Assembly (NCBI RefSeq): GCF_030708075.1
Contig: NZ_CP117982.1
Span: forward strand, 372,001 to 436,000
Direction: 5' to 3'
Source: Candidatus Epulonipiscium viviparus
Lineage (GTDB): Bacteria; Bacillota; Clostridia; Lachnospirales; Cellulosilyticaceae
DNA: 64,000 nt
Shown: one piece after another, positions 1-64,000 of the stretch
How positions within the stretch are numbered: the stretch's first letter is position 1
Layout of the letters: the number at the start of each line of letters is the position of its first letter
Notes under the pieces: generated by a model
What the model was told of the DNA's origin: nothing
The model's input: the letters and a program-made list of their open reading frames with translations, nothing else
Databases searched by the model: none
Made by a program: the position numbers and the translations under genes

Positions 1-3000
1 GCCGATATTGACCTCTCTACATTTTGGAATCCATATATCGACTCCACAATATATTTTGCGGGTACCAAAGCAGAATGGCTAGCGTTTGATACCGGGATCT
101 CTGTAAAAACCGCAATGGCATTTGATGGTAATACAACAGCAGATGAAGAATGGAATACGCTACATCCAGTAGAAGGAATTTTAGGCGGTGGAGTCAAGTT
201 TGATAAAGAGTCAGGCACAATCACTGCTGCGGAATCCACAATCACTGCAGCAACCATCCCGGGTCAAATCGCCGGTGTTGCAGTTACCGCAATTGGCAAT
301 TCAGCTTTTAGATGGAACTTTTCTCTCACTGAAGTTGTGCTTCCAAACACAGTAACCAAAATCGGGCATCAAGCTTTCTATGATAATAGTGACAAGCTAA
401 AGACAATGCTTCTTCCAGACTCTATAACATCTATTGGCGAGCAAGCATTTGCGTTTTGCGACGGCCTAACCGACATCACGCTTCCAGATTCACTGCAAAT
501 TCTCGAACCCAATACATTCTACGGTTGTACCAATCTATCTAAAGTAAAATTACCATCGATGCTAGTTTCGATCGGTCTCAATGCTTTTTACAATACGGCA
601 ATCGAGGAATTAGCGATTCCGGCATCCGTCAATAAAATCAGTACGTCTTCATCTCTCGCAAACACAACATTTCCAGAGAGTATAACGACAATTTATTTTG
701 CCGGAACCGAAGAAGCGTGGAACAACTTAAAAACCAGACTTGCAGCTACTACAACTGTGTACTTTGAACATTTAGGACCTATTGATCCAGACGATTGGAT
801 TGCAATACCTGGTGCTGTAGATGGCAAAATTAAATTTAATCCAGCAACGGGGCAAATAACAGCTGTCCAACATACAATAACATCTCTCAAAATTCCAGAA
901 ACTATCAACAACATTGCAGTCACATCGCTTGCTAACAACCTCTTCGTCGATGCCAATACACTCGAAACTGTAATTTTACCAAAAGGCATTCAAGTCGGCG
1001 CTGATGCGTTATGGGCAAACGAGATAACAGTCTATTACGCAGGTACCGCGCAAGAGTGGGTAGCCCTCAACGCCTCGCTTCCATTTGATGCTTCGATTAT
1101 TTTAGAGAGCGATGGACCAGACGATCTAACATTCAGCGATGAACTTCAACCAACATATTCTGTAATGGGGCAAAATGTTAAATTTGACAAAAACACCGGA
1201 ACCATCGTTTCGGCAAATCCACTAATAGCAGATGGCACCATTCCAGCAGTTGTTGACGGTATAAAAGTTACCGCTATCGGAGCATCCGCATTCCGTGGCA
1301 ACAGCGCACTAACCAAGGTGACAATTCCGCAAGGTATAGAGTCCGTTGGCGCATCAGCTTTTGCTGCAAGTCCAAACTTGACCACCGTCATAATACCGCT
1401 ATTAACTTCTGCTGCATCCAATATCTTTGCAGACTGCCCTTCATTAGCAACGATATATTTTGAAGGCACGCAAGCCCAATGGTCAGCGTTGGGGATCAGC
1501 ATTCCATCTTCTGTACAAATAAATTATGAGCGATACCCAATTTCTGCAGATGCGTGGCGAGATGTTGCAGGCATTGTGGGTGGCTCCATAAAATTTGATG
1601 AAGACACGGGCACTATCACCGATGCTCAGGATACCATCACAACTGCCAACATTCCTGCTAAAATAAATGGGGCTACAGTATTAGAAATCGGATCGGGAGC
1701 ATTCGAAAATCTCACAGCACTAACCAATGTTCGCATCCCGTATGGCGTAACCACAATTTCGGACAATGCCTTTAAAGGTACTGGGCTAGTTAGCATTGTA
1801 CTTCCAGAATCCGTCACATCTGCTGCAGCAGACATTTTTGCCAACTGCGAAAACTTGGCAACTATATATTTTGGAGGAACTGAAGCTGAGTGGCTTTCGT
1901 TGGGAGTATCGTTATCTTCAAACACAATTGTAGTTTATGAGAGCCAAGGGCCTATTGATCCAGATGCGTGGCTAACAGTTGAAGGCATCGAGGGTGGTAG
2001 AATCAAAATTGATAACGGCGTAATCACAACAGCTGAGGATGGCATAACTATTGCAAATATTCCAGAAATTGTCAACGGAATACGCGTTACTGCTATCGAT
2101 TCAAACGCATTTTATCAGCATGCAACGCTTGTGGAGCTCACTATCCCAGCAAGCATCACCGTAATCGAGTCTAGCGCATTTGCATCTAGTCCAAAGCTCA
2201 CGAAAGTCACATTCTCAGAAGGCGTAACCGAAGTAAAATTGCGTGCCTTTGATAAGTGCGACAGTTTAGAAACTCTGATATGGCCAAAATCACTTGTTAC
2301 AGTTGGCGATGCGGCATTCGACTCCACTCCAAATTTGAGCCTGATCTATTATGCAGGAACACAAGCCGAGTGGGACGCATTAGCAGTGGATATTCCAGAG
2401 AGCGTAACAGTTGTAGTAGGCAGTACTGGGCCTATCGATCCAAATGCCTGGATTGCTATCGAAGGAGTTGTAGGCGGTCAGATCAAATTTAACGAAGCAA
2501 CTGGAGCGATCACAGAAGTAGAGGAGAGCGTCACCTCCGCGGTTATTCCGGAAAAAATCAACGGTGTAACTGTCGTTGCAATAGCAGATAGCGCATTCTC
2601 GAAGGCCCTACGAATTTCCAAAGTAACTTTGCCTAACACAATTACTACAATTGGCGATCGTGCATTCGAAAATTGCGGCAACTTAAAAGAGATCACGCTT
2701 CCAACCTCATTAACTTCAATTGGCGCATATGCATTCCACGACTGCGACGAATTGAGAGAACTAGACTTGCCATCTGGCATCACCAGCATTGGCGAAGCGG
2801 CATTCAAAAACTGTGCATACATTAAAACAATTTCGATTCCAGAAGGCGTTACCGAGTTAGCCAAAGATTTATTTTACAGCTGCGATAGGCTAGAAACCAT
2901 CATTATCTCTGGGCCAGTTACCCAAATAGCAGACGGAGTTTTTGGCAACCTAGATAAACTAGATACGATCTTCTTTGGCAACGAGCGAAATATTTGGAAT

Positions 3001-4125
3001 TCATTTGACATCCACGTTCCAAACGATGCCCTAGTAATTTTCCGAACTGCTGCAGCAACAACAGATCCTGATGATCCCGACGAAGTGATCGACCCAGAAG
3101 ATTTAATTGGACCAGAAGCGTGGCTTACTGTTGACGGAATCGAAGGCGGAATGATTCAATTTGATTCTCAAACTGGGCAAATTTTAGCAACCGATGGGGC
3201 CATAACTAAAGCACACATTCCGGCCGAAATCAACGGTGTTGCTGTTACAAGCATCGGAAACTATGCATTCTACGATCGTTCTACACTCAAGGAGCTTAGC
3301 ATTCCGGATTCGGTAACTTATATCGGAGACAATGCATTTGTTAACTGCTATTCGTTGGCAGAAGTAAACATTCCAGCAGGCGTTGAGTATATTGGTGATA
3401 GCGCGTTCTACAACTGCCGTAGCCTCACATCGATCAGTCTTCCTGAGTCTGTCACACAAATTTCATACCGCACTTTCTACGGATGCTCTCGCTTAGAATC
3501 AATCAACATTCCTGGAGTTACCGTTATTAATTCGTACGCATTTGCAGATTGTCACAGTCTCGATGATCCTGACTTACCAGAGGGCCTAACATTTATTAGT
3601 GACTTTGCCTTTGCCGAATCCCGCGGATTAACAACACTCAATATTCCGGCAAATGTAGAATCCATAGGCAACAGCGCATTCATTGGATGCTCCAATCTAG
3701 AAACATTAAATTTGAACAGCAATTTGGCAACAATTGGCACTTCTGCATTCGAAAATTGTGTAAGTCTCGAATCCGTAGATTTCCCGGCTAATATAAGTAA
3801 CATTGGAAGCAATGCCTTCGCTGGATGTCTGGCATTAACAGAGGTCACGCTTCCAGAGGGGCTACCTGACATTGCAGATGGAGTATTCTCATATTGTAAT
3901 AATTTAGCAACTGTCACAATTCCATCAACTGTAACATCGATCGGTGACCACGTATTTGCGGCAACGGCACTTACGCGACTAGAGCTTCCTGCAGGGCTAA
4001 CATACCTAGGCTATGACGTCTTCGCGAATATTGAAGCGTTGGAAATTTCATTCTTAGGTACTGCAGCTGAATGGAATGCATTGGGCAGAGAATTGCCTGA
4101 TGGTGTTACTATTACAACCAATTAA
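1..4125 (+). CDS. BspA-type leucine-rich-repeat protein, 5' end outside the window
   Basis: The reading frame is open from base 1, so the ATG at 115 is internal and the true start lies upstream. At least 1374 residues are visible. They are built from composite units of about 130-150 residues. Each unit opens with a G-P-I-D-P-x-x-W spacer, a G-G-x-I-K-F strand and an I-T-x-x-x-I-P segment. It continues through several LRR_5 (BspA/TpLRR) repeats with the A-F-x-x-C-x-x-L and I-P-x-x-V-T-x-I-G signatures, and closes with an I-Y-F-x-G-T-x-x-E-W motif. The last unit is longest, with about a dozen LRRs. Relatives are usually surface or secreted adhesion or ligand-binding proteins. No signal peptide or anchor is visible because the N-terminus is missing, and the C-terminus has no anchor. 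Function is inferred from the family only. Confidence 0.9.
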   Translation, partial: ADIDLSTFWNPYIDSTIYFAGTKAEWLAFDTGISVKTAMAFDGNTTADEEWNTLHPVEGILGGGVKFDKESGTITAAESTITAATIPGQIAGVAVTAIGNSAFRWNFSLTEVVLPNTVTKIGHQAFYDNSDKLKTMLLPDSITSIGEQAFAFCDGLTDITLPDSLQILEPNTFYGCTNLSKVKLPSMLVSIGLNAFYNTAIEELAIPASVNKISTSSSLANTTFPESITTIYFAGTEEAWNNLKTRLAATTTVYFEHLGPIDPDDWIAIPGAVDGKIKFNPATGQITAVQHTITSLKIPETINNIAVTSLANNLFVDANTLETVILPKGIQVGADALWANEITVYYAGTAQEWVALNASLPFDASIILESDGPDDLTFSDELQPTYSVMGQNVKFDKNTGTIVSANPLIADGTIPAVVDGIKVTAIGASAFRGNSALTKVTIPQGIESVGASAFAASPNLTTVIIPLLTSAASNIFADCPSLATIYFEGTQAQWSALGISIPSSVQINYERYPISADAWRDVAGIVGGSIKFDEDTGTITDAQDTITTANIPAKINGATVLEIGSGAFENLTALTNVRIPYGVTTISDNAFKGTGLVSIVLPESVTSAAADIFANCENLATIYFGGTEAEWLSLGVSLSSNTIVVYESQGPIDPDAWLTVEGIEGGRIKIDNGVITTAEDGITIANIPEIVNGIRVTAIDSNAFYQHATLVELTIPASITVIESSAFASSPKLTKVTFSEGVTEVKLRAFDKCDSLETLIWPKSLVTVGDAAFDSTPNLSLIYYAGTQAEWDALAVDIPESVTVVVGSTGPIDPNAWIAIEGVVGGQIKFNEATGAITEVEESVTSAVIPEKINGVTVVAIADSAFSKALRISKVTLPNTITTIGDRAFENCGNLKEITLPTSLTSIGAYAFHDCDELRELDLPSGITSIGEAAFKNCAYIKTISIPEGVTELAKDLFYSCDRLETIIISGPVTQIADGVFGNLDKLDTIFFGNERNIWNSFDIHVPNDALVIFRTAAATTDPDDPDEVIDPEDLIGPEAWLTVDGIEGGMIQFDSQTGQILATDGAITKAHIPAEINGVAVTSIGNYAFYDRSTLKELSIPDSVTYIGDNAFVNCYSLAEVNIPAGVEYIGDSAFYNCRSLTSISLPESVTQISYRTFYGCSRLESINIPGVTVINSYAFADCHSLDDPDLPEGLTFISDFAFAESRGLTTLNIPANVESIGNSAFIGCSNLETLNLNSNLATIGTSAFENCVSLESVDFPANISNIGSNAFAGCLALTEVTLPEGLPDIADGVFSYCNNLATVTIPSTVTSIGDHVFAATALTRLELPAGLTYLGYDVFANIEALEISFLGTAAEWNALGRELPDGVTITTN
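971..1258 (+). repeat. Source copy of a 288-bp inverted duplication
   Basis: This segment of the LRR gene reappears in reverse orientation at 5162-5449. I aligned them base by base and found two substitutions: A1116 against its partner at 5304, and G1246 against its partner at 5174. That is 286 of 288 identical. Here the segment lies in frame inside an intact repeat unit, so this is the likely donor copy. Confidence 0.93.
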
Positions 4126-4143
4126 ATGCTTTCCTTTTATATG

Positions 4144-4165
4144 CTCTCCTTCGGGAGAGTTTTTT
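4144..4165 (+). terminator. Rho-independent terminator of the LRR gene
   Basis: A 6-bp stem, CTCTCC/GGAGAG, is closed by a TTCG tetraloop and followed by six T. It lies 18 bases after the LRR stop codon. Confidence 0.9.
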
Positions 4166-4170
4166 GCATC

Positions 4171-4200
4171 AAAAAAGACACCCCATTAAGAGGGTGCCCT
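4171..4200 (-). terminator. Terminator of the truncated desulfidase gene (minus strand)
   Basis: Read on the minus strand, GGCACCC and GGGGTGTC pair around a TCTTAAT loop and run into six T. It sits just past the stop of the minus-strand gene ending at 4205. Confidence 0.8.
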
Positions 4201-4204
4201 TTGT

Positions 4205-5161
4205 TTAAACAGTTCGTTCCACATTTAGCATAATGTCGAGAATCTCTTTATCGGTGCCATGCATACCGTATTTTCCAAGTCTTCCTATGGCAGCTATTGT
4301 AGCTTCTATATCATCTTTTAAAATTCCGGTGCGTGGTCGATAACTTTGATTTTCCATAGCCAAATGATGCGCCATGATTGCGGCGTCGAGGCTTGATGCT
4401 ATTTTGGCACCGCAAGAGGCTTTTGCCCCATCGCATACAATTCCAGAAACGTTTGCCAGTGTATTTGTGATTGTCATATTAATTTGATCTAAAGTTCCAT
4501 TTGATAAATATGTCATAGCCGCTCCACTAGCGCAAGACGCACTAACCACCCCGCAAAACGCACTTAGTCTTCCTATTAGCGTCTTTTGATGAATCGTAAT
4601 TAAATTTGAAAAGACCAATCCGCGATAAAGTTTTTCTTGATTAATTCCCATTTCTTCTGCATACATAACGATAGGAATAGACGATGCCATACCTTGGTTT
4701 CCGCTGCCGGAATTGGTAACTACTGGTAAAGCGCTTCCGCTCATTCGTGCTTCCGACCCTGCAGCAGTATAAGCTTTAATCTTTCTATCAAGACCGCCAT
4801 CTCCGTGTGATCTCAATATAACTTTACCAATACCCAGTCCGTATTTTCCAGTTAAGCCTTCTTGCGCCATTGCCATATTGTATTCAATCTGCAAGTCGAG
4901 TAGGTCCTTAACCTCTGCTATTTCAACGGTATTTGCAAATTCATATATTCTACAAACGCTTAGATTATCTCGATTAGTAAATTTCCCAAGGTATTTATTA
5001 TTATCTGGCTCATAAAATAACACTTGCCCATCCTTTGTGATTTTGCTTATATGAGTATGCGCTTCTGTTATTTCTGCAGTTGCCACATGCTCGCCCTTAT
5101 AGACTTCCACTATCACATGTAACAATAATGAACTATCTAGATGTAACACCGTACAAAATTT
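4205..5161 (-). pseudogene. 5'-truncated L-cysteine desulfidase-like gene (CyuA/UPF0597 family)
   Basis: The protein reads as the C-terminal three quarters of the serine-dehydratase-alpha-like UPF0597 family, to which archaeal L-cysteine desulfidase and bacterial CyuA belong (cysteine to pyruvate, sulfide and ammonia). Family sequence starts around the V-I-V-E-V-Y-K-G-E segment and runs to a normal C-terminus, with the conserved Cys-rich helices (S-A-S-C-A-S-G and V-C-D-G-A-K-A-S-C-G). Full-length members are about 430 residues. Here roughly the first 100 are gone, including the region that carries an N-terminal catalytic cysteine in the archaeal enzyme (from memory). An ATG at 5188 keeps a frame open for 327 codons, but its first nine codons come out-of-frame from the inserted LRR copy. 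The gene has no promoter of its own. It is probably dead, or read through from the GH2 gene. Confidence 0.75.
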
Positions 5162-5449
5162 CGTCAACAACTGTTGGAATGGTGCCATCTGCTATTAGTG
5201 GATTTGCCGAAACGATGGTTCCGGTGTTTTTGTCAAATTTAACATTTTGCCCCATTACAGAATATGTTGGTTGAAGTTCATCGCTGAATGTTAGATCGTC
5301 TGGCCCATCGCTCTCTAAAATAATCGAAGCATCAAATGGAAGCGAGGCGTTGAGGGCTACCCACTCTTGCGCGGTACCTGCGTAATAGACTGTTATCTCG
5401 TTTGCCCATAACGCATCAGCGCCGACTTGAATGCCTTTTGGTAAAATTA
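5162..5449 (-). repeat. Inverted copy of LRR-gene segment at a rearrangement junction
   Basis: This is the reverse complement of 971-1258 with two substitutions. Its right edge supplies the TAA stop codon (5447-5449, minus strand) of the GH2 gene. Its left edge cuts into the cysteine desulfidase gene. No transposase, terminal repeats or target duplication flank it, so it is not an insertion sequence. Confidence 0.92.
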
Positions 5450-8206
5450 GTGGAGTTCCCAGTACACTTTGCCTCTGATGCCGCAAGTTGGATCGGAGTA
5501 TTTGTTAACGATGTGTACGAAAACTTTTTCGTTTTTGAAGAACTTGGTTACAGGCACAGTAATATTGCCGCCCTGTGGATCAGCAAATTTTATAATTTCT
5601 TGAGAAATACCAAGTCTAGGCTGAACATTAGGCCACACATTGCGATCGTGCTCAATGGAGATCTCGGTATCGCCAGTGACATTTTCGATAATGATGCGTA
5701 CTTCTTTTTCGCCGACATAATCTGGAATGAGCAATCGGGTAGTGTATTTAGCGTAGCCATAGTCATCTGCAAAGATTTCGCTAAGATGATCGGTGCCGAA
5801 TTTAAACGGAATGCTAGTGTTCATATCATCGTAATTGACTCTTGCGGCAACATCAACGTCTAGTGTAATAGGCCAAACTCTAAAATTAGGAAGATCCATT
5901 TTATCAGTTTGAACAGGAAGCTGAGCTGTTGGAACGGTTAGGAAGTCGCATTCGAATGTTGCGGACATGTCACCGTTGGTTGCAGTAACCTTGATTGGAG
6001 CATCTTTAGAGTCCTGTCTTGCGATAATTTGCAAAAGTCCGGAATTTAAATTGTGAGTATTGGCAACAACAGAAGTTTGATCTAGTGGATCGCCATTGCT
6101 TGCGCCGAGTAATGTGCCGTTTTCGACGGTATGCGAGATAGCAATTTTACTGTTTGGTACAAAGTCACCGTTTGAATCGGTGGCAAATACGCGAAGAACT
6201 ACAACACCATCGGAGTTTGGCTGATTGTCTGCAACTATATTGAGAGCTGCAGGATCTCCGGTAGTTTTGACTGTTGTACGTTTAACTTCGGCACCGTCTT
6301 TGTAGCCTATCGCAACGATTTCGCCAGGAGCAAATGGTACGCTCCATTCGTTTTGATCATATTTATTTGCAGGTTGCTTGCCAGCAGATATGCCGTTTAC
6401 AATTAATTCTACTTCGTCTAAATTAGAATATGTCATAACGCGGATGGCTTCGCCTTCGTGACCAAACAGATTCCAATGCGGAAACAAATGAAGAACAGGC
6501 TCATCAAGCCAAAATGATTGCAACAAATAGAAGTTGTCTTTTTCGAAGCAGCAGCTATCGAGACCGCCACCCATATTGGTAAGTTGTGGATATTCGGCTT
6601 CGCCACGATATTCTATACCAGGCCAGTAGAATAGTCCGGCAACATAATTGCGAGTATCGACCTCTTTCCAGAAGCGTCTAAAAGATTCGCCAAAAGAAGG
6701 AAAATGTTCATCATAGGCAGTAACATTAAGAACAGTATCTGTAGGGAAATAGACACCTCTAGGATTTCGAGTAGCTCCAGCTTCTGTTACCATAATACAT
6801 TTATCTGGATGAACTTCATGCGACTTATCGTAAAATTTGATAGCATAGTTGATGCTGAGAGTATCAGAAGATTCGGATGCGTGAGAGCCATAAAAACCGC
6901 CATTTAAAGCAAGAGTAACAGGACGAGTTTTGTCTAAGCGCTTAATAAACATCTTAATTTCTTCGAGGATATGCTTGCCAACAACGGTGCTCTGAGTAGG
7001 CTCTTCGTTTCCAGCAGACCACATAATAATGCTCGGGTGATTACGATCTCGCTTAACCATCGATTCGATTTGTAAGAACGCATCGTGACTAGTTTCAAAC
7101 CAACGATTTTCATCCATAACGATCATACCGTATTTATCGCAAAGTTCGAGAATGTGAATCGAAGGATTATTGTGAGCGCAGCGATACGCATTAACACCCA
7201 TTTCCTTAAGTTTCTTGATGCGAAACTCCTCGACAGCGGCGGGAACAGCAACACCCAGGCTGCCATGATCTTGATGGATGCAAACGCCTTTTACTTTAAT
7301 TGGTTGATTGTTGATAAACAGCCCGTGATCTGCAGTAAAACGAACAGTTCTAAAACCGGTTTTGGTAGTGAGCTCATCAATAATTTCGCCATTTTCTACA
7401 ACAGTAACGATAACAGTATATAAGAAAGGATTGTCAATGGACCATCTGGTAGCATCGGCGAAGGTGAAAACTTCGGAGTATGAAGCAACATCGCAAGGTG
7501 CAACAGAAAGATCATACTGACCAAGCTCGACAGTATTATTGTTTTCTTTTAGCGCATATTTTATAGTAACAGTTCGTGTAGCATCAGAATAATTTTCTAG
7601 CATACCACTAACATAAATATCAAAATCATCATCTTTAAGATTGACGCTATAAATAAAATTATCCCACCAATTTAGACGAAGGGCATCGGTTTTTTGAAGC
7701 CACACATTTCGGTAGATACCAGAGCCTTCATACCACCAACCCTCAAAGTCGGAGTTATCAATATATATAGCCAGAGTATTAATTTCGCCGATATGAGCTA
7801 CTGCAGTAAAATCGACTTCAAAAGTATTATACATACTGGAGTTGGTGCCCATCAGGTGGCCATTTATCCAAATTTTGGAATTTTTACCGACACCTTCAAA
7901 TATAAAAGAAAATCGCTTATTGGCGTCAGCGGAATCGAGTTTAAAATAACGTCGATACCAAGCATTGTTGCGTTTTAGAGAGCCGTGAGAGCCATTATGC
8001 TTATCGGAATAGTTGCCCTTGATAACAAAATCGTGAGGTAAAGTAACGTCTTCCCAATCGGCATCATAATAAGAAGTGCTCTCCGGGCCACGACCGCGAA
8101 CAGTCTTGCTCATCATGTAAGTGTCTTGTTTAGACGAAATAGGATCTTTGGTAATATCACCTTCAAAAAATTTGTAACCAGTGTTCATCAAAATCTTTTC
8201 TCGCAT
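5447..8206 (-). CDS. Glycoside hydrolase family 2 protein, beta-galactosidase-like
   Basis: A 919-residue GH2 enzyme, probably removing terminal beta-galactosyl (or related) units from imported oligosaccharides. The order is a GH2 sugar-binding jelly roll (about 30-175), an Ig-like domain (about 180-290), and a TIM barrel (about 295-590). The barrel carries the acid/base Glu in M-W-S-A-G-N-E-E (about 401) and the nucleophile in M-V-T-E-A-G-A (about 475). A DUF4982-like and an invasin/Ig-like domain follow. There is no signal peptide, so it is likely cytosolic. The ATG has an AAAGGAGA site 7 bases upstream. The stop codon is provided exactly where the LRR copy begins, so the native 3' end and terminator may be lost. 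Specificity within GH2 cannot be read from sequence. Confidence 0.88.
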   Translation of the reverse strand: MREKILMNTGYKFFEGDITKDPISSKQDTYMMSKTVRGRGPESTSYYDADWEDVTLPHDFVIKGNYSDKHNGSHGSLKRNNAWYRRYFKLDSADANKRFSFIFEGVGKNSKIWINGHLMGTNSSMYNTFEVDFTAVAHIGEINTLAIYIDNSDFEGWWYEGSGIYRNVWLQKTDALRLNWWDNFIYSVNLKDDDFDIYVSGMLENYSDATRTVTIKYALKENNNTVELGQYDLSVAPCDVASYSEVFTFADATRWSIDNPFLYTVIVTVVENGEIIDELTTKTGFRTVRFTADHGLFINNQPIKVKGVCIHQDHGSLGVAVPAAVEEFRIKKLKEMGVNAYRCAHNNPSIHILELCDKYGMIVMDENRWFETSHDAFLQIESMVKRDRNHPSIIMWSAGNEEPTQSTVVGKHILEEIKMFIKRLDKTRPVTLALNGGFYGSHASESSDTLSINYAIKFYDKSHEVHPDKCIMVTEAGATRNPRGVYFPTDTVLNVTAYDEHFPSFGESFRRFWKEVDTRNYVAGLFYWPGIEYRGEAEYPQLTNMGGGLDSCCFEKDNFYLLQSFWLDEPVLHLFPHWNLFGHEGEAIRVMTYSNLDEVELIVNGISAGKQPANKYDQNEWSVPFAPGEIVAIGYKDGAEVKRTTVKTTGDPAALNIVADNQPNSDGVVVLRVFATDSNGDFVPNSKIAISHTVENGTLLGASNGDPLDQTSVVANTHNLNSGLLQIIARQDSKDAPIKVTATNGDMSATFECDFLTVPTAQLPVQTDKMDLPNFRVWPITLDVDVAARVNYDDMNTSIPFKFGTDHLSEIFADDYGYAKYTTRLLIPDYVGEKEVRIIIENVTGDTEISIEHDRNVWPNVQPRLGISQEIIKFADPQGGNITVPVTKFFKNEKVFVHIVNKYSDPTCGIRGKVYWELH

Positions 8207-8353
8207 TAGAAATCTCCTTTAAATAAAATTTGTGTAACTTGGAAATTATAACATTGTTGATATTAATATTATAGGCAATTGTGTAATAAGTTAGAGGAAA
8301 TTTTGAAAGTAAACACGGATATTTTAGAGAAAAATGTAGAGAGGTGAAACGCA

Positions 8354-9799
8354 ATGGCGGCAAATAAGGGTGCTGTAAATTTAGCAGAAGTGGTGAATAA
8401 GAAGTTGCTTAATTTTAACGTATTGGTGGTGGGATCTGCAGGAGCAGGAAAAACAACTGCAATTTGTCACTTGATAGATATGGTGGATGCTCCCTGTATG
8501 ATATTTGAGACAAAAGCTGGAGAATATAAGCATCTGCTATCAAATAACGTGATAGTGGGAACAAGCGTAACGCCACTAAAGATTAATCCGTTTAAGTTTC
8601 CGGAGGGGATCGCAATGGCAGAGCATATAGATCGGTTGATGAAAGTATTTGAATTATGCTGGGGATTGGATGATGTTCAAAGCTTGGTGTTGGCGAAGGC
8701 GATACGCATGGCATACGCAAAGGCAGGATGTGGAAGCGGAAAAACTATGGCAACATATCCTACATTTATTGATGTATCGGAAGCACTAGGAGAGATGGTC
8801 TCTATTTTCGATTCGCGCTTAAAAATTACATTGTTAGACAGGGTATCAGCGTTGTCTGCAGGAATATTTACAAGAGTGGAAACGGACGCCGAGTTGTTGT
8901 ATAATAATACTGTAATCATTGACTTAAACAATATATATCCCGCGGAGATGAGAAATTTGATGATGCATATGTTAACGATGAAAACCGTAGAATATTGGAT
9001 GAGCAATAAAACTCTAAAGGTAAAGCATATGACGATATTTGATCAAATTACAGAATCGGAAAGCGTGATCAAATTATTAAAGGAAGCGCAAAGATATGGA
9101 TTGGCATTTATTGTGGCGGCAGCTGAGGAGGTATCGTTAAATGATATAGGAACAGTAGTAATGTTGCGAAGCGTAAATCCTGTGGTACAAGCGGAGCTGA
9201 GTAGTATGAAGGTAATTGCAGTAAATACTGAGTTGGCAAAATTGAAGACGGGAGTTGCAGTGGTTTATCAGGCAGGGACAATCAAGAGTTGTAGGATAAC
9301 ACCATATACAAAATCGACGGAAAATAAGGTAGCGGGGGTGGCAAGGGCAAAGATAGTAGATGTAGATAAAGGAGATATGAAAGTATTATTGAGTTTTCTA
9401 TTATATAGAAGATTAAATTTAAGAGGTGCCGTAAACTTGGCAGCGTTATCGCAAAATTTGGAATTGTTGCCGTTGTCATCTGTAACAGTGTTAAAAATAA
9501 ATGAATTGATAGAAGAGTATCGAGATACAGCGACATTGGCGATATGGGAGCGATATAATTTTGATGATTTGTCTAGTATAGTAACAGAATTAATGGCAGA
9601 AGTGGGAGCAGAAATTGAGTTTGAAAAGAATGAAGACGCAAATGTATTAGACGCGGCATTGAGAAAAAAAATTGTTGCGACGATAGGGCTAAACGAAACA
9701 GACTATGTAAATGCGGTAATGCATTGTATAATGAAAGAAATGTCTACAAGAGATAGCAAATACTTTTCTGTATATGCCAAATGGAGAGAGTCGTTATAG
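8354..9799 (+). CDS. HerA/VirB4-like P-loop ATPase, short form
   Basis: A 481-residue ATPase of the DUF87/HerA superfamily. Walker A is G-S-A-G-A-G-K-T-T near residue 27. The family motif F-E-T-K-A-G-E-Y-K follows, then I-N-P-F-K-F-P-E-G and H-I-D-R-L. The Walker B strand near 226-232 reads M-T-I-F-D-Q-I, where relatives have a catalytic glutamate after the hydrophobic strand (D-E or E-E), so hydrolysis may be impaired. It lacks the N-terminal domain of many HerA-like proteins, and its C-terminal 130 residues resemble nothing I recognise. No NurA or other nuclease partner is adjacent. It sits where ftsY often lies before ylxM in Clostridia. The start has a GAGGTGAAA site. Its role in DNA translocation, repair or defence is unknown. 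Confidence 0.7.
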   Translation: MAANKGAVNLAEVVNKKLLNFNVLVVGSAGAGKTTAICHLIDMVDAPCMIFETKAGEYKHLLSNNVIVGTSVTPLKINPFKFPEGIAMAEHIDRLMKVFELCWGLDDVQSLVLAKAIRMAYAKAGCGSGKTMATYPTFIDVSEALGEMVSIFDSRLKITLLDRVSALSAGIFTRVETDAELLYNNTVIIDLNNIYPAEMRNLMMHMLTMKTVEYWMSNKTLKVKHMTIFDQITESESVIKLLKEAQRYGLAFIVAAAEEVSLNDIGTVVMLRSVNPVVQAELSSMKVIAVNTELAKLKTGVAVVYQAGTIKSCRITPYTKSTENKVAGVARAKIVDVDKGDMKVLLSFLLYRRLNLRGAVNLAALSQNLELLPLSSVTVLKINELIEEYRDTATLAIWERYNFDDLSSIVTELMAEVGAEIEFEKNEDANVLDAALRKKIVATIGLNETDYVNAVMHCIMKEMSTRDSKYFSVYAKWRESL

Positions 9800-9878
9800 G
9801 ATGGGGCTTGACAATGCAAATAGAAGTGTATATAATTCGACTGTAAAGAAGTTTAGGTTGACATAATTGGAGCGAGCG

Positions 9879-10214
9879 ATGCAGAAAGTAGTAGAAATTT
9901 CATATTTATTTGACTTTTATCAAAATCTCTTTACGCAACGGCAAAAGGATTTGATCAGTGGCTATTATTTTGAAGATTTAACTTTGAGCGAACTAGGAGA
10001 TATGTATAAAATTAGTCGGCAAAGTGTACATGAAACTATAAAAAATGCAGAAATAAAGTTGCTGGAGTTAGAATATAAACTTGGATTTGTAAAAAGATTT
10101 CAAAATATGAGAGCGATTGTAGACAAAATTGATAAAACAATTACTGTTCCCCTAGAAGAGCAAGATGTGAGACGTTTAAAAAATTTGATATCAGAGTTAA
10201 AAAATGAAGTTTAG
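9879..10214 (+). CDS. ylxM: YlxM-family helix-turn-helix protein of the SRP operon
   Basis: A 111-residue sigma-region-4-like protein. The sequence runs from V-E-I-S-Y-L-F-D-F-Y through the helix-turn-helix L-S-E-L-G-D-M-Y-K-I-S-R-Q-S-V-H, the classic YlxM signature. The family lies directly upstream of ffh in Firmicutes and has been linked to SRP function. The ATG at 9879 is preferred because GGAG lies 6 bases upstream and family proteins begin at this point. A TTG at 9867 would add four residues. It ends 11 bases before ffh, within the same operon. Confidence 0.9.
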   Translation: MQKVVEISYLFDFYQNLFTQRQKDLISGYYFEDLTLSELGDMYKISRQSVHETIKNAEIKLLELEYKLGFVKRFQNMRAIVDKIDKTITVPLEEQDVRRLKNLISELKNEV

Positions 10215-10225
10215 GAGGACATGAA

Positions 10226-11560
10226 ATGGCTTTTGATCAATTATCAACCAAACTGCAAGATGTATTTAAGAACCTAAAAAGTAAGGGAAAGTTAACAGAA
10301 AAAGATGTAAAAGCGGCATTGCGAGAAGTGAAGCTGGCATTACTAGAAGCTGACGTAAACTTTAGGGTAGTAAAAGGCTTTATCAAATCTATTGAAGAGC
10401 GAGCTGTTGGAGAAGAGGTAATGTCTAGCTTAACTCCGGGGCAACAAGTAATAAAGATAGTTAACGACGAGCTGGTAGATTTAATGGGAAGTACGCAAAG
10501 TAAAATTTTGTTTGCATCGAAAGGAATAACGCCAATATTGATGGTGGGCCTACAAGGTGCGGGAAAAACAACAACAGCGGGAAAGTTAGCAAACCTGATA
10601 AAAGCTCAGGGAAAGCGTCCGTTGCTCGTTGCGTGTGACGTATATAGACCGGCAGCGATAGAGCAATTAAAAAAAGTCGCATCGCAAGTAAACGTACCAG
10701 TGTTTGCATTAGGAACAAAAGTAAACCCGGTAGACATATCAAAGCAAGCCATGGAGTACGCAAAGGCAAATAATCACGACGTAGTAATTATCGATACAGC
10801 AGGACGATTGCATATAGACGAAGTTCTGATGGGCGAATTAAAAAATATAAAGAGTGAAGTAAAGCCAAAAGAGATACTATTAGTAGTGGATGCGATGACG
10901 GGGCAAGACGCCGTAAATGTTGCGGAGTCATTTAATGGAGCACTGGGAATAGATGGCGTGGTTATGACAAAGTTAGACGGAGATAATAGAGGAGGAGCGG
11001 CGCTATCTGTAAAAGCAGTAACAAATAAACCTATAAAATATGTAGGTATGGGCGAAAAGTTATCCGAGCTTGAGCCATTTTATCCCGAAAGAATGGCATC
11101 AAGGATTTTGGGAATGGGCGATATGCTAACGCTTATAGAAAAAGCGCAGCAAAGCTTTGACGAAGAAAAAAGCCGTGAGTTAGAAGCAAAGATTAGAAAA
11201 GCGGAGTTTGATTTTAACGATTTCTTAGAGCAAATGAAACAAGTTAGGAATATGGGGCCTATTGGCGATCTACTGAGTATGATACCAGGAATGAACAAAG
11301 CAAAAATGGGAGATATAAATGTAGATGAGAAGCAAATGTCTAGAATAGAAGCGATAGTTTTGTCGATGACTAAGGAAGAAAGGCAAAATCCTAGCATACT
11401 AAATTTATCTCGAAAGAAGCGAATTGCGAGAGGTTCAGGTTGCGATATCTCGGAAGTAAATCGACTTGTTAAACAGTTTGACCAAATGAAGACCATGATG
11501 AAGCAATTTTCGGGAATGGCAAAAGGCAAGAAAGGAAAGTTTAAGCTTCCTTTTATGTAA
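10226..11560 (+). CDS. ffh: Signal recognition particle protein Ffh (SRP54)
   Basis: A 444-residue GTPase that binds SRP RNA and signal sequences and delivers ribosomes to FtsY at the membrane. An N-terminal four-helix N domain is followed by the G domain with G-L-Q-G-A-G-K-T-T-T, D-V-Y-R-P-A-A, D-T-A-G-R-L and T-K-L-D-G-D-N-R-G-G. A methionine-rich M domain ends in a basic tail. Length is normal. The start has GGAGG 8 bases upstream. It is the second gene of the ylxM-ffh-rpsP group. Confidence 0.98.
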   Translation: MAFDQLSTKLQDVFKNLKSKGKLTEKDVKAALREVKLALLEADVNFRVVKGFIKSIEERAVGEEVMSSLTPGQQVIKIVNDELVDLMGSTQSKILFASKGITPILMVGLQGAGKTTTAGKLANLIKAQGKRPLLVACDVYRPAAIEQLKKVASQVNVPVFALGTKVNPVDISKQAMEYAKANNHDVVIIDTAGRLHIDEVLMGELKNIKSEVKPKEILLVVDAMTGQDAVNVAESFNGALGIDGVVMTKLDGDNRGGAALSVKAVTNKPIKYVGMGEKLSELEPFYPERMASRILGMGDMLTLIEKAQQSFDEEKSRELEAKIRKAEFDFNDFLEQMKQVRNMGPIGDLLSMIPGMNKAKMGDINVDEKQMSRIEAIVLSMTKEERQNPSILNLSRKKRIARGSGCDISEVNRLVKQFDQMKTMMKQFSGMAKGKKGKFKLPFM

Positions 11561-11601
11561 AATAATAATGCAAGAAAAAAATAATTTAATGAGGTGAAGA
11601 A

Positions 11602-11850
11602 ATGGCAGTAAAAATACGTTTAAAAAGAATGGGTGCAAAGAAGGCGCCGTTTTATAGAGTAGTAGTAGCAGATTCTAGATACCCTAGAGATGGCAGATTT
11701 ATAGAAGAAGTGGGATACTTTAATCCTTGTAGTGAGCCAAATGAGCTTAATTTAAATCAGGAATCTATTCAAAAATGGTTAAAAACAGGTGCAAAACCAA
11801 CAGAAACGGTAAAAGCGCTGATCAAAAAATCTGGAATAGAGATGAAGTAA
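11602..11850 (+). CDS. rpsP: Small ribosomal subunit protein bS16
   Basis: An 82-residue protein with the S16 opening [11 protein letters not shown], the [11 protein letters not shown] core, and the Y-F-N-P segment. It stabilises 16S rRNA folding in the 30S subunit. A GAGGTG site precedes the ATG. A terminator-like hairpin follows at once (11851-11872), which may set the higher output needed for a ribosomal protein compared with rimM and trmD. The KH-domain gene khpA that commonly follows rpsP is absent. Confidence 0.98.
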
Positions 11851-11872
11851 GGGGCACACTGCCCCTTTTTTT
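11851..11872 (+). terminator. Intrinsic terminator or attenuator between rpsP and rimM
   Basis: GGGGCA and TGCCCC pair around a 3-base loop and are followed by seven T. It starts at the base after the rpsP stop, so only part of transcription should continue into rimM-trmD. Confidence 0.85.
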
Positions 11873-11899
11873 ATGCAGAATAATATAGAGGAGAGAATT

Positions 11900-12412
11900 A
11901 TGGAAACACTAACAGTAGGAAAAATTGTAAATACACATGGTATCAAAGGAGAGTTGAGAATTGTACCATCCACAGATGATGTCAATAGATTCAAAAAATT
12001 TGAGAGTATTTATATCGATTGCAAAGGGCTCAGGGAATATAATATAGAAGGTGTGAGATTTCATAAAAAATTTGTATTGATAAAATTTAAGGGGGTAAAT
12101 TCTATAGAAGAAGGAGAAATATTTAAAAATTGCTTTGTAAAAATAGATAAGCAAACAGCAGAGCCATTGGATGATGATGAGTATTATATAAACGATTTGT
12201 ATGGATTGAGTGTAAATACAGAAGACGGCAGATTTTTGGGAGTGTTAGACGACGTGTTATTTGGCAAAGCAAACGACGTGTATGTGGTAGAGAGAGAAGA
12301 CGGACAAAAGGCACCGCTACTAATACCGGCAATAAAGAGTTGTGTTTTGAATATTGATATAGCAGAAGGAGTAATGACGGTAAGATTGTTAAAAGGGTTA
12401 GAAGAAGTATGA
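11900..12412 (+). CDS. rimM: Ribosome maturation factor RimM
   Basis: A 170-residue 30S assembly factor. The N-terminal RimM barrel opens with V-G-K-I-V-N-T-H-G-I-K-G-E-L. The C-terminal PRC-barrel includes Y-Y-I-N-D-L-Y-G and a V-L-L-I-P-A-I-like stretch. The ATG at 11900 has GAGGAGAG upstream and matches the family start. An in-frame ATG at 11873 lies inside the T-run of the preceding terminator and is unlikely. Its last four bases overlap the trmD start (ATGA), indicating translational coupling. Confidence 0.97.
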   Translation: METLTVGKIVNTHGIKGELRIVPSTDDVNRFKKFESIYIDCKGLREYNIEGVRFHKKFVLIKFKGVNSIEEGEIFKNCFVKIDKQTAEPLDDDEYYINDLYGLSVNTEDGRFLGVLDDVLFGKANDVYVVEREDGQKAPLLIPAIKSCVLNIDIAEGVMTVRLLKGLEEV

Positions 12413-13137
12413 AAATTGTAATAATGACATTGTTTCCTGAAATGATAGAAGACGCGGTTAGACATAGTATAATGGGAAGAGCAATAGAAAACGGGTTGAT
12501 ACAAATAGAAGCGGTAGATTTTAGAGCTTTTTCGGGAAACAAGCATAACCAAGTAGACGACTACCCATATGGCGGCGGAGCGGGGATGTTGATAATGGCA
12601 AAGCCGGTTGTAGACTGCTATCGGCATATAGCAAAAGAGATGAAAAGCCCGCGAGTGATGTATATGACGCCAGCTGGAAAAGTGTGGAATCAAGAGATGG
12701 CAATAGAATATTCTAAAGAGGAAGAAGTTGTTATTTTGTGTGGACACTATGAAGGAATAGACCAAAGAGCAATAGAGGCGATAGTGACAGACGAAGTTTC
12801 GATAGGAGACTTTATATTAACGGGAGGAGAACTGGCGGCGATGGTGGTCGCAGATAGTATAATTAGATTGTTGCCGAATGTGTTAGGAAAAGAAGAATCG
12901 TTTGAAAAAGAAAGTTTTAGCGAAGGATTGCTAGAGCATGATCATTATACGAGGCCACAAAATTTTGAAGGAAGAGAGGTGCCAGAAGTATTGCTATCGG
13001 GAAATCATAAAAATATAGAGATGTATAGAAGAGAAAATTCGCTATTAAACACTTTAAAGAAGCGACCAGATTTGTTGAAAACGGTCGAATTAGCAGAAAA
13101 AGATAAGAAAATTCTCAAAAAATACAATTATTTTTAA
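12409..13137 (+). CDS. trmD: tRNA (guanine-37-N1)-methyltransferase TrmD
   Basis: A 242-residue SPOUT methyltransferase that makes m1G37 in tRNAs with G at position 36, preventing +1 frameshifting. Diagnostic stretches are D-D-Y-P-Y-G-G-G-A-G-M, C-G-H-Y-E-G-I-D-Q-R and the trefoil-knot segment I-G-D-F-I-L-T-G-G-E-L. It overlaps rimM by four bases. The usual next gene rplS is not present. A tRNA operon follows instead. Confidence 0.98.
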   Translation: MKIVIMTLFPEMIEDAVRHSIMGRAIENGLIQIEAVDFRAFSGNKHNQVDDYPYGGGAGMLIMAKPVVDCYRHIAKEMKSPRVMYMTPAGKVWNQEMAIEYSKEEEVVILCGHYEGIDQRAIEAIVTDEVSIGDFILTGGELAAMVVADSIIRLLPNVLGKEESFEKESFSEGLLEHDHYTRPQNFEGREVPEVLLSGNHKNIEMYRRENSLLNTLKKRPDLLKTVELAEKDKKILKKYNYF

Positions 13138-13145
13138 AAAAAGTG

Positions 13146-13174
13146 TTGACTTCTGTAGCAATATGGTATATACT
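13146..13174 (+). promoter_or_regulatory. Sigma-A-type promoter of the tRNA cluster
   Basis: TTGACT at 13146 and TATACT at 13169 are separated by 17 bases. The first tRNA begins 40 bases after the -10 box. The promoter lies directly after the trmD stop. Confidence 0.75.
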
Positions 13175-13213
13175 TCATTTTGTCAACGAGAAGTCGACAG
13201 CAAGCATTATTAT

Positions 13214-13284
13214 GCGGGTGTAGTTCAATGGTAGAACACCAGCCTTCCAAGCTGGTTACGTGGGTTCGATTCCCATCACCCGCT
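13214..13284 (+). tRNA. tRNA-Gly (anticodon TCC)
   Basis: The cloverleaf has acceptor GCGGGTG paired with CACCCGC, an anticodon loop CTTCCAA and a GGGTTCGATTCCC T-arm. CCA is not encoded. First gene of a six-tRNA cluster. Confidence 0.95.
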
Positions 13285-13288
13285 GTAT

Positions 13289-13362
<74 letters not shown>

Positions 13363-13366
13363 GTAT

Positions 13367-13441
13367 GGTGGGAATAGCTCAGTCGGTTAGAGCGCCAGAT
13401 TGTGGTCCTGGAGGTCGTGGGTTCGATCCCCATTTTCCACC
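13367..13441 (+). tRNA. tRNA-His (anticodon GTG)
   Basis: The anticodon loop TTGTGGT gives GTG. An extra G at position -1 (13367) pairs with the C discriminator (13441), the identity mark of tRNA-His. The acceptor is GTGGGAA with TTTCCAC. Confidence 0.95.
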
Positions 13442-13448
13442 CTTACAT

Positions 13449-13520
13449 AGGGTTATCGCCAAGCGGTAAGGCACAGGATTTTGATTCCTGCATTCGAAGG
13501 TTCGAATCCTTCTAGCCCTG
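13449..13520 (+). tRNA. tRNA-Gln (anticodon TTG)
   Basis: Acceptor AGGGTTA pairs with TAGCCCT. The loop TTTTGAT gives anticodon TTG. The D-arm GCCAAGCGGTAAGGC is typical of bacterial tRNA-Gln. Confidence 0.95.
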
Positions 13521-13532
13521 AATTTATAATGT

Positions 13533-13605
13533 GAGTCACTAGCTCAGTAGGTAGAGCACTTGACTTTTAATCAAGTGGTCCCGGGTTCGAGCCCCGGGTG
13601 GCTCA
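13533..13605 (+). tRNA. tRNA-Lys (anticodon TTT)
   Basis: Acceptor GAGTCAC pairs with GTGGCTC. The anticodon stem CTTGA/TCAAG holds the loop CTTTTAA. The T-arm CCGGGTTCGAGCCCCGG is strong. The discriminator base is A. Confidence 0.95.
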
Positions 13606-13611
13606 GTATAT

Positions 13612-13693
13612 GCGGATGTGGCGGAATTGGCAGACGCACTAGACTTAGGATCTAGCGCCGAGAGGTGTAAGGGTTCGACTCCCTTCATCCGCA
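13612..13693 (+). tRNA. tRNA-Leu (anticodon TAG)
   Basis: Acceptor GCGGATG pairs with CATCCGC. The anticodon stem CTAGA/TCTAG holds the loop CTTAGGA. A long variable arm marks it as class II. Confidence 0.95.
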
Positions 13694-13702
13694 TATTATA
13701 GA

Positions 13703-13730
13703 GGTCTCTCATTTTGTGAGAGGCCTTTTG
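13703..13730 (+). terminator. Terminator of the tRNA operon
   Basis: GGTCTCTCA and TGAGAGGCC form a 9-bp stem with a short T-rich loop, then four T. It lies 10 bases after tRNA-Leu. Confidence 0.85.
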
Positions 13731-13776
13731 TTATGCGAAAAAAATTTATTGTGTATATGACAAAAATACAAATATT

Positions 13777-13806
13777 TTCACTAAAATATTAAAACGTGCA
13801 TATAAT
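13777..13806 (+). promoter_or_regulatory. Promoter of the YedF-like gene
   Basis: TTCACT at 13777 and a perfect TATAAT at 13801 are 18 bases apart. The start codon follows at 13838 with an AGGAGTGA ribosome site. Confidence 0.7.
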
Positions 13807-13837
13807 AAAGAAACTGATATTTTAGGAGTGAAGGTAT

Positions 13838-14176
13838 ATGTACAATAGTGTAGTAATAATAAATAGCGAAACTTTAGGTAGAGGTGACGACGGTGTAGGA
13901 AGCAGTTTGCTAGGAGTATTTCTTAGAAAAATTTTGGCATCACCAGTTCGTCCTGATGCAATTGTATTTTATAATTCTGGGGTGAGACTTTTGACTCATG
14001 GCTCTTTATTTTTAGATATATTGAATGCTTTAGAGCAATATGGAGTGGAGTTGATTGCTTGTGGAACTTGTGTTTATAAAGTTTGTGGGCAAAACTCTCT
14101 TTTGGTAGGAAGAATTAGTAATATGGATGAAATTGGGCAAATTTTATTATATGCTAGAAAAACGCTTACATTATAA
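13838..14176 (+). CDS. DsrE-family protein, YedF C-terminal domain only
   Basis: A 112-residue protein matching the C-terminal half of the YedF selenium-metabolism family (DsrE fold): G-R-G-D-D at the start, F-Y-N-S-G-V-R-L, then the paired-cysteine stretch A-C-G-T-C-V-Y. In the usual protein a TusA/SirA domain precedes this domain. Here it is absent and the gene has its own promoter and ribosome site, so it appears to be a stand-alone single-domain version. Family members are linked to sulfur relay or selenium handling, but the reaction is not established. No selenophosphate synthase or cysteine desulfurase lies nearby. It is monocistronic, closed by a terminator at 14187. Confidence 0.75.
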   Translation: MYNSVVIINSETLGRGDDGVGSSLLGVFLRKILASPVRPDAIVFYNSGVRLLTHGSLFLDILNALEQYGVELIACGTCVYKVCGQNSLLVGRISNMDEIGQILLYARKTLTL

Positions 14177-14186
14177 TATTAAATTG

Positions 14187-14227
14187 GTGGCAAGTTATTA
14201 GTGTAAGAGCTAATGCTTGCCACTTTT
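14187..14227 (+). terminator. Terminator after the YedF-like gene
   Basis: GTGGCAAG and CTTGCCAC pair, with an inner ATTAG/CTAAT stem, and are followed by TTTT. It separates this gene from murB. Confidence 0.85.
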
Positions 14228-14263
14228 CTATTTATAACATTAAAAAAATTAGGAGAAAAATAT

Positions 14264-15163
14264 ATGAAAGAATTAATAGAGCAATTGACATTGTTTTTAA
14301 AACCAAAGCAGATTAAAATAGATGAGTTTTTAAATAAATATACTTCGTTTAAAATTGGAGGGCCAGCAAGGGTTTTGGTGAAGCCTGCAGGCATGGATGA
14401 AATTGCTAGAATAATTAATGTTTGTAAAAGCAGAAATGTTAAATACTATATATTAGGGAGAGGAACTAATATCCTAGCAAATGATAAGGGATATGATGGT
14501 GTAATCATATTACTGAGCGAAAATTTTAGCGAAGTAAGCATAAGTGGAAATGTGATTACAGCGGCTGCGGGGGCAAAGCTTAGCAATGTTGCTCAACTAG
14601 CAAGAGAAAATGCCCTTACTGGATTTGAATTTGCACATGGTATTCCGGGAACGATAGGGGGTGCGGTGGCAATGAATGCCGGGGCTTATGATGGCGAAAT
14701 GAAAGATGTTGTGGTCACGGCTGTTGTGTTGATGCCTAATGGAGAGCAAAAAACTTTGTCTAATGAAGAACTAGAATTAGGGTATAGGACAAGTGTAATT
14801 GTAAAAGAAGGATTGGTTGTATTATCGGCAGCAATCGAATTGAAAAAGGCAAGCAAAGATGAGATTAGTAATAAGATGAAAGACTTTGGGCAAAGACGAC
14901 GCGATAAGCAGCCGTTGAATTATCCTAGCGCAGGGAGCACATTTAAGCGCCCGACAGGATATTTTGCTGGAAAGCTCATCGAAGATGCAAACTTATCTGG
15001 ATTTAGAATCGGAGATGCGATGGTATCTGATAAGCATTGTGGCTTTGTGATAAATGTGGGTAATGCAACGTTTGAAGATGTAACTAAATTGATAGAAGAA
15101 GTTAAGAAGCGAGTATTTGAAAAATTTGGAGTTATGTTAGAAGAAGAAGTGAAAATACTATAG
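14264..15163 (+). CDS. murB: UDP-N-acetylenolpyruvoylglucosamine reductase MurB
   Basis: A 299-residue FAD enzyme that reduces UDP-GlcNAc-enolpyruvate to UDP-MurNAc with NADPH, in the cytosolic part of peptidoglycan synthesis. Visible are the FAD-binding T-S-F-K-I-G-G-P-A, L-G-R-G-T-N-I-L and G-I-P-G-T-I-G-G-A-V stretches, Y-R-T-S in the middle, and the catalytic P-S-A-G-S-T-F-K-R-P. The ATG at 14264 has AGGAG 9 bases upstream. An upstream in-frame ATG at 14213 overlaps the terminator stem and is rejected. First gene of the conserved murB-rapZ-yvcK-whiA-crh run. Confidence 0.97.
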   Translation: MKELIEQLTLFLKPKQIKIDEFLNKYTSFKIGGPARVLVKPAGMDEIARIINVCKSRNVKYYILGRGTNILANDKGYDGVIILLSENFSEVSISGNVITAAAGAKLSNVAQLARENALTGFEFAHGIPGTIGGAVAMNAGAYDGEMKDVVVTAVVLMPNGEQKTLSNEELELGYRTSVIVKEGLVVLSAAIELKKASKDEISNKMKDFGQRRRDKQPLNYPSAGSTFKRPTGYFAGKLIEDANLSGFRIGDAMVSDKHCGFVINVGNATFEDVTKLIEEVKKRVFEKFGVMLEEEVKIL

Positions 15164-15181
15164 ACGAAAGGACATAGGGAT

Positions 15182-16048
15182 ATGGAATTTATAATAGTAA
15201 CAGGAATGTCAGGTGCAGGAAAAAGTACGGCTATAAAGTGCTTTGAAGATATTGGATACTATTGTATTGACAACTTACCTCCAGGACTTTTGCCCAATTT
15301 TATTGAACTAGTAACAGATAAGGTTCATCAATTTAAAAAGATTGTACTGGGTATTGACATCAGAGGTGGAATGTCATTTGATGAAATATTTATTAATCTG
15401 GAAGGGTTAAAAGAATATCATCATACTGTACTATTTTTTGAATGTGGTGATTTAGAACTGATAAAAAGATTTAAAGAAACTCGCAGAATCCATCCTCTAG
15501 CAAAAGGAAAGAGAATCCAAGATGCTATTATAAAGGAAAGAGGACTGCTGGAGAATATGAAGCAGCAGGCAAACTATATTGTAGATACAACCCATATTTT
15601 ACCAAAAGATGTAAAGGAATTATTAGTAAGTATGTTTGAGCAGAATACAGAATTTATGGGATTGGTAATTACTATTATAGTTTTTGGATTTAAGTATGGG
15701 GTACCGATAGATGCGGATTTAGTATTTGATGTTAGATTTTTAAAAAATCCGTTTTACGAGAAGCACCTAAGACCATATACAGGTCATGCGATAGAAGTTA
15801 GAGAGTATGTTTTTAGTGATGCGAATACGGAAATATTTATAAAAAAATTAGAAGACATGGTGGGTTTTTTGGCTCCGCTATATACTAAAGAAGGAAAAAA
15901 TCAATTGGTAATAGGTATTGGATGCACAGGAGGAAAGCATCGCTCGGTGGTGATCGCTAATGAATTGGAGGAATACTTAAAGAAGCAGAAATATATAGTG
16001 AATGTAGAATTTAGAGATATAGAAAAAGATTCGAAAAGGGGAAAATGA
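15182..16048 (+). CDS. rapZ: RNase adapter RapZ / nucleotide-binding YvcJ family
   Basis: A 288-residue P-loop protein with G-M-S-G-A-G-K-S near the N-terminus, I-D-N-L-P-P, and D-T-T at a Walker-B-like site. The C-terminal domain carries G-C-T-G-G-K-H-R-S-V. In E. coli RapZ controls glmZ decay and GlcN6P supply. In Bacillus YvcJ hydrolyses nucleotides and affects competence. Its molecular role in Clostridia is less clear. It lies 18 bases after murB and one base before yvcK, in the same operon. Confidence 0.96.
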   Translation: MEFIIVTGMSGAGKSTAIKCFEDIGYYCIDNLPPGLLPNFIELVTDKVHQFKKIVLGIDIRGGMSFDEIFINLEGLKEYHHTVLFFECGDLELIKRFKETRRIHPLAKGKRIQDAIIKERGLLENMKQQANYIVDTTHILPKDVKELLVSMFEQNTEFMGLVITIIVFGFKYGVPIDADLVFDVRFLKNPFYEKHLRPYTGHAIEVREYVFSDANTEIFIKKLEDMVGFLAPLYTKEGKNQLVIGIGCTGGKHRSVVIANELEEYLKKQKYIVNVEFRDIEKDSKRGK

Positions 16049-16049
16049 T

Positions 16050-17003
16050 ATGAAAGTGGTCGCTATAGGGGGAGGCACTGGCCTATCCACAATGCTAAGG
16101 GGATTAAAGAAATACACAAACGATATTACAGCCATAGTTACAGTCTCAGATAACGGAGGCAATTCGGGATTGCTAAGAGAAGAGTTAAATATTGTACCAC
16201 CAGGGGATATTAGAAATTGCTTAGTCTCATTGGCAAATACTGAACCAATAATGGAAGAACTATTGCAATATAGATTTAAGGAAGGAACGCTTAAGGGGCA
16301 AAATTTTGGCAACCTACTGTTGGCAGCATTGATAGATGTGAGCGGAAGCCTGAGTAATGCGGTTCAGGTGACGAGTAAGGTTCTTGCAATTACGGGTAAA
16401 GTTTTGCCGGTAACGCTGGAAAAAGTAAATTTACACGCTACGTTTGTGGATGAAGAAGAAATTGTGGGAGAGAAAGAAATAGTAGAATATGGAAAAAAGA
16501 AGAGAGTGCTAATTGACAAGATTATCTTGGAGCCAGAAAATGTGGAACCAACGACAGATGTTTTAAAGGCAATTAAAGAAGCGGATATGATTTTGTTGGG
16601 GCCTGGAAGTTTATATACAAGCGTAATTTCGAATTTGCTTATTAGTAAGGTGGCACGTGCAATAGTAAAAAGTTCTGCAAAAAAAATATATATCGCCAAT
16701 ATAATGAGTCAACCGGGTGAAACAACAGATTTTACAGTAGAAAGCCATGTGAAAGAGCTAGAAAAATACTTGGGCCAAAATGTTATAGATGCGGTGATAA
16801 TTAGTTCTACTAAGATAAAGAAAAAATATATTAAAAAATATGCAGAAGAAGGTGCGCACTTACTTAAATACAGTAAAAGGAGTAAAATTTGGAAGAAAAT
16901 ACAAGTCATAGAAGCGGATATTGCAAAGGTGGATCAAGCAGGGGGATATATTAGACATAATTCAGCCGAGCTTGCAAAATATATTTTTAAACATGGAGGA
17001 TAA
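16050..17003 (+). CDS. yvcK: Gluconeogenesis factor YvcK (CofD-like)
   Basis: A 317-residue CofD/YvcK-fold protein that binds UDP-sugars in Firmicutes and is needed for growth and cell shape on gluconeogenic carbon. Markers are the opening V-A-I-G-G-G-T-G-L-S, T-V-S-D-N-G-G-N-S-G, P-P-G-D-I-R-N-C-L and L-G-P-G-S-L-Y-T-S. The start follows the rapZ stop by one base, with an AGGGGAAA site inside rapZ. Its stop is followed one base later by the whiA start. Confidence 0.96.
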   Translation: MKVVAIGGGTGLSTMLRGLKKYTNDITAIVTVSDNGGNSGLLREELNIVPPGDIRNCLVSLANTEPIMEELLQYRFKEGTLKGQNFGNLLLAALIDVSGSLSNAVQVTSKVLAITGKVLPVTLEKVNLHATFVDEEEIVGEKEIVEYGKKKRVLIDKIILEPENVEPTTDVLKAIKEADMILLGPGSLYTSVISNLLISKVARAIVKSSAKKIYIANIMSQPGETTDFTVESHVKELEKYLGQNVIDAVIISSTKIKKKYIKKYAEEGAHLLKYSKRSKIWKKIQVIEADIAKVDQAGGYIRHNSAELAKYIFKHGG

Positions 17004-17004
17004 G

Positions 17005-17850
17005 ATGTCATTTTGTTTGCAGATTAAGGAGGAATTGATAGGTATCAAAGAAAACTTGTTAGAAGAATTACAGGGTTTTATATTTATTTCTGAAAAAATA
17101 GAAGCAGATAAGAGTGTTGTAATTTTGGAAATTGCCAATTATTACAAAAAATATGCTAATGTATTAAAAAAATGGGGATTTTGCACGATGGACTTTTCTG
17201 ATATAAATAAGTCTAAAAAAAATTTATTTACATTAACTATTGATAATGCTAAAATGAATATTGATGATTTAAGTAAATTTTCCAGCAAAAGAGCATTTAT
17301 TAGAGGTTTATTTTTGGGAGGTGGTACGCTGACAGATCCGAAAAAGGCGTATCATTTAGAATTTATTGCATATACAAAAGAGAAGGCTGAATTTATTCAG
17401 CATCTTTTAAATACCATGGGGATAGCGACAAAAGTGGTGAAGAGACGCAACAATTTTATTGTATATTTAAAAGAGAGTTCGTCGATAGTAGATTTATTAA
17501 ATATAATGGGAGCGCATATAGCTTTATTAGAGTTTGAAAATATTAGAGTTGTTAAAGAAGTGCGAAATCATGTTAATAGATCGGTAAATTGTGAATTAGC
17601 AAATATTTCCAAAACAGTTAGTAGTGCGATCATGCAATTAGATGACATCAAATTTTTAATGAAGACAATAGGATTGAATCACTTGCCAAGCAATTTAGAA
17701 GAATTAGCTCAACTGAGACTAGAATATACAGAAGCTACGTTAGGGGAGCTAGGTTCTAAGCTTAAAATGCCAGTTTCCAAATCTTGTGTTTCAAACCGAT
17801 TTAAAAAAATTAGGCAAATAGCAGAAGAAACGAGGAGGAGTTTTAGATGA
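17005..17850 (+). CDS. whiA: WhiA sporulation/cell-division regulator
   Basis: A 281-residue DNA-binding protein: an N-terminal domain related to LAGLIDADG endonucleases, then a C-terminal helix-turn-helix. Recognised stretches are S-F-C-L-Q-I-K-E-E-L at the start, A-F-I-R-G-L-F-L-G-G-G-T, R-R-N-N-F-I-V-Y-L-K and the C-terminal S-K-S-C-V-S-N-R-F-K-K-I. In Bacillus and Streptomyces WhiA links DNA to cell division or sporulation control. ATG 17005 has GGAGGA 4 bases upstream and the family start. In-frame upstream codons inside yvcK are rejected. Overlaps crh by four bases. Confidence 0.95.
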   Translation: MSFCLQIKEELIGIKENLLEELQGFIFISEKIEADKSVVILEIANYYKKYANVLKKWGFCTMDFSDINKSKKNLFTLTIDNAKMNIDDLSKFSSKRAFIRGLFLGGGTLTDPKKAYHLEFIAYTKEKAEFIQHLLNTMGIATKVVKRRNNFIVYLKESSSIVDLLNIMGAHIALLEFENIRVVKEVRNHVNRSVNCELANISKTVSSAIMQLDDIKFLMKTIGLNHLPSNLEELAQLRLEYTEATLGELGSKLKMPVSKSCVSNRFKKIRQIAEETRRSFR

Positions 17851-18122
17851 TTAATACAGCAGTAACTTTAAAGTTTAAGAATGGATTAGAAGCAAGACCA
17901 ACAGCTCTTTTTGTGCAGCTTGCAAGCAAATATGAGAGTCAGATTTTTATTAAATTGATGGATAAGAAGATTAATGCCAAGAGTATAATGGGAATGATGA
18001 GCCTTGGCAGTATTAAAGGCGAGCAGTTGGAGCTAATTGTTGATGGTGAAGACGAAGAAGATGCAACAGTAGCTTTGTGTGAATTTTTAGCAAAAGAAGA
18101 GGTCGTATTGGCGAGAAACTAG
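17847..18122 (+). CDS. Crh-like HPr-family protein with Glu at position 15
   Basis: A 91-residue HPr-fold protein. The active-site loop reads G-L-E-A-R-P, so the phosphorylatable His15 of HPr is replaced by Glu. The regulatory serine is kept in A-K-S-I-M-G (Ser46). Bacillus Crh has Gln15 and Ser46 and acts only in HPrK/CcpA carbon catabolite control, not in sugar phosphotransfer. This protein should likewise be unable to carry PEP-derived phosphate at residue 15. Position next to whiA matches crh in Bacillus. It overlaps whiA by four bases (ATGA), so the two are translationally coupled. Confidence 0.88.
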   Translation: MINTAVTLKFKNGLEARPTALFVQLASKYESQIFIKLMDKKINAKSIMGMMSLGSIKGEQLELIVDGEDEEDATVALCEFLAKEEVVLARN

Positions 18123-18150
18123 GGGGCATAATGCCTTTTAGTTTTTTTTT
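18121..18150 (+). terminator. Weak terminator after crh
   Basis: An 8-bp stem with three G-T pairs around a TAA loop (AGGGGGCA with TGCCTTTT) is followed after AG by a run of T. It begins within the crh stop codon. Confidence 0.55.
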
Positions 18151-18215
18151 GCATATTTTTAAGTCTATATGGTGATACTTTAGGAAATACAGAATAGACA
18201 AAGTAGGTAGAGGAT

Positions 18216-19238
18216 ATGCAAACATCAGATTTTTATTTTGAATTACCAGATAAATTAATAGCGCAAACGCCATTAGCAGATCGAACGGCATCAAAGCTGA
18301 TGGTACTAGATAGAGAAACAAACAAAGTATGGCATAAGCATTTTTATGATATACTGGAGCATTTAAAAGCAGGAGATTGCTTGGTTTTAAACGACACCAA
18401 AGTGGTGCCAGCAAGGCTATATGGGCATAGGCAAACTGGAGGTAAAGTTGAAATTTTACTACTTAAGCGGGTAGATGAAAAGTCTTTTGAAGCATTAGTG
18501 AAGCCAGGAAAAAATGCTAGGCTAGGAGATCTACTGACCTTTGGAGAAGGAATGCTTGTGGGAGAGGTTATGGCCATTGCAGACGAGGGTAATAGAATTA
18601 TTAAGTTTGAGTATGATGGAATATGGGAAGAAGTTTTGGACAAGCTGGGGCAGATGCCGTTGCCACCATATATTACAGAGAAGCTAGAGGATAAGCATAG
18701 GTATCAGACTGTATATGCTAAAAACGATGGAAGTGCTGCAGCTCCAACAGCAGGACTTCATTTTACTCAAGAATTGCTAGCCAAAATTGAAAGCAAGGGT
18801 GTGAAGATAGCGTACGTAACTTTGCATGTGGGACTTGGAACATTCAGACCAGTTAAAGTGGATGATGTGGCGCAACACAAGATGCATTCAGAACACTATC
18901 ATCTGGATGCCAAAAATGCGGCTATAATAAATCAAGCAAAATCCGAAGGCAAAAATATTATTGCAGTAGGAACGACCAGTACAAGAGTGTTAGAGAGTAT
19001 AGCAGATGCGAATGGAAGAGTGCGTGAGGCAAGCGGAGATACAGAAATTTTCATTACGCCGGGGTACAAATTTAAAATAGTTGACAAGCTGATTACCAAT
19101 TTTCATTTGCCGGAGTCTACACTGATAATGCTGGTGAGTGCTCTGTATAATAGGGAGAAAGTCCTCGAAGCATATGAAGAGGCAGTGGAAGAAGAATATA
19201 GATTCTTTAGCTTTGGCGATGCCATGTTGATCGAATAA
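18216..19238 (+). CDS. queA: S-adenosylmethionine:tRNA ribosyltransferase-isomerase QueA
   Basis: A 340-residue enzyme that transfers and isomerises the ribosyl part of SAM onto preQ1 at tRNA position 34 to make epoxyqueuosine. Family stretches are [12 protein letters not shown] at the start, [30 protein letters not shown] and [10 protein letters not shown] at the end. Length is normal. AGAGGA lies 6 bases before the ATG. It has its own terminator, so it is probably transcribed alone. Other queuosine genes are not in the window. Confidence 0.98.
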
Positions 19239-19276
19239 TTGGTGAAAGTTGGGCATTTAATAGATATTAAAATGAG

Positions 19277-19323
19277 GAGATAACTCAGTAAAAGTTGATA
19301 CTACTGAGAAGTCTCTTTTTTTT
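19277..19323 (+). terminator. Terminator of queA
   Basis: CTCAGTA and TACTGAG pair within an outer GAGA/TCTC stem, followed by eight T. Confidence 0.85.
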
Positions 19324-19526
19324 ATAAGTAAATATTTAATTAAGCTAGTGAATGTTGTGAAGATGCTGAATTTAATATAGAAGGAAAAAATTGAAGCAAG
19401 CAAGTTGCTAAAGTGGATGCAAAGGAGGTTGCTAACCTTGACATAGGAATCGGAGTTTGCTATTATGGAGTTATGAGGTGCTGTATTATGCACACGTATG
19501 CTGCGATATTAAAGAAGGGGAATGGT

Positions 19527-19979
19527 ATGAAATTAGCAGAAGCTTTAATAACACGTGCTAGTATGCAAACAAAAGCGCTAGAATTTAGATCGAGATTAGA
19601 AAACAATGCTCTTGTGCAAGAGGGAGAGTTGCCGACGGAAGATCCGCATGATCTGTTTGATGAGTATGAGCAATTACTAAAAAATCTTGAGAATTTGATA
19701 GCGAGAATAAATTTGACAAATGCTACAACTTCTGTGGATGGAGTTACGATTACGGAATTGATTGCAACAAAAGATTGTCTTAAACAGAAAGTTTCTACTT
19801 ATATTAATTTTATAAATTCTGCAAGTCAGATAGTTTCGCGTCATAGACCTACAGAAATTAAGATTAAAAGTACTGTCAATGTTAAAGAGTTTCAAACAAA
19901 AGCTGACCAATTTTCTTCGGAGCTAAGAAAGCTTGAGATGAAACTGCAAGAGTTAAATTGGACAACAGAATTAATTTAG
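19527..19979 (+). CDS. DIP1984-family protein
   Basis: A 150-residue, mostly helical protein of the DIP1984 family, whose function is unknown. It opens M-K-L-A-E-A-L-I-T-R-A and keeps the family blocks V-Q-E-G-E-L-P-T-E-D-P, L-I-A-R-I-N-L-T-N-A and the C-terminal L-Q-E-L-N-W-T-T-E-L. Heptad-like spacing suggests coiled coils. The ATG at 19527 follows an AAGAAGGGG site and matches the family start. An upstream in-frame ATG at 19413 would add 38 atypical residues. It stands alone, with no clear functional partner. Confidence 0.9.
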   Translation: MKLAEALITRASMQTKALEFRSRLENNALVQEGELPTEDPHDLFDEYEQLLKNLENLIARINLTNATTSVDGVTITELIATKDCLKQKVSTYINFINSASQIVSRHRPTEIKIKSTVNVKEFQTKADQFSSELRKLEMKLQELNWTTELI

Positions 19980-20174
19980 GCAATATTTGGAAATCTATTA
20001 GGAGTGGACATAACTTTAGATTTATATAATCTTACGTAGAGGAGGACAGAGGGGTCTGTGTGGTTCGATTCCATTTATTAATCACCTTCAGCATCTTTTA
20101 CAAGTGCAATCTTATAATCTTATAATTTATTACCACGTGTCAGCTTGATAGATTTAGGGTGGGACAGGGGATTG

Positions 20175-20193
20175 GGGACTCTTAGTGAGTCCC
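20175..20193. repeat. Perfect hairpin just past the lipoprotein stop
   Basis: GGGACTC and GAGTCCC form a 7-bp perfect stem with a 5-base loop directly after the minus-strand stop codon. Neither strand has a strong T-run (CTTATTT on plus only), so it is an mRNA 3'-end hairpin or a weak plus-strand terminator. Confidence 0.5.
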
Positions 20194-21846
20194 TTATTTG
20201 TTGCCATATTTTCTGTCATAAGCGGTTTGCTGAACTTCAAGGTATTGACTTAGCCCCAATACTTCGGCTTGCTTAAGGTAGGCATCCCAATCTTTATCGA
20301 TATCTTTTTTGCCAGTGATAAATGCTAGTTCTGATTCATCAAAATAAGTGTTTAGAGAAAGCTGGAGATCTGTGATAGTGCGTGATTCATCTGTTGTAAA
20401 AGCAAGTGGCGGGATGATGGTTTCTACGTCTTGGGCAACAGGGGCATAGTCGTTTACAGATGATAAATATAAAAGTTGGTCAACATCGGGAAGATCCCCA
20501 ACGTTAATTCCAAATAGCATCTCGAAGTCTGACCCCTGATAATCAGGCCCTATTCTGTTCCAGCAAGCATCTGTGCTGTGATCTACTCCCAATCGTACGT
20601 ATTCTACTGGCTCACCCAAATAATTTACAGACCCCTCTGGGGCAGCACCGAGTCGACCGTCACCCACCTCGCCAAATGACATTTTGACTACGCCCTCTTG
20701 GGTATACATATAGTCAAATACTCGCAGTACAACTTCTGGATTATCACATTTATTGGTAATTACAAGCCCGTCTGAGCCAAAGTCAACGGCTCTCGCAGCA
20801 GAAATAAGCCCGTCTGGTCCTTCGAGTGGTGCGATCTGGCTATATTGGCCCCAGGTCTCATAGTCTGTGGTATGGGCAAAGGTGGTAACGGATCCCGCTG
20901 TTGTTGCCCCTACCGTTCCAAAGCCGTCTTGAGCGGCAAAGAGCTTTAAGTATTCCTGATTTGTTTGCGTAAACACCATAGGGTCTAGCAATTCTTCTGC
21001 ATAAAGTTTTCGCATGTATTTTAGATAATTTTTATACTCATCGGTTACTCTAATTTGATAGATCTGCTTATTCTCATCGAGGTTTAAAAAGCTATAGCTA
21101 GATATAGGTATGAAAGCATTTAGTAAGAACAGAGTAGGGTCAGCATTCCAAGCGGTTGGGGATCCAGAAAATGGAATTTCGTCGTCTGGGTCGCCGTTGC
21201 CATTAGCATCTTGTTCTTTGAATGCCTTTAGCACCTGATAAAATTCTTCGGTAGTTTTAGGTACTTCTAAGCCCAGGTTATCGAGCCAGACATGGTTTAT
21301 CCACATCTTATGGCTATATTCGGTGCCTTTGGTTTTGCCTATGCGAGGGATTGAATACATATTTCCGTCATCTGATGTAAATGCATCTTTGATTAGCGGA
21401 TTTTCATCTAAAGCCTTTTTGATGTTAGGTGCGTACTGATCGATCAAATCGTTTAGAGGAATGAATAGGCCTTGCTGCCCATATAGTAGTAATTCGGAAG
21501 GACCGTAGAATGCTGATAAGATGACATCAGTGTACTCTCCGCTAATCATCATGACGTTAAGTTTTTGCCGAAAATCTGCCTGTACTGAGTTGGTAAACTC
21601 CAAGTCCACTCCGGTTAAGTCCTCTAAATATCGAGTAAATAAGTTTTTGTCTGAATTATATGATGTGACAGAAGGTCGCAATGCTGCAAAGAGTGTGAAC
21701 GAATCTGTTTCGCCCTCTTTAACAATGGGGTATGTTCCGACTTCTGTGTAGATATCTCCTTTTGCAGCTTTTTCATCATCTGCAGTTGATCCGCAACCAG
21801 CAAGTAGTCCTGCTAGCAATAAGATGGCTAAATTTTTGATTTTCAT
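20194..21846 (-). CDS. Extracellular solute-binding lipoprotein, oligosaccharide ABC type (LipO/LplA-like)
   Basis: A 550-residue binding lipoprotein. The signal peptide is basic then hydrophobic with lipobox L-L-A-G-C, so Cys17 or close is lipidated and the protein is held on the outer face of the membrane. The mature part has family-1 binding protein marks: F-P-I/Y-P-I-V-K-E near the start, a D-A-N-G-N-G-D-P-D-D-E-I-P-F Ca-binding-like loop, and W-D-A-Y-L-K near the C-terminus. It is paralogous to the lipoproteins at 42505 and 57296. No permease or ATPase is adjacent, so it must borrow a transporter or serve as a sensor or scavenger. AGGTAC precedes the ATG. Ligand unknown. Confidence 0.85.
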   Translation of the reverse strand: MKIKNLAILLLAGLLAGCGSTADDEKAAKGDIYTEVGTYPIVKEGETDSFTLFAALRPSVTSYNSDKNLFTRYLEDLTGVDLEFTNSVQADFRQKLNVMMISGEYTDVILSAFYGPSELLLYGQQGLFIPLNDLIDQYAPNIKKALDENPLIKDAFTSDDGNMYSIPRIGKTKGTEYSHKMWINHVWLDNLGLEVPKTTEEFYQVLKAFKEQDANGNGDPDDEIPFSGSPTAWNADPTLFLLNAFIPISSYSFLNLDENKQIYQIRVTDEYKNYLKYMRKLYAEELLDPMVFTQTNQEYLKLFAAQDGFGTVGATTAGSVTTFAHTTDYETWGQYSQIAPLEGPDGLISAARAVDFGSDGLVITNKCDNPEVVLRVFDYMYTQEGVVKMSFGEVGDGRLGAAPEGSVNYLGEPVEYVRLGVDHSTDACWNRIGPDYQGSDFEMLFGINVGDLPDVDQLLYLSSVNDYAPVAQDVETIIPPLAFTTDESRTITDLQLSLNTYFDESELAFITGKKDIDKDWDAYLKQAEVLGLSQYLEVQQTAYDRKYGNK

Positions 21847-22008
21847 GGTTATGTACCTCCAAATAAAATATTTTGAATGAATAATGATATTATAACATAA
21901 AAATTTAGAAATTGCATCACGAGTAAGAAAAATGTGGAGCCTTATCGCATACAGGACAAGTAGTATAATTGAGCAGCAAGAGTAATATACTGTTAGTTAA
22001 GGAGAGGA
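21847..22008. other. Divergent control region between lipoprotein and methylase module
   Basis: An AT-rich region upstream of both genes. A perfect TATAAT at 21963-21968 on the plus strand is a candidate -10 box for the methylase module, but the matching -35 (around CTTATC at 21941) is poor. I see no operator repeats. Confidence 0.35.
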
Positions 22009-22059
22009 TTGAATAAAAAATGTAGATGTCGATTGCATTTTGGTGTCGCAGTCGGATAA
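22009..22059 (+). CDS. Possible 16-residue leader peptide ahead of the methylase module
   Basis: A TTG codon directly after AAGGAGAGGA opens a 16-codon frame, M-N-K-K-C-R-C-R-L-H-F-G-V-A-V-G, ending at TAA 62 bases before the first methylase. The ribosome site is convincing, the spacing a little short. No terminator/antiterminator pair is obvious, so attenuation is a guess. It could also be chance. Confidence 0.3.
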   Translation: MNKKCRCRLHFGVAVG

Positions 22060-22121
22060 AAATAAGATGTGATTACGAATTGTGTAAAGCAAGTCGATAT
22101 ATTTAAGGGAGATGATCTATT

Positions 22122-25010
22122 ATGAATACAGCATTTATTGAAACTCAGTTTCCTGTAAGCAAAATTAGTAAGGAGAGCTACAAGGAACGCAAGGCCGGAA
22201 AGAGTCAGACGTTAACTGGGCTGGGAAAGTGGTGGGGCAGAAAACCGCTAGTACTTGTGCGGGCAACGATCATAGGGTGCCTGATGCCAGCATCGGATGA
22301 TTTAAAAGCTGATATGGAGATTTTCTTGAAGATTATGACTATGGATGATGACAGTTTGCTAGCGCGAAAGGAAAAGGCTATTCCGATAAAGGCGCTATAT
22401 GCTATGGCGCGAGAGAATTCTGCATTTGCGGAAAATATAGATGCGTGGTTTAGAGCCGAGGGGGAAGCGGTAAAAATTCAGATTGGTCAAGATAGAAAAG
22501 CAATTGAAGCCGCCGTGTTTGCGACGCTCTCGTATGATGAAAAATTAAAATATTGCAGTAGGCCAGAGCATCTAAAAAATATAAGGGAAGAAAGCTGGAG
22601 AGAAATCAATAAACATCTTGGCACGTCGGCAACATCTATAGCTGAGTTGGTGGAGCAATTATCTGTGGAAAAATATGGGCGTGTTGCTAAGATTGGCGAT
22701 TGCTTTGCAGGAGGGGGGAGCATTCCGTTCGAGGCTGCAAGAGTAGGCGCAGAGGCGTATGCTGCAGATCTAAACCCTGTGGCAGCGATGCTGAATTGGG
22801 CAAATTTTAACATTTTGGGTGCATCAGACGCGGAAGTTGCCCAGATCAAAGCATTTCAGAAGCAGGTGTATGACGACGTTGTTGCAGAAACAGAAAGGCT
22901 GGGAATTGATCGGAACGAGCATGGGGATAGAGCATTGAACTATCTGTATTGCGTTGAGACTGTGTGTCCAGAGTGTGGAGTGAAAGTTCCGTTGTCAACA
23001 TCATGGATTATAGGAAATAATATTACTAGGACTGTAGCGCAACTAAAATTGAGAGAGGATAATACATACGATATTGAAATCAAAATGAACGCGACAAAAG
23101 AGGAGATGGCAACGGCCAAAGTAGGGACACTGGTAAAGTCGAAGCTTGCATGTCCGGCATGTAAAAAAATGACGCCGATCTCAACTATTAGAGGGGACAA
23201 AACTGTTGATGGCAGGGCGGTTTATGGATTGCGCAAGTGGGAGAAAGCCGAGTTTGAATTTGCCGAAGGAGATGTATATAGCGAGCGGCTCTATGCTATC
23301 CAATATGAAATAGCGAATGTACAAGCAGGTAGAAAATCGAAGAGATATTACGCATCACCGAGTGGGCGTGCGATGGCAAATGAAGCGAGAGTACGCTCGA
23401 TTGTTGCAGAGAATATAGTGAACTGGCAGATAATGGGAATAATACCAAGCGGGGCAATTATCGAGGGATGTAAAACTAATGAAATAATAAGAACCCGTGG
23501 TTGGGCATATTGGCATCAACTGTTTAATCCGCGGCAGCTGTTGATGTTGTCTATGCTAATTAAAAAAGTGAGCGATGAGACAGATACAAACAACAAGATA
23601 GCAGGAGTGTTGGGGATAAATAAAGTGTTGGATTATAATTCGCGATTATGCATATGGAATGCCGCAAAAGAGCATGTTTCATTTACATTTTACAATCAAG
23701 CATATAACACGCTGATGAACTTTGCAACGCGCGGTGTCGAAACAATAATGTCGAGCTGGAACTATGATATTAATAATTGTAAGTTGAGCGGAAAGAGTGA
23801 TGTGGAGTTAATAGAGGGCAGAGCGGTCAAAAAACGTTGTGATATATGGATAACAGATCCTCCGTATGCAGATGCGGTAAGCTACCATGAGCTGTCTGAA
23901 TTTTTCTTGGCCTGGAGCAAGCACCTGATCAAAGCAACATTTCCGGAGTGGTATACAGATGCAAAACGAATATACGCCATAAAGGGCAACGAGGATTTTG
24001 CAGAAGATATGATCGAGATTTATACTAATCTGACACAGCATATGAGCGACGATGGCTTGCAAGTGGTGATGTTTACGCACTCAGACCCCGCAGTGTGGGC
24101 ACAGTTAGCATTGATTATGTGGAAGGCAGGGCTTCGGGTGACTGCTGCTTGGAATATAGCAACGGAGACAGAGTCTGGGGGGCTAAAAGTTGGCAACTAT
24201 ATAAAGGGTACAGTAATTTTGATATTGCGAAAGCAACAGGAGTGCAACGACGCGTTTCTAGATGAGATCGAACTGGATATCAAAAAAGAAGTGAAGAGGC
24301 AGATAGAGTTAATGCAAACGATCGATCAGAAGGATGCCCCGAACTTTGCGGATCCAGATTATGTATTGGCAGCGTACGCGGCGGCGATCAGAGTATTGAC
24401 TTCCTATGTAGAGATCAGCGATCTGGATTTAACTGCAGAGCTCGACATAGCGATAGCGTCTCCGGCCAAGAGCGAGATTGTACAAATTGTAAATAAGGCC
24501 AAGACGATTGCGTACGAGTATATTCGCCCAGCAGGATTTGATAAGCATCAGTGGAACAATTTATCGTCTGCAGAACGATTTTGTATTATGGGGTTAGTGG
24601 GTGAGATGAAAAATGATTATCATCTGAGTATGTACCAAGAGTTTGCTAAAGGTTTTGTAATGGAAGATTATGGGAAATTGTTAGCATCTCCGGCGGCGAA
24701 TGAGACAAGATTGATGACCCCAGTGGAGATGGGGAACCGCATTATGCAAGCTGAGTTTGAGGCAACATTACTTAGAATCGTATTTCGGGCAATAAATATG
24801 GGCATCGAAGAAGGTGAAAATCCGCAGATGGCATTGCTATATATAAAAGAGAAGGTGGGAGAAAGCTATAGCAAAAAAAGAGGTTTGATCAAAGAATTGT
24901 TGAAGTTTCTAGGAAGTGTAAATAGTGTTAATAACATGACTAAGCATTGGAAAGCGAGTGCGGACATGGCAAATCTAATAGCAATGATGATTGAAGATGG
25001 GTTGGCTTAA
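22122..25010 (+). CDS. DUF1156 DNA methyltransferase, copy 1
   Basis: A 962-residue amino-methyltransferase. The DUF1156 N-terminus (K-W-W-G-R-K-P-L-V-L-V-R) precedes SAM-binding motif I, G-D-C-F-A-G-G-G-S-I-P-F near residue 192. Two CxxC pairs (C-P-E-C near 283, C-P-A-C near 344) suggest a zinc ribbon. Catalytic motif IV, D-P-P-Y, is near 579, marking N6-adenine or N4-cytosine methylation. The motif I to IV gap of nearly 390 residues can hold a target-recognition region. ATG follows AAGGGAGATGATCTATT. First full gene of a four-gene module with DUF3780, a paralogous methylase and a DUF499 ATPase. Homologues of these families occur together in phage-defence loci. No restriction nuclease is fused or adjacent. 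Confidence 0.9.
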   Translation: MNTAFIETQFPVSKISKESYKERKAGKSQTLTGLGKWWGRKPLVLVRATIIGCLMPASDDLKADMEIFLKIMTMDDDSLLARKEKAIPIKALYAMARENSAFAENIDAWFRAEGEAVKIQIGQDRKAIEAAVFATLSYDEKLKYCSRPEHLKNIREESWREINKHLGTSATSIAELVEQLSVEKYGRVAKIGDCFAGGGSIPFEAARVGAEAYAADLNPVAAMLNWANFNILGASDAEVAQIKAFQKQVYDDVVAETERLGIDRNEHGDRALNYLYCVETVCPECGVKVPLSTSWIIGNNITRTVAQLKLREDNTYDIEIKMNATKEEMATAKVGTLVKSKLACPACKKMTPISTIRGDKTVDGRAVYGLRKWEKAEFEFAEGDVYSERLYAIQYEIANVQAGRKSKRYYASPSGRAMANEARVRSIVAENIVNWQIMGIIPSGAIIEGCKTNEIIRTRGWAYWHQLFNPRQLLMLSMLIKKVSDETDTNNKIAGVLGINKVLDYNSRLCIWNAAKEHVSFTFYNQAYNTLMNFATRGVETIMSSWNYDINNCKLSGKSDVELIEGRAVKKRCDIWITDPPYADAVSYHELSEFFLAWSKHLIKATFPEWYTDAKRIYAIKGNEDFAEDMIEIYTNLTQHMSDDGLQVVMFTHSDPAVWAQLALIMWKAGLRVTAAWNIATETESGGLKVGNYIKGTVILILRKQQECNDAFLDEIELDIKKEVKRQIELMQTIDQKDAPNFADPDYVLAAYAAAIRVLTSYVEISDLDLTAELDIAIASPAKSEIVQIVNKAKTIAYEYIRPAGFDKHQWNNLSSAERFCIMGLVGEMKNDYHLSMYQEFAKGFVMEDYGKLLASPAANETRLMTPVEMGNRIMQAEFEATLLRIVFRAINMGIEEGENPQMALLYIKEKVGESYSKKRGLIKELLKFLGSVNSVNNMTKHWKASADMANLIAMMIEDGLA
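22134..23305 (+). repeat. Long direct repeat, copy 1 (5' part of methylase 1)
   Basis: This stretch is nearly identical to 25555-26726, offset by 3421 bases. The encoded residues 5-394 differ at about 23 positions. The similarity drops sharply after about 23305. Confidence 0.85.
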
Positions 25011-25034
25011 TATATATCGAAGGAGGAATCAGTG

Positions 25035-25511
25035 ATGGGATTTGGATTTGATGCGAAAGAGAGTGAAAATCATTTTTATTTGGTGGGGGACAAAAAGATT
25101 GTAGAAGTATATGAGAGATTTCGATGGAACGAAAATGAGCAAAAGATTTCGAAACAAGATGTACTGAAAGTGAGGATCTCGAGAAAAAAATGGTCTAGAG
25201 TTTCAATGGCAATAACGCAAACTTTTAATATGCAACTAAAAGCAGAAGGCAAGAAAGGCGCGAGGTTTTTAGTTGCTGGCACTGCTATTGAGCGTCTATA
25301 CGGCAAAGAGTTGGTATTGCTATTATGGGCAATAGAAAATGTGGATGCTGCAGAAGAGATCGCGACAGCAGTAAATAATTGGAATGGGTTGACGGTGGAG
25401 GAGAGATGGTGGCTGTACACTATGACTAATGCTACAGCGGGGAAGGTTGATGATAACACAGGGTGGCGAGTAGCGTTGAAGTATGCTTTCTGCGATATAG
25501 CAGTAGCATGA
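25035..25511 (+). CDS. DUF3780-family protein
   Basis: A 158-residue protein of DUF3780, a family that travels with DUF1156 methylases and DUF499 ATPases. Recognised parts are the G-F-G-F opening, R-I-S-R-K-K-W-S, the L-Y-G-K-E-L-V-L-L-L-W-A-I-E block, and V-E-E-R-W-W-L-Y-T-M-T-N-A-T. Function is unknown. The tight coupling to methylases suggests a specificity or accessory subunit, an inference only. AGGAGG lies 8 bases before ATG 25035. A GTG one codon earlier is possible. It sits 24 bases after methylase 1 and 28 before methylase 2. Confidence 0.85.
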   Translation: MGFGFDAKESENHFYLVGDKKIVEVYERFRWNENEQKISKQDVLKVRISRKKWSRVSMAITQTFNMQLKAEGKKGARFLVAGTAIERLYGKELVLLLWAIENVDAAEEIATAVNNWNGLTVEERWWLYTMTNATAGKVDDNTGWRVALKYAFCDIAVA

Positions 25512-25539
25512 TGCTCGGATAATTCGGATAAGGAGAAAC

Positions 25540-28416
25540 ATGATGAAGAGGACATTTATTGAAACTCAGTTTCCTGTAAGCAAAATTAGCAAGGAGAGCT
25601 ACAAGGAACGCAAGGCCGGCAAGGGTCAGACGCTAACTGGGCTGGGAAAGTGGTGGGGTAGAAAACCGCTAGTACTTGTGCGGGCAACAATTATAGGGTG
25701 CCTGATGCCAGCATCGGATGATTTAAAAGCTGATATGGAGATTTTTTTGAAGATTATGAGTATGGATGATGACAGTTTGCTAGCGCGAAAGGAGAAGACT
25801 ATTCCGATAAAGGCGCTATATGCTATGGCGCGAGAGAATTCTGCATTTGCGGAAAATATAGATGCGTGGTTTAGAGCCGAGGGGGAAGCGGTAAAAATTC
25901 AGATTGGTCAAGATAGAAAAGCGATTGAAGCCGCGGTGTTTGCGACGCTCTCGTATGATGAAAAATTAAAATATTGCAGTAGGCCAGAGCATCTAAAAAA
26001 TATAAGTGAAGAAAGCTGGAGCGCAATCAATAAACATCTCGGCACATCAGCAACATCTATAGCTGAGTTGGTGGAGCAATTGTCTGTCGCAAAGTATGGG
26101 CGTGTTGCTAAGATTGGCGATTGCTTTGCAGGAGGGGGGAGCATTCCGTTCGAGGCTGCAAGAGTAGGTGCAGATTCGTATGCTGCAGATCTAAACCCTG
26201 TGGCAGCGATGCTGAATTGGGCAAATTTTAACATTTTGGGCGCATCAGATGCGGAAGTTACCCAGATCAAAGCGTTTCAGAAGCAGGTGTATGACGACGT
26301 TGTTGCAGAAACAGAAAGGCTGGGAATTGATCGCAACGAGCATGGGGATAGAGCATTGAACTATTTGTATTGCATCGAGACTGTGTGTCCAGAGTGTGGA
26401 GTGAAAGTTCCGTTGTCAGCATCATGGATTATAGGAAATAATATTACTAGGACTGTAGCGCAACTAAAATTGAGAGAGGATAATACATACGATATTGAAA
26501 TCAAAATGAACGCGACAAAAGATGAGATGGCTGCGGCAAAAATAGGGACGCTGGTGAAGTCGAAGCTTGTGTGTCCGGCATGTAAAAAAATTACGCCGAT
26601 TACAACTATCAGAGGGGACAAAACTATTGACGGGCGGGCGATTTATAAGTTGCGTAAATGGGAGAAAGACGAGTTTGAATTTGCCGAAGGAGATGTGTAT
26701 AGCGAGCGGCTCTATGCTATTAAATATGAAGCAAAAGATAGCCATAGATACTATAGCGCACCGAGCGTGAGAGCGATGGAGAATGAAGCCAGGGTGCGAG
26801 ATATTGTTGTCGCAAAGCTGTGTGAATGGCAAAATAAGGGAATAATACCGAGTAGTAAAATCGAAGCTGGTGGAAATACAAGCCAATTGCAGCTAGAGCG
26901 TGGTTGGACATATTGGCATCAGTTGTTTAACCCGCGGCAATTACTGACGCTAGCAATGCTAGTAAAAAGGATTAGTGAGGAAAAAGAAACGAACAAAAAA
27001 GTTGCGGGGCTGCTGGGCATCAACAAGGTAATAAATTGGAACTCGCGCTTGTGTATATGGAATTTTAACGCCGAAAAAATGGAGCAAACTTTCTATAACC
27101 AAGCGTATAATACTCTAGTAAACTTTGGAACTCGCAGTGTGAGTGCGTTATCAAGAATATGGAACTATGATATCAATAAGCAGGTATTGAACACAAAGCA
27201 TCAGGTGAAGTTGGAAGAAGCAAGAGCGTTGAGAGAATTTTGTGATATATGGATAACAGATCCTCCTTATGCAGATGCGGTGCGCTATCATGAGCTATCA
27301 GAAATTTTTTTGGCGTGGGACAAGCATTTGATTAAAGAAGTATTTCCGCAATGGTATGCGGACTCAAAGCGAGTATATGCCGTGAAAGGCGATGAAAGTT
27401 TTGCAGAAGAGATGACCGAGATTTATGCCAATCTGACGCAGCATATGAGCGACGATGGACTGCAGGTGGTGATGTTTACGCACTCGGATCCAGTAGTGTG
27501 GGCGCAGTTGGCGTTGATTATGTGGAAGGCGGGGCTTCAGGTGACTGCTGCCTGGAATATAGCAACGGAGACAGAGTCCGGAGGGTTAAAAGGCGGCAAT
27601 TATATAAAGGGGACAGTAATTTTGGTATTGCGAAAGCAACAGGAAAACAGCGAGGTGTTTTTAGATGAGATCGAATTTGATATTAAGCAAGAGGTAAAAA
27701 GGCAGAGCGAGCTAATGCAAGAGGTTGACAATAAAGATGCTCTCAACTTTGCAGAGCCAGATTATGTGTTGGCAGCGTACGCGGCGGCGCTCAGAGTATT
27801 GACTTCTTATTCAGATATCAGCGATCTGGATTTAACTGCAGAACTCGATATAGCGATAAAATCTCCAGCCAAAAGTGAGATCGTAAAAATTATAGAGAGA
27901 GCAAAAACGCTCGCATATGAATATATCCGTCCGGCAAAGTTTGAAAAGCATCAGTGGAGGGAGCTTTCATCTGCAGAACAATTTTATATTAAAGGTTTGG
28001 ATGGTGAAATGAAGGGCGTTTATCAGCTAAGTATGTATCAAGAATTTACGAAAGGCTTTAAAATGGAAAATCATGGAAAGTTGATGGCAACATTAATAGA
28101 GAATAAAGCGAGGTTGATGACCCCGGTGGAGATGGGAGAACGCATTATGCCGAGCGAGTTTGAGGCAACACCACTTCGGAGCGTATTTCGGGCAATAAAT
28201 ATGGGCATCGAAGAAGGAGATGATCCGCAGCTAGCAGTAAAATATATGAAAGATAAATTGGGAGATGACTACGAAAAAAAGAGAGGCATGATTATAGCAA
28301 CATTGGGATTTGTAGCAAGTGCGAGAAGCATTAACAAAATGAGTACGCATTGGAAAGCAAGCGCGGACATGGCAGATCTGATTGCTTCGCTAATAGGAGA
28401 TGAATTAACTTCGTGA
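25540..28416 (+). CDS. DUF1156 DNA methyltransferase, copy 2
   Basis: A 958-residue paralogue of the methylase at 22122. Residues 1-394 are about 94% identical, including motif I and the zinc ribbon. The stretch from about 395 to the D-P-P-Y motif is only about half identical and has length changes. The part after motif IV is again highly similar for about 150 residues, then the last 200 diverge moderately. Both copies keep all catalytic motifs, so both look active. The divergence falls where an alpha-class methylase would carry its target-recognition domain, suggesting two different target sites. Two ATG codons are adjacent. 25543 is better spaced from AGGAG. It ends 12 bases before the DUF499 gene. 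Confidence 0.9.
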   Translation: MMKRTFIETQFPVSKISKESYKERKAGKGQTLTGLGKWWGRKPLVLVRATIIGCLMPASDDLKADMEIFLKIMSMDDDSLLARKEKTIPIKALYAMARENSAFAENIDAWFRAEGEAVKIQIGQDRKAIEAAVFATLSYDEKLKYCSRPEHLKNISEESWSAINKHLGTSATSIAELVEQLSVAKYGRVAKIGDCFAGGGSIPFEAARVGADSYAADLNPVAAMLNWANFNILGASDAEVTQIKAFQKQVYDDVVAETERLGIDRNEHGDRALNYLYCIETVCPECGVKVPLSASWIIGNNITRTVAQLKLREDNTYDIEIKMNATKDEMAAAKIGTLVKSKLVCPACKKITPITTIRGDKTIDGRAIYKLRKWEKDEFEFAEGDVYSERLYAIKYEAKDSHRYYSAPSVRAMENEARVRDIVVAKLCEWQNKGIIPSSKIEAGGNTSQLQLERGWTYWHQLFNPRQLLTLAMLVKRISEEKETNKKVAGLLGINKVINWNSRLCIWNFNAEKMEQTFYNQAYNTLVNFGTRSVSALSRIWNYDINKQVLNTKHQVKLEEARALREFCDIWITDPPYADAVRYHELSEIFLAWDKHLIKEVFPQWYADSKRVYAVKGDESFAEEMTEIYANLTQHMSDDGLQVVMFTHSDPVVWAQLALIMWKAGLQVTAAWNIATETESGGLKGGNYIKGTVILVLRKQQENSEVFLDEIEFDIKQEVKRQSELMQEVDNKDALNFAEPDYVLAAYAAALRVLTSYSDISDLDLTAELDIAIKSPAKSEIVKIIERAKTLAYEYIRPAKFEKHQWRELSSAEQFYIKGLDGEMKGVYQLSMYQEFTKGFKMENHGKLMATLIENKARLMTPVEMGERIMPSEFEATPLRSVFRAINMGIEEGDDPQLAVKYMKDKLGDDYEKKRGMIIATLGFVASARSINKMSTHWKASADMADLIASLIGDELTS
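25555..26726 (+). repeat. Long direct repeat, copy 2 (5' part of methylase 2)
   Basis: Partner of 22134-23305 in the same orientation. Recombination between the two would remove DUF3780 and leave one hybrid methylase. Confidence 0.85.
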
Positions 28417-28428
28417 TAAGGAGATGAT

Positions 28429-31400
28429 ATGATGAAATCGGTTAAAAGTTTATTGGTGCCAAGGAGCTCGGTTTTTAAGAATACAACTAGGGAAGATGTT
28501 TTGAACTTAACGGATTTTGCAGAAGGAAAAATTGATGCGACGGCCTTTTTTGAGGAGAACTTTCAGACCGCTGGAATGAGCGCACTATTCGAGGCCGCAT
28601 TTAGTCGGTTTAGAGGAGAGTCGGAAACGGGCGTGATAAAGCTGACACAAGCAATGGGTGGAGGTAAGACGCATTCGATGTTAGCATTGGCTTTGCTAGC
28701 GGAGAACGCAGAGTTGAGAAGAGGCGTTATTGCAGTAGATGATGTTGGAGAGATCAAGGTTGTGACATTTTCTGGTCGAGAGAATGCGCCGCGAGGGTTG
28801 TGGGGACACCTAGCACAGCAGTTAGGGAAAATGGAAACGTTTGGTAAATATTATGCGCCACTGCAAGCACCGGGGGAATCCGATTGGATAAAGCTATTAG
28901 CAGGTGAGAGAATTTTGATTTTGCTAGATGAACTACCGCCGTATCTGGAGAATGCCAAGGCAATTGCAATAGGAAATTCAGATTTGGCAAAGGTAACGGT
29001 AACGGCACTGGCTAACTTGTTTTCGGCATTGGGTAAAGAGCAGCTGGCTAATGTATGCCTAGTATTTTCAGATTTGCGTGCGGCATATGAATCGGGAAGT
29101 CAGCTGCTAAGGTCTAGCTTTAGGGAGCTGGAAGCGGAAACAAATCGAGTGGCAAAAGAAGTGACTCCCGTTGCTTTAAACAGCGATGAAATTTATTCAA
29201 TTTTACATACGAAGCTGTTTGAGAATACTGCAGGAGAGGAGGAGATCAAGGATATTGCAACAGCGTATAAGAAAGCGGTGGCGAAGTCGGTAAAGCTGGG
29301 GTTAACAAACTATAATCCAGATGCTGTATTTGCAGGAGTAAAAGACTCGTATCCATTTCACCCATCCATTAAGCCGCTGTATGCAAGATTTAAGGAGAAT
29401 CCAAACTTTCAGCAAACGAGGGGGCTCATCAGATTTATGCGTTTGGTGGTGAGGCAGTTTTATGAATCTGGTGCGGCAGAGAAAAGATATTTGATTAACG
29501 TATTTGATTTTAATTTGAATGAGCAGAAAATTTTGAGCCAGATTTATGAAATCAACCCATCTTTGGATGCGCCCATTAATCATGACATAGCTCAGAATGG
29601 CAAGGCAATTGCAGAGATAGTGGATAGCCAATGCGAAGGTGATGCGGCGCAGGAGGTTGCAAAGTTGCTGTTGGTATCGTCATTATCGGCAACACACAAC
29701 GGCTTGCTGGGCTTATCAAAGTCTGAGATCGTGGGATATTTGAGTAGTCCAGAAGCAAATATCGAGCGTATCAAAGATGCATTGGGGCAACTAAATCAAA
29801 AATGTTGGTATCTAAAAACTGATAATGTAGGAAGAGTGTATTTTCAGAACACCAAAAATATGGTGGCGCAGCTAAACGAATTGGCGCAGGGATATTCTGA
29901 TGAAGATGCGCGCGGGAAGTTGCGCAAGATGCTTAGGGAGATATTTAAGCCTGTGGTGGGGAAATATTATGACCGAGTGTATGTATTTCCGGAGATATCA
30001 GACATTAAACTGGATGAAAATAAAGTAGCATTGGTGATATATGAGCCATACAAGAGGTTGCATCCGATGCTGGAAAAATTTTATGAACAGGTGCAGAGAA
30101 AAAACCGAGTGCTATTTTTGTCGGGACAACGCAACATGCTAGAAAAGTTACATGAGAATGCAAAGATGGTTCTAGCAATAGAGTCTATTTATGGAAATTT
30201 AAAGGAGGAAGGGAATACGCAGCTTAAGGAAGCGGAAATTATGAAGGATAGGCAGATGCAAAACTTGATTTCAACGATTCGGGAGCTGTTTGTAACGCTA
30301 TATTTTCCAACCAAAAATGGCATTGATTCGAAAGATTTTAGGCTAGAATTTACAAAGATGAAGTATAATGGTGAGGAGCAAATCGCCAAATGTTTGCTAG
30401 ATGCAAGAAAGTATGAGGAAGTGGAAGAACAGGGGTTAGAAATATTGCGTAAAAAATGTGAGCAACGTATATTTATAGCAAAGACGATGACGTTAAAACA
30501 ACTGAAGGAGCGTGCGGCAACGGAGCCGTCGTGGCAATGGTATCCGGCGGGGCAACTAGAGAAGCTGCTAAAAGCCTGTATTGCCAAAGATGCGTGGCGC
30601 GAGAAAGATGGCTACATTATAAAAGGGCCGTTTGTAGATCCAACAGAAGTAAAGGTGGAGCAAGTAAATTACGATGAGAAAAGTAATAAATTTAGGCTAA
30701 AAGTTATGGGCATAGGAGGAGAAGTCTATTATGCAAAGAGCGGCGCATTGGCTGAGACAAAATTGTTAGAAGAAGAGTTGGAAACTTCAGAATGTAGATT
30801 AAATTTTAGATGCGTAGACCCAACCGGAAAGCGTGTAGAAGGAGAAATGGTAAAATTTGTGGGCAAGGTGCCAATAGCGGGAGAGCAATATGAAGATGAA
30901 GGAGCGCAGATATTTAGAATTGTGGCGCATCCGGAATATGCAGTAAAATATACAATTGATGGAAGTAACCCGAAGGAGAATGGCGAGCTGTATGCAGAAC
31001 CGATAGAAGTCGCAAAAGGATGCCGTGAAATTTTGGTGGCAGTATTTTTGGATAAGACGCTAGTGGAGGAGCGCAGATTTGAGGTGATAGAAGTGGTTGA
31101 CGGAGTGAGGGCAGTAAATAAGAAAGAGCGACTGATATATATGAGGCAAAAGCAATGGCGCAATACTGCGACGACATATAAAGACTTCGAAGAGCTAGAG
31201 CGATTTGCTAAAATACGGGGAGCCACTATAGCGATATCAGATAAAACGATGAGTGTAAATTTATCGATGAAAGAAACCGATGAGCCGGCAAAGATATTGC
31301 AGCTGATTAATGATATAAGAGAAACCGTATTTAAGGAGAGAGATGTCGAGATAATATCTGCGTATCAGGCGCTGGAATTTAAGACTGGAAAGTTGTTTTT

Positions 31401-31470
31401 GGACTGGGCAAAGAAAAATAAATTGGAGGTAGAAGATCTGAGAAAAGATGGGGAAATTATACAGCAATAA
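28429..31470 (+). CDS. DUF499 AAA-type ATPase
   Basis: A 1013-residue P-loop ATPase of DUF499. Walker A is A-M-G-G-G-K-T-H near residue 76. Walker B is I-L-I-L-L-D-E-L near 162. A further conserved block, H-P-S-I-K-P-L-Y-A-R-F, lies near 310. A C-terminal segment near 840-885 (Y-T-I-D-G-S-N-P) resembles a chitobiase-type C-terminal beta-sandwich, a feature normally seen in secreted glycosidases. DUF499 partners DUF1156 methylases and often a superfamily-2 helicase in putative defence loci. No helicase is here. AAGGAGATGAT precedes the ATG. Last gene of the module, followed by a terminator. Confidence 0.88.
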   Translation: MMKSVKSLLVPRSSVFKNTTREDVLNLTDFAEGKIDATAFFEENFQTAGMSALFEAAFSRFRGESETGVIKLTQAMGGGKTHSMLALALLAENAELRRGVIAVDDVGEIKVVTFSGRENAPRGLWGHLAQQLGKMETFGKYYAPLQAPGESDWIKLLAGERILILLDELPPYLENAKAIAIGNSDLAKVTVTALANLFSALGKEQLANVCLVFSDLRAAYESGSQLLRSSFRELEAETNRVAKEVTPVALNSDEIYSILHTKLFENTAGEEEIKDIATAYKKAVAKSVKLGLTNYNPDAVFAGVKDSYPFHPSIKPLYARFKENPNFQQTRGLIRFMRLVVRQFYESGAAEKRYLINVFDFNLNEQKILSQIYEINPSLDAPINHDIAQNGKAIAEIVDSQCEGDAAQEVAKLLLVSSLSATHNGLLGLSKSEIVGYLSSPEANIERIKDALGQLNQKCWYLKTDNVGRVYFQNTKNMVAQLNELAQGYSDEDARGKLRKMLREIFKPVVGKYYDRVYVFPEISDIKLDENKVALVIYEPYKRLHPMLEKFYEQVQRKNRVLFLSGQRNMLEKLHENAKMVLAIESIYGNLKEEGNTQLKEAEIMKDRQMQNLISTIRELFVTLYFPTKNGIDSKDFRLEFTKMKYNGEEQIAKCLLDARKYEEVEEQGLEILRKKCEQRIFIAKTMTLKQLKERAATEPSWQWYPAGQLEKLLKACIAKDAWREKDGYIIKGPFVDPTEVKVEQVNYDEKSNKFRLKVMGIGGEVYYAKSGALAETKLLEEELETSECRLNFRCVDPTGKRVEGEMVKFVGKVPIAGEQYEDEGAQIFRIVAHPEYAVKYTIDGSNPKENGELYAEPIEVAKGCREILVAVFLDKTLVEERRFEVIEVVDGVRAVNKKERLIYMRQKQWRNTATTYKDFEELERFAKIRGATIAISDKTMSVNLSMKETDEPAKILQLINDIRETVFKERDVEIISAYQALEFKTGKLFLDWAKKNKLEVEDLRKDGEIIQQ

Positions 31471-31488
31471 GAAATAACGTTGATAAGT

Positions 31489-31518
31489 AGCATAGGCGAG
31501 CGAACCTATGCTATTTTA
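31489..31518 (+). terminator. Terminator of the methylase/ATPase module
   Basis: AGCATAGG and CCTATGCT form an 8-bp stem with an 8-base loop, then ATTTTAAT. It lies 18 bases after the DUF499 stop. It may also serve the converging liv operon, though the minus-strand tail is poorer. Confidence 0.75.
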
Positions 31519-31521
31519 ATA

Positions 31522-32226
31522 TTAACCGCCAAGATATGCTTTCTTAACGTTTTCATCTTTTAGTAGATCAGCTCCGGTACCAGATAAAACAATTTTTCCG
31601 GTTTCTAATACATATGCTCTATGTGCAATTTGAAGCGCCTTATTGGCATTTTGCTCGACTAGCAAGATTGTGGTGCCGTTTTGGTTAATGACTTGAATAA
31701 TGTTAAATATTTCCTGAACGAGCACGGGAGCAAGACCCATAGAAGGCTCATCCATAATCATAAGGGAGGGCCGAGACATGAGGGCTCTTGCCATAGCAAG
31801 CATCTGCTGTTCACCGCCGCTCATAGTTCCGGCAAGTTGTTTTCGTCGTTCGCGAAGCCTAGGGAATTGGTCAAACAGTTTCTCTTTGTCATCTGCGATT
31901 TGTAGCTTATCTTTAACGATGTAAGCGCCGAGCTCGAGATTTTCTTCAACTGTCATCTTGGCAAAGACTCGCCTGCCTTCTGGAACATGCGCCAACCCCA
32001 GCGGCAGTAGCGTATTAGATGGTTTGTGCATTATATCTTTGTCTGCAAATAAAATTTTACCAGATCGAGGCGTAACCATTCCACTGACTGCTTGCAAAAT
32101 GGTGGTTTTTCCAGAGCCATTTGCGCCAATTAGCGTTACGATCTCGCCTTTTCCTACTGAAAACGAAACGTCTCTGAGGGCATGAATATTGTCATAGTAC
32201 ACATTTAGATTCTCTACTTTTAGCAT
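31522..32226 (-). CDS. livF: Branched-chain amino acid ABC transporter ATP-binding protein LivF
   Basis: A 234-residue ABC ATPase. Walker A is G-A-N-G-S-G-K-T-T, the signature is M-S-G-G-E-Q-Q-M, and Walker B is L-M-I-M-D-E-P-S-M-G-L-A-P, the typical LivF version. With LivG it powers import by LivH-LivM. Last gene of a five-gene minus-strand operon, 12 bases after livG. Confidence 0.95.
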   Translation of the reverse strand: MLKVENLNVYYDNIHALRDVSFSVGKGEIVTLIGANGSGKTTILQAVSGMVTPRSGKILFADKDIMHKPSNTLLPLGLAHVPEGRRVFAKMTVEENLELGAYIVKDKLQIADDKEKLFDQFPRLRERRKQLAGTMSGGEQQMLAMARALMSRPSLMIMDEPSMGLAPVLVQEIFNIIQVINQNGTTILLVEQNANKALQIAHRAYVLETGKIVLSGTGADLLKDENVKKAYLGG

Positions 32227-32238
32227 AGTGTTGGCCTC

Positions 32239-32991
32239 CTATTCTCCAAGATAAGCAGCGATCACACGGGGGTTTTGGCTAACTTCACTTGGAGTTCCTT
32301 CTGCTATTATTTTGCCGTATTCTATGACAACAAGTCGCTCGCATATTGCCATAACCAGCCGCATATCATGCTCTATTAATAAAATTGTGATGTTAAACTT
32401 ATCGCGAATTAGCTTAATGGTTTCCATAAGTTCATCGGTTTCGATTGGATTCATTCCTGCAGCAGGCTCGTCGAGAAGCAATATTTTTGGGTTGCCAGCA
32501 AGTGCTCTAGCAATCTCCAGCTTTCGTTGCTTTCCATATGGCAAATTGTTGCTCATTTCGTTGGCATCACCGTCTAAGTCAAATATTTTCAGTAAATTCA
32601 TAGCCTCTCTGTGGAGCCACTTTTCCTGTCTTCGATATTTTAGGGTGTTAAAAATTCGGTCTGTGATGTTATAGGTTAAGCGATTGTTGAATGCGACCTT
32701 TACATTTTCGATAACGGTCATAGTTTTGAACAATCTGATATTCTGAAAAGTGCGAGTGATGCCTTTTCTTACAATTTGATATGGTTTGAGTTTGTTAAGT
32801 AGCTCGCCATCTAGTTTAATTGTGCCTTCTGTGGGAGTGTATACGCCAGTTAAAAGATTAAAGACAGTAGTTTTGCCAGCACCGTTGGGGCCGATTAACC
32901 CTACAAGTTCGCCTTCGTTTAGAGTCAAGTCAAATTCATCTACAGGCTTAATTCCACCAAAATTTACACTAATTTTTGATACTTCTAACAT
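32239..32991 (-). CDS. livG: Branched-chain amino acid ABC transporter ATP-binding protein LivG
   Basis: A 250-residue ABC ATPase with G-P-N-G-A-G-K-T-T, the LivG insertion (I-T-R-T-F-Q-N-I-R-L-F), a degenerate signature N-L-P-Y-G-K-Q-R-K-L-E-I-A and Walker B L-L-L-D-E-P-A-A-G-M-N-P. Forms the ATPase pair with LivF. Its ATG directly abuts the livM stop. Confidence 0.95.
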   Translation of the reverse strand: MLEVSKISVNFGGIKPVDEFDLTLNEGELVGLIGPNGAGKTTVFNLLTGVYTPTEGTIKLDGELLNKLKPYQIVRKGITRTFQNIRLFKTMTVIENVKVAFNNRLTYNITDRIFNTLKYRRQEKWLHREAMNLLKIFDLDGDANEMSNNLPYGKQRKLEIARALAGNPKILLLDEPAAGMNPIETDELMETIKLIRDKFNITILLIEHDMRLVMAICERLVVIEYGKIIAEGTPSEVSQNPRVIAAYLGE

Positions 32992-34005
32992 TTAATTCGC
33001 CTCCTCTCCAATTGCCGTACGCGGTTTAATGAACTTATTTTTTATACTGGTAAAAGTGATATTCTTTGCTTTACAAATCATCATAATAATAAGGACCAAA
33101 GAGTAGATGATCATTCGGTATTCTGTAAAGGAACGTAATAATTCGTTGAGAACACCTAATATGATTGCGGCAATGATGGTGCCAAACAGATTTCCCATTC
33201 CTCCAAGAACAACGATAATTAGTACTTCGATAGATTGCATAAAGCCGAAACTGACTGGGTTGAGAACGGTGTGATAGTGGGCATATAATCCACCTGCAAT
33301 GCCGGCAAAAAACGCTGCAATGGAGAATGCAAGAGTTTTATAGAAAAATGTGGAAATTCCAACACAGTCAGTTGCTATTTCGTTATCGCGTATTGCGACG
33401 ATAGCACGGCCTGTTCTTGATGTAATAATTTTGTAGAGAATTACAATAACAATGGCAGTAATGAAAAATGTAACAGTAAAATTACTATAATGTGGAATAC
33501 CAGAAAGGCCACGTGCGCCGTTGGTGATTTCCAAATTGTTTAAGATGATTCTGATAATTTCTCCGAATCCCAGAGTGATGATGCCGAGATAATCTCCGCG
33601 AAGCCTAAGTGCGGGGATGCCGATAATAATACCGATTGCTGAAGCGAGGATACCGCCAGCGAGTAGAGCGATGGGAAATTCGATGACTGCAGGAAGATTG
33701 AGTTGCATGGTTATTATGGCGGCAGTATAGGCTCCGACAGCCATAAACCCCGCATGCCCTAAAACAAGCTCGCCGAGATATCCCGTTACCAATGCTAAAG
33801 AGACGCCCATGATTACGTTTATGAGTATTGAAACAATGATTCCACTTATATAATTATCAATTAATCCTGTTGCCATACCTATTATCAAAACAAAATATAT
33901 AGCAAAAATTGCTAGCGTTGCATAGATCAGACGCTGAGTGATCTTGTTTTTGCTTTGAATCCATTCTGAGTTTATAAATTTGGGAATTGCGATTTTCTTT
34001 TTCAT
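32992..34005 (-). CDS. livM: Branched-chain amino acid ABC transporter permease LivM
   Basis: A 337-residue membrane protein with about nine to ten hydrophobic segments. Family marks are G-Y-L-G-E-L-V-L-G-H-A-G-F-M-A-V-G, L-R-L-R-G-D-Y-L-G-I-I-T-L-G-F-G-E-I and the EAA-like V-A-I-R-D-N-E-I-A. Forms the channel with LivH. GGAGG precedes the ATG. Confidence 0.95.
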   Translation of the reverse strand: MKKKIAIPKFINSEWIQSKNKITQRLIYATLAIFAIYFVLIIGMATGLIDNYISGIIVSILINVIMGVSLALVTGYLGELVLGHAGFMAVGAYTAAIITMQLNLPAVIEFPIALLAGGILASAIGIIIGIPALRLRGDYLGIITLGFGEIIRIILNNLEITNGARGLSGIPHYSNFTVTFFITAIVIVILYKIITSRTGRAIVAIRDNEIATDCVGISTFFYKTLAFSIAAFFAGIAGGLYAHYHTVLNPVSFGFMQSIEVLIIVVLGGMGNLFGTIIAAIILGVLNELLRSFTEYRMIIYSLVLIIMMICKAKNITFTSIKNKFIKPRTAIGEEAN

Positions 34006-34017
34006 GATGGCAACCTC

Positions 34018-34920
34018 CTACACTTTCTCTTTAATATTTTTGCCCAAAATTCCAGAAGGTTTTATAAGCAAAACAAGAATGAGTATACTAAATAGAATAG
34101 CATCTGCCCACAACGTGGCACCCGGCCAAAAGGCAGACAAAAATCCTTTGGTTAAACTTTCTATAAGGCCCAATAGAAATCCGCCGAGCATAGCGCCGGG
34201 AATAATTCCAATTCCTCCCAAAACTGCTGCAATAAAGGCCTTAAGACCTGGCATCATTCCCATTAGAGGTTTGATTTGAGGATACGCAATAGCAAAAAGT
34301 ACTCCGCCAATTGCGGCAAGTGCAGAGCCAATAACAAACGCTGTAGAGATAGTTTTGTTGACGCTAATGCCCATCAAAGCCGCGGCGTCGGCATCTTCAG
34401 AAGAGGCACGCATGGCCTTGCCGAGGCGAGTGGTTTTGATAAATCTTTCGAGAGCTATCATAAGTACAACTGATAATGCTAGTGAAATAAGCATCAACTG
34501 GCTAAACTGTAGGTTACCAATTGTGATCAGCTTGGATGGAGGAGCTGGGAATGGTTTTGGATTGGCACCAAATAGAACCATGACAGTGGATTCGAGAAAG
34601 AAGCTTACACCGATAGCTGTAATTAGTGCCCACATTCGAGGAGCTTTTCGAAGAGGTTTGTATGCCACTTTTTCGATAGTCATACCGAGTAATGAACAAA
34701 AAATAACTGCAACAATTAGAGCAACGACAATATTCATATTAAAAGCTGTCATCATTACAAAAGCGACGTACGCGCCAACCATCATTATGTCGCCATGGGC
34801 AAAGTTTATCAGCTTAACTATTCCGTATACCATTGTATATCCTAGAGCAATTAACGCATAAATGCTTCCTACATGAAGTCCATTGATAATCTGCTGTATA
34901 AATAAAGTTCCATAGTCCAT
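34018..34920 (-). CDS. livH: Branched-chain amino acid ABC transporter permease LivH
   Basis: A 300-residue permease. It opens M-D-Y-G-T-L-F-I-Q-Q and contains N-G-L-H-V-G-S-I-Y-A-L-I-A-L-G-Y-T-M-V-Y-G and N-F-A-H-G-D. About eight membrane segments. ATG 34920 has AGGATGTG upstream and fits the family. A longer frame reaching 34998 runs through a terminator-like hairpin and is rejected. Confidence 0.95.
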   Translation of the reverse strand: MDYGTLFIQQIINGLHVGSIYALIALGYTMVYGIVKLINFAHGDIMMVGAYVAFVMMTAFNMNIVVALIVAVIFCSLLGMTIEKVAYKPLRKAPRMWALITAIGVSFFLESTVMVLFGANPKPFPAPPSKLITIGNLQFSQLMLISLALSVVLMIALERFIKTTRLGKAMRASSEDADAAALMGISVNKTISTAFVIGSALAAIGGVLFAIAYPQIKPLMGMMPGLKAFIAAVLGGIGIIPGAMLGGFLLGLIESLTKGFLSAFWPGATLWADAILFSILILVLLIKPSGILGKNIKEKV

Positions 34921-34946
34921 TATTTCACATCCTTTTTTGCGTATAT

Positions 34947-34973
34947 AAAAAAGACATGGCAGCATACCATGTC
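34947..34973 (-). terminator. Internal attenuator between livK and livH
   Basis: On the minus strand GACATGG and CCATGTC form a 7-bp stem, then six T. Placed after the binding-protein gene it should lower expression of the permease and ATPase genes relative to livK. Confidence 0.8.
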
Positions 34974-35029
34974 CAAAAATTAAATCAGTGTGCTGCAATT
35001 CATTTAATTAAGAAAGTTTGCAGTTGAGA

Positions 35030-36184
35030 TTAGTTTGTTGTAGGGTTAAATTTTTCGAGAAGCTTATTTTGGCCGTCTACGATTTCGATAACAGTAACAG
35101 ATTTTTGAGGGTTGCGATTCTCATCAAAAGTAATGTGTCCGGTGACAGCTTCGATATCGATATTTTGTATAGCATTTACAACTGCAGAACTGTCGGTAGT
35201 CTCAGCTCGAGCAAAACCTTCTAGCAATATGCAAGCCGCATCATATCCGAGGGCAGCGAAAGCGTTAGGAGTTGTGCCGTATTCTTCTGTATAGTTGGCT
35301 ATAAAATCTTGGACAATTGGAGAGTCGTCTTCTGTGGTATAGTGATTGATAAAGTAGCTGCCATTGATAGGTTCTGCGTTAGTGCCGACCATAGCAGTAA
35401 CGCCGTCCCAACCATCTCCGCCAAGGAATGTGCCGCTGATGCCGATTTCTCTTGCTTGTGGTGCAATCTTGGCAACAGCTTCGTAATAGTCTGGAATTAG
35501 TATAACATCTGGATTTGCATTAGCAACAGGAGCGAGGATTGACTTGAAATCTACATCTGCCGCAGTGTAGTTAACTTGAGCTACAACATCAATACCTAGT
35601 GCTTCAACTTGTTCGATAAATGCTTCTGCGATGCCGACGGAATAGTCGCTTTCGTTGTTTATCATAACGGCAGCAGTTTTGGCATTAAGCGAGGTATCGG
35701 CAAAGTTTGCGAGAATTTCGCCTTGTGTTGGATCGATGTAGCAAGCGCGAAAAATATTTGGAGCAATGGATGTGATTTCTTTCTTAGTTGCAGAAGGACT
35801 GATCATTGGAATGCCATCTTCTTTTGCTAGGTTAGCAATAGTTTCTGTAGTTCCAGAAATATCAGCTCCGATAAAACCAATTACATCTTTGCTATCGGAC
35901 AATTTTTTATATGCACTAGCCGCATCAGTTTGTACACCTTTGTTATCTTCGAATATGTATTCAATTTGTTTGCCAAGAATTCCGCCAGCTTCGTTGTATT
36001 CTTTAACTGCGAGTAAGGCACCTTTATTAGCGGGGATGCCATATTGAGCTGTTGCTCCGGTAACGTCGAAGCTTCCGCCGATTTTAATTGTATTGGCATC
36101 AGAGTCATCTCCGCCACAAGCAACAAGCATGGAACTGCCCAATCCTAGAAGTATTATTGTTTTGAGTATTTTGTTAATTTTCAT
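35030..36184 (-). CDS. livK: Branched-chain amino acid-binding lipoprotein LivK/LivJ-like
   Basis: A 384-residue periplasmic-binding-protein type 1 family lipoprotein. The signal peptide ends at lipobox M-L-V-A-C-G-G. Mature marks are I-K-I-G-G-S-F-D-V-T-G, A-V-K-E-Y-N-E-A-G-G-I-L-G-K and V-I-G-F-I-G. It captures leucine/isoleucine/valine or a related amino acid for LivHMGF. ATG 36184 has AAGGAGAT upstream. A frame extending to 36229 lacks a ribosome site. First gene of the operon. Confidence 0.95.
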   Translation of the reverse strand: MKINKILKTIILLGLGSSMLVACGGDDSDANTIKIGGSFDVTGATAQYGIPANKGALLAVKEYNEAGGILGKQIEYIFEDNKGVQTDAASAYKKLSDSKDVIGFIGADISGTTETIANLAKEDGIPMISPSATKKEITSIAPNIFRACYIDPTQGEILANFADTSLNAKTAAVMINNESDYSVGIAEAFIEQVEALGIDVVAQVNYTAADVDFKSILAPVANANPDVILIPDYYEAVAKIAPQAREIGISGTFLGGDGWDGVTAMVGTNAEPINGSYFINHYTTEDDSPIVQDFIANYTEEYGTTPNAFAALGYDAACILLEGFARAETTDSSAVVNAIQNIDIEAVTGHITFDENRNPQKSVTVIEIVDGQNKLLEKFNPTTN

Positions 36185-36228
36185 GTTATCTCCTTTCAAA
36201 GTAGTTAACAATAGATAATATATTTGCA

Positions 36229-36257
36229 ATTATAGCAGCAATTTCTTGCAAAATCAA
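36229..36257 (-). promoter_or_regulatory. Promoter of the liv operon
   Basis: Read on the minus strand, TTGATT and a perfect TATAAT are separated by exactly 17 bases, about 45 bases before the livK start. Confidence 0.7.
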
Positions 36258-36354
36258 TACTCATATGCGCTATTGGCATAGATAACTTTCACGAAAAATC
36301 ACTAGATTTTATATAAAGTATTTTATGTTTTAACAAAAAATAAACAAAATCAAT

Positions 36355-36390
36355 ATAAAAATAGCTACATCTACTTGCGTAAATGTAGCT
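36355..36390 (-). terminator. Terminator of the small membrane-protein gene
   Basis: On the minus strand AGCTACAT and ATGTAGCT pair around a 12-base loop and are followed by ATTTTTAT. It separates the T-box gene from the liv promoter. Confidence 0.7.
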
Positions 36391-36428
36391 GAAAATATCT
36401 CTATATTACAAAATTAAATGATTCAAAA

Positions 36429-36782
36429 TTAAATAATTGGTAGAAATTGAAAACAGATTAAGAAAAAGTATATAACAAAAGAAACTGCAATAATAATGAA
36501 AGCTTTTGGCTTTGCAGCTGGAATTTTATTTATAATAAGTCCAAAGAGAAAGCCGACGAGTGTGTCTGTAAGTACAGCAAGAATGCCGCCGACAAGGCTC
36601 ATGATGGACATGCTAATGCCGTATATATCAACAATACTAGTGAAGAGAGCCATAGGATAAATATGTATGATATCACTGTAATGCGGGACACCCGTGACCA
36701 AATTCCAAACAATGTTGAGAATTAATGAGGCTATAAAGAAGAATACGGTAGAGGTTAAAACGATGCGGTTGATTGGTCTCAT
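36429..36782 (-). CDS. Small membrane protein under T-box control
   Basis: A 117-residue protein I do not recognise. It has three hydrophobic stretches, at about residues 7-30, 48-85 (probably two helices) and 92-115. Charged residues are few and lie between helices (D-T-L near 70, N-K-I-P-A-A-K-P-K near 85-93). There is no signal-peptide cleavage site. The ATG has AAAGGAG 6 bases upstream. A T-box-like leader directly precedes it, so it is likely expressed when one aminoacyl-tRNA runs short, suggesting an amino-acid transport or related role. It sits just upstream of the branched-chain amino acid importer. It is too short for a usual ECF S-component or TrpP. Confidence 0.75.
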   Translation of the reverse strand: MRPINRIVLTSTVFFFIASLILNIVWNLVTGVPHYSDIIHIYPMALFTSIVDIYGISMSIMSLVGGILAVLTDTLVGFLFGLIINKIPAAKPKAFIIIAVSFVIYFFLICFQFLPII

Positions 36783-36800
36783 ATTGATTACTCCTTTCGC

Positions 36801-36920
36801 AAAAAAATGAAAGCCCAGATATACTGGGCTATACCACCTTGAGATAACATTTGTTAGAATATTATCAGTGGTCTAGATTAAGGCTAATCGCTAAATTGTT
36901 AGCCTTAAAATACCACGCAG
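36801..36920 (-). ncRNA. T-box riboswitch with very short Stem I
   Basis: Read on the minus strand, in order: a Stem I (36916-36868) of GTGGT/ACCAC enclosing AAGGCTAA/TTAGCCTT; a second hairpin GATAATATT/AAATGTTATC (36866-36843); the T-box core AAGGTGGTATAGCC (36840-36827) containing T-G-G-T; and a terminator AGCCCAG/CTGGGCT with T-run (36830-36801). The T-box core can form the alternative antiterminator. Stem I lacks the usual AG bulge and distal loop and is only about 49 bases. The 3' strand of its internal loop, AATCTAG, would hold the specifier. ATC (Ile) is one reading, others are possible. Confidence 0.68.
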
Positions 36921-36960
36921 GTACAACTTTATTATATACCGTTTCATATATTATATACAT

Positions 36961-37938
36961 TTATTTACTAAAAAATTCTGCTATATTTTTTAAAACGATA
37001 TTGGTTGTTCCATCATCATTGGTCATAAATTCAATTACACTGCTATCTTTAGCAAGTTCGGTAGGTAATTTTATTTCAATTCCAGTGTTGGTTTTGATTT
37101 GATGGGAGACATATTTTTTAGCTTCGCGCTGATTTTCCAAGATTATTGTATCATCACGTAAACCATATTCGGTTAATCGAGATTGGCAAGCTTCCTTGAT
37201 TTCTTCTAAATCAAAAAATGTATCCTCTATAATCTTCTGAATTGGTATTTCACTGGTTTCAAATATGCTATTCGCGACCTGAGATTTGAAGTTGCTTAGA
37301 GGTTCTGTTGGGTTATCAAAGTTTTCGAGAATAACCTCTCTGGTTGCCTCATCAATAACATCGAGTTTTTCTTTGAGAGACATTTCTTTGTTAATTTCTA
37401 AAAGTTCAGCAAGATATTGATCTTTGGATTTATCGAGAATGCGGAGTTGTCTGGTCGATAGATCGATAAGGATAGCTTCGGTAACTCTTTGCTTGCTAGG
37501 TAGAATGCTCCGACATTTGACTATTTCTGTTGTGCCGTTACCCTGAGCATTGACATTGATTTGATGAGTAAACTCTTCTTTGTAATTTAGTTTGAAAATT
37601 CCAATATATTCCACTTCTTCTTTGACAAAGTTAGTAAAAAGTAAGTCACCTTCTGTGACGCTACCAAAATGGATCATATTATGATAGAACTTTTTGGCCA
37701 CTTGCTGTGAAAATTCGAGAAATGCTCCATCGTGAAAGTCGACTATAAAATCTAAAAGAAGAGCATCATCGTTAAACTGAGCGGGTGCGACGCAGATATT
37801 TTCAAATAGATTCATCATATGTTTTGTAAGAAATGCTTCGTTTTCGTCATAAATATCTAATGTGCCTTTTGAAATTATGGGCTCACCTGATTTTTGATCT
37901 AACACATGCATTATTGCTTGTTTATATTCTATACTCAT
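36961..37938 (-). CDS. 37-kDa nucleoid-associated protein (YejK/NdpA family)
   Basis: A 325-residue protein of the NA37/YejK family, cytosolic and nucleoid-bound in proteobacteria, with no known enzymatic activity. Family character is seen in the opening I-E-Y-K-Q-A-I-M-H-V-L-D, L-L-L-D-F-I-V-D-F-H-D-G, and V-E-Y-I-G-I-F-K-L-N-Y-K. ATG 37938 has AAAGGAC upstream. A longer frame would run through a terminator into tRNA-Ser and is rejected. The gene lies between the tRNA-Ser terminator and the T-box. Confidence 0.88.
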   Translation of the reverse strand: MSIEYKQAIMHVLDQKSGEPIISKGTLDIYDENEAFLTKHMMNLFENICVAPAQFNDDALLLDFIVDFHDGAFLEFSQQVAKKFYHNMIHFGSVTEGDLLFTNFVKEEVEYIGIFKLNYKEEFTHQINVNAQGNGTTEIVKCRSILPSKQRVTEAILIDLSTRQLRILDKSKDQYLAELLEINKEMSLKEKLDVIDEATREVILENFDNPTEPLSNFKSQVANSIFETSEIPIQKIIEDTFFDLEEIKEACQSRLTEYGLRDDTIILENQREAKKYVSHQIKTNTGIEIKLPTELAKDSSVIEFMTNDDGTTNIVLKNIAEFFSK

Positions 37939-37960
37939 TGTTTGTCCTTTCTTAAAATGC

Positions 37961-37998
37961 AAAAAAAGTCCTACCATAAAATAGCAGGACTTTTTTTT
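37961..37998 (-). terminator. Terminator of tRNA-Ser (possibly bidirectional)
   Basis: AGTCCTACC and a near-complementary AGCAGGACT form a stem with an AT-rich loop, flanked by an A-run on one side and a T-run on the other, so it can act on both strands. Three bases from the tRNA 3' end. Confidence 0.8.
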
Positions 37999-38000
37999 AG

Positions 38001-38086
38001 CGGAGAAGGTGGGATTCGAACCCACGGTCCCTTTCGGAATCACTAGTTTTCAAGACTAGCTCCTTAAACCACTCGGACACCTCTCC
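38001..38086 (-). tRNA. tRNA-Ser (anticodon TGA)
   Basis: On the minus strand the acceptor GGAGAGG pairs with CCTTCTCC-type 3' end. The anticodon stem CTAGT/ACTAG holds the loop CTTGAAA, giving TGA. A long variable arm and GGGTTCGAATCCC T-arm mark a class II tRNA. Discriminator G, as in serine tRNAs. Confidence 0.94.
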
Positions 38087-38324
38087 ACGTAGGTGCTTTG
38101 TTCTTTATGACGTGATTATAGCAAAAGTTTTTTTTGTTGTCAACCCTTTTAAAAAAATTTTTTTGATTTTTTATAGAAACATGCAAATAAAAGACGAATT
38201 TTAGGAATTACTGCGATATAATTATAAAAAAACATTTGGTTAAAACTAGACATTTGAATGATTGTAATATACAATAAATGTATAATTAATGTGTGGTTAT
38301 ATAAAAATTTTGGGAGGTGATGTT

Positions 38325-40406
38325 GTGGAAATTAGAAAGAAGGATGTATTAAAATCTACATTATTTCAATATCTTATGCTATATACAATTTTATTCTTCA
38401 TTTTTATTATTGGAAATCGAATTATCTATGATCGATTGATTAAAGAAGACATACTAAAACAAGTACACGATAATAATTACCACGAGGTCATTAATCTGCA
38501 AAATGTAATAGAGACGCAGCTAAATCAGTTGCAACAAATTAATAATTCTATAGTCGAGGGCGTATCTGCCGTTTTGCTAGGGCTTGAGAATAGCAATGCA
38601 AATCGATACGCTTTGTTAAAAGAGCTCTCAATAAAGCAAAAGGAAAATTTTTTGATAGAGGATATCATATTTATAGATAATCAAAATACTCAGGCGCTAT
38701 CTAATGTTTATGCCGCGCGCATAGAAAATGGTGAGTATATTATTACTGTGCCCGAGGGAGAAGATATCGTTTTAAGCAAACAGCAGATGAGCCCAAATCA
38801 AGTTTTGGATATATTTAGTGTACAAAATCATCTATTTGTGGCTCCAAGCACGGTATCGAATAATTATAAAGTGATTTTTGCTATAGATCCAGAGGAGCTA
38901 CAACGCTACTTTGCGTTAGAGAATGAATTTGATCGAATAGGGCTCGTCAATGCCGTAACTGACGAAGTCTTATTTAGTGTGGGCGCAGAAGAATCGGAAG
39001 GAGAGTATTTGTACTTTGGCGGAAATGGGCTCTATGACGTTTTTGCTGCCACTACTAATAGCAGACTGTTGGAAACGCAAAAAGATATATTTAGGCAGAT
39101 TAATCTCACCTTGCTATGTTTTGGAGGAATAACTCTGCTCTTTCTTGGCTATATATTTAGAGCAACATACTTGCCGCTATATAAATTAACGAGAAAAATT
39201 TCGAATCAAGATTTGAAACATAAAAATTATTTGGACATTATTGATGAGGTTATAGAGTCGGAGCAGACAGATAAGGTACGGCTTAAATATAAAATTGAAG
39301 CGTATAAGACGGCTATGCAACATTACATTTTGGGCAACATTGTGCAAAAAGAAGAGCTATATTATAACAATGAAGAGCAAATCGAGCGGTTGTTTGATAA
39401 GTCTATAGCGCATACATTCTTTATTGCAAACGTTTTTAAGATCACGACGTCAAATCAGATTTTGAATTATTTGACAGAAAGCTTGGGGGCGGACAATATC
39501 TGCTTTAGAATAGATAACACGATGCACAACCAGATGTTTCTGATAGATTTTACTACTGATATACAAGAGAAAAATGCGGTGATGCTAAATTTACTAGAAG
39601 AAGTCTGTCAACTTTTTGAATGTAAGATTGCAATTAGTTGCGGTTCAAGTGAGCATAACGACATGACCAGCCTCTTTGCAAGCGTTAAGATGATAACTCC
39701 GGATTTGTTTTCTAGAAACCAGGTGATGCAGTTTGATGAGAAGAAAAAGAAGAAGATGAATCCGCTGGGATATGAAATCTTGTCAAAATTGGAGATATTA
39801 TTTGAGACAAAAAATTTTGCAGAAATAAGGACAACCTTAGGTTCGCTACTGCAGATGCTGGATCAGAAAGAGTTGCCAGAGTTTTATAGCAAATGTATGC
39901 TAACAGAAGTAACGACGATAATCTTTAAGAGCATATATAAGGAAGGCGTAAGTTATGAGCAGTATAAGGATAACTATGTGATTTTACTAGAATTGGTGCG
40001 CCACGGAGAGTATGAGCTGACCAAGGAACAGATAAAAACGCTCCTATATGATATAGTAGGCAAACTAGAGAACGAAAATACTGCGATTATCATAAGTGTG
40101 GAGAGTATCAATAATTATGTGAAGGCAAATTATCATGATAGTAATTTTTCGATCTCCGCTTTTGCGGCAGAGCTAGCAGTGACAAGTGCATACCTAAGCT
40201 ATGTCTATAAAAAAAGTGCCGGGATAAATCTGTCCGAATATGTATGGCAAGTTCGTAAGGAAAAGATGGTGGAGCTCCTTAGGGAAACATCGATGACTAT
40301 AGAAGAAATTAGTGCAAAAGTAGGGTATGACAATGTCTCGAGTTTGAGACGAAAACTTAAAGCTGATACTGGAAAAACTCCAAGTCAAATTAGAAAAGAA
40401 AAATAA
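38325..40406 (+). CDS. Membrane-bound sensor-regulator with AraC-type DNA-binding domain
   Basis: A 693-residue protein. Membrane helix 1 (about 12-35), an extracellular sensing region of about 230 residues (Cache-like size), helix 2 (about 265-285), a cytosolic region, and a C-terminal AraC double helix-turn-helix with S-I-S-A-F-A-A-E-L-A-V-T-S-A-Y-L and T-I-E-E-I-S-A-K-V-G-Y. Such proteins lie beside lipoprotein-type oligosaccharide importers in Firmicutes and likely activate them when sugar is sensed outside. The start is taken as GTG 38325, four bases after GGGAGGTGAT. An upstream ATG at 38289 has no ribosome site. It directly precedes the importer genes. Confidence 0.88.
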   Translation: MEIRKKDVLKSTLFQYLMLYTILFFIFIIGNRIIYDRLIKEDILKQVHDNNYHEVINLQNVIETQLNQLQQINNSIVEGVSAVLLGLENSNANRYALLKELSIKQKENFLIEDIIFIDNQNTQALSNVYAARIENGEYIITVPEGEDIVLSKQQMSPNQVLDIFSVQNHLFVAPSTVSNNYKVIFAIDPEELQRYFALENEFDRIGLVNAVTDEVLFSVGAEESEGEYLYFGGNGLYDVFAATTNSRLLETQKDIFRQINLTLLCFGGITLLFLGYIFRATYLPLYKLTRKISNQDLKHKNYLDIIDEVIESEQTDKVRLKYKIEAYKTAMQHYILGNIVQKEELYYNNEEQIERLFDKSIAHTFFIANVFKITTSNQILNYLTESLGADNICFRIDNTMHNQMFLIDFTTDIQEKNAVMLNLLEEVCQLFECKIAISCGSSEHNDMTSLFASVKMITPDLFSRNQVMQFDEKKKKKMNPLGYEILSKLEILFETKNFAEIRTTLGSLLQMLDQKELPEFYSKCMLTEVTTIIFKSIYKEGVSYEQYKDNYVILLELVRHGEYELTKEQIKTLLYDIVGKLENENTAIIISVESINNYVKANYHDSNFSISAFAAELAVTSAYLSYVYKKSAGINLSEYVWQVRKEKMVELLRETSMTIEEISAKVGYDNVSSLRRKLKADTGKTPSQIRKEK

Positions 40407-40414
40407 AAAATCGG

Positions 40415-40456
40415 GATACATTATTTAAAATTTGGTTAAATAGTGTATCTTTTTTT
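40415..40456 (+). terminator. Terminator of the AraC-type regulator gene
   Basis: GATACA-TTATTTAA pairs with TTAAATAG-TGTATC and is followed by seven T. It isolates the regulator gene from the importer promoter. Confidence 0.85.
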
Positions 40457-40478
40457 GTGTTATCTCCCGAAACACTCT

Positions 40479-40493
40479 GTTTTTAACCAAAAT
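40479..40493. promoter_or_regulatory. Candidate operator upstream of the importer promoter
   Basis: GTTTTTAACCAAAAT ends 15 bases before the -35 box of the importer promoter. Its reverse complement shares T-T-T-G-G-T-T-A-A-A-A with 38234-38246 upstream of the regulator gene. The placement suits an AraC-type activator site. Binding is inferred. Confidence 0.4.
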
Positions 40494-40507
40494 ACAAAAA
40501 CTGTTTC

Positions 40508-40535
40508 TTGTAAACATATCGAAATTCTATATAAT
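40508..40535 (+). promoter_or_regulatory. Promoter of the oligosaccharide importer operon
   Basis: TTGTAA at 40508 and TATAAT at 40530 are 16 bases apart. The first gene starts at 40566 after GAGGGGG. Confidence 0.7.
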
Positions 40536-40565
40536 AAAAATTACAAACAGTGAGGGGGAAAATAT

Positions 40566-41540
40566 ATGAATGAAGTAAAATTGAGTTTAAAATCGAAAGC
40601 ATCTAAAAAATGCAATAAGCAAAAATACAATAAGCATTGGAAAAAACAATTTAAAGAAAGTATACCTTTATATATGATTATGGCTGTGCCGCTACTTTTC
40701 TTTATAGTAATTCGATACGTTCCGATGTATGGCTTGCAAATAGCGTTCAAAGATTATCGGGCAATAGATGGGATATGGGGCAGCGCGTGGACTGGAATGG
40801 AAAATATAATGCGATTTGTAAGTAGCTATAACTTTTGGGATATCATAAAAAATACAATTACGCTAAGTTTATATCAGTTGATAGTGGCATTTCCTCTGGC
40901 TATATGTTTTGCATTAGTTTTGAACTCGGCCAGAAACGGAAAATTTAAAAAAATGGTACAGCTGATTACATACGCACCACACTTCATTTCGGTAGTGGTG
41001 ATGTGCGGAATCATTTTACAATTGTTGGCCCCGAGAACGGGATTAATCAATATAGGAATTGAGGCACTGGGTTTTGAACAAAAAGATTTTATAGGGATGC
41101 CAGAAATGTTCTCTTCTATATATGTATGGAGCGGTGTATGGCAAAACGTAGGCTGGGGAACGATTATATATTTATCTGCACTAAGCAGCATCGATACAGA
41201 GCTGTATGAAGCTGCAGCGATTGATGGGGCATCCAAGTTTAATATCGTGAGGCATATAGATCTAATGGGAATATTGCCTATGATTATAACAATGTTAATA
41301 ATGGACGTGGGGCGCTTGCTTCAAGTTGGATTCCAAAAGATTTTGCTATTACAAAATGGCATGAATATATCAAATTCAGAAGTAATTCAAACGTATGCGT
41401 ATAAGATAGGTTTAGCGGCGCAGATACCAAATTTTTCATATTCTGCTGCGATTGGATTATTTACAAGTGTAATAAATTTTATCCTGTTAGTAACGGTAAA
41501 TAAGATAGCCAAAAAAGTTGGCAATAGTTCGTTGTGGTAG
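40566..41540 (+). CDS. Oligosaccharide ABC transporter permease, LplB type
   Basis: A 324-residue inner-membrane permease. The N-terminus is basic. Six membrane segments follow, with the LplB marks P-M-Y-G-L-Q-I-A-F-K-D-Y and the EAA loop E-A-A-A-I-D-G-A-S-K-F that contacts the ATPase. Pairs with the permease at 41556. The importer ATPase is not encoded here. Such systems commonly use a shared MsmX-like ATPase located elsewhere. Confidence 0.92.
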   Translation: MNEVKLSLKSKASKKCNKQKYNKHWKKQFKESIPLYMIMAVPLLFFIVIRYVPMYGLQIAFKDYRAIDGIWGSAWTGMENIMRFVSSYNFWDIIKNTITLSLYQLIVAFPLAICFALVLNSARNGKFKKMVQLITYAPHFISVVVMCGIILQLLAPRTGLINIGIEALGFEQKDFIGMPEMFSSIYVWSGVWQNVGWGTIIYLSALSSIDTELYEAAAIDGASKFNIVRHIDLMGILPMIITMLIMDVGRLLQVGFQKILLLQNGMNISNSEVIQTYAYKIGLAAQIPNFSYSAAIGLFTSVINFILLVTVNKIAKKVGNSSLW

Positions 41541-41555
41541 AAAGGGGGAAATAGA

Positions 41556-42467
41556 ATGAATAGTTTTTCGAGCATTTTTAAAAAGGGATTAAGTTTTGAA
41601 GACAGAGTTTTTGTATTTATGGTCTATTTTATTATGCTATGCGCGGCAGTGGTGGCGATATACCCGTTGATATATGTAGTGAGCGCGTCGTTTAGTTCGC
41701 CAGATGCGGTATCCAACGGCCAAGTAATTTTTTTGCCAGTGGACTTTTCGCTTGAAGCATATAAAGCAGTTTTTGAGTATAAAGACATCTGGAGTGGTTA
41801 TGCAAATACAATATTTATTGCAATAACAGGAACTGTTCTAAACGTATTTTTAACGCTGATGATAGCATACCCAATTTCTCGAAAAAGTTTGTTTGGGAGA
41901 AAACAAATCACGTTTCTCCTAACATTCACAATGATGTTTAGCGCAGGAATGATACCAACCTATTTACTGATGCAAAACTTGGGGTTGGTAGGATCAAGAA
42001 TGGCTGTAATTATTTTGGGGCTGTTGCCAGTAAGAAACGTAATTTTGGCAAGAACATTTTATATGCAAACTATAGGCTCGGAGTTGATTGAAGCGGCAAA
42101 GATTGACGGTGCAACAGAGTATAAAATTATGTGGCAAATTATTATGCCGTTATCTAAATCGATTTTGGCAGTTATAGCATTATTTACGTTTGTGGACTAT
42201 TGGAATGAGTTTTTCAACAGCCTAATTTATCTAAATGATAGCTCAAAATATCCACTGCAACTAGTTTTAAGAGAAATACTAACATTAAATACAATCGATC
42301 CGTCTGTAATGCCGTTGGATCCAGAAACAATGAACGCAGTACAGGGGATGTCAGAGCTTCTCAAGTATGCAATTATAGTGGTATCAAGCGTGCCAGTAAT
42401 GTGTTTATTCCCATTTGCGCAAAAATATTTTGTTCGAGGCGTAATGACTGGAGCGGTAAAAGGTTAA
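41556..42467 (+). CDS. Oligosaccharide ABC transporter permease, YtcP type
   Basis: A 303-residue permease with six membrane segments, Y-P-L-I-Y-V-V-S-A-S-F-S-S-P near the first helix, and the EAA loop E-A-A-K-I-D-G-A-T-E-Y. The C-terminus F-V-R-G-V-M-T-G-A-V-K-G is the family ending. Preceded by AAAGGGGG, 15 bases after the LplB-type gene. Confidence 0.93.
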   Translation: MNSFSSIFKKGLSFEDRVFVFMVYFIMLCAAVVAIYPLIYVVSASFSSPDAVSNGQVIFLPVDFSLEAYKAVFEYKDIWSGYANTIFIAITGTVLNVFLTLMIAYPISRKSLFGRKQITFLLTFTMMFSAGMIPTYLLMQNLGLVGSRMAVIILGLLPVRNVILARTFYMQTIGSELIEAAKIDGATEYKIMWQIIMPLSKSILAVIALFTFVDYWNEFFNSLIYLNDSSKYPLQLVLREILTLNTIDPSVMPLDPETMNAVQGMSELLKYAIIVVSSVPVMCLFPFAQKYFVRGVMTGAVKG

Positions 42468-42504
42468 GTGATTTAGCGAAACGATAGAAATGGAGAGGAT
42501 TATT

Positions 42505-44184
42505 ATGAAGAGAAAATTATTAGTTGGATTGAGTATGGTTATGTTATTATCATTTGCGGGGTGTTCTGGAGAATCTGGAGAAGAAGAAAAGAGCGAGCAG
42601 ATTACAATTATGAATACCGATGAAAACGTGAATCCTGCGGGGGTGTTTCCTATAGTAAAGGAGCCGATTACGCTGAAAATTATGGTTGCACAGCAAGCAA
42701 CAGTGGAAGATATTACCACAAATGCATTTACGAAACATCTGGAGGAGAAAACGGGCATAAATATCGAGTGGCAAGTGGTCTCTCAAACTAGTGCGGGAGA
42801 AAAATTGAATGTTATGCTTGCAACAGGGAGCGAGTTGCCAGACATTTTCTTGGGGTTTGATGTTAATATGTCACAGCAGATGGTTTTTGGAAAAGATCAG
42901 GGCTTGTTTGTAAATATTGAGCCCTATCTTGAAGAGTATGCGCCAAATATAGTAGATGTATTTGACTCGTCAGAGATATTTGAAGCAGTATCAAAAACTC
43001 CGGATGATCAATTGTATGCTATCTCGGGTATAGAAGAAACCTATCACGTTAAGTTTCAAGAAAAGGCTTGGATTAGAGAAGATTATCTCGAAGCATTAGA
43101 TATGGAATTGCCGGTAACAACAGATGATTTTAAGGAGCTATTGATCGCAATAAGAGATAATGACCCCAATGGCAATGGAAAGAAAGATGAGATTCCGTTT
43201 GTGGGGGCCGCAACTGGGTGGTCAACTAATGTATTGCCATTTGTGATGTCGGCGTTTATTCCATACTATGAATTTGATGGAAATATAGCAGAAGAAATCT
43301 CGTTTACAGTGGTGGATGGCAAAATCGAAGTTGCTTTCGACAAAGATGCGTATAAGCAAGGATTGCAGTATATGAATGAGTTAGTAGAAGAGGGACTGCT
43401 AGACCCAGTTTCATTTACGCAAGATCAGAAGCAATTGAAAACGCTAACAGGAAACGAAGCGAATTATGTGGGAGTTATTACTGCGGGAGCACCGGGAGCA
43501 GGTGTAAATGGAGTGGAAAATCAGATGGAGTGGACGGCACTTGCGCCGTTGGAGGGGCCAAGCGGAGAGAAGTATACGAGATATGTGCCTCTATCGCCGA
43601 TGCTAGGGCGCTATATCATAACGCACGAGTGTACAAATGTTGCGGCAGCGGTGAGGTTAGCAGACTATCTGATGTCAAAGCAAGGGACGTTAGAATCTTC
43701 GATGGGAAAAGAAGGTGTGGATTGGAAGTATAATAACGATCCGGCAAAACTTGGATTAAACGGTCAGATGGCTGTGTATGAGAGAATTAACTCATTTGGG
43801 AAAGTGCAAAATGAAAATTGGGCAAAAGTTGCGCCTCTAAATTTTATGGATGACTTTAGAAATGGGCAGATGGCAATCGGGGGTGATTTAGATATAGAGC
43901 AAAAGTTATATGATGAATCGAAGGAAAAGTATGCACCAGCGAATGAAGAAAGGTTTTTGCTTCCTGTTGCAATAAGCGAGGATGATATGAATGAGTTCGT
44001 GGATATAACAGCAGGACTAGAAACATATTTGTCGCAAGTAATTCCGGAATTTATAATGGGAACGCGAGAATTTGATAAGTGGGATGACCATATTAAAATG
44101 ATAGAGAATATGGGTGTTGACAGATTAGAGGAAATCATAAATGAATCGTATAAAGCGCAGTATGGCGATATCGGAATAAAATAA
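42505..44184 (+). CDS. Solute-binding lipoprotein of the oligosaccharide importer
   Basis: A 559-residue binding lipoprotein with lipobox S-F-A-G-C-S. It has the F-P-I-V-K-E segment, the D-P-N-G-N-G-K-K-D-E-I-P-F Ca-binding-like loop and a C-terminal W-D-D-H-I-K. It completes the importer made with the two upstream permeases. ATG 42505 has GGAGAGGA upstream. An in-frame ATG at 42490 lies closer to the previous gene and lacks a site. Ligand probably an algal-derived oligosaccharide, judged only from nearby glycosidases. Confidence 0.92.
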   Translation: MKRKLLVGLSMVMLLSFAGCSGESGEEEKSEQITIMNTDENVNPAGVFPIVKEPITLKIMVAQQATVEDITTNAFTKHLEEKTGINIEWQVVSQTSAGEKLNVMLATGSELPDIFLGFDVNMSQQMVFGKDQGLFVNIEPYLEEYAPNIVDVFDSSEIFEAVSKTPDDQLYAISGIEETYHVKFQEKAWIREDYLEALDMELPVTTDDFKELLIAIRDNDPNGNGKKDEIPFVGAATGWSTNVLPFVMSAFIPYYEFDGNIAEEISFTVVDGKIEVAFDKDAYKQGLQYMNELVEEGLLDPVSFTQDQKQLKTLTGNEANYVGVITAGAPGAGVNGVENQMEWTALAPLEGPSGEKYTRYVPLSPMLGRYIITHECTNVAAAVRLADYLMSKQGTLESSMGKEGVDWKYNNDPAKLGLNGQMAVYERINSFGKVQNENWAKVAPLNFMDDFRNGQMAIGGDLDIEQKLYDESKEKYAPANEERFLLPVAISEDDMNEFVDITAGLETYLSQVIPEFIMGTREFDKWDDHIKMIENMGVDRLEEIINESYKAQYGDIGIK

Positions 44185-44202
44185 GCGAACAGATAATTTG
44201 GT

Positions 44203-44393
44203 TAGTTAAAGGAACTAAGTTTTATAGTTAAAGTAGAAGGTTTAATTGGTTAAAGTAACCAATTGTTGCGACTTAAAGTAAATTCTAGGCTAGTTAAAGG
44301 AACTAAGTTTTATAGTTAAAGTAGAAGGTTTAATTGGTTAAAGTAACCAATTGTTGCGACTTAAAGTAAATTCTAAGCTGGTTAAAGTAACTT
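44203..44393 (+). repeat. Tandem 88-bp repeat made of 22-bp-phased TTAAAG motifs
   Basis: Two nearly identical 88-base units (44203-44290, 44291-44378) and the start of a third (44379). The hexamer T-T-A-A-A-G recurs at 44206, 44228, 44250, 44273, 44294, 44316, 44338, 44361 and 44382, i.e. every 21-23 bases, two helical turns. Each unit contains the perfect hairpin AATTGGTT-AAAGT-AACCAATT. The array fills the gap between the importer lipoprotein and the next gene and encodes no protein. Confidence 0.93.
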
Positions 44394-44421
44394 TATGGCT
44401 GATTTGGTAAAGGAGGATTGT

Positions 44422-46572
44422 ATGAATATTTATTTGGCAACCGATGGCGATGACGCAAATTTAGGAACTCTTGAGTCTCCGATAGCGACAATGGAGGAGG
44501 CGAAAAAACGAGTACGAAAAATTTCTGCGGGAGAAGTGAATGTAGTTATTCGTGGAGGCGTATATGAGGTTACACAGACAATCATGTTTACTGTTGCAGA
44601 TGGAGGGAACGCAGATAAAAAGGTGACTTATATGGCCTATGAAGATGAGGTGCCTATATTTTCTTCCGCAAAAGCAGTGGGGGGCTGGATATTGGCAGAG
44701 AATTTGGAGGGCTTACCAGCCTGTGCGGTAGGCAAAGTTTATAAGGCTGGCTTTCCAGATGGAGTTGATGAAGTATTAACGCTCTTTGATGGCAACGAAA
44801 GTTTGGAAAGATGCCATAGCGAGATGGTACAGCAAGAGCGAATGGAGTATCAAAGGATGGATAGCCTAAACATTGCCGCATATGAGGATAAAAGTTTACT
44901 AAGAAAAGTAAAATTTGAAGGTGACTTTTTACAAGCAAGAGAAAATATGGAGGATGTGGAGTTACGGTTTATGCCAGTGCCATGGACGATGAATCTTCTC
45001 CCGGTCGCGGCAGTTGGAGATGGCGTTGCATTATTAGCGATAGAGGCAACGACTCCGGTTGGTGCAAAACCCGACGGAATGCGTGTGGAGAACGATATTA
45101 GCTATATGAATAGGGAAGGGTTTTTCTGCACGAATTCAAAAAAACGGGAGATATACTATTTTGGCGACCCTGCTGGAATGGACATAAAGGTACCGACAGT
45201 TCAATGTTACTTTTTGATTTATGGAGATACAGATTATGAGGGAGCAGAAGATACGCCAGTAAGAAATTTACATTTTAAAGGTTTAGAATTTGCGTTTGGA
45301 AAGCGAGATACAACTGCAGCAGGTTATAAAGGATGGGGAATACAGCACGACTGGGAGATGTTCGATAAGACCAATTCGCTAATAAGATTTAGAGGAGCCG
45401 AAGAGTGCTCATTAACAGAATGTTACATACATTCAACAAGCGCAACAGCGATAAGGTTGGATTTGCATTGCCAGAAGATAGTGATAAAGAATAATCTGCT
45501 AGATGGCATAGGAAATATGGGGATCTTGCTTTGCGGATACGGCCCAGGAACCAAGGATGTCAACTGCAACAATATTATTGCAAACAACCTAATTACACGA
45601 TGCGGAGAAGAGATATGGCATGGGCATGCGATATTTGTATGGCAAAGCGGTAGCAATTTGATTTCGCACAATAAGATACATCATTCTGCTAGAAAAGGGA
45701 TTGGGCTGTGTGGAGTGCGGGTTACGATACTGAAGCATCCGGAGCATACGTTCGATGAAGCATCAAAAACTATAAGATGGGCAGAGATTGAAAAAACGTT
45801 TGTGGCCGCAGATGACGAGCTAGACAGCTACTTGCCGTATTTACATGCAAGAAATAATGTGGTGGAGTTTAATGAAGTTTATAAGGTATTAGAAAAAATC
45901 GGCGACGGCTCCGCCATTAACGTTTCTGGAGCGGGCGATGGGAACATAATACGAAACAACTTTGTACATCATATTTCAACCTACCTTTCGAGTAGTGTTA
46001 TGAGAACTGATGATTGGCAACGCGGAACTATCATGGAAAATAATGTAATATACAAAACTAATATATCTGGAATAACTCGCAAAAATTTTAACCACATAAG
46101 GAACAATTTTATTATCGATGCCAATTGCAAAAACGGGTACATTCGTTTTGCATCATATCCAGGCGAAAAGGCATGCTATGGCTCCGATATTGTAGGCAAT
46201 ATTATTTATGATAGCGGCGATGAGATGCAGGTTTTTGGCAAAGGGTATCTGGTTTCAGATGGCGCATCTTTGCCAGAGCATTGCAATCTAGAAAATAACG
46301 TTATCTTTTGTAAGAGTGGAAGTGTGAAAGAGCATTTCGAAGAAAATAACGAGATCAATAGCAAAAATGTTGATCCAATTTTTAAGGATATTGTGCACCA
46401 TGATTTTTCGTTTGCAGCGAAAATAGAAGGCATAAATCAAATCGATGTCTCTGTGATGGGGCTAACGGCAGAATATCCAGATAGACTACGTGCATTGGAA
46501 TATGCGGGAGAGATGGACGATGAATATGATCGAGGAAAAGATGAGAGCAAGAAACAGTATAACTGGTGGTAA
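44422..46572 (+). CDS. Right-handed beta-helix protein, probable polysaccharide-active enzyme, cytosolic
   Basis: A 716-residue parallel beta-helix protein. The N-terminus I-Y-L-A-T-D-G-D-D-A-N-L-G-T and V-V-I-R-G-G-V-Y-E-V mark the pectate-lyase-like superfamily that includes GH120, GH141 and several lyases. Asn-ladder repeats such as N-N-L-I and N-N-F-V-H follow. No signal peptide is seen, unlike its neighbour at 46594, suggesting it acts on imported oligosaccharides. ATG 44422 has AAAGGAGG 5 bases upstream. An ATG at 44395 is inside the repeat edge. Exact family and substrate are not clear from reading. Confidence 0.75.
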   Translation: MNIYLATDGDDANLGTLESPIATMEEAKKRVRKISAGEVNVVIRGGVYEVTQTIMFTVADGGNADKKVTYMAYEDEVPIFSSAKAVGGWILAENLEGLPACAVGKVYKAGFPDGVDEVLTLFDGNESLERCHSEMVQQERMEYQRMDSLNIAAYEDKSLLRKVKFEGDFLQARENMEDVELRFMPVPWTMNLLPVAAVGDGVALLAIEATTPVGAKPDGMRVENDISYMNREGFFCTNSKKREIYYFGDPAGMDIKVPTVQCYFLIYGDTDYEGAEDTPVRNLHFKGLEFAFGKRDTTAAGYKGWGIQHDWEMFDKTNSLIRFRGAEECSLTECYIHSTSATAIRLDLHCQKIVIKNNLLDGIGNMGILLCGYGPGTKDVNCNNIIANNLITRCGEEIWHGHAIFVWQSGSNLISHNKIHHSARKGIGLCGVRVTILKHPEHTFDEASKTIRWAEIEKTFVAADDELDSYLPYLHARNNVVEFNEVYKVLEKIGDGSAINVSGAGDGNIIRNNFVHHISTYLSSSVMRTDDWQRGTIMENNVIYKTNISGITRKNFNHIRNNFIIDANCKNGYIRFASYPGEKACYGSDIVGNIIYDSGDEMQVFGKGYLVSDGASLPEHCNLENNVIFCKSGSVKEHFEENNEINSKNVDPIFKDIVHHDFSFAAKIEGINQIDVSVMGLTAEYPDRLRALEYAGEMDDEYDRGKDESKKQYNWW

Positions 46573-46593
46573 AGTATAGAAGGAGGAGTTTAT

Positions 46594-48990
46594 ATGAAAA
46601 TTTGGACTAAAGCATTAGGATTTGTATTGGTGGCGGCAGCGACATTTGGTGTAACTCAAATGAATGTATCTGCAGAGGAGAATGCCGTATTTGTTGCAAC
46701 AACAGGATCGGACAGTGCGGCAGGTGACATTTCAGCACCGTTGGCATCATTGCAAGCGGCGGTGGATAGAGTGGTTGCTAGCGGAGGCGCAATTTCTACG
46801 ATTTATATTCGAGAGGGCGAGTATTATCCTGTTGACTCTGTGGTAATCGAAGGATTGAAGGGATCGGCAGAAAATCCTATTACTATTACAAATTATGAAG
46901 ACGAAGCGGTAACGTTTTATGGAACAGTGGATGTGCCTAGTAATTGGACGAAAACGGCAGGAATGGATAATGTTTATGAAGTTGAAATGGACAGAGACGT
47001 GTGGCAATTGTTTAGGGACGAAAAAATGGTGACCACTGCCAGATTTCCAAATGCTAGCTGGGAACAAGGCGATGACATAGGGTATATATTTAACGTACTA
47101 GAGTCGACGCGGCATCTAAGTTCTGCCAAAGATGCTGATGGCAAGTTTATTTCATCGTTTGGACATTTTTATGATGCGAATCAGACGGGAGTCACTGCAG
47201 AGGGAGAAGACGAAGGCAGCCACGTTGCCTATGGCTATGCAAGGCCAGGAATAAACGATGTGGGTATAGCAGATCTGGGATATAGTTTAGAAGGCGCTAA
47301 TGTAGTATTGCATATGGGGTCGTGGCTTTCATGGGCAAATGAAGTAACTGAGCATGAAGTAGGAAGCGATAATTTTAAATTTAACACAGACTTTAGTGGA
47401 TCGGGTACATCAATGGCAAACAATGCAAAAACTTGGGCAGGGAAAGATGGAAAGGGTTCTAACAACTGGATTCATAAAAATTTGACTATGGAGCAAGGAA
47501 ACTATTTCTTTGAAGGGTTAATGTGTTTAGATCATGAAGACGAGTGGTATTTTGATAAAGATAGCAAAAAGATTTATGTGTACAGTGAAGATGGACCACC
47601 AACTGAAGAATTTTCTGCAAAGGCGCAGTCGTATCTTCTAGATATGTCTGACTGTGCGTATATCACAGTGGCGGGGATTGATTACTTTGGAACAACGTTG
47701 AAAGCCACAGATTCAAATCACATTACAATAGAAAATTCAGAGTTTTTGTATCCAAGCTATAACAAACTTGTATTGGATATTTATGAAAGACCGGAAGTAT
47801 TAAACATGCTAGTGACGCCAGCGATATTGCTAGAGAACCCTGCAATAGAAACGCATAATACGGTTAGAAACTGTGAATTCGCATATATGGATGGTCCGGT
47901 TTTGGAAATGTCTGGAAGATATAACGTGGTAGAGAACAATCTAATGCACCATATTGATTATACAAATATAGGCACTGGTGCGGAGGGTACAGTAAATTTG
48001 ATTAACTCGGACTACGCGGTATTTCACAATAATACAGTTCACACTGCGGGAAATTCAGAAGGCATACGAGCCGGAAAGAGTGCCAGTATTATGTATAATG
48101 ATCTGTCCAATATGAGTCTAATTCAGCATGATGGGTCGCTGATAAATATAGGAGCAAGTGTACAAGATGGAGTACAAATTCGATACAACTGGATTCATGA
48201 CGCGCCAAAGTCGAGTATGAGATTTGACTCTGCCAATATGGGGAACGCAGCAACTGTGAAGTATGATAAAAATGGAACTATGGCAAACAACGTTACCTGG
48301 AATGTGGGGCAAGTGAAAGTGAAGGGTGCCGAGCATTATGTAATAGGCAATACAATTATAGATTCAAATGCGGCAGAGGCGATAGGAATTACGGTTCTCG
48401 ATGATCACAAGATGGGCGGCTTTAATGAGAATACATGGATCTACAATAATGCAGGAATACTGTCGGATCATTTTTCTAAGATAGAGCCTTTGAATACAGC
48501 AACATTGATGAGCAATAACTACGATGGCGACCCTGCTACATTATTAAGAGATCCAGAGAATTTGGATTTTAGACCAACGGGAGAGTTGCGAGGAAAAGCA
48601 AAGAGAATAGATGCGAATAGCGTGGGAGAAAACGCGTTGCCATTTATTGATCCTGCATATGCGGGAGATGTACACATAGGAGCGTATCACATGGATTCTG
48701 ATTCATATTGGATACCAGGATATATGGATGAGCAAGCAACAGTGCCGATAGTTTCTCAGGGATATGAAGTTGGAAGAGCAGATTTAATGTGGAAGGAGGC
48801 ATACGGTGCGACAGAGAATGTGGTCTACTTCGGGGCAGATGCAAGCAGTATGTCGGAGGTTGCAAGGCAGTCGAATAATATTTATGTCGCAGAAGGATTA
48901 GTTGCAGGAAAGAGCTATGCCTGGAGGGTTGATAGCGTCGTGGATGATGAAGTGGTAGAGGGTTCAGTTTGGACTTTTGTTGCCGAATAA
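46594..48990 (+). CDS. Secreted right-handed beta-helix protein with C-terminal FN3-like domain
   Basis: A 798-residue protein with a signal peptide cleaved after about V-S-A-E. The beta-helix begins V-A-T-T-G-S-D-S-A-A-G-D and holds many N-N/N-T-V turns with H-N-N-T-V-H and N-W-I-H-D-A stretches. A fibronectin-type-III-like domain closes it (Y-A-W-R-V-D-S near the end). It lies 21 bases after the cytosolic beta-helix gene, so the two probably act in sequence on the same glycan, outside and then inside the cell. GGAGGAG precedes the ATG. Catalytic residues cannot be assigned. Confidence 0.8.
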   Translation: MKIWTKALGFVLVAAATFGVTQMNVSAEENAVFVATTGSDSAAGDISAPLASLQAAVDRVVASGGAISTIYIREGEYYPVDSVVIEGLKGSAENPITITNYEDEAVTFYGTVDVPSNWTKTAGMDNVYEVEMDRDVWQLFRDEKMVTTARFPNASWEQGDDIGYIFNVLESTRHLSSAKDADGKFISSFGHFYDANQTGVTAEGEDEGSHVAYGYARPGINDVGIADLGYSLEGANVVLHMGSWLSWANEVTEHEVGSDNFKFNTDFSGSGTSMANNAKTWAGKDGKGSNNWIHKNLTMEQGNYFFEGLMCLDHEDEWYFDKDSKKIYVYSEDGPPTEEFSAKAQSYLLDMSDCAYITVAGIDYFGTTLKATDSNHITIENSEFLYPSYNKLVLDIYERPEVLNMLVTPAILLENPAIETHNTVRNCEFAYMDGPVLEMSGRYNVVENNLMHHIDYTNIGTGAEGTVNLINSDYAVFHNNTVHTAGNSEGIRAGKSASIMYNDLSNMSLIQHDGSLINIGASVQDGVQIRYNWIHDAPKSSMRFDSANMGNAATVKYDKNGTMANNVTWNVGQVKVKGAEHYVIGNTIIDSNAAEAIGITVLDDHKMGGFNENTWIYNNAGILSDHFSKIEPLNTATLMSNNYDGDPATLLRDPENLDFRPTGELRGKAKRIDANSVGENALPFIDPAYAGDVHIGAYHMDSDSYWIPGYMDEQATVPIVSQGYEVGRADLMWKEAYGATENVVYFGADASSMSEVARQSNNIYVAEGLVAGKSYAWRVDSVVDDEVVEGSVWTFVAE

Positions 48991-48997
48991 AAAATAT

Positions 48998-49032
48998 GAG
49001 CTTCGTGTAGAGATGCATGGAGCTCTTTTTTT
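48998..49032 (+). terminator. Terminator after the secreted beta-helix gene
   Basis: GAGCT and AGCTC pair with an inner CGTG/CATG stem and lead into eight T. Confidence 0.8.
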
Positions 49033-49077
49033 ATTTTAATAAATATAGTAAAAATAATATACTATTATGCAAAAATA

Positions 49078-49106
49078 TTGACTCCTTTAACGAAAATATC
49101 TATGCT
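49078..49106 (+). promoter_or_regulatory. Promoter of the GH16 gene
   Basis: TTGACT at 49078 and TATGCT at 49101 are 17 bases apart. A stronger-looking TATAAT at 49106 would be 22 bases from the -35. The start codon is 43 bases downstream after AAAGGAGC. Confidence 0.55.
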
Positions 49107-49149
49107 ATAATAAAATTTATCCAAATAATGTATAAAAGGAGCGTAAAAT

Positions 49150-52100
49150 ATGGAAATAAATATTAGAGCAGCAGTGGCAATATTGATGAGCATTGCAATT
49201 GGAGCGCCCCCAGTTTCTGCAGTAGAATTTATTGATACCCAAAGTCATTGGGCCAAAAAAGAGATCGATGAATTCTCGGATATGGGTGTTGTGTTTGGAT
49301 ATGCAGATAACACGTTTAAGCCTAATGAATTTATGACAAGAGGTGAGTTCGCTATGTATATACAAAATATATTTGGCTTACCTCCATATTCAGCGGAAAA
49401 AAAGTATACTGATGTAGGAGCTTATGAACCCAGAAGTTATGCTATATATGCTGTTGCGGCAGAGGGGATAATGAATGATTACGGTACAGAGTTTCGACCA
49501 AATCAGTTAATATCGAGAGAGGAAGCAATGTATGCTATAGCAAATGCGTATGAAATCGATACGAGTAATATGGCCGCGATGTTTGTGGATTCGCATATGA
49601 TAAGTGAATGGGCAAAGAAAAGTGTGAATGCGATGATATCTAATGGATATATTTCAGGATTTCCGGATGGGACAATGCGGCCATGGACAAATATAACTAG
49701 AGCGGAGTTTATTACAATGGTATCTAAGGTTTCGGAAAAAATAATTAATAGGCCTGGTGAGTACGTGGAAGGGTATGTGGATTCGAGCGTGGTGATAAAT
49801 TGTACTAATGTGACGTTAAAAAATACAACGATACGAGGTAACTTATATATAAATGAAGGCATAGGAGCAGGAGATGTAACTCTTGAAGGGGTGACAGTTC
49901 TAGGGACAGTATTTATAAATGGAGGCGGGGATAAGCCGATTGTGCTTAAGAACTGCAAAATGGCTGAAATGGTAGTGGACAAATATGACGGGAACGTGAA
50001 TATTACAGGAGATGCAAATACAAAAATTACCAATTTACAGTTTAAGAGTGCAGGAACAGTGGCGGGTGAGATAAAGGTAAGAGATGCTCTTGTGGAAGCA
50101 AAAGGTGTAAAGATTGGTTTTGTACCCAACTGGATTGCTATAACGGCGGAGAGTGTCTCGATGAAGAATAATGAATATACCGAAAAAGAGGCAAGAGAGT
50201 ATGCGCGAGACTATTCATCGGAATGGGAAGAGTGGATTACAGAAGTTTTACAAAAACAGCCTATGCTTCCAAAAGAATTGCAAGATGAATTGCAGATGGC
50301 TAGAATCACTGAACACAATACATATCTGGAGCATAAATCAATTATTGGCGATAAGCCACAAGTTGTTGTTAGCAGTTCGAGTAGCAATTCGAGTAATAAT
50401 TCGGGAAGTAGCTCCAAAGAGAAGGTTAAGCGTCCGTACACAGATATTGATGAAGGAAATTACACTGGAACGCAGACGGTAGAACTAAAGACATCCACCA
50501 GCGGTGCGCAAATATATTACACAACTGATGGGACAACGCCAACTACATCATCGAAAAAATATACGGGGCCGATAACTGTTTCAACAACGACGACGCTCAA
50601 GGCTATTGCAACAAAAAGTGGGATGGAAGCATCATCAGTTATGACGGCAGAATATGTAATTTCTATAGCTAAAGCGGAAATGCCAAAAGTTAGCATCGCA
50701 GCTGGAGAATATACTACGGCACAGAGCATCGAGTTATCGACGGCTACGGCAGATGCGCAAATATATTACACAACTGATGGGACAACGCCAACTGCATCAT
50801 CGAAAAAATATACGGGGCCGATAACTGTTTCAATAACGACGACGCTCAAGGCCATTGCAACAAAAAGTGGGATGGAAGCATCAGCGGTTATGACGGCAGA
50901 ATATGTAATTTCTATAGCTAAAGCGGAAATGCCAAAGGTGAGTATCGCAGCTGGGGAATATACTACGGCACAGAGCATCGAGTTATCGACGGCTACGGCA
51001 GATGCGCAAATATATTACACAACTGATGGGACAACGCCAACTACATCATCGAAAAAATATACGGGGCCGATAACTGTTTCAACAACGACGATGCTCAAGG
51101 CTATTGCAACAAAAAGTGGGATGGAAGCATCATCAGTTATGACGGCAGAATATGTAATTTCTATAGCTAAAGCGGAAATGCCAAAGGTGAGTATCGCAGC
51201 TGGAGAATATACTACGGCACAGAGTGTTGAGTTATCGACGGCTACGGCAGATGCGCAAATATATTACACAACTGATGGGACAACGCCAACTGCATCATCG
51301 AAAAAATATACGGGGCCGATAACTGTTTCAACAACGACGACGCTCAAGGCTATTGCAACAAAAAGTGGGATGGAAGCATCAGCGGTTATGACGGCAGAAT
51401 ATGTGATCACTGATGCTAAATGGAAATTGGTTTGGGCAGATGAATTTGACGGAGAGAAAGTAGATGCTTCGAAATGGGCATTTCAAATTGGTACGGCGGC
51501 GGAAAACGGCGGTCCAGCGAATTGGGGGAACAATGAACTACAATTTTATACAGAGGAAAATACGCAAGTTGTAAATGGTGAGCTAGTTATTACCGCTAAA
51601 AAAGAAGCCAAGGATGGGATGAGTTATACATCATCGAGGCTGTGGACCAACCCTGCTGCACAAGAAAATACGGCAGCAGAATTTGAAGGATTTTCCAATT
51701 TATATGGTCGCATTGAAGCCGCAATTACTCTGCCGGCAGGAGACGGGATGTGGCCAGCATTTTGGATGTTGCCTGCAACTGACGAGTATGGAACTTGGGC
51801 ATCAGGAGGGGAGATCGATATCGTCGAAGCAAGAGGGCGAGAGCCGCATAAAGTTGATGGCACCATTCATTACGGAGGTAGCTGGCCGAAAAATAAATAT
51901 TCTGGCGGTCATTACACTTTTCCAAATGGGGAAGATCTGTCGACCAAACATGTTTATGCAATAGAATGGCATCCAGAGGAGATAAACTGGTATGTAGATG
52001 GCAACTTGTATCACACAGAAACTGAATGGTATACGGAAGCGATAGATCCCGCAACTGGCGAGGCATATAAATTTCCCGCTCCGTTTGATAAGGAATTTTA

Positions 52101-52788
52101 TATTTTACTAAACTTAGCAGTGGGCGGAAATTATGATGGCGGCACTAGACCAGGCGAGGATTTTACCGCAGCAGAAATGAAGGTGGACTATGTGCGAGTG
52201 TATGAGATAGGCGAGGGATTCGAGAAACCTGCAGCTCCAAAAATTGAGAGCGTCGCAAATCAGGGCGATACGAAGGCAATTACGTTTGAGGCTCCGGCAG
52301 ATGGAGCAACGATATATTACACCACAGATGGTACAAAACCTACTGAAGATAACTATTTGGATATTGCAACAGCATATGAAGAGCCTATTGTAATTGTGGA
52401 AGATACAGTAATTTCGGCCATTGCCGTATCTGCGAAGGGTGTAGCATCTAAGGCTATGGTGGAGGCAGTGAGATTTGATACTGCTGAAACTGGAAATTTA
52501 GTGGAAAATGGCGACTTCTTTGCACCAACTGAGGGGAATTGGCACACCTGGAAGTCTACGAACGACTCTGTACATCCGCCAGCTCCAGTTGTTGCAGGTG
52601 AAATGGTATTGGAAATCGATAACACCAAGGCGGGAGAGTTTTGGCATACGCAATTATTTCAAGAGGGCATCGATGTAGCTGCAGGAAAAAAATATACGTT
52701 GACATTTGATGCAAAGAGTTCGGAAGCGAGGCCGATTAAAGTTGAAGGTACGTTTAATCGAAACAACCTTCGATGCGGTAGATGTTAA
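49150..52788 (+). CDS. S-layer-anchored GH16 endo-beta-glucanase, laminarinase-like
   Basis: A 1212-residue multidomain surface enzyme. Signal peptide, then three SLH domains (about 25-200; H-W-A-K-K-E-I and F-P-D-G-T-M-R-P) that bind cell-wall polymers. A beta-rich linker follows, a Ser-rich stretch near 400, and four chitobiase-type C-terminal repeats (about 430-755). The GH16 domain (about 760-1020) carries G-N-N-E-L-Q-F-Y-T, W-P-A-F-W-M-L-P and the catalytic E-I-D-I-V-E (Glu888, Asp890, Glu893), the bulged form of laminarinases and agarases; the rest fits laminarinases best. A fifth chitobiase-type repeat and a CBM4/9-like module follow, the latter cut short after K-V-E-G by a sequence junction near 52750. 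It should cleave beta-1,3-glucan at the cell surface. Confidence 0.9.
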   Translation: MEINIRAAVAILMSIAIGAPPVSAVEFIDTQSHWAKKEIDEFSDMGVVFGYADNTFKPNEFMTRGEFAMYIQNIFGLPPYSAEKKYTDVGAYEPRSYAIYAVAAEGIMNDYGTEFRPNQLISREEAMYAIANAYEIDTSNMAAMFVDSHMISEWAKKSVNAMISNGYISGFPDGTMRPWTNITRAEFITMVSKVSEKIINRPGEYVEGYVDSSVVINCTNVTLKNTTIRGNLYINEGIGAGDVTLEGVTVLGTVFINGGGDKPIVLKNCKMAEMVVDKYDGNVNITGDANTKITNLQFKSAGTVAGEIKVRDALVEAKGVKIGFVPNWIAITAESVSMKNNEYTEKEAREYARDYSSEWEEWITEVLQKQPMLPKELQDELQMARITEHNTYLEHKSIIGDKPQVVVSSSSSNSSNNSGSSSKEKVKRPYTDIDEGNYTGTQTVELKTSTSGAQIYYTTDGTTPTTSSKKYTGPITVSTTTTLKAIATKSGMEASSVMTAEYVISIAKAEMPKVSIAAGEYTTAQSIELSTATADAQIYYTTDGTTPTASSKKYTGPITVSITTTLKAIATKSGMEASAVMTAEYVISIAKAEMPKVSIAAGEYTTAQSIELSTATADAQIYYTTDGTTPTTSSKKYTGPITVSTTTMLKAIATKSGMEASSVMTAEYVISIAKAEMPKVSIAAGEYTTAQSVELSTATADAQIYYTTDGTTPTASSKKYTGPITVSTTTTLKAIATKSGMEASAVMTAEYVITDAKWKLVWADEFDGEKVDASKWAFQIGTAAENGGPANWGNNELQFYTEENTQVVNGELVITAKKEAKDGMSYTSSRLWTNPAAQENTAAEFEGFSNLYGRIEAAITLPAGDGMWPAFWMLPATDEYGTWASGGEIDIVEARGREPHKVDGTIHYGGSWPKNKYSGGHYTFPNGEDLSTKHVYAIEWHPEEINWYVDGNLYHTETEWYTEAIDPATGEAYKFPAPFDKEFYILLNLAVGGNYDGGTRPGEDFTAAEMKVDYVRVYEIGEGFEKPAAPKIESVANQGDTKAITFEAPADGATIYYTTDGTKPTEDNYLDIATAYEEPIVIVEDTVISAIAVSAKGVASKAMVEAVRFDTAETGNLVENGDFFAPTEGNWHTWKSTNDSVHPPAPVVAGEMVLEIDNTKAGEFWHTQLFQEGIDVAAGKKYTLTFDAKSSEARPIKVEGTFNRNNLRCGRC
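50430..51410 (+). repeat. Four tandem 249-bp repeats inside the GH16 gene
   Basis: The segment beginning AATATATTACACAACTGATG recurs at 50511, 50760, 51009 and 51258, exactly 249 bases apart. Each copy encodes an 83-residue chitobiase-type domain with Y-Y-T-T-D-G-T-T-P-T. Copies differ at only a few positions, indicating recent expansion. The left edge of the first copy is diverged. Confidence 0.93.
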
Positions 52789-52990
52789 TTTTGAAGATGA
52801 TAGTGATTTTGAGATAGAAGAAATAGAGATACCAGAGATAGCAGAAACAGAAGAAGAAACAGAAGAAGAAATAGAAATTGCCCAGACAAATGAAGAGTTT
52901 TTTGAAGAGCTAGGTGAATGGGAAGAATGGTTTGAAGAAACTGAAGACGCGTTTGAAATGAGCATAGAAATTGAGATGGCAATAGAATAA
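52751..52990 (+). pseudogene. Acidic C-terminal remnant of another gene fused behind GH16
   Basis: A second frame, overlapping the last 13 codons of the GH16 gene, reads R-L-I-E-T-T-F-D-A-V-D-V-N-F and continues as an extremely acidic tail of about 80 residues to a stop at 52990. It has no start codon with a ribosome site. It looks like the 3' end of a different gene joined to the truncated CBM at about 52750. The parent gene is not recognisable. The rest of this GH16-to-helicase interval holds only the terminator at 52998 and the helicase leader. Confidence 0.5.
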
Positions 52991-52997
52991 GGGATAG

Positions 52998-53024
52998 AGG
53001 GCATAGAGTAATCTGTGCCCTTTT
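52998..53024 (+). terminator. Terminator after the GH16 gene/remnant
   Basis: GGGCA and TGCCC pair, with inner AGA/TCT pairing, and run into TTTT. Confidence 0.75.
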
Positions 53025-53102
53025 GCTATATCTCTACATTTTTCCAATATATGGTTAATATACATACTATATGAGATTGATCGGAAAGAGGAGATGATAT
53101 CA

Positions 53103-54767
53103 TTGCAAATAATAATGAATAAGGCAGTAGAGCTGACTACAGGAGAAGAGCGAATGGTACAAAAGCTAAAGGAGATGTATAGGGGCAGCTGCGCGTATTT
53201 GTATATACAGCCAAATATGGGGAGGATGAGGCCAGATTTGATATTGATTGATCCGAGACGTGGAATTTGCATAATCGAAGTGAAAGATTGGTCTTTGGGA
53301 TATATTCGAAATATAAATAATGAAGTTGCGGTACTGATAGAGCGAGTAGTGGAGAATCCTATATTACAGGTGCAAAAGTACCTGAATGCCTGCAAAACAA
53401 TAGTGCTAAATAATTATATAACGGCGCCGATGTATGCGGCATTAGTGTTTATGAATTTGGGAGAAGATGAAATGGCAACATTTGGTGGGGCGCTTCGATC
53501 GAGCCAGGTGTTGCGTATATCAAAAGATCAGGTAGCAAAGCTAAAGGCAGAGGATTTGTTTAGAGGAGAAGTGGCAGTGATGTCGGAGCGAGAAATGATT
53601 ACAGTGCGAACCAGTTTGTTTCCCGAATGTAGGATTTCGAATATGGAGTCGATATCGGCATTAGACGTGGACCAATTGAACTTTGCGCAACGAATGCCGC
53701 TGGGACACTATATGATTACGGGAGTGCCAGGGAGCGGAAAAACATCTATATTAATAACAAGAGCAATATACCTGCTAAAAGAGCATCCGGACTGGCAAAT
53801 TAAAATAGTAACATTTACCAATTCTCTGGCAGACAAGATAGAATTGCGAGTAGCAGAAATAGCGGCGGAGTATATGCCATACCGAGGAAATATAAATACC
53901 GAGAATATTTCGGTTTCAACATTACATAAGATGGCTCAAGAATTACATGGGCAAAAGATTCAGACAGACCGACGCAAAAAGGTACTGGCGAGTTGGTGGG
54001 ATAGATCGGTGGAATTGGCATTAAATGTTGGAAGACCGACATATGATGCGGTACTAATCGACGAATTTCAAGACTTCAAAGATACCTGGATTCGGCTGTG
54101 TATACAGTTATGCAAGTCGCATACGGATGCCGATGGGCGAACGCATAAAAACATATTTTTGGCAGGAGATAAGCTTCAAAGCATTTATAACGTCAAAGCA
54201 CATAACTGGAGCCAGGATTTTGGAATGGATATGCGAGGACGCTCCAAATTGCTAAAGAATGCATATAGAACGGGGATGAATATAACGCGGTTAGCATTGA
54301 CGTTTTTAAAATCGCAGCAAGATTTAGAAGAAGATGTAAGAAATTTTTATTGTTATAACGAAGATGAATTGAAAAGTAATGATGAAACAGGAACAATCGA
54401 TTTTATAGAAGGGACGTATGCAAAGGTGAAGATTGCAGTAGATGAACTATTTGAAGCGGGCTACGATGCGGATGATATTCTGATATTAACGAGAACAAAT
54501 GACTTGGCGAAAAAATTTGGAAAATATAGGAATATCAAAATATTGACGTATCATTCGGCAAAAGGGATAGAGCAAAAAGTAGCGATATTGCTAGACACAG
54601 ATATGTTTTGTAGTTGGGAGCCGGGAGAGGAGACGGTGATGCAAAAGAAGTTACTGTATGTAGGGTTGACGAGGGCGTTTCAGAAATTAATACTACACGC
54701 TAGCAGTTTTGAAAAGGAGTCGTATGGAAAATTGCTAAAGCAAATTTACGATAGCCCCAGCTTTTAA
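53103..54767 (+). CDS. NERD nuclease-SF1 (UvrD-like) helicase fusion
   Basis: About 554 residues. The N-terminal NERD nuclease-like domain has R-P-D-L-I-L-I-D near 43 and I-I-E-V-K-D-W near 58, the D...ExK pattern. The SF1 helicase follows, with motif I G-V-P-G-S-G-K-T-S near 207, motif II V-L-I-D-E-F-Q-D near 316, motif III L-A-G-D-K-L-Q-S-I, and motif VI V-G-L-T-R-A-F-Q. TTG 53103 is the preferred start because GAGGAG lies 9 bases upstream. ATG 53094 touches that site and ATG 53115 is another option. Such fusions occur in DNA repair and defence settings. It is monocistronic between glycan genes, 21 kb from the methylase module. Role unknown. Confidence 0.82.
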   Translation: MQIIMNKAVELTTGEERMVQKLKEMYRGSCAYLYIQPNMGRMRPDLILIDPRRGICIIEVKDWSLGYIRNINNEVAVLIERVVENPILQVQKYLNACKTIVLNNYITAPMYAALVFMNLGEDEMATFGGALRSSQVLRISKDQVAKLKAEDLFRGEVAVMSEREMITVRTSLFPECRISNMESISALDVDQLNFAQRMPLGHYMITGVPGSGKTSILITRAIYLLKEHPDWQIKIVTFTNSLADKIELRVAEIAAEYMPYRGNINTENISVSTLHKMAQELHGQKIQTDRRKKVLASWWDRSVELALNVGRPTYDAVLIDEFQDFKDTWIRLCIQLCKSHTDADGRTHKNIFLAGDKLQSIYNVKAHNWSQDFGMDMRGRSKLLKNAYRTGMNITRLALTFLKSQQDLEEDVRNFYCYNEDELKSNDETGTIDFIEGTYAKVKIAVDELFEAGYDADDILILTRTNDLAKKFGKYRNIKILTYHSAKGIEQKVAILLDTDMFCSWEPGEETVMQKKLLYVGLTRAFQKLILHASSFEKESYGKLLKQIYDSPSF

Positions 54768-54814
54768 GAAACGTTGGCAGGTGCCATAGCTGAGGCAGAA
54801 ATATTAGTATATGC

Positions 54815-57211
54815 TTATTTTGAATGATTGATTATTGATACAGTAGATACATGCCCTCCGGTTTCGTTGATGGATACAGAAATTTCGTTTTGATCCTTGA
54901 GGACTCCGGCTGGTAATTCAAATTCAACATAATCGAAGAAGTTGCCAGGTTTATCGCTATAGGATAAGTCGACTTCAGCCAAAGAATAGCCATTGATGGA
55001 CACATTAAGCGGCGTCGAGAATCCGTTGGTTTTTCCAAAGGCAACGCGAAGTATGCTAGACTCAACACCGTCTGTTGACGCATTGATATTGAATACTGCA
55101 GGAACACCAGTAGGCTGAAGTGTTTTGTCACCGTAATAAGTATTTTTGTTGATTGTTTCGGTGATATTTGGATTTTGGTTGAGTGTAATTTTGATAATGC
55201 TGGTTTCTTCGACGTGCATAAAGATGTTATCGAGGCTATCAATAGGTTCGTTATCCACAAAATGAAGCTCGCCCATATCTAAATACATGGTGGTACGCTC
55301 GATTTTGTCAATTTTTTCATCATCAAGCTCTAGATTTATATCGACATACGCACGTTGCGGATTCATATTGGTCATCGCAACATAGACAACGTTGCCTTCT
55401 TGAACGCTGTGTGCATAGATTTCGCTATCGAGTGCGTTGGTGGAAATCGGTAGCAATTCGCCACTGTATTCGTCCCAAATTTCTAGAAAATATTTCATTT
55501 TGGTGAGCCCTTCTTCTTGCGTAGGAATCAGCTTTCCATCGGGACCGTATTGCCACAACGTTTCTGGAGTACCTTTGTTCCACCATATGGCAGGAAGAAT
55601 AAATTGCGTTACCATATCCAGCTTATCTGCATGGTTCATGTATCGGATCATATATGAGTTGTGATTTTTAAGCTTGATCCAATAGTCTGGGTCGGTTGGT
55701 CCAGAATGGAGCGTTCCGGTTTCGGTGATCAAAATAGGTTTCACATTGTCTGTAAGTAGCATATGGTTATAGATTAAATCGAGGTCCGCATCTAATCGAC
55801 CTGTTAAGTAGCCGCCATAGTTTTCTGCTGAATCGGGATCGTTTAATACGAGATTTTTGCTTTCGTAGAAGTGGTACGAATAATAATCTAAGTGATCTTT
55901 GGTTTGATCGAGAAAGTTTAGATGCTCTTTAGCACTAGCAAAGTTGTTGCCATCAATATTCATAAAGGCAGCAGAAGCGCCACCAACTAATGTTTCGGGG
56001 CTCCATTCGTGGATAGTATCTGCCATTATATTGTGAAAATCTGCCAATACTTTCCAGCCATATCCTGGTTCTGAGTTAGTGTGATGCGACCATTCACTAG
56101 TGAGAGTAGACTCGTTTTTAACTTCTATATACTTGGGACCACGACCATCGAGTACGCGATTTGTGGCAACAACATAGGCGGCGGCAAGCTCAGCTGCGGC
56201 TTCAAAATGTTCGGGATCAGGGGTGCCTCTGCCTAGATCTTTGCCTTCGTATGTCCAACTTGGCCAATTATCAAAGCAAGTTACATAATTAATATTAGGA
56301 AAGTATTTATCCATATTGCTTACGGCTGCGGAGTCTTTTACAAAATTATCGAAGAAAGATAGGTCGGAATACCCAGGCTTATCAGGATCTTCGCGCAATT
56401 TATGTCCTTTATAAGAGCCGGTTTCGTAAGACGGTCCAAACTTATGGATTTGTCGCCCTGGAATAAAGTTTTTTTTGGTAAAATACTCTGCAGTAGTAAA
56501 GGTATCGGGAGCATTAACACCAGAATATAATCGCTTGAATTTATCTTCCTCTAAATCGGTATTGCCTTCTAAAGAAAGTCGGTGAGTAGCATCAACATTT
56601 ACTGCCAAGCCATCTAAAACTGGTTTGTCTCCGCCAATTACTTCCCAAGCGGTGGTATCAAAAACCATAGAAGTGCCGCTTTCGTTCATTATATTAAGCG
56701 ATTTTACTTCAACAGGGCCGTTAAACTGGAGTTTGTAGCCACTGAAAGCTGCATCTCCGCGAGCGATTTCTGCGATAGGATCGACTTCAAACGAATCATC
56801 TTTGATTTGATATGCGGTATTGCTAAACCAGCCGGCGTGTACAGAACCTGTATTGCCTTCGACTGGGTCTATTGCTTGTATCGAAGTCATAGTTTTGAAG
56901 CCTGATCCATAAACAGTGAAGCGTTCGAAAGCAAAGGCGACGCGCATAATATCTGCAGGTATTTCGATGATCTTAGATTCTCCATTTGCTAAAGTGAAGG
57001 GCTCTATTGGAATATTAATAATTTTGATGCGCTCCTCGTTGTCGTTAACTTGGTATAACATAGTGGGATTGTATTTTGCGATTATAGCGGGAAAGGTATC
57101 GTACGCAGCTTTTTCGGCGGCTATAGAAGGTGGCAGTTCGGCTGCGCTTATAGATGTAAATATGCCGGTGATAAAAAGGATAGGAACTAATAATTTTTTA
57201 TATAATTTCAT
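54815..57211 (-). CDS. Glycoside hydrolase family 86 protein, beta-agarase/porphyranase-like
   Basis: A 798-residue secreted enzyme. Signal peptide to about T-S-I-S-A-A-E. The catalytic TIM barrel (about 230-600) has the acid/base Glu in Y-I-E-V-K-N-E (Glu367) and the nucleophile in I-L-I-T-E-T-G (Glu497), with Y-Y-S-Y-H-F-Y-E between. C-terminal beta-sandwich domains follow. GH86 members cut agarose or porphyran from red algae, outside the cell. There is no S-layer or lipid anchor. The gene converges on the helicase gene and follows the lipoprotein gene at 57296 on the same strand. AAGGAGTT precedes the ATG. Confidence 0.8.
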   Translation of the reverse strand: MKLYKKLLVPILFITGIFTSISAAELPPSIAAEKAAYDTFPAIIAKYNPTMLYQVNDNEERIKIINIPIEPFTLANGESKIIEIPADIMRVAFAFERFTVYGSGFKTMTSIQAIDPVEGNTGSVHAGWFSNTAYQIKDDSFEVDPIAEIARGDAAFSGYKLQFNGPVEVKSLNIMNESGTSMVFDTTAWEVIGGDKPVLDGLAVNVDATHRLSLEGNTDLEEDKFKRLYSGVNAPDTFTTAEYFTKKNFIPGRQIHKFGPSYETGSYKGHKLREDPDKPGYSDLSFFDNFVKDSAAVSNMDKYFPNINYVTCFDNWPSWTYEGKDLGRGTPDPEHFEAAAELAAAYVVATNRVLDGRGPKYIEVKNESTLTSEWSHHTNSEPGYGWKVLADFHNIMADTIHEWSPETLVGGASAAFMNIDGNNFASAKEHLNFLDQTKDHLDYYSYHFYESKNLVLNDPDSAENYGGYLTGRLDADLDLIYNHMLLTDNVKPILITETGTLHSGPTDPDYWIKLKNHNSYMIRYMNHADKLDMVTQFILPAIWWNKGTPETLWQYGPDGKLIPTQEEGLTKMKYFLEIWDEYSGELLPISTNALDSEIYAHSVQEGNVVYVAMTNMNPQRAYVDINLELDDEKIDKIERTTMYLDMGELHFVDNEPIDSLDNIFMHVEETSIIKITLNQNPNITETINKNTYYGDKTLQPTGVPAVFNINASTDGVESSILRVAFGKTNGFSTPLNVSINGYSLAEVDLSYSDKPGNFFDYVEFELPAGVLKDQNEISVSINETGGHVSTVSIINHSK

Positions 57212-57295
57212 TGCAACAACTCCTTATATGTAGTAATGTCTATAAATATACCATATATTGGAAGTCGTTGTCAATGAGTTTGAGTATAAAAGTGC

Positions 57296-58942
57296 CTAAA
57301 ATTTGCCATCCAGATAGTCTTGCTGAAGCTGGATCCAATCATAGTACATTACATTTTCGAGTTGAGTAAGATGAGTTTTCCATTGAGGATCTGTTAGGCC
57401 ATTGATAATGCTATTGGCTATAAAGCCGTCCATATATGCTTCTATTTCGGTTTGCAAGAGAGCGAGCTGGGTAAGTTTATCAGAAGGCATTGGGCGTAAA
57501 GGCAAAAATTCTGTAGGAAAATATTCCTCATACATAGGCACATATTTATATCTTAATGCGTCATAGCTCAGTACTTCGGCATTCATATCGGGCTTTGCAA
57601 CTTCATCGCCAAACATTACAGGACCCTGCCCACGAAAAGCAATTGTGTAGTTGAGCTCAGTTTTAGTATTGATTCCCGAAGGCAACTCTGCTGTGGAAAT
57701 TTCTTTGACAGTAGCAGAGCCGTCATCATTTTCGACCCATAGCAATCCTTCGTTGCCATCACGCATAATACGTTTTAGATTTGGATCAGAATGTAAGTAG
57801 TCCCAAGCTCGAAGCGCTGCTAAAGGATCATCACAAGCTTTGGTTATCATAAACCCGTTCATATTAGCAGTGCGATGTCCTTTTTCACCAACTTTCAATT
57901 CTTGTCCTTCATATCCGGGAGCGCTTAAAACAGGAACTGGAGACCAAATAGCAGGATCTTCCATCCACGTAACGATCATGCCAACAACACCTTCGTTTAC
58001 ACGGCTCTTATATTGAGAATATGTTAATGAAAATCCCTCGACATCAAACAAGCCATCTTGTGCTAACTTATGCATATACAATAGATAGTCTTTGAAATTT
58101 TGTGTATCGAGATTTGGTTTAACGATGCCGTTTTGAACTTGAAAATAGTTGTCAGGATCAGCACCAGTTCGGCCAGCAATGCCCCAAGGTCCAGCGAAGT
58201 AGAAGTGTTTATGCTGACCATTTGCTTGGCAAAACGAGATAGGAATTTCGTCGGCTTTACCGTTGCCATTAGGGTCCTGAGTTTTAAAAGCCATAAGTAC
58301 ATCATAGAGTTCGTCGGTATTGGTAGGCATTTCCATGTTTACGGCATCAAGCCAATCTTGCCTAATTAGAGGAATTGACTTTGCGGAGTTGGCATATTCG
58401 GCATAAACCCCAACTGGGAGAGAGTATATTTTGCCATCAGATTTACGAAGGGTATCTAAACCATCTGGTAAATTAGCCTCAATTTGAGAAGTGAGATTAG
58501 GGGCATACTCACGCAAGATTTCATCAGTAAATTCAAATAGATGAGCAGTATTGTTGATGACGGTGCTTTCGGGAGGCCAAGAAAAGATTATGTCGGGCAA
58601 ATCTGTACCTGCAGCGAACAGGAGATTTAATTTTTCGTTAGCATTTGTTGAAACTGGTTGCAATTCAAAATGCACATTAGTATTTTCTTGTAAAATAGGA
58701 AGGATATGTTTTTCATCTTGACTGGTAGACTTATCGTTTCCGCTTGGGGCAACAAACATAGTAAAAGTTTTGGGCTCTTTGACAATAGGCAGCCCCTCAA
58801 CAAACATATTGTCGATCATCATTCGTCCAGTTTCTGGATCTAAAGTTTTCTCTAAATTTAAAGTAGTAGTATCGTCGGAGTTGCCGCAGCCAGCTAAACT
58901 GGCCATTATTGCTATTGCCATAGTAGTTTTGATCATTTTCAT
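57296..58942 (-). CDS. Extracellular solute-binding lipoprotein, oligosaccharide ABC type
   Basis: A 548-residue binding lipoprotein with lipobox S-L-A-G-C-G. It has L-P-I-V-K-E-P, a D-P-N-G-N-G-K-A-D-E-I-P-I Ca-binding-like loop and a C-terminal W-K-T-H-L. It is the third paralogue of this family here, and again has no permease beside it. It lies upstream of the GH86 gene on the same strand (84-base gap), so it may bind agaro- or porphyran-oligosaccharides made by that enzyme. ATG 58942 has GGAGGTATCAATT upstream. A longer frame to 59005 lacks a site. Confidence 0.87.
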   Translation of the reverse strand: MKMIKTTMAIAIMASLAGCGNSDDTTTLNLEKTLDPETGRMMIDNMFVEGLPIVKEPKTFTMFVAPSGNDKSTSQDEKHILPILQENTNVHFELQPVSTNANEKLNLLFAAGTDLPDIIFSWPPESTVINNTAHLFEFTDEILREYAPNLTSQIEANLPDGLDTLRKSDGKIYSLPVGVYAEYANSAKSIPLIRQDWLDAVNMEMPTNTDELYDVLMAFKTQDPNGNGKADEIPISFCQANGQHKHFYFAGPWGIAGRTGADPDNYFQVQNGIVKPNLDTQNFKDYLLYMHKLAQDGLFDVEGFSLTYSQYKSRVNEGVVGMIVTWMEDPAIWSPVPVLSAPGYEGQELKVGEKGHRTANMNGFMITKACDDPLAALRAWDYLHSDPNLKRIMRDGNEGLLWVENDDGSATVKEISTAELPSGINTKTELNYTIAFRGQGPVMFGDEVAKPDMNAEVLSYDALRYKYVPMYEEYFPTEFLPLRPMPSDKLTQLALLQTEIEAYMDGFIANSIINGLTDPQWKTHLTQLENVMYYDWIQLQQDYLDGKF

Positions 58943-59049
58943 AATTGATACCTCCGTAAATTTGATGTAGATATAACATAAATAGTTAACGAATAGATTA
59001 AGCATATGTATAATATTATGATTAAAATATAAAGGCTATGTAAAACAAA

Positions 59050-59160
59050 CTATGTAGCCAATATCGCTGCTGAACTAATAAGTGCAGCAGCAGAATTAGC
59101 CGCATCAGTAGCCAATGCGGGAGATGTTGCTATTGCAAAATTAAAAGATAATTATTACCC
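59050..59160 (+). other. Possible short coding remnant, Ala-rich
   Basis: An open frame reading N-Y-V-A-N-I-A-A-E-L-I-S-A-A-A-E-L-A-A-S-V-A-N-A-G-D has protein-like composition but no start codon or ribosome site. It runs into the 3' end of the minus-strand Sel1 gene. I cannot identify it. It may be the tail of a lost gene. Confidence 0.25.
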
Positions 59161-60234
59161 TAAAAGTTCATTATCGTTATATTCATCATAATAATAATCG
59201 TCGTCATCATCATTTTCGTTATAATGGTATGTATGAATTTCATTGTTGACAGGGACGATTTCGGTAATTGGAGAAAGAGCTACTTGATGTGTAGCATCTA
59301 TATTGCCAACTGCTGCGGATCGTATTAACCATTCGAGAGCGGCATCGGGGTCGGCCTTTACTCCGGCACCATGTGTATAGCAATGAGATACTTTTAGAAA
59401 TGCATTGCCAAGATTATGATCTGTAGCTTTCATATACCACTCAAATGCTTTCTTTGGATTCTTTTCTACTCCGATGCCAAGAGTATAGCATTCAGCAAGA
59501 TCCATTTCGGCGTTGTAATAATGTTGCTCTGCAGCTTTTAAATACCACTCAAATGCGATAGTTGCATCTAGAGGAACATCTTTGCCTTCTTTATATAAAT
59601 TACCTAGCTGGTATTGAGATTCGACATGTCCCTGAGTTGCCGCGGCTTTGATCCACTCTAATGCCATTTTTGAGTTTTTCGGTGTGCCCCATCCCAACCA
59701 ATAGCATCGAGACAGATTGTATTGAGCATCTGCATTGCCGCGAATAGCGCCTTGGTAGCTCCATTTAAATTGTTCAGAATTCTTAAATTCACGCTTTGCT
59801 TTCTTCATAAGAGCAAGTATCGCAGGAACAAACCCCATGTTGGCAGCAAGTGTATAATGAAGTGTTGCAGATACAGGATTTCCAGATTCTTCCTTATGTT
59901 GGCCGACATAAAAGTTGTATGAGGCATTTTCAGCCGGAGATTCTGCTAGATCATCTTGCATTAAGTCGATATGGTGATGGAGCTGTGCATAAAATTTATT
60001 TGTTTTTTGCGAATCGCCTTCAAAAATATAATTAATCTCCTTATCAGTTTGAAGAATGTCGTGAATTTCGGCAGTTAGACCTTTCCATACAAATGAGTCT
60101 ATATGAAAAGGTAAAAACCAAAGAGAAATATCGTTTTGAGTCAAAAAATCAGTGATTTTAGGTGAATTTAACAGTGTGTTATCTTGATAAACTTGCAGTT
60201 GTGATTGGGTGTCCATAATTTTAATAAATATCAT
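59155..60234 (-). CDS. Sel1-repeat protein with unknown N-terminal domain
   Basis: A 359-residue protein. About 130 N-terminal residues match nothing I know. Then come about six Sel1-like repeats (about 130-325) of the A-x-x-x-L-G-x-x-Y-x-x-G form, such as A-Q-Y-N-L-S-R-C-Y-W-L-G-W-G-T and A-E-M-D-L-A-E-C-Y-T-L-G-I-G-V, an alpha-helical scaffold for protein contacts. The C-terminus is an Asp/Asn/Tyr-rich tail. No signal peptide, so cytosolic. ATG 60234 has AAAGGAG 9 bases upstream. Divergent from the GH18-like gene. Confidence 0.85.
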   Translation of the reverse strand: MIFIKIMDTQSQLQVYQDNTLLNSPKITDFLTQNDISLWFLPFHIDSFVWKGLTAEIHDILQTDKEINYIFEGDSQKTNKFYAQLHHHIDLMQDDLAESPAENASYNFYVGQHKEESGNPVSATLHYTLAANMGFVPAILALMKKAKREFKNSEQFKWSYQGAIRGNADAQYNLSRCYWLGWGTPKNSKMALEWIKAAATQGHVESQYQLGNLYKEGKDVPLDATIAFEWYLKAAEQHYYNAEMDLAECYTLGIGVEKNPKKAFEWYMKATDHNLGNAFLKVSHCYTHGAGVKADPDAALEWLIRSAAVGNIDATHQVALSPITEIVPVNNEIHTYHYNENDDDDDYYYDEYNDNELLG

Positions 60235-60444
60235 ATTTTAGGCTCCTTTATTAATTTCAAATAAATATAATGTTTTGATGCTTTAGTGACGTACTATAAA
60301 TTAGTATATGACCATCTTGTAAAAAAAATATTATAAAATAAAATTAAATTGAAATTTGTGCCATAATTTTGATCACAAAAAAATACAGGTGAGAATAATA
60401 TAAATATAGTGCAATTAAAATTTATAAATAAAGGGGCATGTTGT

Positions 60445-61761
60445 ATGGCAGAAAATATTTCTCATTCTATAGGCCAATGGTTGGTAGTTGCAACCGGACA
60501 ATCAGACCACTTGATCTCACAAAATCCTGGCTATGCAGAGAAGCTATTGGAATATGATGTTAAATTTTTATCAATGGCTTCGGAGGAGGAAGCAGTATCA
60601 TTTTATATTTTAGATCCATTGGATAAAGTGCGTTCTGTTGTCTATCAAGATGATAAAAACGTTGTAGAAGTTGAAGATTTAATTAACGTGATAAACGCAT
60701 TAAAAAATAATGCGGAGGCAACAAATATGTCACGATTTATTAAAAATCCGATTTGTCCTAATGCAAAGAGAGTTGTGGGTGAATATATATTAGGCAGTCC
60801 GCACAATGTGGATGCGCTATTGCTAGATTTTGTGGTATATGCCTTTGCCCTAATGAATTCTGATGGAACATTTAAAGTATATTCTGAGAGAAATCTGAGA
60901 GAGTTAGTGGGGCTAAAAACGTATAATAGAGATCTAAAGGTGCTTCTGGCAATAGGCGGATGGGCAGCAGAAGGATTCTCGGATGCCGCATATACAGCGG
61001 AAAGTAGATTTAATTTCGCTATAGAAGCGCAAAAGTGGGTTATAGAATATGGGTTAGACGGGATAGACTTAGACTGGGAATATCCGGGGAGTAGCGCAGC
61101 TGGTATAAAATCGAGAGTTGAAGATACACAAAATTTTACTTTGTTGATAGAAACTTTGAGAATGGTACTGGGAAATGATATGTTAATTACTGTGGCAGGA
61201 ATAGCAGATAGAAGTTATATATCTAAAGTTCAGATCGCAAAGATCGCTCCGTTAATAGATTACTTTAATGTAATGACATACGATTTTACAGCAGGCAACG
61301 CGGGAGTAGCTGGTGCAAAGCATCAGGGAAATTTATACAATTCGGAGCTAAGCCTGAATAACATAAGCATAGATATCTATGTGCGTAATCTAATAGCGGC
61401 AGGGATGCCACCAGAAAAGATTTTGATTGGTTTGGCCTTTTATGGGCGGCAGGGGATGTCGATAACAAAGAGTTTTGATCAGATCAGGAGAGATTATTTA
61501 AACAAAAATGGTTATAGAGTAGAGTTTGATAATATGGCAAAAGCGGCGTATATATCAGATCCCGAAGGCAAATTTTTCTTATCGTTTGACAATGAGCTCT
61601 CGATATATTATAAAGGGGAATATGTTATAGATAACTGCCTTGGAGGACTATTTAGTTGGCAGTCAGCATTTGATCAGGCTAATATACTGGCTAGTGCAAT
61701 GAATTTGGCGATCAATGATCCGCTAGAGCTTGAGAAGCTGCTAAATTCTTATTATTCATAA
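60445..61761 (+). CDS. GH18 chitinase-like protein with unknown N-terminal domain, cytosolic
   Basis: A 438-residue protein. The first ~105 residues are of no family I recognise. The GH18 barrel follows, with L-L-A-I-G-G-W and the catalytic D-G-I-D-L-D-W-E (Glu212), then M-T-Y-D-F and the closing G-G-L-F-S-W-Q. All D-x-x-D-x-D-x-E acidic residues are kept, so it is probably active on a chitin- or GlcNAc-containing glycan. No signal peptide is present, unusual for GH18. ATG 60445 has AAGGGG 8 bases upstream. A GTG at 60409 has no site. Ends at a strong terminator. Confidence 0.85.
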   Translation: MAENISHSIGQWLVVATGQSDHLISQNPGYAEKLLEYDVKFLSMASEEEAVSFYILDPLDKVRSVVYQDDKNVVEVEDLINVINALKNNAEATNMSRFIKNPICPNAKRVVGEYILGSPHNVDALLLDFVVYAFALMNSDGTFKVYSERNLRELVGLKTYNRDLKVLLAIGGWAAEGFSDAAYTAESRFNFAIEAQKWVIEYGLDGIDLDWEYPGSSAAGIKSRVEDTQNFTLLIETLRMVLGNDMLITVAGIADRSYISKVQIAKIAPLIDYFNVMTYDFTAGNAGVAGAKHQGNLYNSELSLNNISIDIYVRNLIAAGMPPEKILIGLAFYGRQGMSITKSFDQIRRDYLNKNGYRVEFDNMAKAAYISDPEGKFFLSFDNELSIYYKGEYVIDNCLGGLFSWQSAFDQANILASAMNLAINDPLELEKLLNSYYS

Positions 61762-61770
61762 AAATAAAAA

Positions 61771-61808
61771 AGGCTTGCATTTTCTAATAAATAGAGGTGC
61801 AAGCTTTT
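61771..61808. terminator. Bidirectional terminator between GH18 and LRR genes
   Basis: GCTTGCA and TGCAAGC pair, with A-runs before and TTTT after, so it serves the converging plus and minus genes. Confidence 0.8.
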
Positions 61809-61813
61809 CATAA

Positions 61814-62968
61814 TTATATAGTTGTAGTAAGTAGCTTCCAAAACTTAGTCGTAATAATTGCCTTGGGTGTTACCACTTTGGGTTTTGATAAAGATATAGA
61901 TTTTGAACCAATTAATTTTAGTGTAGTAGGAAGCGTTACAGTTTTTAGCTCTGGGCAATTTGCAAATATAGCAGAACCAAGAGTGGTCACACCTTCGGGA
62001 ATTATCATTTCTGTAATTGCGGAGCAGTCGGCAAAAGCATTGTCTCCGATTTTTGTTACCGCAGCGGGGATATTAAACTCGGTTATTCTTGAGCAGCCCT
62101 TAAAAGCGGCATCTCCGATCTCGGTTACTGCATCTGGAATACATATCGAGCTAAGTCCCTTGCAACCTTTGAATGCACTTTTGCCTATAATGGTAACGCC
62201 AGCTGGAATTGTTACGCTCTTTAAATTTCGGCAACCTTCAAAGGTGCCATTTTCTACAGAGATCACTTCGGCGGGTATAGCGAATTCATCTAATTTGAGG
62301 CAACCATAGAAAGCGGCATCTCCAATAAATTTGATATCAGGAGTCATATTGATGTTTGCTAAACTTCTGCAATTAAAAAAGGTGTTGTTGCCTATATGGG
62401 TTAATCCTTTGGGAATTGAAACTGAAACTAAAGAGGAGCAACCATAAAAAGCCTTGCTACCAATAGTCAATACGCCTTCTGGAATTATAACTTCGGTGAG
62501 ATTTGTACATTTACCAAACACGCTAGAGCCGATGCTAGTGATACCTTCGGGAAGCTCTAGTACGCTATCTTCTCCTTTGTATTTAGTTAAAGTTTTGTCT
62601 ACAATTTTAAAGCCATCGATTTCTTCTTCTTCAGTTAAAATCGTAAAATTTTCTTGTGTAAAAACTATATCTGGTCCAAATTTAGTTCTGACACAAATTT
62701 CAATAGCACGAATAGCGATCTCTTTTGGCCATTGACCTTTAGTAATTAACTCTTCTGCTATGAGGTTCATTACTATGTATTCGTTTTCGGAACTAACATG
62801 TTTGATCACAGCTGCAAGAACGCCAGATTGTATGGCTGCTAATACGATATTGGTATCGGCAGTATTGAGTCGCTGTTTAACCAAGTCGAGTAATTGCTCT
62901 GTCTGTAAAAATATTTTACTACCAAATTCCTCATAAATCTGTCTCAGCGTTTGTACTGTTTCCTCCAT
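61814..62968 (-). CDS. Intracellular BspA-type leucine-rich-repeat protein
   Basis: A 384-residue protein. The first ~120 residues form an alpha-helical domain of unknown type (V-L-A-A-I-Q-S-G-V-L-A-A-V-I). About ten LRR_5 repeats of 23 residues follow, with I-G-x-x-A-F-x-G-C-x-x-L and V-x-I-P-x-G-V. No signal peptide or membrane helix, so it should be cytosolic, unlike most BspA-type proteins. GGAGG precedes the ATG. It is the same repeat class as the large gene at the left end but lacks its Y-F-x-G-T-x-x-E-W module. Confidence 0.87.
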   Translation of the reverse strand: MEETVQTLRQIYEEFGSKIFLQTEQLLDLVKQRLNTADTNIVLAAIQSGVLAAVIKHVSSENEYIVMNLIAEELITKGQWPKEIAIRAIEICVRTKFGPDIVFTQENFTILTEEEEIDGFKIVDKTLTKYKGEDSVLELPEGITSIGSSVFGKCTNLTEVIIPEGVLTIGSKAFYGCSSLVSVSIPKGLTHIGNNTFFNCRSLANINMTPDIKFIGDAAFYGCLKLDEFAIPAEVISVENGTFEGCRNLKSVTIPAGVTIIGKSAFKGCKGLSSICIPDAVTEIGDAAFKGCSRITEFNIPAAVTKIGDNAFADCSAITEMIIPEGVTTLGSAIFANCPELKTVTLPTTLKLIGSKSISLSKPKVVTPKAIITTKFWKLLTTTI

Positions 62969-63193
62969 TGCAATCTACCTCCAATACGTTATTTTAAAAT
63001 TCTTTAGTTTATTTTACATTAGTATTAGATGAATTGCAATGAAAAAAACGCATAAGTTGATAATCTGTGCTAGAAATTGTTACCAAATTGTCTGAAAAAG
63101 CTAGAAAGTAGGTTCACAATTGCCAATAAAGGAGGACTTAATTAGCTAAAGAGGTAAACTTGTGCAATATTTTATGTGTATTGTTTTGACTAC

Positions 63194-63221
63194 TTGTATG
63201 GATTGGCGGATATGATATAAT
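63194..63221 (+). promoter_or_regulatory. Promoter of the alpha/beta-hydrolase gene
   Basis: TTGTAT at 63194 and a perfect TATAAT at 63216 are 16 bases apart, about 30 bases before the start codon. Confidence 0.6.
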
Positions 63222-63252
63222 AGAAAAAACAAATTTTAGGAGGAAAAGACTA

Positions 63253-64000
63253 TTGAAGAAATCGATAAAGATACTAATAATTGTGATTGTAATTGGATTA
63301 GTAGGGGCATATGGCATTGGAAATTACTTTGTGGAATATGTTTTAGGTCGAAAACCAATTGACTTTACAGACAAATTGTCGCCCAAACATTCTGTTTCGA
63401 TAGCCGAAGTAGAGGGGCGCGTCAATGCCGCTGCGCGAATTAATGCTTTATATGAAAACGTTGAGTTTAAGGAAGTAAGGATACCGAGTGAAAAAAATGA
63501 GCAAATGCTATACGCAAAAATGTTTCTGCAAGAAGATTCGCATTTGTGGGCCATAATAGTTCACGGATATAATTCAAGGCATCAAGAGGTAGAAGATATC
63601 GCAACAAAGTATTATGACTGGGGATATAACGTTATATTGCCAGACTTAAGAGCCCATGGAAATTCGACAGGAGAATATGTAACGCTGGGGCAAAGCGATA
63701 AGAGGGACATAATTAGATGGATAAATTATATTGATCAACCGGAAGCAGAAATAGTTTTGCATGGAGTTTCTATGGGGGCAGCGACAGTGATGCTCGCAGC
63801 AGGTGAAGACGATTTATCAGATAGGGTTGTTGCCGTGGTAGAGGACAGTGGATATACAACTGCACTGCAGATGATGAAAGAGCAATTGAAATATAGATTT
63901 AATTTACCATCGTTTCCGATAATAGGATTTTCTAATATGGTATCTGTATTAAAGACTGGTCTAAATCTTTATGCACCAAAGCCGATAAAAGCTCTAGAAA
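63253..64000 (+). CDS. Membrane-anchored alpha/beta hydrolase, 3' end outside the window
   Basis: At least 249 residues, open to the window end. TTG 63253 is the start: AGGAGGA lies 8 bases upstream and the first codons give M-K-K-S-I-K-I. A single N-terminal membrane helix (about 6-24) is followed by an alpha/beta-hydrolase fold with the oxyanion stretch I-I-V-H-G-Y-N-S-R-H, I-L-P-D-L-R-A-H-G, and the nucleophile elbow L-H-G-V-S-M-G-A (Ser is the nucleophile). Resembles the YqkD-type hydrolases of Firmicutes. Substrate unknown. Confidence 0.85.
   Translation, partial: MKKSIKILIIVIVIGLVGAYGIGNYFVEYVLGRKPIDFTDKLSPKHSVSIAEVEGRVNAAARINALYENVEFKEVRIPSEKNEQMLYAKMFLQEDSHLWAIIVHGYNSRHQEVEDIATKYYDWGYNVILPDLRAHGNSTGEYVTLGQSDKRDIIRWINYIDQPEAEIVLHGVSMGAATVMLAAGEDDLSDRVVAVVEDSGYTTALQMMKEQLKYRFNLPSFPIIGFSNMVSVLKTGLNLYAPKPIKALE

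What the first reader, a model, noticed from the sequence alone, without database searches (positions are those of the whole stretch)
22009..31518. Compact module of two DUF1156 methylases, DUF3780 and a DUF499 ATPase without helicase or nuclease
Seen: four closely spaced plus-strand genes bounded by a candidate promoter and a terminator. Known: DUF1156, DUF3780 and DUF499 families are found together, usually with a helicase, in putative phage-defence loci of the helicase-methylase-ATPase kind. Here the methylase is doubled, DUF3780 sits between the copies, and the flanking genes are unrelated (solute-binding lipoprotein, liv operon), so no helicase or nuclease belongs to the operon. Inference: a distinct or minimal system that marks DNA at two sites and uses the large ATPase for sensing or exclusion.
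Basis: partly seen in the sequence, partly recalled or inferred. Interest (0 to 1): 0.85.

Follow-up and report, generated by a model that had tools for sequence, protein, structure and literature searches.

The report
Anti-phage operon: doubled methylase, no nuclease
In the giant gut bacterium Candidatus Epulonipiscium viviparus, an anti-phage gene set that normally pairs one DNA-marking enzyme with a DNA-cutting helicase has lost the cutter and doubled the marker, yet all four remaining genes look actively maintained, so it may now only mark DNA rather than destroy invaders.

Summary
Window 22122-31470 (+) encodes DUF1156 N6-MTase A, DUF3780, DUF1156 MTase B (79% identical to A) and a DUF499 ATPase. 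The genome is Candidatus Epulonipiscium viviparus or very close to it. The genes belong to the "Type-2 BREX-related (BR)" family of PMC12839542, not to Hma (Type-1 BR). In 24 of 24 relatives with full context (Clostridia, viral contigs, plasmids of several phyla) the order is DUF499-DUF3780-MTase-PLD/HKD helicase, with one MTase. Here the order is permuted, the MTase is doubled, and a PLD-helicase profile finds no copy, intact or broken, in the single-contig chromosome or a second assembly of the species. All four genes show within-species pN/pS of 0-0.14, like neighbouring liv genes. The two MTases are mosaic: N-terminal halves recently homogenised (dS 0.06-0.20), the segment between motifs I and IV as different as between distant species. 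Best reading: the modification half of a BR system, kept and doubled after loss of its nuclease, marking two sequences. Methylation, specificity and phage effect are untested. The same genome also carries a type III R-M whose Res lacks its nuclease domain. New variant of a known kind.

The parts
22122..25010 (+). MTase A, DUF1156 N6-adenine methyltransferase, 962 aa; motif I GDCFAGGGS and motif IV DPPY intact
   Evidence: NCBIfam NF042963 1200 bits, cut-off 1000
25032..25511 (+). DUF3780 protein, 159 aa; core conserved, about 25 C-terminal residues shorter than relatives
   Evidence: Pfam cut-off passed, NCBIfam NF042961 equivalog cut-off not reached (123 vs 200)
25540..28416 (+). MTase B, DUF1156 N6-adenine methyltransferase, 958 aa, 79% identical to A; motifs I and IV intact
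   Evidence: NCBIfam NF042963 1193 bits, cut-off 1000
28429..31470 (+). DUF499 AAA+ ATPase, 1013 aa, Walker A (GGGKTHS) and Walker B (LLDE) intact; C-terminal Fn3-like sandwich region then an RRM-like beta-alpha pattern; fold resembles BrxC
   Evidence: NCBIfam NF042962 749 bits, below cut-off 1200
22122..23200 (+). N-terminal ~360 codons of MTase A, 93-98% nt identical to the same part of MTase B (25540-26620): recently homogenised tract
23380..23760 (+). segment of MTase A between motifs I and IV (about codons 420-546), synonymous sites saturated against MTase B, 55-60% aa identity: presumed target-recognition region
31486..31513 (+). hairpin followed by AUUUU, probable terminator
   Evidence: dG -15.4 kcal/mol, z -4.3

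Best explanation
This is the modification half of a Type-2 BREX-related system, kept after loss of its PLD (HKD) helicase-nuclease and enlarged by duplication of the methyltransferase. DUF499 (a BrxC-like AAA+ ATPase), DUF3780 and an MTase probably form a methylation complex. The two MTases share their SAM-binding half but differ in the segment between motifs I and IV, so they probably place N6-methyladenine in two different sequences, or on the two strands of one asymmetric site. With no cutter the locus would not restrict. Its likely benefit is protection of the many chromosome copies against incoming restriction or BR systems, or an epigenetic role. Shown here: gene content, loss of helicase, homology, intact motifs, purifying selection, mosaic divergence. 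Inferred: complex formation, methylation, two specificities, benefit.
For: Family and motif evidence. 24/24 fully readable relatives have DUF499-DUF3780-one MTase-PLD helicase. PLD-helicase profile finds none in the own chromosome or same-species draft with stops read through, only SNF2/DEAD-box matches of other kinds; the only PLD-domain proteins are a 705-aa and a 518-aa frame, the sizes of polyphosphate kinase and cardiolipin synthase. Within-species pN/pS: MTase A 0.14, DUF3780 0, MTase B 0.07, DUF499 0.13; liv genes 0-0.15. Mosaic MTase pair: dS 0.06-0.20 in codons 1-360, saturated in 427-546, about 0.6 or more elsewhere; in residues 431-570 A and B share 58%, different relatives 55%. DUF499 model best matches BrxC structures 9zll and 9zdx. 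In type I BREX, BrxC, PglX, BrxB and PglZ are needed for methylation while BrxL is dispensable (PMC13326643). A second R-M system in this genome also keeps Mod but lacks the Res nuclease domain.
Against: No methylation data. Purifying selection rests on only 53 differences between two assemblies of one species, one with ambiguous bases. The MTase model has low confidence (pLDDT 61), so the target-recognition assignment rests on motif positions, divergence and the description in PMC12839542. A pure modification complex need not keep DUF3780 and the large ATPase unless they are required for methylation, which is known only for BREX, not BR. A divergent nuclease in trans cannot be excluded.
Confidence: 0.5

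Rival explanations
1. A nuclease-free exclusion system: the BrxC-like DUF499 ATPase with DUF3780 reads unmethylated DNA and blocks phage replication or transcription by binding, while the two MTases mark self at two sites.
For: Two MTases, intact Walker motifs and DUF3780, a proposed reader of modified DNA (PMC12839542), are all kept under selection. BREX inhibits phage DNA replication (PMC13326643). DUF499 model resembles BrxC.
Against: Every relative examined pairs the set with a PLD helicase. PMC13326643 states that BR loci invariably encode an endonuclease. BREX itself has the nuclease PglZ, absent from this operon.
Confidence: 0.2
2. A complete defence system whose nuclease or helicase lies elsewhere in the genome, for example the type III Res protein or an unrecognised nuclease.
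For: The literature reports that 17% of Type-2 BR taxa lack the HKD helicase and use another nuclease. The genome has a second R-M locus with a helicase subunit.
Against: Reported replacements lie beside the locus; the neighbours here are transport and tRNA-modification genes. The Res protein ends before its endonuclease domain. No PLD helicase in the genome. Other ResIII hits look like PriA, UvrB, Mfd, RecG and DEAD-box proteins by length and N-terminal sequence.
Confidence: 0.13
3. A decaying remnant with no current function, caught after helicase loss.
For: DUF499 and DUF3780 fall below NCBIfam equivalog cut-offs and DUF3780 is shortened. Congener G002 has the liv and lipoprotein flanks but no module beside them. 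R-M loci decay often (general knowledge).
Against: All four frames intact in two assemblies; pN/pS 0-0.14; no helicase fragment in window or genome; the MTases diverged for long (saturated dS in part) while both kept all catalytic motifs; genes reordered.
Confidence: 0.12

Closest known systems
Type-2 BREX-related (BR) system (PMC12839542), in PADLOC as DUF1156_MTase / DUF3780 / DUF499 / PLD_Helicase
   Same: DUF1156 MTase, stand-alone DUF3780, DUF499 ATPase with Fn3-like domains before the C-terminal RRM-like domain
   Different: No PLD (HKD) helicase here; MTase doubled; order MTase-DUF3780-MTase-DUF499 instead of DUF499-DUF3780-MTase-helicase
Hma system (Type-1 BR; HmaA helicase, HmaB MTase, HmaC ATPase)
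   Same: Distant homology: HmaB 104 bits, HmaC 171 bits
   Different: Hma has no DUF3780 and its helicase carries a different nuclease; scores are far lower than to the Type-2 models (850 and 621 bits)
BREX (BrxC, PglX/BrxX)
   Same: DUF499 fold model best matches BrxC; methylation is separable from restriction in BREX (PMC13326643)
   Different: No PglZ, BrxA, BrxB or BrxL in the operon; DUF499 lacks the BrxC C-terminus and has Fn3-like and RRM-like regions
Orphan (solitary) DNA methyltransferases
   Same: DNA marking without a cognate nuclease
   Different: Here the MTases come with the ATPase and DUF3780 of the parent system, and in two copies

Membership tests
Type-2 BR system | DUF1156 N6-MTase | tested here: met
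   two copies; Pfam, PADLOC, NCBIfam cut-offs passed
Type-2 BR system | stand-alone DUF3780 within the locus | tested here: met
   Pfam 123.5 bits, cut-off 27; below the stricter NCBIfam equivalog cut-off
Type-2 BR system | DUF499 ATPase, in 53% of taxa with Fn3-like domains before an RRM-like domain | tested here: met
   PADLOC DUF499 620.6 bits over nearly full length, Fn3_assoc/CHB_HEX hits, beta-rich 723-885 then beta-alpha pattern in a medium-confidence model; below the NCBIfam equivalog cut-off 1200
Type-2 BR system | HKD (PLD) nuclease-helicase, or another nuclease beside the core genes | tested here: not met
   none in locus, flanks or genome
Type-2 BR system | gene order DUF499-DUF3780-MTase-helicase | tested here: not met
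   24/24 fully readable relatives have it, the window does not
Hma (Type-1 BR) | HmaA helicase, HmaB, HmaC, no DUF3780 | tested here: not met
   no helicase; DUF3780 present; weak HmaB/HmaC scores
Type I BREX | PglZ, BrxB, BrxC (DUF6079), PglX, BrxA, BrxL | tested here: not met
   operon has none of PglZ, BrxA, BrxB, BrxL by Pfam/PADLOC; rest of the genome not searched for them
Functional anti-phage system | reduces phage infection | not testable with these tools
   needs plating assay
Active N6-adenine methyltransferases | methylates DNA at a motif | not testable with these tools
   motifs I and IV conserved; needs long-read methylation data

The most novel reading that the evidence does not exclude
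A nuclease-free BREX-related system with two methylation specificities in a giant, extremely polyploid bacterium: self is marked at two sequences and the BrxC-like ATPase with DUF3780 silences or blocks unmarked DNA without cutting. Cutting would be costly in a cell with very many chromosome copies that may never all be marked at once.
Probability: 0.15. Interest if true: 0.85.

Novelty: new variant of a known kind. Interest (0 to 1): 0.52.

Why it matters
BR systems are described as always carrying a nuclease. A maintained locus without one separates the modification half from the restriction half by natural deletion. It predicts that DUF499 plus DUF3780 are part of the methylation complex, which is a direct test of how BREX-like systems split marking from attack. 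A doubled MTase that differs mainly between motifs I and IV offers a ready-made pair for locating the target-recognition region of this MTase family. The host, a giant polyploid cell, raises the question of whether cutting-type R-M is disfavoured there, since its type III system also lacks the nuclease domain.

Tried and rejected
Hma membership: rejected on scores and DUF3780. Helicase in trans: profile search of own genome, no hit; the SNF2 hit is a 954-aa SNF2 protein that looks housekeeping, PLD-domain hits are a 705-aa and a 518-aa frame. Helicase pseudogene: no remnant in window or genome with stops read through. Clean empty site in congeners: the flank contig of G002 ends in repeats and livF there is followed by other genes, so no junction could be read. 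Phage-borne copies: only distant Sulfolobus virus MTases. PDB sequence searches gave no meaningful relative of the MTase or of the ATPase core; only carbohydrate-enzyme beta domains matched DUF499 at about 817-900. MTase fold: mean pLDDT 61, core unresolved, not used. Promoter scan: no excess over chance. Strain differences as proof of ongoing gene conversion between A and B: nearly every variant fits a simple derived mutation, so not claimed. The single genome-contig scan found only the same-species contig.
Full report
What is there. The module runs from 22122 to 31470 on the plus strand: MTase A (22122-25010), DUF3780 (25032-25511), MTase B (25540-28416), DUF499 ATPase (28429-31470), with 12-28 nt between genes. 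Pfam and PADLOC assign all four to the DUF1156 / DUF3780 / DUF499 set. NCBIfam's stricter 'anti-phage-associated' equivalog cut-offs are passed by both MTases but not by DUF3780 (123 of 200 bits) or DUF499 (749 of 1200), so those two are divergent members. A hairpin plus AUUUU at 31486-31513 is a good terminator candidate; promoter-like sites are no more frequent than chance.

Whose genome. The window lies at 372001-436000 of a single 3.28-Mb contig. The only close relative found in the genome collection is Candidatus Epulonipiscium viviparus N.t. morphotype B (contig NZ_ABEQ01000082.3), 99% identical in MTase B, with the same four genes and the same liv-operon flank. Epulopiscium are giant bacteria with extreme polyploidy (PMC4789555 abstract; PMC8245194).

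What the family normally looks like. PMC12839542 defines DUF499-centred BREX-related (BR) systems; Type-2 BR has DUF499, a DUF1156 MTase, a stand-alone DUF3780 and an HKD (PLD) nuclease-helicase. The HKD helicase is present in 83% of 1120 taxa, other nucleases being encoded alongside the core loci in the rest; 53% of Type-2 DUF499 proteins have tandem Fn3-like domains before an RRM-like domain. I found no mention there of a doubled MTase. I collected relatives by DUF3780 searches of about 780 genomes of the class and order, a viral-contig scan and a plasmid search. In all 24 loci with complete context the order is DUF499-DUF3780-MTase-PLD helicase with one MTase, sometimes with extra genes before the helicase: L020-L022, L024-L026, L053, L054, L056, L058-L062, L064-L067, L077-L079, L082-L084. 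Two more are cut on the left but show MTase-helicase (L055, L057). All 20 plasmid records have one MTase place each. The helicases match PADLOC PLD_Helicase at 777-840 bits in the three tested.

What is missing. A profile of six PLD helicases finds no such protein in the own chromosome, the same-species draft or three congeners; the weak hits are SNF2-frame and DEAD-box matches. Stops are read through in that search, so a broken copy should have appeared. tblastn of the helicases against the window finds nothing. Own-genome SNF2 and PLD searches give only a 954-aa SNF2 protein and frames of 705 and 518 aa, the sizes of polyphosphate kinase and cardiolipin synthase. The left and right neighbours are a solute-binding lipoprotein, queA and the liv operon.

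Decay or maintenance. Between the two assemblies of the species the four genes differ at 38 synonymous and 15 nonsynonymous places; pN/pS is 0.14, 0, 0.07 and 0.13, the same range as liv genes (0-0.15). Both MTases keep the motif I and motif IV residues shared with seven relatives; DUF499 keeps Walker A and B; DUF3780 keeps its core but lacks about 25 C-terminal residues. Loss of the helicase is therefore derived, but the remaining genes look constrained.

The MTase pair. A and B are 79% identical, each 42-52% to relatives, so the duplication is younger than the split from those relatives. Divergence is uneven: codons 1-360 have dS 0.06-0.20, codons 427-546 have saturated synonymous sites and 55-60% aa identity, and the rest dS about 0.6 or more. 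In residues 431-570 A and B share 58%, while different relatives share 55% on average; in 131-390 A and B share 93%. The simplest reading is recent homogenisation (gene conversion) of the N-terminal, SAM-binding half and retained difference in the segment between motifs I and IV, where PMC12839542 places the target-recognition insert. Different specificity is thus likely but inferred. An AlphaFold2 model of MTase B had low confidence (61) and was not used.

The ATPase. The model (pLDDT 66, pTM 0.38) shows an N-terminal AAA+ region, a beta-rich region at 723-885 and a C-terminal beta-alpha pattern like an RRM. Foldseek's best PDB matches are BrxC from Acinetobacter BREX (9zll, 9zdx), then ORC. 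[quoted passage not shown] By analogy, DUF499 with DUF3780 could be the methylation scaffold that remains useful after loss of the effector. This step is inference.

A parallel in the same genome. At about 891.4-895.4 kb lies a type III R-M pair: Mod of 640 aa, and a Res of 687 aa that aligns only to residues 1-579 of the 970-residue EcoP15I Res and stops before the endonuclease domain. Congener G002 has an open frame of 1033 aa. So the two R-M-like loci studied in this genome both keep modification and lack a recognisable nuclease. Two cases do not make a rule, but the pattern is testable.

Judgement. I file it as a new variant: an effector-less, MTase-doubled derivative, most likely modification-only (0.5), less likely nuclease-free exclusion (0.2), nuclease in trans (0.13) or decay (0.12).

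Noticed in passing
L076 5426-9424 (own genome, about 891.4-895.4 kb): Type III R-M pair with intact Mod but a Res of 687 aa that ends before the endonuclease domain; congener G002 has an open 1033-aa frame.
   Followed up: partly
window 49150-52788: 1212-aa protein with SLH domains, GH16 domain and several Fn3_assoc/CHB_HEX_C_1 repeats, the same domain families found in the DUF499 C-terminus.
   Followed up: partly
window 13214-13694: Array of six tRNA genes (Gly, Arg, His, Gln, Lys, Leu) in 480 bases.
   Followed up: no
L022 8924-9859, L023 2814-4262, L065 8211-8947 and 11867-15327, L064 11940-13397, L084 9178-10210: Extra genes inserted inside BR loci around the MTase: a Mrr-type restriction enzyme, putative ATP-binding regulators, and VapC-type toxin-antitoxin genes.
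   Followed up: partly
L067 1-5113: A Type-2 BR system on an Acinetobacter baumannii conjugative plasmid sits beside Tn7-like transposition genes (TnsD, TnsE).
   Followed up: no
L047 9980-10460: Tandem repeats of about 120-130 bases upstream of the lipoprotein gene in congener G002, shortly before the contig ends.
   Followed up: no
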